From positions 1 through 33,729 of the forward strand of contig JAOAPX010000052.1 of assembly GCA_025463125.1 (NCBI GenBank): DNA of 33,729 nucleotides, given 5' to 3'. Positions within the stretch are counted from its first letter, which is position 1, and every line of letters starts with the position of its first letter. Both the position numbers and the translations under genes were made by a program. The stretch comes from Acidobacteriota bacterium (GTDB taxonomy: Bacteria; Acidobacteriota; Blastocatellia; Pyrinomonadales; Pyrinomonadaceae). Shown piece by piece: positions 1 to 33,729 of the stretch. Below the pieces are notes generated by a model. It was not told where the DNA came from and did not search any database. It was given only the letters and a program-made list of their open reading frames with translations.

Positions 1-129
1 AAAACCGACGCGGCAGTATTTCGTCCGTCGAATAATACCTGGTACGTGCAGAAATCTTCGGGCGGAGTCACGATTCAGGGATTCGGTCAATCGGGCGATA
101 AATCCGTTCCCAATTCTTTCGTTCCGTAG
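1..129 (+). CDS. C-terminal end of an FG-GAP/VCBS-type repeat protein (5' truncated)
   Basis: Reading frame 1 is open from the first base to a TAG at 127-129 and gives 42 residues. They include VFRPSNNTWYVQKSSGG followed by GFGQSGDKSVPNSFVP. This is the recurring unit of large secreted FG-GAP/VCBS beta-propeller proteins common in Acidobacteriota, whose repeats typically read AVFRPSNGTWY...FG..GDKPVP. Only the last repeat is visible, so the function of the whole protein cannot be judged. An intrinsic terminator follows 27 bases after the stop, which supports this being a true gene end. Confidence 0.75.
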   Translation, partial: KTDAAVFRPSNNTWYVQKSSGGVTIQGFGQSGDKSVPNSFVP

Positions 130-155
130 TATTGAATAAGCCTCTTAATCAAAAT

Positions 156-192
156 AAAAAAGGTTGAAGAGACTTGATCTTCAACCTTTTTT
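156..192. terminator. Bidirectional intrinsic terminator
   Basis: A 15-bp perfect inverted repeat (156-170 with 178-192, 7-base loop) has six A bases on one flank and six T bases on the other. It sits between two convergent genes and can terminate both. Confidence 0.85.
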
Positions 193-207
193 ATTTTAGC
201 CAAGAAA

Positions 208-834
208 TTAAATATCAAAAACAATCGGAGAATTTGCCGGTAAGTAAGATTCGTCGCAAATTGAAGCGTTTATAAATTTTACGCCGAATTGTTCGGTTGT
301 GCCGTAACCGTCGTGAATATGTCCGAAGATATGAGCTTTCGGGCGAAGGTTTTCGACGGTTTTTCTTAGTTCTTCGCAGCCCGCGAAATCGCCCTGCGGT
401 GTTTTATCGAGAATGCGTGAAGGCGGTCCGTGCGTTACAAGGATATCAGTATCCTTCGGAATCAATTTCCATTTTTCCGCCATTTCCGCGCCGCGATCAA
501 GGTTAAAAGCCCAATCGTAAAACCTCGGCTGCCAGGGGCTCCCGTAGATTTTGAGATTATTTATTTTTATAAAAGAATCCTGCAAATAACAGATCGAATC
601 ATCGAGAATATTTCTCGCTAAATGATTGTCCGTCTCAAACAGCCAGTCGTGATTTCCGGCGATCAGAATTTTGTGTTTATGCGGCAAGGCGGCGAGCCAT
701 TGATTAAAAAGAGCGACTTCGCCGATTGTCCCGCGCACAGTCCCGTCGCCGGCGTGAATTAACACATCGCCGTCCGGGATCGCAATTTCTTCTGTAAAAT
801 TATGCGTATCGGAAAGGCAGACGATTCTAAGCAT
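208..834 (-). CDS. Metallophosphoesterase, MPPED/UPF0046-like
   Basis: This 208-residue calcineurin-like phosphoesterase has all the expected dinuclear-metal motifs: D9-x-H11 in the SDTHN motif, GD at 29-30, GNHD at 60-63, H135 in THGPP and GHIH at 171-174. The compact size, and GSPWQPRF and THGPPSRILD in the middle, resemble the MPPED1/MPPED2 (UPF0046) subfamily of cytosolic metallophosphoesterases. Those hydrolyse phosphodiesters in vitro, but their natural substrates are poorly known. No signal peptide or membrane segment is seen. The ATG lies 17 bases after the stop of the upstream saccharopine-dehydrogenase-like gene, so the two are probably co-transcribed. No clear Shine-Dalgarno sequence is visible. 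The family is secure; the substrate is unknown. Confidence 0.85.
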   Translation of the reverse strand: MLRIVCLSDTHNFTEEIAIPDGDVLIHAGDGTVRGTIGEVALFNQWLAALPHKHKILIAGNHDWLFETDNHLARNILDDSICYLQDSFIKINNLKIYGSPWQPRFYDWAFNLDRGAEMAEKWKLIPKDTDILVTHGPPSRILDKTPQGDFAGCEELRKTVENLRPKAHIFGHIHDGYGTTEQFGVKFINASICDESYLPANSPIVFDI

Positions 835-851
835 AACGGTGCGGGCAATTT

Positions 852-1988
852 TTAATGTGTTTGATAAACTTTGCCGACAAAATCTCCGTTTAAGAATTCG
901 TCAGTCTGAATTTGGCTTTGCAGTATAACGCCTTTGTATTTGCCGGAAAGCAGCATTGTCGCAACTTCGCAGAGCGGTGCGGCGGTTGTCGTTTGAATGG
1001 CTCGCAGACGATTGCCGTTTATTTGTAGCGGTTCGACAAAATACGCCTTTTCGACTATTCGGCGAACACGCCGGTTATCAAAACCTTCGACCGACGCGTG
1101 AACCAGCACGAAATCATCTTCGACAGCCGGAATCTCACTTAGAAATTGCTCCAAGAGCGCCGCGGGCAATTTTTCATCATTAGGAAACCGCCGAATTACA
1201 CTGTCGACCCAGCCATAATGACCGACGTGGCGCAGAGTTTTATAATCGAGTCGTTTTGCTCTGCCCGCGAAAAATTCCGGCAAATCCGCCGCGCCGCCGC
1301 TGGTTAAATCCGCTTCATAAGTTCTTCCGCCGATAACGATCGTTTCCCTGTCAGAGAGAGCGGGCATCTGCGTGATTTTATAATCGCGAACGACTCTCGA
1401 AGGCTTGACGTATTCGGTTGCAACGCCGATCGGCGACCATGTAAAGCCGTAAAAATGCGGTTGATGCGCGTGAGCCGTTAAAGCGCCGACCTTCATACCG
1501 ATTTTTTCAATCTTTTCGTTTTCAAAGCTCGCGACAAACTTTTGATAAAGCGACATCGCCAGAATGTTTATAAAACCGGGTGCGAGACCGGTTTGCAGTA
1601 CAAACCCGGTCTCGGCGTTTTTTGCTAAATTGATAATTTCGTCGGTTTCGGCGACGTATTCGGTCAAATTCGCGTAATGCATTTTGAAATCGCAAGCGAA
1701 ACGCGCCATTCGCGGAGCCTGCGCGCCGGGCGAGCAATCGAGCAGCACGTCGCACTCTTCAAAAGCGGCGTTCATCGTTTCACTGCTGCCTTCTTTCGCC
1801 ATTAAAACGGTTTCGACTCGTGAAGATTTTTGCGAGTTTGCGGTGACGAAATCTTTCGCTTTTCGCAAATTGTCTTCGCTGACGTCGCCGAGAAAAATCT
1901 CGACTTCAAACTTTGACCATTCGCGCAGAAGTAGCGCGGCAGCTTCTCCGATTCCGCCCGAACCGGCTACAAATATCTTTTTAGTCAT
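852..1988 (-). CDS. Saccharopine dehydrogenase-like NAD(P)-dependent oxidoreductase
   Basis: This 378-residue protein starts with a Rossmann nucleotide-binding motif (FVAGSGGIG, Gly9 to Gly14). An acidic FLGDVS at the end of the second strand suggests NAD(H) preference. The segments LLDCSPG, HYANLTEY and GLAPGFINILA are the usual pattern of the saccharopine dehydrogenase / homospermidine synthase-like superfamily (LYS9 type). In this superfamily the Rossmann domain is followed by a catalytic domain inserted near the C-terminus. Related enzymes act on amino-acid conjugates (saccharopine, carboxynorspermidine), but the substrate here cannot be read from sequence. It sits in a tight minus-strand run, 13 bases after the small gene at 2002-2256 and 17 bases before the metallophosphoesterase, so an operon is likely. 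Confidence 0.8.
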   Translation of the reverse strand: MTKKIFVAGSGGIGEAAALLLREWSKFEVEIFLGDVSEDNLRKAKDFVTANSQKSSRVETVLMAKEGSSETMNAAFEECDVLLDCSPGAQAPRMARFACDFKMHYANLTEYVAETDEIINLAKNAETGFVLQTGLAPGFINILAMSLYQKFVASFENEKIEKIGMKVGALTAHAHQPHFYGFTWSPIGVATEYVKPSRVVRDYKITQMPALSDRETIVIGGRTYEADLTSGGAADLPEFFAGRAKRLDYKTLRHVGHYGWVDSVIRRFPNDEKLPAALLEQFLSEIPAVEDDFVLVHASVEGFDNRRVRRIVEKAYFVEPLQINGNRLRAIQTTTAAPLCEVATMLLSGKYKGVILQSQIQTDEFLNGDFVGKVYQTH

Positions 1989-2001
1989 TTGTTTTTAATG
2001 T

Positions 2002-2256
2002 TTAAGGTTGATTGAGATTACCGGTATCCGATTTTTCGGCTTCTTCGTTCTCGTCGATTGCGGTCAAAACGCGATTGCTTTCCTGATGCAGCAGCCCGGC
2101 TTCGACATTGTATTCGCCTTCGGCATGAGCGACCGGATTAGCCGTCAAAATGCCGCCGATCGTTTCGATTCCGCCGATCAGCATTTGCCCGACCGATTCG
2201 AGATTTTCCTTCGTGTGATTTACTTCCGTTTCCTGGTCTTTAATTTCTTCCGTCAT
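2002..2256 (-). CDS. Small hypothetical protein, weakly CsbD-like
   Basis: This 84-residue acidic protein has no signal peptide. The centre (GGIETIGGILTANPVAHAEG, then EYNVEAG) loosely resembles the Gly-x-x-x-x-x-Gly plus AEG pattern of CsbD stress proteins, which is not enough for a firm assignment. It begins with ATG and ends 13 bases before the saccharopine-dehydrogenase-like gene, which argues that it is translated and co-transcribed. The antisense frame here is also open, but its product looks like a shadow. Function is unknown. Confidence 0.5.
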   Translation of the reverse strand: MTEEIKDQETEVNHTKENLESVGQMLIGGIETIGGILTANPVAHAEGEYNVEAGLLHQESNRVLTAIDENEEAEKSDTGNLNQP

Positions 2257-2334
2257 AAAAAGAATTTTACACCTAAAAAGCCGGATTGACGAATTTATTA
2301 AAAACTTTGATTATTTGCAAATTACAGCTGCAAA

Positions 2335-2360
2335 TTAATGTCTTTTCTTAATGTCTTTTC
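2335..2360. repeat. Tandem 13-bp duplication over a stop codon
   Basis: TTAATGTCTTTTC occurs twice without a gap (2335-2347 and 2348-2360). On the minus strand the unit carries the last codons and the TAA of the 102-residue gene ending at 2348, so a second in-frame copy of the same ending lies just behind the stop. Confidence 0.9.
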
Positions 2361-2656
2361 CAAATTTTGCGCAGATCTTCATCGTCGGAAATCAAACTTT
2401 CACGAAAAATTTCATCCGAGACGACGCGGCTCGCTAATAGACGAAAATCGGTCTTTCTTTCTTCGTAAAATTCCTTGAGCCCGAAAACAGTCCGCGCTTT
2501 ATTACGAAACAAAAAAGCGCGATACGGTTTTCCGTCTTTCCGCGCGTCGGCGGTTTCGTAATATTCCGCAAAAATCCAATCGTTTTTTTGCAGATGCTTC
2601 GCCAGGTTGCGCGGAGAAAATTCGGATAAAAACGTAGTCTTTGAGTATATATCCAT
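2348..2656 (-). CDS. Hypothetical protein
   Basis: This 102-residue soluble protein is rich in charged and aromatic residues (KNDWIFAEYYETADARKDGKPYRAF in part, then LFRNKARTVFGLKEFYEERKTDF). There is no signal peptide, membrane span or recognised motif. The composition and the regular amphipathic pattern look like a real small globular domain, and no competing gene lies on the other strand. It is about 125 bases downstream of metH and 91 bases upstream of the next minus-strand gene, so it could belong to either transcript. I do not recognise the family. Confidence 0.55.
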   Translation of the reverse strand: MDIYSKTTFLSEFSPRNLAKHLQKNDWIFAEYYETADARKDGKPYRAFLFRNKARTVFGLKEFYEERKTDFRLLASRVVSDEIFRESLISDDEDLRKIWKRH

Positions 2657-2674
2657 TATTTAATAAAAAAGCTT

Positions 2675-2776
2675 TTAGTCCTGAAACAATTTTTGCAAAA
2701 GATAAAAATTACCCGGAGAAATCGAAATTCCCGACGAGAAAGACATAAGTTTTCCGGCTTTTGTTTTATCGAACAT
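2675..2776 (-). CDS. Possible 33-residue ORF directly behind metH
   Basis: An ATG starts 4 bases after the metH stop codon and opens a 33-codon frame (begins MFDKTKAGKLMSF). The position would allow translational coupling, but the peptide has no recognisable features and the ORF is short enough to be chance. It is listed because nothing else explains this stretch. Confidence 0.2.
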   Translation of the reverse strand: MFDKTKAGKLMSFSSGISISPGNFYLLQKLFQD

Positions 2777-2780
2777 ATAT

Positions 2781-5700
2781 TTATTCTACATTAAAATACT
2801 TCGCTTGCGGATGATGAACGATAATCGCCGACGTCGATTGTTCCGGGTTGAGCTGGAATTCCTCGGAAAGTTCGACTTCGATTCTTTCCGGTTTTAACAA
2901 TTCAAACAGTTTCGTCTGGTCTTCGAGGTTCGGGCAAGCCGGGTAGCCGAAGCTGTAGCGCGAGCCTTGATAGCCCTGGTGGAAAAGTTTGTTTAAATCT
3001 TTTGCGTCGTTTTCCGCGAAGCCGAGTTCTTCGCGGATGCGTTTGTGCCACATTTCGGCGAGCGCCTCAGCCGCTTCGACCGAAAGACCGTGGAACAAAA
3101 GGTAATCGGTGTAATTATCGGCGGAGAAAAGCCTGTGAGCGTGTTCGCTGGCGCGTCTGCCCATCGTGACGAGATCAAAGGCGACGACATCGATTTTACC
3201 GGAATTTACCGGGGCGAAATAATCTGCGAGACACAGGTTTTGACCGCCGCGCTGCTCTTTCGGCTGGCGCGGAAAGGTAAAGCGCATTCTTTCGGTGCGT
3301 TCGTCGTCCTCGTAAATAATTAAATCGTTGCCTTCGGAATTGCAGGGAAAATAACCGTAGACGAGTTTGGCTTCAAGCAGTTTTTCGCGGATGGCTTGAG
3401 CTTTTATCTCGGCAAATTTCGGGCGGACGGTTTCATAAAGGATTTGTTCGTATTCCTCCTTTGTTTTGCGTCCCTGTTTATACTGCCATTGACCTTTGAA
3501 AAGGGCTGTTTCGTTGATGAAAGCGAAAACTTTGGTCAAGTCTTGAATATGCACGACTTTCGAGCCGTAAAAAGGTGCTTTCGGGATTTCGGCGACAGGA
3601 GAAACATTTGATTTCGCAGTGTGCGTCGTGTCGCCGACGCTTCTCGATGAAACGCGGGCGGCTTGCGTGCCGAGTTTCGCGTCTTCGCCGACTAAATCTT
3701 CGGCGTCCGCAACGGTTTGAATCGTCTCGTCTCCCGGTTGATCTTTAGTATTTTCGTTTCCGGCGGCGGCGGATTTTGTTTTAACAGAGTCTTTTTGCGT
3801 CAGATCGTCCATCGCGTGCAGCCCGTCAAAGGCATCGCGCGCGTAAAAAAGTTTCCCCTTGTAGAGCGGAATCAGTTCGTTATCAACGTACCTGCGATTT
3901 AAAGCCGCGCCGCCCAGAATTACAGGAACGTTTATGTTGCGCTCGTTCATAATTTCGAGATTGTCGCGCATCACAAGCGTCGATTTGACCAGCAGACCGC
4001 TCATGCCCACAGCATCGCATTTCGTTTCTTCGACGGCTTTTAAAATGTCTTCGACCGGCTGCTTAATGCCGAGATTGACGACCTTGTAGCCGTTATTAGT
4101 TAAAATAATGTCAACCAGATTTTTGCCGATGTCGTGAACGTCGCCTTTGACGGTCGCGAGCACCATCACGCCTTTGTTCGATTCGCCTTCGACCTTGTCC
4201 ATAAACGGTTCGAGAAATTTGACAGCCGTTTTCATCACTTCCGCCGACTGCAAAACGAACGGCAGCTGCATCTGCCCGCTTCCGAACAGATCGCCGACGA
4301 CTTTCATGCCGTCAAGCAGAATGTCGTTGACAATCGCGAGCGCCGGATATTTCTCAAGAGCTTTTTTCAGATTGTCTTCCAAGCCGATTTTTTCGCCGTC
4401 GATAATGTGATGCTTCAGCTGTTCTTCGATCGAAAGATTAGACACGTCAACCTTCATCGATTTGGCGGTTTTGCCCTCGAACATCGTCGTGAATTCGCCG
4501 AGCGGATCGTAAACGCAAACTTCGCTGTCGCCGTCTTTGGCGAATTCGCGGCGGTCGTATATCAAATCGAGCGCGACTTGAAGCTCGTGCTCGTTAAAAC
4601 GATTAAGCGGCAGAATTTTCGACGCGTTGACGATTGCCGAATTCATCCCGGCTTCGACGCATTCGTGCAGAAACACTGAATTTAAGACGACGCGAGCCGC
4701 CGGGTTCAAACCGAACGAAACGTTTGAGACGCCCAAAATCATATTCGCTTCGGGCATTTCGGCGTGAATTTGTTTGATCGATTCGATCGTCGCTTTAGCG
4801 TTTGCGCGGTCTTCTTCGATTCCGGTCGAGATCGGCAAAGCGAGCGGGTCGAAGAAAATATCGTGCGCCCCGATGCCGAATTCGACGGCTTGTTTATAAG
4901 CGCGGCGGGCGATTTCGAGTTTTCCTTCAGCCGTGCGAGCCATGCCTTCCTCGTCGATCGTGCCGACGACGACCGCCGCGCCGTATTCTCTGGCGAGTTC
5001 GAGAACTTTTAAAAATCTTTCTTCGCCGTCCTCGTAATTCGTCGAATTCAAAATACATTTGCCGCCCGCGTGCTGAAGTCCGGCTTCCATTTTCTGCCAT
5101 TCGGTCGAATCGAGCATCAAAGGGATTTTAACGTTCGTGACAAGGCGCGAAACCAGCTCGTGCATATCTTTTTCGCCGTCGCGACCGACGAAATCGACGT
5201 TCACGTCCAGGATGTGCGCGCCTTCGCGTTCCTGCTCTTTGGCGAGCGAGACGAGCCCGTCCCAATCTTCTTTATCAAGCAGATCGCGCATTTTCTTCGA
5301 CCCGGAAGCGTTGACGCGCTCGCCGACGATCAGAAACGAATTGTCCTGCACGTAAGGCTGCTGGACGAAAATCGAAGAGGCAGACGGAACTAATTTGGCG
5401 TTTCGCTGTTTCGGCGAAAGGCGTTCGACCTGTTCGATAACCAGTTTCAAATGTTCGGGCGTCGTGCCGCAGCAGCCGCCGACGATGTTCGCGCCGAACT
5501 CCTCGGCGAAATGCAGAACCTGCCGCGTAAAACTTTCCGGCGTTTCGTCGTAAAACATCGCGCCGTCTTTGACTTCCGGCAAACCCGCGTTCGGCAAAAC
5601 CGATACGGGAATCGGCGCGTTTTCGCACAGATATTTGACGCTTTCGGTCATCTGTTTCGGACCGGTGCCGCAGTTCATCCCGATCACGTCGATCGGAAAC

Positions 5701-6338
5701 GGTTCGAGCGCAGTCAGCGCGGCGGAAATCTCCGTCCCGTTGAGCATCGTGCCGAAAGTCTCGATCGTGACCTGCGTTATCACGGGAATCCTGACGCGAT
5801 TTTTCTCGAAAAATTCAAATATCGCCGCCAGCGCCGCCTTCGTCTGCAAAATATCCTGGCACGTTTCGACGATAAACATATCGACGCCGCCGTCGAAAAG
5901 CCCGCGCACCTGTTCGCGGTAATTTTCCTTTAAATCAAGAAATGAAATATGCCCGAGCGTCGGCAGTTTCGTTCCCGGTCCCATCGAACCGGCAACAAAA
6001 CGCGGCTTGTCTTTCGTCGAAAAATCGTTCGCCAAATTTTTCGCCATCTCGGCGGCGCGAAAATTCACGTCGTAGGCTTTATCGGCAATCCCGAACTCCT
6101 GCAAAACAACCGTGTTGCCGCCGAAAGTGTTCGTTTCGATTACGTCCGAACCGACTTCGAGAAAAGCGCGATGAACATTCAAAACAGCGTCGGGTCGCGT
6201 ATAAAGCAAATTCTCGGAACAGTTCTCAAAATTCGCGCCGCCGAAATCATCTATTGTCAAATTCTGCGCCATCAGATTCGTGCCCATCGCGCCGTCGAAA
6301 ACGACAATTTTTTCTTTTAATAAATCGAGAAATTTCAT
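2781..6338 (-). CDS. metH: Cobalamin-dependent methionine synthase MetH
   Basis: The enzyme transfers the methyl group of 5-methyltetrahydrofolate through methylcobalamin to homocysteine in the cytosol. All four modules are present in order. The homocysteine-binding barrel comes first (FDGAMGTNL near the start, zinc cysteines in GMNCGTG and VGGCCGTTPEH). Then come the pterin-binding barrel (GERVNASGSKK, LDVNVDFVGRDG) and the cap plus B12 domain (DVHDIGKN with the cobalt-ligand His). Last is the AdoMet reactivation domain (GYPACPNLEDQ near the C-terminus). The chosen ATG at 6338 gives 1185 residues, close to the usual 1200. The frame stays open upstream but only with a TTG start and basic residues absent from the family. 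A roughly 80-residue low-complexity linker precedes the reactivation domain. Transcription is probably controlled by the SAM-II-type leader upstream. Confidence 0.97.
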   Translation of the reverse strand: MKFLDLLKEKIVVFDGAMGTNLMAQNLTIDDFGGANFENCSENLLYTRPDAVLNVHRAFLEVGSDVIETNTFGGNTVVLQEFGIADKAYDVNFRAAEMAKNLANDFSTKDKPRFVAGSMGPGTKLPTLGHISFLDLKENYREQVRGLFDGGVDMFIVETCQDILQTKAALAAIFEFFEKNRVRIPVITQVTIETFGTMLNGTEISAALTALEPFPIDVIGMNCGTGPKQMTESVKYLCENAPIPVSVLPNAGLPEVKDGAMFYDETPESFTRQVLHFAEEFGANIVGGCCGTTPEHLKLVIEQVERLSPKQRNAKLVPSASSIFVQQPYVQDNSFLIVGERVNASGSKKMRDLLDKEDWDGLVSLAKEQEREGAHILDVNVDFVGRDGEKDMHELVSRLVTNVKIPLMLDSTEWQKMEAGLQHAGGKCILNSTNYEDGEERFLKVLELAREYGAAVVVGTIDEEGMARTAEGKLEIARRAYKQAVEFGIGAHDIFFDPLALPISTGIEEDRANAKATIESIKQIHAEMPEANMILGVSNVSFGLNPAARVVLNSVFLHECVEAGMNSAIVNASKILPLNRFNEHELQVALDLIYDRREFAKDGDSEVCVYDPLGEFTTMFEGKTAKSMKVDVSNLSIEEQLKHHIIDGEKIGLEDNLKKALEKYPALAIVNDILLDGMKVVGDLFGSGQMQLPFVLQSAEVMKTAVKFLEPFMDKVEGESNKGVMVLATVKGDVHDIGKNLVDIILTNNGYKVVNLGIKQPVEDILKAVEETKCDAVGMSGLLVKSTLVMRDNLEIMNERNINVPVILGGAALNRRYVDNELIPLYKGKLFYARDAFDGLHAMDDLTQKDSVKTKSAAAGNENTKDQPGDETIQTVADAEDLVGEDAKLGTQAARVSSRSVGDTTHTAKSNVSPVAEIPKAPFYGSKVVHIQDLTKVFAFINETALFKGQWQYKQGRKTKEEYEQILYETVRPKFAEIKAQAIREKLLEAKLVYGYFPCNSEGNDLIIYEDDERTERMRFTFPRQPKEQRGGQNLCLADYFAPVNSGKIDVVAFDLVTMGRRASEHAHRLFSADNYTDYLLFHGLSVEAAEALAEMWHKRIREELGFAENDAKDLNKLFHQGYQGSRYSFGYPACPNLEDQTKLFELLKPERIEVELSEEFQLNPEQSTSAIIVHHPQAKYFNVE

Positions 6339-6427
6339 ATTCAGTCTCTGGTCCCGGTTTCGGATTCTTGATCTTTGGCGAAAAACCAAAAATAAAAACC
6401 GACCTTTTTCAAATCAAATTTCAAAAT

Positions 6428-6462
6428 AAAAAAAACTCCGCGCCAAACAAGCGCAGAGTTTT
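6428..6462 (-). terminator. Intrinsic terminator in the metH leader (attenuator)
   Basis: On the minus strand, AAAACTCTGCGC (6462-6451) pairs with GCGCGGAGTTTT (6443-6432) around a 7-base loop, with one G-U pair. It is followed by an eight-T run (6435-6428). It lies between the SAM-II-like aptamer and the metH start, so it is placed to stop transcription before the gene. The 5' arm is also complementary to sequence at the 3' edge of the aptamer (see findings). Confidence 0.85.
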
Positions 6463-6490
6463 CTTTCGGAAAAATATTAAATTGAAACTC

Positions 6491-6543
6491 TTAGCTTTTT
6501 AGCGATTTTTTTCGTGGTCGCAAGTCGCCGTAACTCACCACGT
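6491..6543 (-). promoter_or_regulatory. SAM-II (SAM-alpha) riboswitch upstream of metH
   Basis: On the minus strand, CGTGGT (6542-6537) pairs perfectly with ACCACG (6518-6513). The loop between them reads GAGTTACGGCGACTTGCG. A purine-rich stretch and then TCGCTAAAAAGC (6505-6494) follow. This matches the SAM-II layout (P1 stem, GATTT..CCG..TTGCAA-like loop, A-rich linker, GCTAAAAAG). The defining pseudoknot can form: GGCGA (6529-6525) with TCGCT (6505-6501). SAM-II aptamers bind S-adenosylmethionine and repress methionine and SAM synthesis genes, which fits metH 153 bases downstream. The assignment is from remembered consensus, not a covariance search. Confidence 0.85.
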
Positions 6544-6555
6544 TTAGAAATAAAG

Positions 6556-6584
6556 ATTTTATAGAGATAACAGTTGCGAGTCAA
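6556..6584 (-). promoter_or_regulatory. Sigma70-type promoter of metH
   Basis: On the minus strand, TTGACT (6584-6579), a 17-base spacer and TAAAAT (6561-6556). The start site would fall near 6549-6551, so the riboswitch P1 stem begins within about ten bases of the RNA 5' end. Confidence 0.75.
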
Positions 6585-6610
6585 CCAAACAAGGCACAAG
6601 GTTTTTTGCC

Positions 6611-6648
6611 CGTAAACTAAAGCCATATAAACGTAAACTAAAGCCATA
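6611..6648 (+). repeat. 17-bp direct repeat, two copies
   Basis: CGTAAACTAAAGCCATA occurs at 6611-6627 and again at 6632-6648 (21-base period). It lies between the acnA terminator and the metH promoter. No gene or known element is recognised; it could be a regulator site or a remnant of a dispersed repeat. Confidence 0.8.
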
Positions 6649-6649
6649 C

Positions 6650-6694
6650 AAAAAAGTAGAGCTCATTTAACTTTTTCGTAAATGAGCTCTACTT
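6650..6694 (-). terminator. Intrinsic terminator of acnA
   Basis: A 16-bp perfect inverted repeat (6654-6669 with 6679-6694, 9-base loop) is followed on the minus strand by a short T run (6655-6650). It lies about 30 bases past the acnA stop and isolates metH from acnA. Confidence 0.8.
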
Positions 6695-6726
6695 CCTATT
6701 GCGAAGTTTTTAAGTCGCCTAAAAAA

Positions 6727-9606
6727 CTAACGGTTATTTATTAATTGGCGCAGAACATACTGCAAAATTCCGCCGCCTTTGTAATATTCAATTTCAATCG
6801 GCGTATCGATCCTGAGCGTCAGGGTCGTTTCCTCGCCGCTTCCGTCCGCGCGGGTTATTCTTAAAGTAACGTCCTGTCGCGGTCGTATGCTGCCGTTTTC
6901 GAGCCCGACTAAATCGAAAGTTTCGCTGCCGTCAAGATTTAACGTTTGCGCATTAACGCCGTCTTTAAATTGGAGCGGCAAAACGCCCATCCCGACCAGA
7001 TTCGAGCGGTGAATGCGTTCGAAAGATTCGGTGATAACGGCTTTAACGCCCATCAGACGGGTTCCTTTCGCCGCCCAGTCGCGCGAGCTTCCGGTGCCGT
7101 ATTCCTGACCGGCGAAAATTACGGTCGGAATATTTTGCGATTGATATTTCATCGCCGCATCATAAATCGACAGTTCTTCCCCGTCCGGCTGGTATTTCGT
7201 AAATCCGCCTTCGACGGGCGAAACCATCAGATTTTTTGTGCGCACATTGGCGAACGTTCCGCGTACCATCACGCGATCGTTTCCTCGACGCGAGCCGTAG
7301 GAATTGAAGTTTTCCGGCGTGACGCCCTTTTCCTGCAGATAAAGTCCGGCGGGCGAGCTCGGCTTGATCGAGCCGGCTGGCGAGATATGGTCCGTCGTTA
7401 CCGAATGACCGAAAATCGCCAGTGCGCGAGCGCCTAAAATGTCGGAAAAATTCCCCGATTCCATCGAGAAATCTTCAAAATAGGGCGGCTCCTGAATATA
7501 TGTCGATTCGGTGTCCCATTCGTAAACAGCTCCTTCGGAAGTCGGAATTTCGTTCCATAAAGGATTCTGCTCGGCGAATTCGCTGTAAAGACGCTTGTAA
7601 GTTTCCGGGTCGAAAGCCGCTTGCAAAACGTCTTTAACTTCATCGAGCGAAGCCCATATATCTTTCAAATAAACGTCGTTTCCGTCTTTGTCCTGACCGA
7701 TCGGTTCGAGATAAACGTCCTTGTTAACGGTTCCCGCGAGCGCATACGCGACGACGAGCGGCGGCGACATCAAAAAGTTCGCTTTAATGTTCTGATGAAC
7801 GCGCGCTTCGAAATTACGATTGCCCGACAAAACGCTTGCCGCGATCAGATCGTTTTCGACGATTCCTTCTTCGATACCCGAATCGAGCGGACCGGAATTT
7901 CCGATACAAGTCGTGCAGCCGTATCCGACGAGATTAAAGCCGATTTCATTCAAAAACGGCTGCAAGCCGGTTTTTTCAAGATATTCGGTTACGACGCGCG
8001 AGCCCGGCGCGAGCGAAGTTTTAACGTAAGCCGGAACTTTCATTCCTTTTTCGGCGGCTTTTTTCGCAACGATTCCGGCGGCAAGCATCACAGACGGATT
8101 CGATGTATTCGTGCACGAAGTGATCGCCGCGATCAGGACGTCGCCGTGACCGATGTCAGCCGTGTGCTGCGGGCAATCTTCTTCGGTTTGTTCGACGCGG
8201 TCGGGCGTCGGGCGATTGTTCATCATTTCGACTTCGGTCGAAACATTCGTATTTTTCGTGCTGACCCAATCGCTGATAACCGGAAGCGGAATCGAGAGAG
8301 GACTTTGTTCGCCGCCGCCTGCAATGGTTTGAGTCAAACGCGTTCCCATTGTTACGCGAAAACGTTTGTCGAGGTCTTCCGGATGTTTTCCGTAGCCGCC
8401 GTCGGCAACCGAAAGAGCGAACAATTCTTTGAAACGATCGTCTAAATTTGAAAGCTCGATGCGATCCTGCGGGCGTTTCGGTCCGGCGACCGACGGCGTA
8501 ATCGTTTCCAAATCAAGATTCAGCGTTACCGTGTAATCGACGTCGCCTTCTCTCGGAATTCCGAACATATTCTGTGCGGCGTAATAACTGCGAATCGTTT
8601 CGACCTGTTCTTCGCTTCTGCCAGTTGCGCGGAAATATTCCAGAGTTTTTTCGTCAATGCCGAAAAAGCCCATTGTCGCGCCGTATTCGGGAGCCATATT
8701 GGCGATCGTCGAGCGGTCGGTCGCATGAATGCTCGCCGCGCCTTCGCCGAAAAATTCCACGAATTTACCGACCACTTTCGCTTTGCGAAGCATTTCGGTA
8801 ATTCTTAAAACCAAATCCGTCGCCGTCGCGCCCTGCGGCAATTCGCCGGTTAAATTAACGCCGACGACATCCGGAGTTAAAATGTAAACCGGCTGACCGA
8901 GCATCGCCGCTTCGGCTTCGATACCGCCGACGCCCCAGCCGACGATGCCCAAACCGTTAATCATCGTCGTGTGCGAATCGGTTCCGACTAAAGTATCCGG
9001 GAAAAACACGCCGTCGCGCTCAAACACACCTTTTGCGAGATATTCCAGGTTTACCTGGTGCACGATACCGATTCCCGGCGGGACGACGCGAAAACCGTTA
9101 AACGCCTGCGTTCCCCATTTCAAAAAACGATAGCGCTGCTCGTTGCGGTTAAATTCGATTTCCATATTGCGCCGGTAAGCCGTCTCGCTTCCCGCATAAT
9201 CAACCTGAACCGAATGGTCAATCACCAGATCGACCGGCACGAGCGGCTCGATAACGCCGACATCCTTGCCCATTTTCGCCACTGCCGAACGCATCGCCGC
9301 CAAATCCACAAGCAGCGGAACGCCTGTAAAGTCCTGCAAAATCACGCGCGCGACCACAAACGGAATTTCATCGTTTCTTTCGCCCATCGCGCTCCAGTTT
9401 GCCAGTGTTCTGATACTTTCTTCGGTTATTTTTTTGCCGCCGTCAAAGTTTCGCAAAACCGATTCGAGAACAATTCTGATTGAAATCGGGAGACGTGAAA
9501 TATTGCCGATTCCTTCGGCTTCGAGCTGGGGCAAAGAGTAAAACGCTCCTTCACCGCCCGTACCGGTTTTAAATGTTTTTCGTGTATTAAAAAGATTATG
9601 TGTCAT
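6727..9606 (-). CDS. acnA: Aconitate hydratase AcnA
   Basis: This TCA-cycle enzyme interconverts citrate and isocitrate with a [4Fe-4S] cluster in the cytosol. The 959-residue protein shows the aconitase A signatures in order. [14 protein letters not shown] comes first, then [12 protein letters not shown]. The cluster cysteines are in SCTNTSNP and [10 protein letters not shown]. The swivel domain near the C-terminus has [21 protein letters not shown] and [17 protein letters not shown]. It is longer than the roughly 890 residues of E. coli AcnA. Part of the excess is an acidic insert before the first cluster cysteine ([20 protein letters not shown]), as in other long bacterial forms. The ATG at 9606 gives the expected N-terminus with no competing upstream start. 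It has its own promoter candidate and terminator, so it is probably monocistronic. Confidence 0.97.
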
Positions 9607-9979
9607 AGTGGTAATGTTGAAAAAGTCTGTATGATTGCTCGCTTCATCAATCTTCTATTTTAATAGCTCCCGCCCGAAAAACTCAAGTATTTGCTTAATT
9701 TAGTAAATTTTTTCATTTAGCCGAACGCATAGATTTATATAACTTATAAGTTGCAAAAATACGGGTTTATTCATACCGGAAAACAAATGCGTTTTTTAAG
9801 AGCCGAGCCGGAGCGTTCCGGCTTAGAACTATTTAGATTTTCCGCTTTCAAGTTCTTGCCATTCACGATATATTCGTTTTTTAATTATTATCTGAGTTTT
9901 GTTTCCTTTTTTTACACGACTTGAAAGTCAAGAGCAGGAGATATGACCGAGGGCGACAGTAGAAAAATATTATATTCTT
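9607..9979. other. Divergent intergenic region between acnA and the Nramp-like gene
   Basis: These 373 bases contain no gene I can support. Visible are a minus-strand promoter candidate for acnA (9657-9686) and a perfect 12-bp palindrome AACTTATAAGTT at 9741-9752 that could be a regulator site. There is also a small hairpin AGCCGG/CCGGCT around 9805-9822. I could not match any known riboswitch upstream of the Nramp-like gene. A promoter for that gene must lie here but is not evident. Confidence 0.6.
9657..9686 (-). promoter_or_regulatory. Candidate acnA promoter
   Basis: On the minus strand, TTGAGT (9686-9681), an 18-base spacer and TAAAAT (9662-9657), about 50 bases upstream of the acnA ATG. 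Confidence 0.45.
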
Positions 9980-11287
9980 ATGTGGTTTTCACTGAAAAAT
10001 TACGTTCGGAATTTCGCGCGTTTTCCGGCGCGGCTTCGTCGGAATTTTTCCGAATATCGCTTATTTACTTATTTTGCAGTTCTCGGTCCGGGCATTATCG
10101 CCGCCAACGCTGGCAATGACGCGAGCGGAATCGCCACATATTCTACTGCCGGCGCGGCTTACGGTTACAGTTTGCTCTGGGCGTTTATACCGATGACTTT
10201 AAGCTTGATCGTCGTCCAGGAGATGTGCGTGCGAATGGGCGTTGTCACCGGGAAAGGATTGGCTGATCTGATTCGCGAACAATTCGGCGTGCGCTGGACG
10301 GCGCTCGTTATGGCTTCGCTTTTGATCGCCAATACCGGCGTCATCGTTTCCGAGTTTGTCGGCATCGCGCAGGCTTCCGAGCTTTTCGGAATTCCGAGAT
10401 TTATCACCATTCCTTTGACCGCCGCTTTGATCTGGTGGCTAGTCGTAAAAGGAACGCAAAAGCGGGTCGAGCAGGTTTTTCTCGCCATGTCTCTGGTCTT
10501 TTTCTGCTACGTTTTCTCGGCTTTTCTAGCTAAACCCGATTGGGCTGAGGTCGCAGGCGAATTCGTCGAGCCGAGTTTCAGCTTTGAAACAGCTTATCTG
10601 TTCACGGTAATGGCTTTGATCGGAACGACCATTACGCCGTTTATGCAGGTTTACGTGCAGTCTTCGGTGGTCGAAAAAGGCATGGACAAGGAAGATTTGT
10701 CGCTTGTCCGCGCAGACGTCATAGTCGGGACTGTTTTCGCCTGCCTGATCGCCGCTTTTATCGTAATTTCGACAGCCGCGACGCTTAACAAACAAGGAAT
10801 TTACGTAATTGATTCCGCCGCGACCGCCGCCGAATCATTAGCTCCGGTCGCGGGAAATTACGCCAAGTATCTTTTCGGCGTCGGGCTTTTCGGCGCGGCG
10901 ATGCTGGCGATGGGAGTTTTGCCTCTGGCAACGGCTTATTCGCTTAGCGAGGCGCTCGGTTTTGAAAAAGGTCTTTCGCGCTCTTTTCGCGAAGCGCCGA
11001 TCTTTTTAGGAATATTTACAGCCTTAATCCTCATCGGCGTTGGTTTTGCGCTGCTGCCGAATATTCCGCAAATCAAGCTTCTTTTAATAACGCAGACCAT
11101 AAACGGCATTTTGCTTCCCTTTATTCTCGTCACGATAGTTTCGCTTTCGAGCAACAAGGAAATAATGGGCGAATATGCCAATAAGATATATTTCAAAGTT
11201 ATTGCCTGGGGAATCACAATTATTGTCTCGCTGCTTTCTTTATTGTTGATTGGAAAAACGATTATTGATATGTTTTACGCGGAATAA
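9980..11287 (+). CDS. Nramp (SLC11)-family transporter with atypical metal-site motifs
   Basis: This 435-residue inner-membrane protein has about eleven hydrophobic segments. The first helix (VLGPGIIAANAGNDASGIAT, then YSTAGAAYGYSLLW) aligns clearly with Nramp TM1. Nramp proteins are proton-coupled importers of Mn(II), Fe(II) or, in one branch, Mg(II). The canonical TM1 motif DPGN is replaced by DASG (47-50). In TM6 the canonical MPHN is replaced by TPFM (219-222), so the metal-ligating Met and the neighbouring His-Asn are missing. Transport of a classical Mn/Fe substrate is therefore doubtful. The ATG at 9980 has no evident ribosome binding site. The MscS-like gene follows after 5 bases, so the two are co-transcribed. 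Confidence 0.85.
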   Translation: MWFSLKNYVRNFARFPARLRRNFSEYRLFTYFAVLGPGIIAANAGNDASGIATYSTAGAAYGYSLLWAFIPMTLSLIVVQEMCVRMGVVTGKGLADLIREQFGVRWTALVMASLLIANTGVIVSEFVGIAQASELFGIPRFITIPLTAALIWWLVVKGTQKRVEQVFLAMSLVFFCYVFSAFLAKPDWAEVAGEFVEPSFSFETAYLFTVMALIGTTITPFMQVYVQSSVVEKGMDKEDLSLVRADVIVGTVFACLIAAFIVISTAATLNKQGIYVIDSAATAAESLAPVAGNYAKYLFGVGLFGAAMLAMGVLPLATAYSLSEALGFEKGLSRSFREAPIFLGIFTALILIGVGFALLPNIPQIKLLLITQTINGILLPFILVTIVSLSSNKEIMGEYANKIYFKVIAWGITIIVSLLSLLLIGKTIIDMFYAE

Positions 11288-11292
11288 AGCTT

Positions 11293-12765
11293 ATGCCTTC
11301 AACGCAGCTGCGAAAAAAAACGATTTTCTTTGCCGGATTTGCCGGTTCCATTATCCTCATTTTAATCGCTTTGCCGTTTATCGAAGTTCCTGCGAGAAAC
11401 TATATAGAGTCGTTTTTCGGAGCGACCGATTTGAAAATGGGCGAAACGGCGACAGTTTTATTCGACCATTTTCTGCGAATTGTCAAAATAATCTTGTGGA
11501 TGATACTCGTCGTTTCGAGCGTTCGTTTTCTTGATTTCCTGATTTTCGGCACGGCTTTTCGCAGTTCCGGGCAGAATGAGATTTCCTCTCTGCTGCGCAA
11601 CGTTTTTTCGATCATCACGTTTATCGTCGCCTTTTTTATTATTTTCAATTCGCAGTATCCGCAAGTCGATCTGGCTGCTTTGTTTACGACATCGACGATT
11701 CTCGGCATCGTTATCGGTCTGGCGCTGCAGGACACGTTAGGAAATCTTTTTGCGGGTTTAGCGATGCAGGCTGACCAGCCTTTTCAGGTCGGCGACGTGA
11801 TTTCCATTTCAAATCGCGGCATGGGCGTCGTTGAAAGCGTTTCCTGGCGCGGCGTAAAGATTCGCACTTTTCAAAACAAACTGCTTCTGATCAGCAACAG
11901 CGTTCTCGGAAAAGAAGTCATCGAAGTCGCTCCGAAAGACAACCTGAACGCTCGCATCGTTTTTTTCAACACGCTTTATTCGCATTCGCCAGCCAAAACC
12001 GTTCAGGTCGTCCGCGAAGCGGTTCGGCAGGTTGAAAACGTTTCAGCGAAAATTCGCCCTGTCGTCCGCATTAGAAATTTAGGCGATAACGGCGTCGATT
12101 GGGAAATAAAATACTGGCTCGAAGATTACGCGAAATTCAATGATACAGACGCTCTTATTCGCCAGCGGCTCTGGTATGTTTTTCAGCGCGAAAATCTCGA
12201 ATTCGCGTACCCGACCCGAACGATCTACATCGAAAACAAAGCGGAAAAACCGGAGCCGATCGAATCGGTTAATGAAATCTTTGAAAAATTAAGCAATATT
12301 CCGATTTTCGCGCCGCTTTCGGACGAGGAAACTCAGCAGCTGGCGCAAAGCGGCACGGCGAGAATTTACGCGCCCGGCGAAGCGATCGTTCATAAAGGAC
12401 AGCAGGGAAATTCGATGTTTATCATCAATCGCGGAGCCGTAAAAGTGCAGATCGCCGAAAACGGTCAGCCGAAAGTGATAAACCGGCTTCAGGAAAACGA
12501 TTTTTTCGGGGAAATGAGTCTTTTAACCGGGCAGCCGCGCTCGGCGACAGTAATTGCCGAAGAAGAAACGGAAGTGCTCCAAATCAAGAAAAAAGCCTTA
12601 AAGCCGATTTTTGAAACCAACCCCGATCTCGTTAAATCGATCTGCCAGATAGTCGAAGAACGCCGCGAGCTTTTAAAAACTCACGAAGATCTTAGCTCCG
12701 CTCTTGAAACCGATCAGGACAGAGGAGTTTTAAGCTCAATAAAAAAGTTCTTCGGCTTGAGTTAA
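11293..12765 (+). CDS. MscS-type channel with C-terminal cyclic-nucleotide-binding domain
   Basis: This 490-residue membrane protein has four N-terminal hydrophobic segments within residues 10-160. The MscS pore helix and beta domain follow (LGIVIGLALQDTLGNLFAGL, then QPFQVGDVISI and VESVSWRGVKIRTF). Residues about 345-460 form a cNMP-binding domain. Its phosphate-binding cassette FFGEMSLLTGQPRSATV keeps the Glu and Arg that contact the ribose and cyclic phosphate. This is the architecture of bacterial cyclic-nucleotide-gated MscS channels (bCNG), which respond to cAMP or cGMP more than to membrane tension. A short, partly helical tail follows. It lies 5 bases after the Nramp-like gene and ends in a strong terminator hairpin. 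Confidence 0.92.
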   Translation: MPSTQLRKKTIFFAGFAGSIILILIALPFIEVPARNYIESFFGATDLKMGETATVLFDHFLRIVKIILWMILVVSSVRFLDFLIFGTAFRSSGQNEISSLLRNVFSIITFIVAFFIIFNSQYPQVDLAALFTTSTILGIVIGLALQDTLGNLFAGLAMQADQPFQVGDVISISNRGMGVVESVSWRGVKIRTFQNKLLLISNSVLGKEVIEVAPKDNLNARIVFFNTLYSHSPAKTVQVVREAVRQVENVSAKIRPVVRIRNLGDNGVDWEIKYWLEDYAKFNDTDALIRQRLWYVFQRENLEFAYPTRTIYIENKAEKPEPIESVNEIFEKLSNIPIFAPLSDEETQQLAQSGTARIYAPGEAIVHKGQQGNSMFIINRGAVKVQIAENGQPKVINRLQENDFFGEMSLLTGQPRSATVIAEEETEVLQIKKKALKPIFETNPDLVKSICQIVEERRELLKTHEDLSSALETDQDRGVLSSIKKFFGLS

Positions 12766-12784
12766 TTCAAGCGGAAGAACTTTT
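12743..12784. terminator. Bidirectional terminator between convergent genes
   Basis: An 18-bp inverted repeat with one mismatch (12743-12760 with 12767-12784, 6-base loop) has A and T runs on opposite flanks. It overlaps the last codons of the MscS-like gene and serves the minus-strand gene at 12810 as well. Confidence 0.8.
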
Positions 12785-12809
12785 CTGAAAAACGCGGCTC
12801 TAAAATTAT

Positions 12810-13730
12810 TTACTGCACATTTTTATCGTAAATATCATGAAGAACTTCGGAAATCGGTTTGCGATGCGCGAAAGGATTTCCGTTTTCTCTGTTTTCATTT
12901 TCCTTTCTTCTCGATTCGGGATAAGTTCCGCCCGCGTTCCGCGCATCAGCCGACGATGCGTTTTCAGTTTTATTTTCACTGTTATTTTCGTAGCTTCTTT
13001 CCGAGTATTTTACCAAAGGCTCTTCGGTAATAGAATGAAACACTGGTATTTCCCGAACGGGTTCGGTCAAAACGGCTTTCGGCTTCGGTTCCTCGACCGG
13101 CGCTTCCAGTTTCCTGCGTTCCTGCTGCCTGACCTTTTCGCGGCTTTCTTCAAGCAGAACCTTGCCGCGATTGCGGCGCGCCCGCTCAAGCGCGCGAACC
13201 GCGGCTGACGTTAAAGGCGCTTCAGCCGGTTCGCGTTCGATTTTTCGTAAAACCTTGACGTAATTTCGCAGTTCCGGCGAAGGATGCACGTAAGTCGCTT
13301 CTTCGGCGTTCTCGTTTTCCAGCAAGTATGCCAGGTGATTTACGGCTGATTTATGATCGCCCGCTTTATGGTAAAGCGCGCCGAGCGTAAAATAAACGAG
13401 CGGCGGCGCGCCGTTGATCGCTCTTAAGATTCGTTCGCCGCGATTGATAACTTCCTGCATTTCGAAACCGTACCAGCGGCGATCGTCGTCGCGCAGCAAG
13501 TCGTTCGCCGAAAGATAAAATTCGAAAATCTCGCGCGTTTCATTTCGCGAGGGCGAAGAAAAGGTTTTCCACAAAAAATAAGCGAAAATTCCGAAGAAAA
13601 ATATCACAAACATAGGAAACCCCGCGACCATCAGCATTGCGGCGATAACGCTGAAGGCAAGAACATACTGTCCTCTTTCTTTCATAGCGTCGGGAACTTT
13701 TTTTTGTAATTTATTATTGTTATCGCTCAC
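12810..13730 (-). CDS. Membrane-anchored protein with TPR-like middle and charged tail
   Basis: This 306-residue protein has one or two closely spaced hydrophobic segments (about 22-55, VLAFSVIAAMLMVAGFPMFV then IFFFGIFAYFLW). A helical region around 68-140 follows, including PPLVYFTLGALYHKAGDHKSAVNHLAYLL, which looks like a TPR hairpin. After this come a Lys/Arg/Glu-rich helix and a disordered Asn/Glu-rich tail. The first codon is GTG at 13730; ATG at residue 16 is an alternative but would cut the N-terminus close to the membrane helix. It follows the ferredoxin gene by 82 bases. I do not recognise a family; a scaffolding role is only a guess from the TPR-like part. Confidence 0.65.
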   Translation of the reverse strand: MSDNNNKLQKKVPDAMKERGQYVLAFSVIAAMLMVAGFPMFVIFFFGIFAYFLWKTFSSPSRNETREIFEFYLSANDLLRDDDRRWYGFEMQEVINRGERILRAINGAPPLVYFTLGALYHKAGDHKSAVNHLAYLLENENAEEATYVHPSPELRNYVKVLRKIEREPAEAPLTSAAVRALERARRNRGKVLLEESREKVRQQERRKLEAPVEEPKPKAVLTEPVREIPVFHSITEEPLVKYSERSYENNSENKTENASSADARNAGGTYPESRRKENENRENGNPFAHRKPISEVLHDIYDKNVQ

Positions 13731-13812
13731 TATTTAAATAATTCTACTGCAGCCGAATCCGAACAATTCGGTAAAAGTCATCGATTGATAAACCATAAAC
13801 GACGCCAAACGC

Positions 13813-14460
13813 TTAACTTTCGGTTTTGGCTTGCGCACCTGAAGCTTTCTCGCCCGAAGATTTCGTTTCGCCTGAATCAGCTTTGTTTTTCTGATTTTCC
13901 TCAGCTGATTTACCACCGTTGCCGTTGGTTTTATGTTCTTCCGGGCGCTTTGCGTCTTTGCTTTCTTCTTCCATTTTCAAACCGAACTGCGCCAGGAAGT
14001 CCATTACTTTCCCGACAATTTTATACGGCGAATTCATAACAAAAGAAAACGTTTCGTTTAAAGTCAACGCTTCGAGGTGCACGAGATTGGCTATCTTTTT
14101 TTCAAGCGGCAAATCGGCGAATTCTTTGCGATATTCTTCGTTTAAATCTTTCGGTTCGGCTTCTTCTTTTATCTTTGTCTCGACGACGATTTCGCCGACC
14201 GAATCGATCTTCGCCTGGCAAGACAGACGCTCGCCGTTTTTTCGCCGTTCGTCGGACAGCAATTCGATTTCAGCTTTTGTCGGCGGCGTTAGAAATTCAG
14301 CGCCGCTTTTTATCGTGACGGCGCAAGTGTCGCAAAGTCCGAGCCTGCCGCATTCGTCAAAGATTTCTATCCCGAGCCTTCTCGCCGAGTCGATCAGATA
14401 AGTGCCGACGACGGCGACGCCTTGTATGTTTTCTCTTTCAAATTTTAATTCAGCTTCCAT
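13813..14460 (-). CDS. 2Fe-2S ferredoxin-domain protein with long hydrophilic tail
   Basis: Residues 1-100 form a ferredoxin fold with the cluster ligands C37, C43, C46 and C81. The spacing C-x5-C-x2-C plus a distant Cys in LSCQAK is the adrenodoxin-type pattern. The protein should be a cytosolic one-electron carrier; its partners are not evident here. Residues 104-165 form a helical segment (EEYRKEFADLPLEKKIANLV, then a hydrophobic VMNSPYKIVGKVMDFLAQFGL). The last 50 residues are Lys/Glu/Ser/Gly-rich and probably disordered. The total of 215 residues is about twice a normal ferredoxin. It lies 65 bases downstream of the Fur-family gene. Confidence 0.88.
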   Translation of the reverse strand: MEAELKFERENIQGVAVVGTYLIDSARRLGIEIFDECGRLGLCDTCAVTIKSGAEFLTPPTKAEIELLSDERRKNGERLSCQAKIDSVGEIVVETKIKEEAEPKDLNEEYRKEFADLPLEKKIANLVHLEALTLNETFSFVMNSPYKIVGKVMDFLAQFGLKMEEESKDAKRPEEHKTNGNGGKSAEENQKNKADSGETKSSGEKASGAQAKTES

Positions 14461-14525
14461 TTTTTATTTTTATAATTCTTTTACAGGTTACTTTCTACGC
14501 TTTCAGCCGCCGTCAGCCGGAAATT

Positions 14526-15068
14526 TCAATTCCCCGCTATCGTTTTGACCCGCACACGCGGTTGCGCACCGGAAGCCATAGTAGGATGCGATTCGTTGGC
14601 TTTATGTTGGCAATCTTCGCAAACTCCCCACAGACGCAAACTGTGATGCGTCGGGATAAAGCCGAATTTATGCGCCACGGCATCCTGCATCGACTCAATC
14701 TCAGGCGAGAAAAACTCGACGACTTTGCCGCATTCCGTGCAGATTATATGGTCGTGGTGCTCGTGATTGTAGTGATGCTCGTAATAAGTTTTGTTGTCTC
14801 CGAAGCGAACTTCACGCGCCAGCCCGGCTTCGGTCAAAAGTTTCAAGGTTCTGTAAACCGTCGTGTGCCCGACGCTCGGGTCTTCTTTCTGCACCAGCCA
14901 GTAGAGGTCTTCGCTGGTCAGATGCTCTTCGGTTCGCAAAAAAATTTCCAGAATCAAATCTCTCTGCGCGGTGCGGCGCAAGCCCGCCTTTTGTATATGT
15001 TCAAGAAAAATTTCTTTTTCGTTTTTAAATTCTTCTATTTTTTTCGCCATATCTTCCAGCTTCAGCAT
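14526..15068 (-). CDS. Fur-family transcriptional regulator
   Basis: This 180-residue DNA-binding metalloregulator has a winged helix at about 25-95, with recognition helix [13 protein letters not shown] (66-78). The metal-sensing dimerisation part has a His-rich segment [13 protein letters not shown] (98-110). Two CxxC pairs, C110/C113 and C150/C153, make the structural zinc site. The sequence does not tell Fur from Zur, Mur or PerR; the dense histidines are compatible with Fe(II) or Zn(II). A tail of about 25 residues extends past the usual end. It starts 17 bases after the DUF2520 gene, so they are probably co-transcribed. M7 is an alternative start. Confidence 0.92.
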
Positions 15069-15085
15069 AATTTTAGTTTAGTTTA

Positions 15086-15967
15086 TCACTTGAGATTCTT
15101 TTTCGCTAACGAAATTTTCTGCCGCAAGGCATCGAGCTTTTCCCGGTTTGCGCCCTGCTTTTCGGCTAACTGCAGCGAGCGTTCGCCGAGTTCCAGGTAT
15201 AAACCGACGACGGTCGGATCGACGCTTTCTTTTAACTTTTCCAGATGTTTTTCAAACGTTTCGAGATCGGCGCGCGCAAAAGGTCCGGTCAGAGCTTTTA
15301 CCGTTGTTTGCGTTTCCAGATTCTCGATCGTGCTTTTTATCAGGGGCAAAAGAATCCGGCGCGCCTCGGGTTCTTCAAGCCCGCATTTTCCGAGCATTTC
15401 GAGCGCCGTGTCGATAATCGCGACCAAATGCCCGCAAGCCGTAACGGCGGCGGCGTGATACAAAGTTTTATTCCTGGTTTCGACGGAAAAAGATTTTCCC
15501 CGCAGATGTTTAACGATTTTTTCCGCTTCCGAAACGGCTGAAGCTTCGCCTTCGACGCAGAAATACGCATCTTTGAATTTCGAAAAACCCAAAAAAGGAT
15601 CGCTGATTGAAACCAAAGGATGAATTGAGCCGGTCGGGCATCCGATGTTTCTCAAATCGTTTAAGGCTTCCGATGAAAGCGCTCCGCTCATATGAAAAAC
15701 GAACGGCTTATGTTTCAGATTTCCGGCAAGTTCTGCGGAAACTCGCCCGATCTGCGAATCCTGCGTGCAGATTAAGATAATTTCGGAAGTAATTTTACCG
15801 GCTTCGAAAATGGTTGTAATTGAAGGCTTATTTATTAAATGCCCGGCAATCGCGGAAGCATTCCCCGGATTTCGGACGATCAAATTCTCGATCCGGCATT
15901 TTTCGTCAAGCGCCAGAGCCAATGCGCCGCCGACTCTACCGACGCCGATTATTGAAACGGTTTTCAT
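15086..15967 (-). CDS. Rossmann-fold DUF2520 oxidoreductase-like protein
   Basis: This 293-residue protein has an N-terminal dinucleotide-binding motif (SIIGVGRVGGALA, about 5-17). A ProC/6-phosphogluconate-dehydrogenase-like Rossmann domain follows (IILICTQDSQIG, HMSGALSSEAL, GSIHPLVSI). The helical C-terminal DUF2520 domain (YHAAAVTACGHLVAIIDTA, then LTGPFARADLETFEKHL) is typical. The family is conserved in many bacteria and often annotated as NADP oxidoreductase, but I know of no proven physiological reaction. It lies between the large ATPase gene and the Fur-family gene on the same strand. Confidence 0.85.
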   Translation of the reverse strand: MKTVSIIGVGRVGGALALALDEKCRIENLIVRNPGNASAIAGHLINKPSITTIFEAGKITSEIILICTQDSQIGRVSAELAGNLKHKPFVFHMSGALSSEALNDLRNIGCPTGSIHPLVSISDPFLGFSKFKDAYFCVEGEASAVSEAEKIVKHLRGKSFSVETRNKTLYHAAAVTACGHLVAIIDTALEMLGKCGLEEPEARRILLPLIKSTIENLETQTTVKALTGPFARADLETFEKHLEKLKESVDPTVVGLYLELGERSLQLAEKQGANREKLDALRQKISLAKKNLK

Positions 15968-16083
15968 TAAAAGAAATATAAAGAAAGCTGCGCGAAATGA
16001 AAAATGAAGACGGCGATTTCAATGCGCGGTCGGCTTTTCGGCTTATCCTTTTTTATTCGCATGCTTTTTTTATTCGCAGCCGC

Positions 16084-19000
16084 TTAAATCTTCAAAAGCA
16101 CGGGTTCGTCCGGCAAATCGTTTATCCATTCATTAAAGCTTGTCTCGAGCTTTTCGCGGCTCGTGTAATCTTCCGGAAGCGGAAAGCTTAAATTCACCAC
16201 GGGATTTGCGGGCAATTCCGAGAAGATTTTTCGCAGAATAAGCAATTCGTCAATGGTCAAAACCGGAAAATTTATATCGCTCTGCAAATTTTGCTTTAAA
16301 CTCAGTGCCGCATTTACAAACCGCACATCGTTTGTTTCCGTGGAATATTTCTCGACGAGCGGCACAATAAAGTCTTTCAGCAACAGCAGATTGCGCCGGT
16401 ATGCGAAGCGACCGCGATTTATCGTCTGCCAGAGCTTTTGCGGCAGTTCTTCCAATTCGTACGCTTTCGCGAGATTGAACGGGCAGGCGCAAAACGGTTG
16501 TGATTTGAGTATTTCCCGCACTTGAAAACGGCAATCGAGCTGTTTTATCTCGCGGCTGATTAGCTGTGCTTCGTTGAGATATTTCCGCTGAAAAATTTGA
16601 AACCCGGAAAGATTTTCAAATTCCCACCATTCACCGCTGCGCGTAATTTCGGCAAGCTTTTCCTGTAAAACGCCCGATTTAACGAGAGCGTCGTGTTTGT
16701 CAGCGTAGTGCGCGGAAAATTCGGTTTTAAAAACGCGCCAGAGATTTTCCATTTCCGTGTTGGCGGATTCGCCCGGGTTTTTGTAGCTTTCCTCGAAAAT
16801 CGAAAGCAACCGTTCGCGATAACGCTCGATTTTTTCATTTTGCGTATTTTCGCAAATAGCCAGGTATGTTTGTATTTCTTCACGCGCCCGGGCGCCTTTT
16901 ATGAAATCTTCAAGAATCACAAGATCGCTCGAACCGTTGAAAAATATTTCCCTGGAATCGGAAAAAGCATCGGCTATGCGGTGCAGGCATTCGTCGAGCG
17001 AAACGGATTCTTCTAAAAGCGCTTTGACCGTTTCGGCAACCGCACCGAATGTCTTCTCGGCGTAATTTGCCTGGTGCCAGATTTTTGTATTAAAAATTTC
17101 ATCGGGCAAATCCCTGAATCGCTTCAAAATCGCTGTGGCGTTCCAATCGTAGAGCCAGTTTTGCAGCTCATCGCGTATCATTTCGCGATCAGCCGGATTG
17201 TCGATTGAATTAAAGCTTTCGGCTCCGGTTAAAATCTTCGCCCAATTCGTTAAATTTTCGTTTGAATAAACGACGCTGCTCGGCTTCGCAACGCCCGTGA
17301 TGTCGTCCCAGATAATCTTCAAATCAAGCGAGCGCCGATTTATGCGATCATCTTTCGATGTCACGAATTCGATTTGTCTTTGCGCGACCAGCGCCGCTAA
17401 AAGCAGATTTTGAGCTTCGCGCATCAATCCGAACGGAGTTTTTTTTAATTCCGCGTAAATCGTTTCGAGCGAAACGGGATTATCGCCGTGATGCCTGACA
17501 AGTTCTAAAACTATCTGCGCGAGCGGCAGATTTTGCAGAGCGTCTTCGGTTTCGGGCAAGTAAAGATTATTGCGCATCGAGACGAGCCCGAGCGGCAGGG
17601 CGAACGTTTCGGCTATGCTCTGAACGCTTTCCAAATTTTGCCGCGCCCCGCTGAAAAGATCGCAGACGAGCGTCGAAACGTCAGGCATTTCCAGCGTTTT
17701 CGTAAAAAACGGGTGAGCCGGATAACGCATCTCGAAAAGCGGTTCGAGCATGATCGTAAAAACTTCGGAAATATTTTGCGCCACGCGCGCTTCTTCCGCG
17801 AAATTAAAATCCAGCCCGTCAATCACAAGTTTCCCGTCCTGGAAAAAAATCCGGTTCCAGATTTTTTCGATAGCGATCGCATGAGCGTGACCGGCGGCGC
17901 GGATTTGTTCGCTGAACTGTTCGCGAAGTTGCTTGTTTGTCAGCAAAACGTGGAAGCGCAGAATTGTTTCCCGCTCTTCGTCGCGCAGCGCGTCGGGCTG
18001 CCAGTAAACCGCTGCCGGCTCGCTTTTATCTTTTTGCGGCTCGAAAGGTCCGTCGAGCCGATTGATAAACACGTGCCAATCAATCGAATCGTGTGCGTCA
18101 GCCGGTTTATTTTCAATTTCCGGATTTTGCCGGTTCCAGGTTATGCGACCGTTTCTCGCGCTTCCGCGCCAATCGACGCGGCATTCCATCGAACTTGCGA
18201 ATTTGGCTTCCGCATCGTCGAGAATCGTCCAGTCGTTAAAACGTTCCTGGGCGATACGACATAAAATCTGCGGAATGACATCGGGCGAAACCGCTCGGCT
18301 GGCTTGAATTAAAGCGTTATTTAGATTTTCCTTGCTTTCGACTTTGAATTTATAACGCGTTTCCTTTTCGCCGGAAACGTTTCTCTGAATGTCCGAAGGG
18401 AAAACGGAAACGATTTTTTCCAGCAGTTCTTCGACGTCGCGGCGGGCTTTTTCGTTTTCGTTTTCATCGAAAATCAGCATCGCCGCGTTGATTTCTCCGG
18501 CTGTCGTGCCGTTTCCGTCAAAAGACAAAAGCAGCAAAGCCTTTAAGACCAGTTTCGCCTGTAAGCGCTGCATAATCGGGATATGTGCGACGACATCGGC
18601 GTTGATTCGGTCATAAACCGAAAACGCTTCATTCAATTCTTCAACTTTTCGCAGGCGAGCTTCGACGCAGTCGAAAACTTCGTCCAATCCGATCAGCGAA
18701 TTTGCCGGGCGACCGAGAATTTTGGTTCCGGCTTCTGAGGCAAAACTCAGAAGCGCGAATTCCGGCACATACAAACGTATATACGGCGCGGTTTCTAAAA
18801 TCGCCGGGTGAAGCGGGTAAAGCGAGGAAAATCTTTGCTCGCTCCAGCGAAAATCCGGCAGCACGGTTCGAAAATAACGATAAATATCGTGCAGAACGGG
18901 CAGCAAATGCCGCTGTTTCGGGAAAATATACGTGTCAACAATGCGGTAGAGATGTTCCTGATCGAGATAATCGATTTTATAGTTTTTGGAAATCGCCGCA

Positions 19001-19635
19001 TTGACGCCGTCGGCTCCGGCGATATCGTCGTCTAAAGCGACGCCGACGAAAATATTCAGGCGGCTTGCCGTTTCGGCAATCTCGCCGAGCATTTCGCCGT
19101 CGTCGCGCAAAACTCTCGACGTTCGCTCGAATGCCGTATCGATCAGCAAAACAAACGGCAAATCACCGCTTTTAGCGGCGGCAAAACCGAGCAGATCGGG
19201 AACGTTATCGTTTAAAGTTTGCGGATCGACTTCAAACGTCAGCGCGACGGCGATTTTCAATTCGTCAAAAAGCGTTTTCTGCAACCCGCGTTTTACAAAA
19301 CTTACCGGGTAACGGCGGCGTTTTAATTGTTCGGAACTGACCGAAACGTGATTGTCGGAAATTTTCGAACGCAGTTCGGGCTGAGAAATAACCGCGCCGA
19401 GAGTGGCGAGAAAATGGCTTTTCCCGACGCCTCTGTAACCGGCTAACGCGAAAGCCGTTCCGTTTTGATTTTGCACGCTTGCCGCGCCGTCCAGCCATTT
19501 GCCCATTAAATCCGCCGTAATATCGGTAAAATAATAATTGGAGAGCGTCAGCGCCGGGTTGGAAATAAAATCTTGTATGATTTCGTAAGATCGTACTTCA
19601 ACGATGTCTTTGACCTTTTCGTGAATGCGTTTCAT
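16084..19635 (-). CDS. Large P-loop ATPase, BrxC/PglY (DUF6079)-like, solitary
   Basis: This 1183-residue cytosolic protein has a clear Walker A motif GYRGVGKSH (66-74) near the N-terminus. A candidate Walker B strand is LPFVLLIDTAFE (159-170), in which Asp is not followed by the usual catalytic Glu. The rest is long and mainly helical, without transmembrane segments, nuclease or methylase motifs. The length, early P-loop in a G-x-R-G-x-G-K-S-H context and all-helical body resemble the BREX ATPases BrxC/PglY (DUF6079 families). That assignment rests on overall likeness, not on an alignment. No pglX, pglZ, brxL or other BREX gene lies in the window; the neighbours are housekeeping genes. It may head the minus-strand group that continues with DUF2520 and Fur. 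Confidence 0.6.
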   Translation of the reverse strand: MKRIHEKVKDIVEVRSYEIIQDFISNPALTLSNYYFTDITADLMGKWLDGAASVQNQNGTAFALAGYRGVGKSHFLATLGAVISQPELRSKISDNHVSVSSEQLKRRRYPVSFVKRGLQKTLFDELKIAVALTFEVDPQTLNDNVPDLLGFAAAKSGDLPFVLLIDTAFERTSRVLRDDGEMLGEIAETASRLNIFVGVALDDDIAGADGVNAAISKNYKIDYLDQEHLYRIVDTYIFPKQRHLLPVLHDIYRYFRTVLPDFRWSEQRFSSLYPLHPAILETAPYIRLYVPEFALLSFASEAGTKILGRPANSLIGLDEVFDCVEARLRKVEELNEAFSVYDRINADVVAHIPIMQRLQAKLVLKALLLLSFDGNGTTAGEINAAMLIFDENENEKARRDVEELLEKIVSVFPSDIQRNVSGEKETRYKFKVESKENLNNALIQASRAVSPDVIPQILCRIAQERFNDWTILDDAEAKFASSMECRVDWRGSARNGRITWNRQNPEIENKPADAHDSIDWHVFINRLDGPFEPQKDKSEPAAVYWQPDALRDEERETILRFHVLLTNKQLREQFSEQIRAAGHAHAIAIEKIWNRIFFQDGKLVIDGLDFNFAEEARVAQNISEVFTIMLEPLFEMRYPAHPFFTKTLEMPDVSTLVCDLFSGARQNLESVQSIAETFALPLGLVSMRNNLYLPETEDALQNLPLAQIVLELVRHHGDNPVSLETIYAELKKTPFGLMREAQNLLLAALVAQRQIEFVTSKDDRINRRSLDLKIIWDDITGVAKPSSVVYSNENLTNWAKILTGAESFNSIDNPADREMIRDELQNWLYDWNATAILKRFRDLPDEIFNTKIWHQANYAEKTFGAVAETVKALLEESVSLDECLHRIADAFSDSREIFFNGSSDLVILEDFIKGARAREEIQTYLAICENTQNEKIERYRERLLSIFEESYKNPGESANTEMENLWRVFKTEFSAHYADKHDALVKSGVLQEKLAEITRSGEWWEFENLSGFQIFQRKYLNEAQLISREIKQLDCRFQVREILKSQPFCACPFNLAKAYELEELPQKLWQTINRGRFAYRRNLLLLKDFIVPLVEKYSTETNDVRFVNAALSLKQNLQSDINFPVLTIDELLILRKIFSELPANPVVNLSFPLPEDYTSREKLETSFNEWINDLPDEPVLLKI

Positions 19636-19656
19636 CGGTTGTATAATTGAGCAAAG

Positions 19657-19662
19657 ATTATA
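19657..19662 (-). promoter_or_regulatory. Candidate -10 box of the large ATPase gene
   Basis: TATAAT on the minus strand (19662-19657), 22 bases before the ATG at 19635. No convincing -35 box stands at the right distance, so this is weak. Confidence 0.3.
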
Positions 19663-19856
19663 GAATTTCTAACGGCTAGATTTTTTGAATGGAAGCTTTG
19701 CCTTGAGCCTTTATTTTGCGGCTCGAAAGGCATTTTAACAAATTTATCGATTGAAAAAAACAATTTCACGAAAATAAACTTCGATTCGCCCGGAAAAGCT
19801 TAAAATTTCAGTAAATTTTCACAACTTATTAACGTCTAGCCGCATCAAAAAAACCG

Positions 19857-19886
19857 TTGCTTAAAGAAATAAATAAAAGTTAGAAT
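19857..19886 (+). promoter_or_regulatory. Candidate promoter of the M48 protease gene
   Basis: TTGCTT (19857-19862), an 18-base spacer and TAGAAT (19881-19886). The start would be near 19893, giving a 5' UTR of about 38 bases that contains the strong GGGAGG ribosome binding site at about 19919-19924. Confidence 0.5.
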
Positions 19887-19930
19887 CAGATATTGCAGCA
19901 ATTCACACAAAAACGCTGTGGGAGGCGAAA

Positions 19931-21133
19931 ATGCACAAAGGCTCGTTACGCAAAATATATGCTTTTTTACTTTCTCTCTTTATCGGTTTCGGTGCCGTCG
20001 CATCGCTGCCGCTCAGTGCAGCCGCACAAGTAAAAGAAGATTCAAAAGCTGACAATAAAAAACAAAAAAAAGAATCAAAAAAAGAAACAGCTAAAAAGGA
20101 AGAGAAATCTCAGCCTCAATCCAAGAGCAATGTTCCGAACGCACTTTCCGAAAAAGAGAATCCCGAGCTGATTGGAAAACGCAAAATCAATAACGGATCC
20201 GATAAATTTTTCGGTTGGCTCGGCGGCTCTCAGGAAAAAGAAGTGGCTATCGGCAGACAGCTTTCGGTTGAGGTCGAGCAGCAGGCGAAACTTGTCGAAG
20301 ACCCGATTATCACCGAATATATAAACCGCGTCGGACAAAACGTCGTGCTTCACTCTGACGCTAAAATTCCTTTTACGATTAAGGTAATCGACAGCGACGA
20401 AGTAAACGCTTTTGCGCTTCCGGGCGGATTTTTCTACGTTAATAAAGGTTTGATTCTCGCCGCCGATAACGAAGCCGAGCTGGCTGGCGTTATGGCGCAT
20501 GAAATCGCGCACGTCGCCGCTCGTCACGCAATGGAAAACCAGGGAAAGATGCAGGCGATTCAATACGGTCTGCTTGGTACAATCATTTTCGGCGGCGGCA
20601 TCGCCAGCACGATCGCTCAAAACGCGGGCGGTCTCGCCCAGATGCTCAGCTTCTTTAAATTCTCGCGGGGCGCCGAGGAAGAAGCCGATAAATTAGGCGT
20701 TCAATACCTTTATGCTTCCGGTTACGACCCGACCTCGATGGCGACGATGTTTGAAAAACTCGCTTCGAAAAACAAGAAAAAACCGGGCACGCTCTCTAAG
20801 ATTTTCGCTTCGCACCCGCAGTCGATCGAACGGCGCGATTCGAGTCTGGCGCTGGTTGCCAGATTTAACGAAAAAGAAGAATACATTATCAGCACCTCGG
20901 AGTTTCAACGCGTAAAAGCGCATTTAATGAGGCTTTCCAATGCTAAAGCAGGCGTCACAAGCGATTTGGACGAAGGCGAACCGGGCAAACCGACATTGAA
21001 AAAACGTCAGCCCGCACCTGATTCGACGACGGATACGGGAGATTCGAGCAGTAGCGATTCCAGCTCGACGTCGGCTCCGCCGAAACTCAAAAAGCGCGGC
21101 GAGCCTGAACCCAAGCCTTCGCCTGAACAATAA
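19931..21133 (+). CDS. Secreted M48-family zinc metalloprotease (BepA/YfgC-like)
   Basis: This 400-residue protein has an N-terminal signal peptide (basic start, hydrophobic 11-29, cleavage probably near SAAAQ at 29-33) and a Lys/Glu-rich spacer to about residue 65. The peptidase domain carries the zinc motif HEIAH (190-194), the third ligand region GAEEEADKLG (248-256) and the preceding FALPGGFFYVNKG typical of the M48B/M48C group. Such periplasmic proteases (BepA, LoiP type) degrade or help assemble outer-membrane proteins. The usual C-terminal TPR part of BepA is absent; instead the tail is Ser/Asp/Lys/Pro-rich with two LKKR repeats. GGGAGG seven bases upstream fixes the ATG. It is followed by a strong terminator and appears monocistronic. 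Confidence 0.92.
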   Translation: MHKGSLRKIYAFLLSLFIGFGAVASLPLSAAAQVKEDSKADNKKQKKESKKETAKKEEKSQPQSKSNVPNALSEKENPELIGKRKINNGSDKFFGWLGGSQEKEVAIGRQLSVEVEQQAKLVEDPIITEYINRVGQNVVLHSDAKIPFTIKVIDSDEVNAFALPGGFFYVNKGLILAADNEAELAGVMAHEIAHVAARHAMENQGKMQAIQYGLLGTIIFGGGIASTIAQNAGGLAQMLSFFKFSRGAEEEADKLGVQYLYASGYDPTSMATMFEKLASKNKKKPGTLSKIFASHPQSIERRDSSLALVARFNEKEEYIISTSEFQRVKAHLMRLSNAKAGVTSDLDEGEPGKPTLKKRQPAPDSTTDTGDSSSSDSSSTSAPPKLKKRGEPEPKPSPEQ

Positions 21134-21152
21134 CGGCATCGCGAGAAAAAAT

Positions 21153-21187
21153 AAAAAAAGCGGCTAATTAAAAGAGCCGCTTTTTTT
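21153..21187 (+). terminator. Intrinsic terminator of the M48 gene
   Basis: A 13-bp perfect stem (21153-21165 with 21175-21187, 9-base loop) ends in seven T bases on the plus strand, 20 bases after the stop codon. Confidence 0.9.
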
Positions 21188-21236
21188 ATTTTTTCTCACA
21201 GGCAAAATGTCGTTAATACAAATATACAAAACAAAT

Positions 21237-21270
21237 AAAAAGTCCTGTGAACGGTTCACAGGACTTTTTT
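21237..21270. terminator. Second intrinsic terminator, facing the riboswitch transcript
   Basis: A 15-bp perfect stem (21237-21251 with 21255-21269, loop CGG) has A and T runs on both sides and so works in either direction. The M48 gene already has a terminator 50 bases earlier. This one is best explained as the end of the minus-strand RNA that starts near 21546 and carries the c-di-AMP aptamer. Confidence 0.8.
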
Positions 21271-21305
21271 TCTTTGAAGAGACCGGATGTCTACTTTGAA
21301 TGTTG

Positions 21306-21363
21306 AAAAAGCAGAGCGCGAAGCACACACAAAATCGCGCCTTAGAATGGCAAAACTTCTGCT
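21306..21363 (-). terminator. Possible riboswitch-controlled terminator
   Basis: On the minus strand, AGCAGA (21363-21358) and GCGCGA (21340-21335) together can pair with the continuous TCGCGCTCTGCT (21321-21310), followed by TTTTT. The 5' side has a 17-base bulge, so this is a weaker hairpin. It begins about ten bases after the aptamer, where an expression platform would be. Confidence 0.4.
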
Positions 21364-21372
21364 GTTACTTCT

Positions 21373-21537
21373 TTGCAACACCTACGAGGTTAGCTGACGG
21401 GCTAGGAACGAAGAAGTATCCCCGCGTTTATTTGGCATTAACGCTTCGCCCCGGCTTTACGAAAAATGAAAATAAAATCATAAAGCTTTTGGTTCCCCCG
21501 CGCTGTTTACTGTTGGAAAACAACTTCGGTGATCAAC
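21373..21537 (-). promoter_or_regulatory. c-di-AMP riboswitch (ydaO-yuaA class) without a downstream gene
   Basis: Read on the minus strand, the region has the class hallmarks in order. GCGGGGGAACC is at 21501-21491. A GGGGCGAA segment near 21452-21445 matches the GGGGUGAAUC box. GGGGATACTTCTTCGTTCC lies around 21423-21405. CCGTCAGCTAACCTCGTAGG at 21400-21381 is nearly the family consensus. The closing helix can form between TTGATCACC (21536-21528) and GGTGTTGCAA (21382-21373), with one U-U mismatch and a bulge. Helices GCTTTA/TAAAGC and GCGTT/AACGC supply the internal stems. The class binds cyclic di-AMP and usually turns off cell-wall hydrolase or ion/osmolyte transport genes. No ORF follows on this strand before two terminators. 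The assignment is from recalled consensus. Confidence 0.88.
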
Positions 21538-21552
21538 TTTTCAACAAAATTA

Positions 21553-21582
21553 ATTTTATCATAATTAAATCGCTTGATTCAA
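21553..21582 (-). promoter_or_regulatory. Candidate promoter of the riboswitch RNA
   Basis: On the minus strand, TTGAAT (21582-21577), an 18-base spacer and TAAAAT (21558-21553). The start would lie near 21546, about ten bases before the aptamer closing helix, so the RNA need not depend on readthrough from the DUF420 gene. Confidence 0.55.
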
Positions 21583-21601
21583 GAAAGATTTGTGTTTTTT
21601 T

Positions 21602-22147
21602 TCATCTCGGCGGGAATATGTGATAAAGCAAAACATATACGGCAACGCCCGACGCCGAAACGTAGAGCCAGATCGGATAAGCGTATCTGACAATCGATTT
21701 ATGACGCGAGATTCGCCCCGTGACGGCGAAATACATCGCTCTTAAAACCAGCGGCAAAACGACCAGTGATAAAGCGATGTGCGTAAACAAGATGAACAAA
21801 TAAACAAAGCGGATAAAGCCCTCGCCGTTAAACCTGTTAGCCGGGTTTGAAATGTGATAAAGAACGTAGCAAACCAGGAAAACGCCGCCTAAGGCGAAAG
21901 CCGCCGTCATCACCGCTCTGTGCCGAGCCGGTTTGTTTTGTTTGATAAAAATCAACCCGGCAATTAAAAGAACGGTTGTTGCTGTATTGATTAATCCGAT
22001 CGCGTGCGAAAGGCTTTTCGTCCAGCCGCCTAAATCAAGTTTATTTTCTAATGAAAGCAAACCGACGACTAAAATTGGAATGACTACTGATAAGACATTG
22101 ATAAAAACCAGCGAGCCGCGATCTTTTTGATTAACAGAAATATCCAT
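21602..22147 (-). CDS. DUF420 / CtaM-like membrane protein for cytochrome oxidase assembly
   Basis: This 181-residue protein has five hydrophobic helices (about 14-30, 45-68, 77-98, 109-133, 154-177). Conserved His residues lie in TKSLSHAIGL, ARHRAVM, VLYHIS and FTHIALS. This is the DUF420 (YozB/CtaM) pattern. CtaM is needed for maturation of aa3-type cytochrome oxidase in Gram-positive bacteria. The position directly behind coxC (3-base gap) and ctaB supports a role in oxidase biogenesis here. The gene ends 65 bases before the c-di-AMP aptamer on the same strand. Confidence 0.85.
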   Translation of the reverse strand: MDISVNQKDRGSLVFINVLSVVIPILVVGLLSLENKLDLGGWTKSLSHAIGLINTATTVLLIAGLIFIKQNKPARHRAVMTAAFALGGVFLVCYVLYHISNPANRFNGEGFIRFVYLFILFTHIALSLVVLPLVLRAMYFAVTGRISRHKSIVRYAYPIWLYVSASGVAVYVLLYHIFPPR

Positions 22148-22150
22148 AAA

Positions 22151-22897
22151 TTACTTCCAGAACCCCAGAAGAAACAGTAAAACCAGCCATATTACGCCCA
22201 TCAGATGCCAGTACCAGCCAACGACTTGAGACAGAGTTTTGCGTCTTTCAAAGCCTTCGCCGGAATTATCCGGAGACCAGACTTTCAAAACTATTGCGCC
22301 GAGAGCGATAATGCCGCCGACGACGTGAACCGCATGAACCGCAGTCAAAATATAAAAGAAACCGGCGTACGGGTTGCTTTGTACGTAGATGCCCTGCCGA
22401 ACGAGCATAAGCCAGGCGAGTATCTGCGAAGAAATAAAGGTCGCGCCGAGAGCAGTCGTTCCGAGCAGCCATATTTTCGCCCGGTCACGCCGGTTTAGGC
22501 AAACGGCTTTTTGCGCCATATAAAGCGTCAGGCTGCTCGCTAAAATTAAAATCGTGCTGACCCAGATTTGTACGGGCAGATGTTCAAACGGCTTCCATTC
22601 GAGCGCCCTTGTCGTCGCAAGAACGATGTAAGACCCGATCAGCACGCTGAACGTCATTAAAACGATAACCAGCAAAAACCACGTCAGGACTTTGGATTTG
22701 TTCGGCTCGAACGATTCGATATCGTGAAGATGTTTGTCGTAAGGATTATCGCCCCCGCCTCCGCCGCCGCCGTTATTCCCGCCGCCTCCGCCGCCGCGGT
22801 TTTTTCCGCCTCTGCCCGATCCGCCGGTCGTTAAACCGGAACGCTTTTTCCACTTTTTTCTAGTTTCGACAGTTGTTTCGATTGTTCCGACAGCCAT
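22151..22897 (-). CDS. coxC: Cytochrome c oxidase subunit III
   Basis: This 248-residue protein has five transmembrane helices (about 70-92, 110-127, 142-163, 179-202, 225-246), as in the short bacterial form of heme-copper oxidase subunit III. Family segments are FISSQILAWLML, GFFYILTAVHAVHVVGG and VGWYWHLMGVIWLVLLFLLG. Subunit III stabilises the catalytic core and its proton uptake. Unusual is a cytosolic N-terminal extension of about 65 residues. It starts basic and then carries two runs of Gly interrupted by Asn (about 24-50), encoded by GCC/GCG-like triplet repeats at about 22750-22825. Subunits I and II are not in the window. It lies 44 bases after ctaB. Confidence 0.9.
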   Translation of the reverse strand: MAVGTIETTVETRKKWKKRSGLTTGGSGRGGKNRGGGGGGNNGGGGGGGDNPYDKHLHDIESFEPNKSKVLTWFLLVIVLMTFSVLIGSYIVLATTRALEWKPFEHLPVQIWVSTILILASSLTLYMAQKAVCLNRRDRAKIWLLGTTALGATFISSQILAWLMLVRQGIYVQSNPYAGFFYILTAVHAVHVVGGIIALGAIVLKVWSPDNSGEGFERRKTLSQVVGWYWHLMGVIWLVLLFLLGFWK

Positions 22898-22941
22898 ATT
22901 TTTTTTTTACAAAAGACTAAAACTTTTTTGTATAAAAACCA

Positions 22942-23910
22942 TTAATGATCCAAAACCATCAAAGCGAATAATACAGGCAAATACAAAACTGAAACTAAAA
23001 GCAGTGTGCGCGCCTTTTCATTTGATTTGGCGCGGGCAGCCTGGATGCTCGCCCATAAAAACCATATGCCGAGCAGACATGCGCCGACTAGATAAATTAC
23101 GCCTGACACGCCGAATACGTAAGGCATAATGCTGACGGGCAAAAGCAAAACGGTAAAAATCACGATTTGCCGTGCGGTGATTTTCCCAGCCGGCTCAACG
23201 ACCGGAAGCATTTTTATCCCGGCTTTCGCGTATTCAGCGCGATACATCCAGGCGATCGCCAGAAAATGCGGAAACTGCCACAAAAATAAAATCGCAAACA
23301 ATATCCACGCGCCGAGCGTTATCTGGTCGGCGGCTGACGTCCAGCCCATCAAAGGCGGCAGCGCGCCGGGCAAAGCGCCGATCGCGGTCGAAGCCGAAGT
23401 TCGCGTTTTCAGCGGCGTGTAAAGAAAAACGTAGCCCACAATGACGATAACGCCGAGAAACGCCGTTAAAGGATTTACCAGGAAAGCCAGATAAATTTCA
23501 GCGACGACGCATAACAAAACGCCGAAAACCAAGGCTTCCGCTGCCGAAACGCTGCCGATCACAAGCGGACGTTTCGCCGTTCGCTCCATCAAAGCGTCGG
23601 TTCTCCGTTCGATAAACTGATTTAATGTCGCGACGCCGAAAGCTAAAAGCGTAATACCGACTATCGAATTAATAAATAAAACAAAATTAAAATCTCCGGT
23701 CGAACCGAGATAAAATCCTGCCGCAGACGTCAAAACCAGCATAAAAGCGATGCGCGGTTTCGTCAGTTCAAGAAATGCGGCGAGTTTTTCGCGCAATCCG
23801 ATAACTTTTGTTGCTTGTATTTCCGACGTAGCTAAATCCATTTTTGTTTGTAAATCTGGGGCAGTATTTTTTAAACTGCGGTTTAGTAAAGAATAACTCG
23901 GAAAAATCAT
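22942..23910 (-). CDS. ctaB: Protoheme IX farnesyltransferase (heme O synthase)
   Basis: This UbiA-family membrane enzyme adds a farnesyl chain to heme B to give heme O for the oxidase. It has about eight hydrophobic helices. The first catalytic motif NQFIERRTDALMERTAKRPL contains the conserved Asp and the MxRTxxRPL signature. YTPLKTRTSASTAIGALPGA and FLWQFPHFLAIAWMYRAEYA are also diagnostic. The ATG at 23910 gives 322 residues; M24 (position 23841) would match the usual N-terminus as well, and neither has a clear ribosome binding site. It heads the ctaB-coxC-DUF420 group and is divergent from resB. Confidence 0.95.
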   Translation of the reverse strand: MIFPSYSLLNRSLKNTAPDLQTKMDLATSEIQATKVIGLREKLAAFLELTKPRIAFMLVLTSAAGFYLGSTGDFNFVLFINSIVGITLLAFGVATLNQFIERRTDALMERTAKRPLVIGSVSAAEALVFGVLLCVVAEIYLAFLVNPLTAFLGVIVIVGYVFLYTPLKTRTSASTAIGALPGALPPLMGWTSAADQITLGAWILFAILFLWQFPHFLAIAWMYRAEYAKAGIKMLPVVEPAGKITARQIVIFTVLLLPVSIMPYVFGVSGVIYLVGACLLGIWFLWASIQAARAKSNEKARTLLLVSVLYLPVLFALMVLDH

Positions 23911-23975
23911 TTATCCAAACGCCCAACGGCAAAGCAAACTTCTTTTGCTTAAAAGCGAAACTAATTTTTACGCGG

Positions 23976-24004
23976 ATGACAAAAAAGTTTTGCTAAGTTA
24001 TGAT
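23976..24004 (+). promoter_or_regulatory. Candidate promoter of resB-ccsA
   Basis: ATGACA (23976-23981), a 17-base spacer and TATGAT (23999-24004). The start would be near 24011, about 15 bases before the resB ATG. Confidence 0.5.
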
Positions 24005-24025
24005 TTTTTATAGAATCAACACAAA

Positions 24026-25597
24026 ATGTCAGCAGTAGAAGAAACATTAAAAGTAAAAGAATACGCAAAGCCGAAATCAGCTCCGATCGTTAATCGAATT
24101 CTCGATTTTTTAAGTTCGGTGCGTTTCGGAGTTGTCTTGTTGTGTATCTTAGTCGGGCTTTCGATGCTCGGGATGCTGATTATTCAGCAAAACGTTCAGG
24201 GTTTCGACGCCTATTACGCCTCCCTGACGCCCGCCGAAAAGCTCGTCTACGGCGGTCTCGGTCTGTTTGACGTTTATTACAGCTGGTATTTTAATTTTAT
24301 ACTGCTCGTTTTATCGCTCAATATCGTTTTAGCTTCGATCGATCGTTTTCCTTCCGCGTGGAGTTATGTCAAAGACCCGAAACTTTCGGCGACGCGCGAT
24401 TTTTTATTCAAGCAGAAACAAAACGCCGTTTTAAGCATAAAAGCCGAAAACGAAAATGAAGTTATCGAAAAGATCAGCGACGTTTTCAGGCGTAACGGCT
24501 TATCGGCGCGCATAACGCAGAGCAAGGAAAGCACTTACGCCGTAGATGAAAACGGGAAAAAGGATTTTTCGAAAATCATTCATAAAAATTATTTTTCCGT
24601 CTTCGGCGAACGCGGCAAATACAACAGGCTCGGCGCTTACGTCGTACACGTCGCTTTGCTGACGCTTTTTCTCGGTCACTTCGTCGCGTTTCAAACCGGT
24701 TTTGACGCCGACGTGAGTATGACGCCCGGACAGCTGAGCGACCAAATCCAGCTCATCAAGTTTAATATCGATCAAAAAGAAAAATATAACGTTCAGCTTC
24801 CCTTTACGATCGCCTGCACCGACATTCAGCAAAAACTTATCAACCCGAAGGGCGAAATCGGCGTGCAGAACACGCTCGACTGGCGCACGCAGATAAAAAT
24901 CGACGATCCCGATTACGGCGTCACCGTCGCCGACGTCAGTTTGAACAACCCTTTCAGCTATCGCGGTTATCGTTTCTTTCAGGCGCAGACGATTCCGGTC
25001 GGGAACGCCCGAACGATGAAGCTCGAATTAACGCCGGAAACCGGCGGCGAAGTTTTAACCGTCGATTTAATGCGCAACGGTTCGACGAGCTTACCGGACG
25101 GAACGAAAGTCGATTACGAAACGTTTATGCCGGATTTTTACTTAAACGGCGGAAACCCGGACACGCGTTCGGCTCAATACAATAACCCGGTGGCGATTCT
25201 GAATGTGACGACCGCAGCCGGTGAAAAATCGAAAGTTTACGCCTTTGCCAATAAATTGCCGGACAACATTCCGATCGGAGCGCCGAAAGCCGGCTACAAA
25301 TGGCGCCTGGCTGAATTTGAAAAAACGCCGCTCGCTCATGTACTTTCGATCAAATACGATCCGTATCAAGGCGCGTTTATCGCCTGGTATTTCGGCGGCT
25401 TCGGTTTAATGGGCGCGCTTTGCTTCGTCTTTTTCTTTTCCCACAAACGAATCTGGGCGCTGATCGAAAAAACAAACGAAAATGAATACCAGGTCGTTTT
25501 AGGCGGAAACACGAACCGCAACGATTTCGGATTCGAAGACAAATTCAAAAAAGTAGTTTACGGTTTGGAAGATTCAAAGCAAACGGCAACCCTTTAA
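24026..25597 (+). CDS. resB: Cytochrome c biogenesis protein ResB/Ccs1
   Basis: This 523-residue membrane protein of system II cytochrome c maturation works with CcsA to carry heme across the membrane and attach it to apocytochromes. It has the family topology. An N-terminal helix (about 34-53, FGVVLLCILVGLSMLGMLII) is followed by helices near 85-105 (ending LSLNIVLASIDRFP) and 200-218. A large extracytoplasmic domain follows, with NPFSYRGYRFFQAQ. The last helix (about 455-475) is FIAWYFGGFGLMGALCFVFF. A short cytosolic tail closes it. ccsA begins 17 bases downstream, as in resBC operons. Confidence 0.93.
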   Translation: MSAVEETLKVKEYAKPKSAPIVNRILDFLSSVRFGVVLLCILVGLSMLGMLIIQQNVQGFDAYYASLTPAEKLVYGGLGLFDVYYSWYFNFILLVLSLNIVLASIDRFPSAWSYVKDPKLSATRDFLFKQKQNAVLSIKAENENEVIEKISDVFRRNGLSARITQSKESTYAVDENGKKDFSKIIHKNYFSVFGERGKYNRLGAYVVHVALLTLFLGHFVAFQTGFDADVSMTPGQLSDQIQLIKFNIDQKEKYNVQLPFTIACTDIQQKLINPKGEIGVQNTLDWRTQIKIDDPDYGVTVADVSLNNPFSYRGYRFFQAQTIPVGNARTMKLELTPETGGEVLTVDLMRNGSTSLPDGTKVDYETFMPDFYLNGGNPDTRSAQYNNPVAILNVTTAAGEKSKVYAFANKLPDNIPIGAPKAGYKWRLAEFEKTPLAHVLSIKYDPYQGAFIAWYFGGFGLMGALCFVFFFSHKRIWALIEKTNENEYQVVLGGNTNRNDFGFEDKFKKVVYGLEDSKQTATL

Positions 25598-25614
25598 AGG
25601 AATGAAACAAGGTC

Positions 25615-27246
25615 ATGGAAGAAGTTAGCAGAATACAAAACGAAATAACTTTAACGCGCGAAGCGGGCAAAAAATCCGACCTCGCTACGTGGACATCATA
25701 TCTTCCGGCGATTTTAGCGATTGCCGGCGCATTTTTACTGCTCGGCTTGCGCCTGCAAATCGGCGCGGGATTTATCTCGGATGCCGCGTTAATGATGATT
25801 GCGCTGGCTTGTTATATTTTCGCCGGGTTGTTTCAACTGACGAATCTTTACGCGCCGTCGGCGATGGCGCAGAAAATCGGTTTGTGGACCGCCACGCTCG
25901 GCGTTCTTTTTAATCTCGCAAGCTGGCTTGTCCGCTGGGTCGCCGCTTACGATCGCGAAATAGCGATGCTCAGGCAAGGCGGCAATATGGAAACGCCCTG
26001 GGTTTTTCGCTACATCCCGTTTGCCAATCTTTACGACTTAAGCCTTTCATTCGCTTTCGGCGCCGGTATCGCCACGCTGCTTTTCGTTCATCGCAAAAAC
26101 TTTCAGGTTCTGAGCGCGTTCACGCTGCCGCTCGCCGCCTTGATTTTAACGCTGGCTAGATTTATCGGCGCAGAATTTATCGATTTGCCGCCGGTTCTCG
26201 ATTCCTACTGGCGACCGATTCACGTCGGCGTCGCTTCTTTAAGTTACGGCGTCGCGCTGGTTTGCTTTGCCGTCGCGGTTATTTATTTATTAAAAGACAA
26301 GGTAAAAGTAGAAGCGATGGCGATCTGGTCGAGCGTTTTCGCTTTGAGCGTGATTGCGACGATCAGCAAGTTTTCGGTTTTCACCGAATTCGTTTACCGC
26401 GCCGGAACGTTTATTCCGAATCCGGGCGGCAAACCTTTCTCCGGTTTTTTCCGCCTGGAAATCCCGAACGCCGGGCTGGTTTTAGCTTTCGCGGGCTTTC
26501 TGCTTTTGGGCGTCATCGTTTCATTTTTGATTTATCTGTATCAAAACAACGAAGCGGCGAAAAAAGCCGGGCACCTTTTGCTCAAGCTTTCGCTCGTCGT
26601 GCAGATTTTAGCCGTTTCGCTTTTAGTTTCCGGCATTAAATCAACGGACAATATTCTTCCGAAGCTGCAAGCCCAGCTTGCCGCCGAGCCGAGCCAGTAT
26701 GTCACGGTCGGGCGCGCAATCGCCGAGCGTCAAAACCTTTCGGCGCAGGAATTCGCCGCTTTAACGACGACCGAGCTTGAGCTGACGGCGAAACAGTTTT
26801 TGCAGACAAACGGCGATAAAATATACATGAGCCTGAACACGAATCCGGTCGAAGTCGCGGGGCTGATTACGGCAATCACCGGAACGCTTTTCGTCATCCT
26901 GTTCGGTTTCAGAACGGAAAAAATTCGTGAGAGGCTTCCTTCTTTAGATTCGCTCGACAGCTTGATGTACAAAACGGCGTGTCTCGCTTTTGCGGGTCTG
27001 GCGATGCTTTTGATTACCGGCGCGATCTGGGCGAACGAATCATGGGGCAGACCCTGGGGATTCGATTCGAAAGAAACCGGAGCGCTCGTCGCGTGGCTGA
27101 CTTACGCCGCTTTCCTGCACACGCGCATTTCGCGCGGCTGGCACGGAAGAAGCTCCGCTTATTTCGCCATAATCGGATTTTTACTGGTAATTTTCACATA
27201 TCTCGGCGTCAGTTATCTGCTTCCGGGATTACACAGCTACGCATAA
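25615..27246 (+). CDS. ccsA: Cytochrome c biogenesis protein CcsA/ResC
   Basis: This 543-residue polytopic protein has a C-terminal half with the heme-handling CcsA signature: WANESWGRPWGFDSKETGAL, then TYAAFLHTRISRGW. This is the WWD-type motif WGxxWxWD-KE, with the third Trp replaced by Phe. The partner is ResB, and the job is export and attachment of heme for c-type cytochromes. The N-terminal half has eight or so helices, as in the larger CcsA forms. A soluble insert of about 60 residues (about 348-405, LAAEPSQYVTVGRAIAERQN and on) lies between helices. AAGG six bases before the ATG serves as ribosome binding site. A strong terminator follows right after the stop. Confidence 0.93.
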   Translation: MEEVSRIQNEITLTREAGKKSDLATWTSYLPAILAIAGAFLLLGLRLQIGAGFISDAALMMIALACYIFAGLFQLTNLYAPSAMAQKIGLWTATLGVLFNLASWLVRWVAAYDREIAMLRQGGNMETPWVFRYIPFANLYDLSLSFAFGAGIATLLFVHRKNFQVLSAFTLPLAALILTLARFIGAEFIDLPPVLDSYWRPIHVGVASLSYGVALVCFAVAVIYLLKDKVKVEAMAIWSSVFALSVIATISKFSVFTEFVYRAGTFIPNPGGKPFSGFFRLEIPNAGLVLAFAGFLLLGVIVSFLIYLYQNNEAAKKAGHLLLKLSLVVQILAVSLLVSGIKSTDNILPKLQAQLAAEPSQYVTVGRAIAERQNLSAQEFAALTTTELELTAKQFLQTNGDKIYMSLNTNPVEVAGLITAITGTLFVILFGFRTEKIRERLPSLDSLDSLMYKTACLAFAGLAMLLITGAIWANESWGRPWGFDSKETGALVAWLTYAAFLHTRISRGWHGRSSAYFAIIGFLLVIFTYLGVSYLLPGLHSYA

Positions 27247-27253
27247 AAAAGCG

Positions 27254-27312
27254 CGCAAACAAGCCGCTGTTTTTATTCCGGAAAACTAGAAACAGCGGCT
27301 TGTTTGCGTTTT
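27254..27312 (+). terminator. Intrinsic terminator of resB-ccsA
   Basis: A 19-bp perfect inverted repeat (27254-27272 with 27290-27308, 17-base loop) ends in TTTT on the plus strand, starting 7 bases after the ccsA stop. Confidence 0.85.
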
Positions 27313-27347
27313 GATTGCGAGCAGCAATATTAAGTATTTAAGTATTA

Positions 27348-28037
27348 ATGAAAAAGGACAATATTCTTTTTACCGTCGCGGGGCTTGCCGTCGGTTTAAT
27401 AATCGGTTTTTACGCGGCTAATAATATAAACCGCAATGCCGTTTTGCAGCCGGCGACGGCGCAAAATTCTTTAAACGCGCCCTTTGCAAATCAAGCCGCG
27501 AATCCGCAGAATCCGTCGGGCGTCGGAATGATTCCCGACGTGCAGGAAAAAATCGATCGAGCCAACAATGAGCCGGAAAACTTTGCGGCGCAGATGATCG
27601 CCGGCGATATGTTCGCGCAAATCGACAGGTACGATAAGGCTTTTGAATTTTACGAGCGCGGCGTAAAACTGAATCCGAACAGCTTTGAAGCGAACGTTCA
27701 GCTCGCCAACGCTTATTTTGACAGCCGTCAATTTGAAAACGCCGAAAAATATTACGCCAAGGCTTTGGAAATCAATCCTAAAGACATAAACGCCCGAACC
27801 GATTTAGGAACGACTTTCGTCGAGCGTCAAAATCCGGATTTTCAGCGCGCCGTCAAAGAATTTCAAACCGTTCTGGAGATCGACCCGAAACACGAGCCGA
27901 CGCTTTATAATCTCGGCGTGGCTTATTTTCGTATGAACGAACTGGAAAACGCCGAGAAAACTTTAACGCGGCTCGAGCAAACAAATGCCGCAAGTCCGCT
28001 TGTCGGCAGATTGCGGCAGGTTATTGTACCGAAATAA
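27348..28037 (+). CDS. Membrane-anchored TPR protein
   Basis: This 229-residue protein has an N-terminal uncleaved anchor (about 6-25, ILFTVAGLAVGLIIGFYAAN) and a Gln/Asn/Pro-rich linker. About three to four TPR units span 80-215: DRYDKAFEFYERGVKLNPNS, QFENAEKYYAKALEINPKD, FQRAVKEFQTVLEIDPKHE and NELENAEKTLTRLE. The TPR part would lie outside the cytoplasm. Its position right after resB-ccsA recalls the TPR proteins of cytochrome c maturation (CcmI/CycH) that hold apocytochrome, but a terminator separates it from ccsA, so this is only a hint. No ribosome binding site is apparent. Confidence 0.82.
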   Translation: MKKDNILFTVAGLAVGLIIGFYAANNINRNAVLQPATAQNSLNAPFANQAANPQNPSGVGMIPDVQEKIDRANNEPENFAAQMIAGDMFAQIDRYDKAFEFYERGVKLNPNSFEANVQLANAYFDSRQFENAEKYYAKALEINPKDINARTDLGTTFVERQNPDFQRAVKEFQTVLEIDPKHEPTLYNLGVAYFRMNELENAEKTLTRLEQTNAASPLVGRLRQVIVPK

Positions 28038-28077
28038 TTTCTGTATTTGATTTGAAAATTTGCTTTCAAAGAAAGAA

Positions 28078-29250
28078 TTATTCAATCGTCATCTTCGCGA
28101 CATCAAGAATCGAATAACGACCGATCGCGCCATTTTTTGAAATAATCGTCAAAACGCCTTTATCGACGCCGACTTTCAAAACTTCGCTCATCGGTCGTTC
28201 TATTTTCGCGCCGTCCTTAAATAAAACAATCAAACGAATATTTTCCAAAGGGTTCGGCTCGATTGGTTTCGGCGTTTTGGCGGTTTTCGTTTTTGTTCTC
28301 GCGCCGGTTCTCGCGGCAGCTTTCTTCGTTGCTGTCGTTTCTTTCGGTGCCGGGGCTTCGGTAGCGTCGCTTTCGGTTTTAGTAATAACCGTTTCATTGA
28401 TCGAGATTTTATCGACCGGGCGCGTTTCCGGTTCAGCTACGGTGGCGGCGGTTGTTTCCTGTGTGGTCTCCGGAGCGGTTTGAGACGTTTTCCCGGCTTG
28501 CGTCTGCGCGTTTTCCGTAACGACGACCTCGAGTTTTTGCCCGGATTCTTTTACCTCGATTTTTCTATCATTGTTATCAGCCGTATCGGTTTCGGCGATC
28601 ACGGTTTTTTCCTTCCCGGTTTCAACGCTGATTTCCTTAACCGTCTCTTTTGAAATATTTGTTTTTGCAGCGGTTTCAACCGGCGCGGGCGTCGCTTTCG
28701 GTTTTACTTCAACTATCGTTCCGACCGAATTAACGCGCACGTCCGTTTGATTCGACGAGGCAATTTCGGGAAGCGCGGGCTCTTCGGTTTTAGCGTCGGC
28801 GGCAGCGACAAAGCTTCCGGCAAATTTTATTTTAAAGGTTCCCGCATCATCGTTCGGCGTCCGACCTTCGATGCGTAAAATCAATTTTTCAGGCTTTCTA
28901 AAATAAATAACGCGCCCGGTTTCGTTAAAAGAGGAATCGGCGTAAACGACTATTTTCGAAAGATGCTTCAGCCCGTCGGCGTTGAAAACATCGATATCGC
29001 CGTTAAAATTACTCGTTACGACGTTGATAAAAAGATCGCCCTGATTTGCGTTAAATGCGTAAAAGTAATTTGTCAGGCGCGCGTCGCCGATGTCTCTGGC
29101 TTTTATCGTTCCGCTGATCTCATTTGTCGCAACCGGCGTCGGATAGATTTGGCTGGTAGATTGCGCGCGCGCGCCGGCAGCGCAAAACGCCAAAAAAGTA
29201 AGGCAGAATAAAATAAAGCTTTTCTGAGTTTTTAAGTTTCGATAAAACAT
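28078..29250 (-). CDS. Secreted protein with PPC-like beta domain and Thr/Glu-rich repeats
   Basis: This 390-residue protein has a signal peptide (about 1-29, FILFCLTFLAFCAAGARA then Q). Residues 40-150 resemble a bacterial pre-peptidase C-terminal (PPC) beta sandwich, with the pattern NYFYAFNANQGDLFINVVTS, then GDIDVF and LILRIEG. Residues 155-335 are low-complexity Thr/Glu/Ala/Lys and likely disordered or coiled. The C-terminal 55 residues (IRLIVLFKDGAKIERPMSEV, then a GRYSILDV end) form a small beta domain. No catalytic motif is seen. Its ATG lies one base after the stop of the acetyltransferase gene, which implies translational coupling. Function is unknown; binding at the cell envelope is plausible. 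Confidence 0.75.
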   Translation of the reverse strand: MFYRNLKTQKSFILFCLTFLAFCAAGARAQSTSQIYPTPVATNEISGTIKARDIGDARLTNYFYAFNANQGDLFINVVTSNFNGDIDVFNADGLKHLSKIVVYADSSFNETGRVIYFRKPEKLILRIEGRTPNDDAGTFKIKFAGSFVAAADAKTEEPALPEIASSNQTDVRVNSVGTIVEVKPKATPAPVETAAKTNISKETVKEISVETGKEKTVIAETDTADNNDRKIEVKESGQKLEVVVTENAQTQAGKTSQTAPETTQETTAATVAEPETRPVDKISINETVITKTESDATEAPAPKETTATKKAAARTGARTKTKTAKTPKPIEPNPLENIRLIVLFKDGAKIERPMSEVLKVGVDKGVLTIISKNGAIGRYSILDVAKMTIE

Positions 29251-29251
29251 T

Positions 29252-29710
29252 TCAAACCAAATCCTTTCTTAAATGCACGAGTCTCGAAGTTTCGATGTAA
29301 CCGAGATTTTGATGCGCTTTTAAGCTTCTTTCGTTTCCAATTTCCGCATCCGAAGCCATTTCGATCGCGCCTTTTTGGCGTGCCCATTTTTCAGCTTCGG
29401 CGACAAGTTTTTTGCCGATTCCGTTGCGGCGAAATTCCGGCTCGACGTACCAGCCTTCGAGGTAACCGACCTGATCGCTGTGGCAATCTTCAACGAACGG
29501 TCTGATGCTCGCTTCGAGAAACCCGACGAGACGTTTGCCGTCGGTTTCCGCGACTAAAATAAGCTGCGTTTCCGTATGCTCGTAAATATCCATCATTTCA
29601 GCTTTGTGCTCTTCTTCGCTGGAACCGTCCCAGAGCATTTTTCTCAGCCGAAACCATTCTTCAATATCATTTTCGCGCAATTGTCGAACGATAAAGTTTT
29701 GTTGTGTCAT
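29252..29710 (-). CDS. GNAT acetyltransferase, AAC(6')-like
   Basis: From the ATG at 29710 the protein has 152 residues. The frame extends upstream, but only with extra basic residues foreign to the family. The GNAT core is clear: IEEWFRLRKMLWDGSSEEEHKAEM, GFLEASIRPF, then the acetyl-CoA loop LEGWYVEPEFRRNGIGKKLV and the late NERSLKAHQNLGYIE. This whole pattern (W..LR..LWP...EEEH, EGWYV.P..R..GIG..LV, MASD) is that of aminoglycoside 6'-N-acetyltransferases of the AAC(6')-I type. A chromosomal copy need not confer resistance. It is coupled to the secreted PPC-like protein downstream. Confidence 0.85.
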   Translation of the reverse strand: MTQQNFIVRQLRENDIEEWFRLRKMLWDGSSEEEHKAEMMDIYEHTETQLILVAETDGKRLVGFLEASIRPFVEDCHSDQVGYLEGWYVEPEFRRNGIGKKLVAEAEKWARQKGAIEMASDAEIGNERSLKAHQNLGYIETSRLVHLRKDLV

Positions 29711-29762
29711 CGGAAAAGATTTTAACAGTCTTAACCGCCGCAAACAACCATTTTATTTATAA

Positions 29763-29792
29763 AAAAAGTCGAGCTCGAACGCCCGACTTTTT
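29763..29792 (-). terminator. Intrinsic terminator of the S41-like gene
   Basis: AAAAAGTCG (29763-29771) pairs with CGACTTTTT (29784-29792). A further GC/GC pair lies beyond one mismatch, and T bases follow on the minus strand. It lies 22 bases after the stop of the S41-like gene. Confidence 0.75.
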
Positions 29793-29813
29793 CATTTCAA
29801 ATTTTATTTTTTA

Positions 29814-31121
29814 TTACTCACCGCTGCCCGCCTTTGCGCCCTGCGCTTTGTCCTGAAGCAATTCGAGAGCTTTTTTCAGCTGAACGTCTTCCTGTTTAAC
29901 AGGTACGGGTTTCGCTGCCGGCGTCGGCGAAGCGTCAGGCTGCGGATTTTGATTCTGCTCTTCCTGCTGATCGATCAGTTCTTCGACTTCGACCGGTTCG
30001 GGCGTGTCCGGTTTTTTGACTTCAACCGAAGGCTTAACGCCTGAATTGGTTCTTTCTTCGCCCAAAAACGGCGTACCGCCCGGCGATGCCCATTTAGCCG
30101 TCGTCAAAAGATAGCCGTCGCCGCCGCGCAGCGTAAACAATTGCTGCTCGGTTCCCGACCCGAAGCTTCTTTCGCCGACCACTTCGCCGCGTTTGCGTTC
30201 GAGAATCGCCGATGCCACGACTTCTCCCGCGCCGGCTGTTCCGAGATCGATTAAGGCAACGACTTTGCCGTCGAAAATCGCTTTGCCCGGATCGGCTGCA
30301 AACGATTTAACTACTTTGTTTTCCTTGCCGATTACTTTCGCCAGTTCGCCGTCTTTGATAAACAAATTTGCCGTCGAAACAGCTTCCTGAAGACTTCCGA
30401 CCGCAACGCCGCGCAAATCGAGCACGATTTTCTGCACGCCTTGTTTTGTCAGATTCTGAACTTGATTGCGGATGTCGTTCGCTTCACCGTCTTCGAGGCT
30501 GTAAACTTTTATGACTCCGATTTTGCCTTCTTCGATTTTCGCTTCGACCTGCGGAATCGAATATTTTCCGCGCACGACTTTAATCGTTTGCGGCTTCGCG
30601 CCCGCACGCAGAACGCGAACGCTCACTTCCGATCCGGCATCTCCGGTAATGAGCTGGCGCGCATCGTAAAGCGAAATATCGCGCGTCGCTTTATTGCCGA
30701 TGTATTCGATCACGTCTCCGGCTTTTAACCCGGCTTTTTCCGCAGGCGAGCCTTTAACGACCGAAACGACATATAAATACGAGGAAACCTGTGAAAACTC
30801 GGCTCCGATTCCGACCTTGTTGTTGGTTTTAGCGTTTTGAAAATCCTTAACCTGGTCTGTCGTTAAATACGACGAATACGGATCGAGACCGCTCGCTAAA
30901 CCGCGAAGCGCGCCGTAACGAACTTTTTCCAGATTCGGCTCGTCGACATAATCGTTTTGAATGTGCTGCAGAACGGATTCGAAAATGCGAATCTGCGCGC
31001 CCGCGTCATTAATAGGCTGCTGCGCGCGTGTCGCAAGAGGACTTAAAACTCCGCCGACCAGGGCATAAATGGCGATAACTGCCGAGATTGCCAGGATGAA
31101 AAATTTTCCGCGAAATGACAT
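29814..31121 (-). CDS. S41 (CtpA/Prc)-family protein lacking the catalytic dyad
   Basis: This 435-residue envelope protein has a signal or anchor helix (7-33), the S41 N-terminal part (ESVLQHIQNDYVDEPNLEKV then YGALRGLASGLDPYSSYL), a PDZ domain (about 103-185) and the S41 core (185-365). In active CtpA enzymes the nucleophile lies in GSASASE and the general-base Lys in FGKGT, 25 residues later. Here these read GTAGAGE (294-300) and FGSGT (320-324), so Ser becomes Gly297 and Lys becomes Ser322. The substrate-binding GNPGG loop is also changed, to GVAVGS (238-243). The remaining fold is well kept, so this looks like a pseudoprotease with intact PDZ. A Pro/Gln/Glu-rich tail ends the protein. It is divergent from ruvX. 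Confidence 0.9.
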   Translation of the reverse strand: MSFRGKFFILAISAVIAIYALVGGVLSPLATRAQQPINDAGAQIRIFESVLQHIQNDYVDEPNLEKVRYGALRGLASGLDPYSSYLTTDQVKDFQNAKTNNKVGIGAEFSQVSSYLYVVSVVKGSPAEKAGLKAGDVIEYIGNKATRDISLYDARQLITGDAGSEVSVRVLRAGAKPQTIKVVRGKYSIPQVEAKIEEGKIGVIKVYSLEDGEANDIRNQVQNLTKQGVQKIVLDLRGVAVGSLQEAVSTANLFIKDGELAKVIGKENKVVKSFAADPGKAIFDGKVVALIDLGTAGAGEVVASAILERKRGEVVGERSFGSGTEQQLFTLRGGDGYLLTTAKWASPGGTPFLGEERTNSGVKPSVEVKKPDTPEPVEVEELIDQQEEQNQNPQPDASPTPAAKPVPVKQEDVQLKKALELLQDKAQGAKAGSGE

Positions 31122-31218
31122 AATTTTTTATGAGTCTAATTAATTGCGTAAAGCCGCCGGTTTGACGAATCCGGTAAAACCGTCAACAATTAACGATTAT
31201 CTATTAACAAAAGTTTTC

Positions 31219-31710
31219 GTGCAAGAAAAAGATACAACTAATCCTACCGATTTTACAGATGTTTTTTCCGCGCCGAACGAAGGTCGAATAATCGCTCTCG
31301 ATCTCGGCACAAAGCGCCTCGGCGTTGCCGTCTGCGACGAACTTCAAATCACCGTTCGACCGCTTTTTACGCTGAAACGACAGGGCTGGAAAAAACTGCT
31401 CGTTCAAATCAAAGACATTCTAGCCGAATATGATGCTCGCGCCCTCGTTCTGGGTTTGCCGTACAACTTCGACGGCACGGAAAGCGAAATGTCCGAAGAA
31501 GCCAGAAGAGTCGCGCGCAATTTTTCGCTTTCATTGCCGATTCCCGTTTTTTTGCAGGACGAGCGAATGACTTCTTACGATGCGCGCGGAAACCTCTGGA
31601 AAAACGGCGCCGATAAAAAGGAAATGCTCGAAAACATCGACAGTCACGCGGCGGCAATTATTTTAAGCGATTTTTTATCGAGAAAAGCTCAAACTGCCCG
31701 AAACATTTAA
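31219..31710 (+). CDS. ruvX: Putative pre-16S rRNA nuclease / Holliday junction resolvase-like RuvX (YqgF)
   Basis: This RNase H-fold nuclease matures the 5' end of 16S rRNA; it was earlier named for a possible Holliday-junction role. Motifs in order are IIALDLGTKRLGVAV (first catalytic Asp), LVLGLPYNFDGTES, FLQDERMTS (catalytic Glu) and ENIDSHAAAIIL (last Asp). No in-frame ATG precedes the core. GTG at 31219 leaves a 23-residue N-terminal extension and is the choice here; TTG at 31144 would add 25 more residues and begin only 22 bases from the divergent S41-like gene. No ribosome binding site decides between them. Confidence 0.9.
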   Translation: MQEKDTTNPTDFTDVFSAPNEGRIIALDLGTKRLGVAVCDELQITVRPLFTLKRQGWKKLLVQIKDILAEYDARALVLGLPYNFDGTESEMSEEARRVARNFSLSLPIPVFLQDERMTSYDARGNLWKNGADKKEMLENIDSHAAAIILSDFLSRKAQTARNI

Positions 31711-31741
31711 AGCTCGTTTTCACCTCTCAATTTTACATTTC

Positions 31742-31781
31742 AATTATTTCGGATTAATTATTTCGGATTAATTATTTCGGG
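31742..31781. repeat. Tandem 14-bp repeat, nearly three copies, over a stop codon
   Basis: AATTATTTCGGATT occurs at 31742-31755 and 31756-31769 and is followed by AATTATTTCGGG at 31770-31781. On the minus strand the unit contains CCG AAA TAA, the last two codons and stop of the acylase gene, so the gene end is copied twice more downstream. Confidence 0.9.
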
Positions 31782-33729
31782 CTTAAAACAATCGTTTCCT
31801 TCGCAGCCTTTTCAACCGCAGCTTTTGTAAACGGGAAAATCGCCGTATTACCCGAATACCAGGCATCGAGCTGGTCTTTCCAGTGCGGAGAGTTCGGGTC
31901 GCCGCTTTGCCCAGTGGTTATTCCGTGCCTGGTCGAATCCCAGTTCGGCGGGCTCGCGATCAAACGCATCGAAACGGCTGCGCCGACATTCGGGCTCGCG
32001 CCCGCGCCGCCCGAGCCGTTTTGCGGAAGCGCCGGAACGACGAATTGAGCGCCGAAAAGCGGAACGGTCGCAAGCGGATGAGGAAAATTAATTTTTACGC
32101 GATTTCCCCATGTCCATTTTGATTCGTCGGCTCCGAGCTGTTTAGCAATCGCCGCTTTCGCATCAGTTTCGCAGGCTTTTAATAAATCGGCGTAAGATGC
32201 GTATTCTTTGGGCAGCCAGTTTTTCGGCTGTTCGATTATCAAGCGATCGAACAGCGCCGTTTCATACGGGAAAAACGCGCCTGTCGCCGCTTCGCCGCCT
32301 AAATTCGCCGCCATAATTTTATTGCGAAATTCGCCGCGCATCGAATCGGCGACGAGCGCGGCTTTCGAATCGGCATTCATTCGACCGTCCCACGCAGCAA
32401 ATAATTTCAAAGTTTCAACCGAAGCCGCTTTCCGCCTGACGATTTCGCGGGCGAAGCGCGAATTGACGACGCTGAACGTGTCTTGCTGGTAATCACGCAT
32501 ATCTTCAAACGAAACTTTCCGGTTTGCGCTCAATAAATCGTGCAGCCGTTTAGCCCTTGAAACGGAGTGTTGACGCGCAATAAGATCGTGATATTTGTAA
32601 GATTTTCCGACCGTGCGCTGGTTCGCCGTCATGATAAAGTTTTCGGGCGGATTATAAAGCTGCGGAAGCTCTTCAAACGGGATAAATCCGGTCCAATCGC
32701 CGTCGGCGGTCGCGCCGTCGTAAGGCAAGCTTCCGTCGCCGGTTTTGCGAATCGGAACTTGTCCGGCGGCGATCCAGCCGATATTTCCCTGCGCGTCCGC
32801 GTAAACGTAATTTTGCATCGCGACGTTGAAATGTTTTAAGGCGTCGTGAAATTCCGTCCAGTTTTTCGCTTTCGATAAACCGACGGTCGCTTTCAGCGAA
32901 TCGTTTTTCGTGTCGAAAGCCGTCCATTTTAAGGCGTATTTTTTGCCGCCTTCTTCCAAAACGATCACGCCGTTGCGCGTTTGCGTCACTTCAAAAATTT
33001 CAGTTTCGGTCGCGGGCGTCAGTGGGCTTTTCCGAACCTTTATTTCTTCGCGCCGAATCACGGGAGTTTCCCAGCCGCCCGGCGTTTTATATTTGCCGCT
33101 CGCGTCGAAAGTTTCAACGTATAAATCCTGCACATCCGGTCCGACGTTGGTTACGCCCCAGGCGATATTTTCGTTATGACCGATGATCACGCCGGGAATT
33201 CCGGGCGTCGAAACGCCCGCGACTTTGACGCTCTGTGCCGAGAGATTGACGAGATACCAGATTGAAGGCTGCGCCGGGCGCAGATGCGGATCGTCCGCCA
33301 GCAGAGGCTTCCCGTCAACGGTTCGTTTGCCCGATACAACCCAATTGTTGCTGGCGGCTAAATCTTCGGCGTAAAATCCGATTCGTTCGAGCGAATTCCG
33401 GCGAAGCTCGTCGGTTTCCGATAAAATTTTCGCCACGGCTGCAACAGAAGGCGCGGCGGCGATTTTGTTTTCTACCGAGTCTTGCAAGTTGTTTGTATTG
33501 CTTGATTTACTTGATTTACTAAACGCCCGAAGTGTTTCAATTCCCTCTTCTTGTTTTCCCGCGCTCGCCGCGCGCTTTGCGTTTGATTTATCGTTTCCAA
33601 CTAATAAAACATCGAGCGGAGAGCTCGGGTCGAAAATCAGGTCGCGTTTACCCTTCGGCAGATTCATCAGGCTCGCTTTCATTAAATCCATTCGCCAGGT
33701 GTTGCTGAGCGCGTCATCAAAAAGCTTGA
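31772..33729 (-). CDS. Penicillin acylase (S45)-family Ntn hydrolase, 5' truncated by the window edge
   Basis: The frame runs from the window edge (residues KLFDDALSNTWR precede the first in-window Met at 33691) to a TAA at 31772, giving at least 652 residues. The self-cleaving N-terminal nucleophile is Ser in ASNNWVVSG (codon at 33352-33350), the start of the mature beta chain. It is followed by GKPLLADDPHLRPAQPSIWY and the characteristic GVTNVGPDVQDLYVE. Enzymes of this family are periplasmic amidases acting on acyl-homoserine lactones, beta-lactam side chains or related N-acyl compounds. The spacer before the nucleophile is Ser/Lys/Asn-rich. The signal peptide and most of the alpha chain lie outside the window, so the substrate class cannot be judged. 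Confidence 0.9.
   Translation of the reverse strand, partial: KLFDDALSNTWRMDLMKASLMNLPKGKRDLIFDPSSPLDVLLVGNDKSNAKRAASAGKQEEGIETLRAFSKSSKSSNTNNLQDSVENKIAAAPSVAAVAKILSETDELRRNSLERIGFYAEDLAASNNWVVSGKRTVDGKPLLADDPHLRPAQPSIWYLVNLSAQSVKVAGVSTPGIPGVIIGHNENIAWGVTNVGPDVQDLYVETFDASGKYKTPGGWETPVIRREEIKVRKSPLTPATETEIFEVTQTRNGVIVLEEGGKKYALKWTAFDTKNDSLKATVGLSKAKNWTEFHDALKHFNVAMQNYVYADAQGNIGWIAAGQVPIRKTGDGSLPYDGATADGDWTGFIPFEELPQLYNPPENFIMTANQRTVGKSYKYHDLIARQHSVSRAKRLHDLLSANRKVSFEDMRDYQQDTFSVVNSRFAREIVRRKAASVETLKLFAAWDGRMNADSKAALVADSMRGEFRNKIMAANLGGEAATGAFFPYETALFDRLIIEQPKNWLPKEYASYADLLKACETDAKAAIAKQLGADESKWTWGNRVKINFPHPLATVPLFGAQFVVPALPQNGSGGAGASPNVGAAVSMRLIASPPNWDSTRHGITTGQSGDPNSPHWKDQLDAWYSGNTAIFPFTKAAVEKAAKETIVLSPK

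Follow-up and report, generated by a model that had tools for sequence, protein, structure and literature searches.

Background

Riboswitches nearly always control the gene that lies behind them; only a handful of known cases have an RNA as the thing controlled. Among those that respond to c-di-AMP, a signal linked to potassium and cell-wall balance, binding of the ligand generally favours termination. The closest described systems are EutX of Enterococcus faecalis and Rli55 of Listeria monocytogenes, two riboswitch-containing small RNAs in which a constitutive promoter precedes an adenosylcobalamin riboswitch, a ligand-stabilised terminator and a 3' module sequestering EutV, the ligand giving a short form and its absence a long form (PMC5821096). 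SreA, also from Listeria, is a terminated gene leader containing a SAM riboswitch, and it acts in trans as a small RNA (PMC8383071). As far as we found, the design of a stand-alone, riboswitch-gated RNA is known for vitamin B12 and not for c-di-AMP: a search of the freely accessible papers returned no c-di-AMP riboswitch residing in a stand-alone RNA.

The locus described here lies in a stretch of 33,729 nucleotides from an Acidobacteriota genome of the family Pyrinomonadaceae, hereafter the window. An earlier note had drawn attention on its minus strand to a c-di-AMP aptamer with a promoter and terminators of its own but no gene, and had left four options for it: a c-di-AMP-responsive small RNA, a 3' UTR element of the preceding operon, an antisense RNA, or the relic of a lost gene. 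We compare this locus with its counterparts in related genomes and with the systems above. The existence of a small RNA is strongly supported by this comparison; from its organization we infer a function, and we consider it probable that its product is a non-coding RNA, standing alone and gated by the riboswitch, whose long form, made at low c-di-AMP, acts in trans.

Results and discussion

A c-di-AMP aptamer with no gene behind it

The window contains a single Rfam match above the gathering score, to the c-di-AMP (ydaO-yuaA) riboswitch family RF00379 on the minus strand (21541-21364), which scores 74.2 bits for a gathering score of 38, spans the full model (1-134) and has an E-value of 1.2e-15 for the whole window; a relaxed threshold added only chance matches. 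The complete aptamer announced for this strand is thereby borne out, with bounds extended from 21373-21537 to 21364-21541. Assigned to RF00379 by sequence and structure over the curated score, it is a putative c-di-AMP binder, in a source genome that contains a diadenylate cyclase gene and five RF00379 matches.

The cis control of a downstream gene that goes with RF00379 was not found here. As had been claimed, the minus strand has no gene behind the aptamer, and the next gene, an M48 peptidase gene (PF01435) on the plus strand at 19931-21133, is convergent and ends at 21133. The longest complete frame within the RNA is a GTG frame of 41 codons, which is not conserved. A coding explanation was also rejected among relatives, in which the RNA has a median length of 294 nt: indels interrupt the longest complete frames, whose length varies with a median of about 25 codons, and no ORF is conserved. 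On the other side, the minus strand carries a DUF420 gene (21602-22147, PF04238, E 4e-39), the last of a ctaB-coxC-DUF420 cluster, behind genes for cytochrome oxidase subunit III and a UbiA-type (ctaB-like) protein.

Promoter and 5' end

The proposed promoter, TTGAAT and TAAAAT separated by 18 nt, is present at 21582-21553 (minus strand), where the -10 element additionally has a TG extension (TGATAAAAT). As a pattern it is no better than chance, with 2 found against 1.4 expected; what distinguishes it is its recurrence at the same place in the anchored comparison of relatives, in which the TTG of the -35 element is found in 57 of 61 sequences and the TGnTA of the extended -10 in 54. It is followed by the presumed 5' end of the RNA, GUUGAAAA (21545-21538, minus strand), whose DNA counterpart GTTGAAAA is identical in all 61 anchored sequences. 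The flanks of the same sequences are near random, with identities of 0.29 upstream of the -35 element and 0.26 past the last terminator. Since the loci were gathered with a model of the tail, their selection somewhat favours conservation of the tail; the 5' end and the promoter lie outside that model. A conserved -35/extended -10 pair and an invariant start thus indicate, on sequence grounds, an independent promoter as in EutX and Rli55.

When 62 full-length RNAs are folded to a consensus, GUUGAAAA pairs with UUUUCAAC at 21309-21302, just past the first terminator. No compensatory changes were seen among relatives for this pairing; as both segments are nearly invariant, covariation could not show, and the pairing is a prediction only.

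Conservation and genomic context in the Pyrinomonadaceae

When DUF420 and the aptamer were searched separately in 40 relatives, they occurred together in eight other genera or species, and the nine loci that were read all had a promoter, an aptamer, a tail of about 130 nt and a strong terminator without an ORF. Further loci were sought with R1, a covariance model describing the tail. Of the 119 genomes of the family, it matched 66 at E<=0.001 and 65 at E<=1e-4, with one copy each, and it matched none of the other genomes of the same class that were searched. The aptamer lies immediately 5' of the tail in 65/65. Three weak R1 matches lacking an aptamer (L159-L161, E 1e-4 to 6e-4) were dropped as false. 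The whole arrangement of promoter, 5' GUUGAAAA, aptamer, non-coding tail of about 130 nt and terminator is carried by 65 genomes of 10 genera of the Pyrinomonadaceae, with no match elsewhere in the class. A pattern scan for aptamer plus conserved box (see below) across about 85,000 species genomes retrieved 53 contigs belonging to Acidobacteriota or to MAGs, many of them labelled Pyrinomonadaceae or Blastocatellia, and a nucleotide search in plasmids gave no match.

Comparison among relatives thus establishes, at the level of sequence, an independently promoted, non-coding and structured RNA with a putative c-di-AMP aptamer. With a promoter and terminators of its own, and a sensor joined to a conserved tail that encodes nothing, it resembles a small RNA under signal control, and this first option is well supported by conservation in 65 genomes, its function being a reading of that organization. 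The relic of a lost gene, to which the absence of a following gene lends itself, is by contrast refuted by the comparison, since the 65 genomes of 10 genera have kept promoter, aptamer, tail and terminator in the absence of a gene.

The related genomes also show that no constant gene follows the RNA. An M48 gene is found there only in the window and in one relative of the same genus; most other genomes have an M1 peptidase gene, and further families are found elsewhere. Regulation of the convergent gene by antisense read-through, here of M48, was another of the options. Downstream genes are mostly convergent and antisense riboswitches do exist (PMC9943018), and the RNA is likewise opposed to a convergent gene. 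However, this gene is not conserved, varying by lineage and lying on the same strand in some genomes, and the RNA stops behind a strong terminator about 100 nt short of M48; moreover, the ydaO riboswitches surveyed in antisense position were not above chance (27/2,799, p 0.81; PMC9943018). We regard an antisense role as highly improbable. In three genomes (L118, L127 and L134, in G104, G090 and G092), a gene resembling D-alanine-D-alanine ligase, a label taken from its start sequence only, lies on the same strand about 130 nt past the last terminator, which is either chance or a cell-wall link.

The upstream context is far more stable, with DUF420 preceding the RNA in 61 of the 63 loci that have enough upstream sequence. 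The two exceptions (L157 in G021 and L158 in G054) keep the RNA at two other loci without DUF420; the promoter and GTTGAAAA are retained in G054, and the 5' end has diverged in G021. The near-constant association with DUF420 would fit a c-di-AMP-controlled 3' UTR, in which the RNA would mainly form the end of the ctaB-coxC-DUF420 transcript and adjust how that transcript terminates, how stable it is or how it is processed. It is also favoured by the lack of any hairpin terminator in the window between the DUF420 stop and the promoter of the RNA, so that operon transcripts probably enter the RNA, which may for this reason serve as a 3' UTR besides. Such a role does not hold as the core function, given the two genomes in which the RNA persists away from DUF420 and the dedicated promoter conserved right before the aptamer; nor would a plain 3' UTR need a conserved box past the first terminator. 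As the main explanation, a 3' UTR is in our opinion unlikely. Because the downstream gene varies and two loci lie away from DUF420, a downstream target in cis is unlikely as well, which leaves a target in trans or an additional role where the cox transcript ends.

Organization of the non-coding tail

Pairing and compensatory changes in the tail (all features on the minus strand) were counted on an alignment of 61 tails (A2). The linker behind the aptamer contains GAAGU (21371-21367), which can pair with GCUUC (21324-21320) in a putative antiterminator hairpin (21371-21320) with 94.7% of cells paired in 61 relatives, chiefly by invariant letters. In the relatives, many c-di-AMP riboswitches that are linked to a gene show the GAAG...CUUC/CUUG arrangement as well. 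Overlapping this hairpin is the putative c-di-AMP-gated terminator 1 (21363-21306), which corresponds to the terminator previously called possible: a hairpin with arms 21363-21358/21315-21310 and 21341-21335/21322-21316, followed by a run of five T (21310-21306). In a crude fold made with the GAAG masked, its 3' arm beside the U-run is paired in 35 of 61 relatives, and the U-run has at least 5 T of 8 in 53 of 61. This terminator is weaker than the final one, its form differs between clades, and it is the weakest link of the proposed switch. The U-run is followed by CAAC in 60/61.

Terminator 2 (21269-21237), at the end of the long RNA, fully justifies the strong terminator of the earlier note, with 15 pairs. 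Compensatory changes affect 11 of 13 of its pairs and 4 of 6 in the lower stem of terminator 1, counts that kinship among the sequences inflates; for terminator 2, none of 500 shuffles reached any of the observed measures.

Between the two terminators lie two smaller hairpins and a conserved box. Hairpin H2 (21314-21291) belongs to the read-through form, where AAAGUAG would pair with the 3' arm of terminator 1. Its arms read CTGCTT/AAGCAG in most genera, whereas other genera have TTTGATT/AATCAAA, and own arms pair better than swapped ones (z -5.6, a kind of test that kinship inflates); with crude windows, the swapped-arm test gave nothing for terminator 1, the antiterminator or H3. The last of these, a small AGAC...GUCU hairpin (21292-21280), has 86.7% of cells paired, lacks double changes and has a freely varying loop, UUCG included. 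It overlaps the box GUCUCUUCAAAG (21283-21272), which is GUCUUCUCAAAG in most relatives. In DNA letters, the box GTCTTCTCAAAG has a mean pairwise identity of 0.97, and the exact 12-mer in either form is found in 55/61; the window reads GTCTCTTCAAAG at this place, a two-letter swap seen only there and in the relative of the same genus. None of 25 further c-di-AMP aptamers from the relatives had the box.

Taken together, the antiterminator, H3 and terminator 2 have 92.7% of cells paired in the 61 tails, against 82.5% when shuffled and at most 54.5% when slid, and the alternative set of terminator 1 lower stem, H2 and terminator 2 has 85.7%; in both sets most of the pairing signal comes from terminator 2, and the antiterminator helix is nearly invariant. 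Like EutX and Rli55, the RNA thus possesses a conserved non-coding output module closed by a final terminator. The GAAGU/GCUUC pairing, and the same arrangement at gene-linked copies, suggest that the RNA uses the usual expression platform, in which a non-coding module of about 70 nt seems to take the place of the gene.

A proposed switch between a short and a long RNA

The direction of the switch is one that we infer by analogy, carrying it over from other c-di-AMP riboswitches. With c-di-AMP bound, terminator 1 would be favoured and a short RNA of about 240 nt released. At low c-di-AMP, the GAAG/CUUC antiterminator would form and RNA polymerase read on, adding a 3' module of about 70 nt with H2, H3, the box GUCUUCUCAAAG and terminator 2; the resulting long form of about 310 nt would then work in trans, with an RNA or a protein as its binding partner. 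The RNA of about 310 bases or less, with a c-di-AMP-dependent length, that had been read from the window is plausible.

Alternatively, only the short form, aptamer plus terminator 1, might act once released at high c-di-AMP, the tail being a fail-safe terminator. SreA is such a case for SAM (PMC8383071), and terminator 2, strong and symmetrical, could be used by the convergent gene too. Such a role is quite unlikely in our view, as the box GUCUUCUCAAAG and the covarying H2 both lie past terminator 1, and their conservation greatly exceeds that of the flanks. Under the preferred reading of a long form acting in trans, the box is likely its business end. A perfect complement of the box, the 12-mer CTTTGAGAAGAC, was judged by eye no commoner outside the RNA than a reversed control in the family genomes, so that a base-pairing target, if any, would use a shorter seed; a protein partner and a base-pairing target are equally possible. 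We give about even chances to the more precise proposal of a family-wide small RNA that reports c-di-AMP in trans, the invariant GUCUUCUCAAAG module of its low-c-di-AMP long form binding a regulator or mRNAs.

Comparison with described riboswitch RNAs

The locus shares with EutX and Rli55 its own promoter, an aptamer and a non-coding 3' module with no gene, to which a ligand-stabilised terminator and a similar short/long behaviour would be added by the proposed switch. It is not a member of that family, defined by an adenosylcobalamin aptamer and EutV-binding ANTAR hairpins: the aptamer is RF00379, the putative ligand c-di-AMP instead of adenosylcobalamin, the lineage is in Acidobacteriota, and inspection of the H2 and H3 loops by eye revealed no obvious dual ANTAR hairpin in the 3' module. 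The resemblance to SreA and SreB is that of a riboswitch-derived RNA used as a small RNA (PMC8383071), but SreA comes from a gene leader, whereas here there is no gene and the conserved part comes after the gated terminator. Gene-linked RF00379 riboswitches in the relatives often have a similar linker GAAG and downstream CUUC or CUUG, and differ by the presence of a regulated gene and the absence of the extra conserved non-coding tail.

If the proposed reading is true, this would be the first c-di-AMP riboswitch with an RNA as its sole output, and action in trans would extend the c-di-AMP network beyond the genes that have a riboswitch in cis. Conserved in 65 genomes of a phylum that has been little studied, a c-di-AMP-gated RNA would show the EutX/Rli55 design to reach beyond cobalamin in Firmicutes, and 'orphan' riboswitch matches in genome annotation may be real non-coding RNA genes. 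Being short and single-copy, with an invariant box, the RNA is directly testable.

Other features of the window and of the source genome

The stretch that separates the RNA from the M48 gene contains another symmetrical hairpin (21155-21190), flanked by T-runs, which is apparently the terminator of the M48 gene itself. On the far side of M48, a gene of 1183 aa (16084-19635) shows a partial match to DUF6079 (E 1.3e-9). The source genome also contains a second c-di-AMP aptamer without a gene (L005, G000:C97:12777-12934, minus strand, 48 bits), which sits behind a PAS-GGDEF gene and faces a convergent gene; as its terminator has apparently been lost and the conserved box is missing, it may be a genuine relic.
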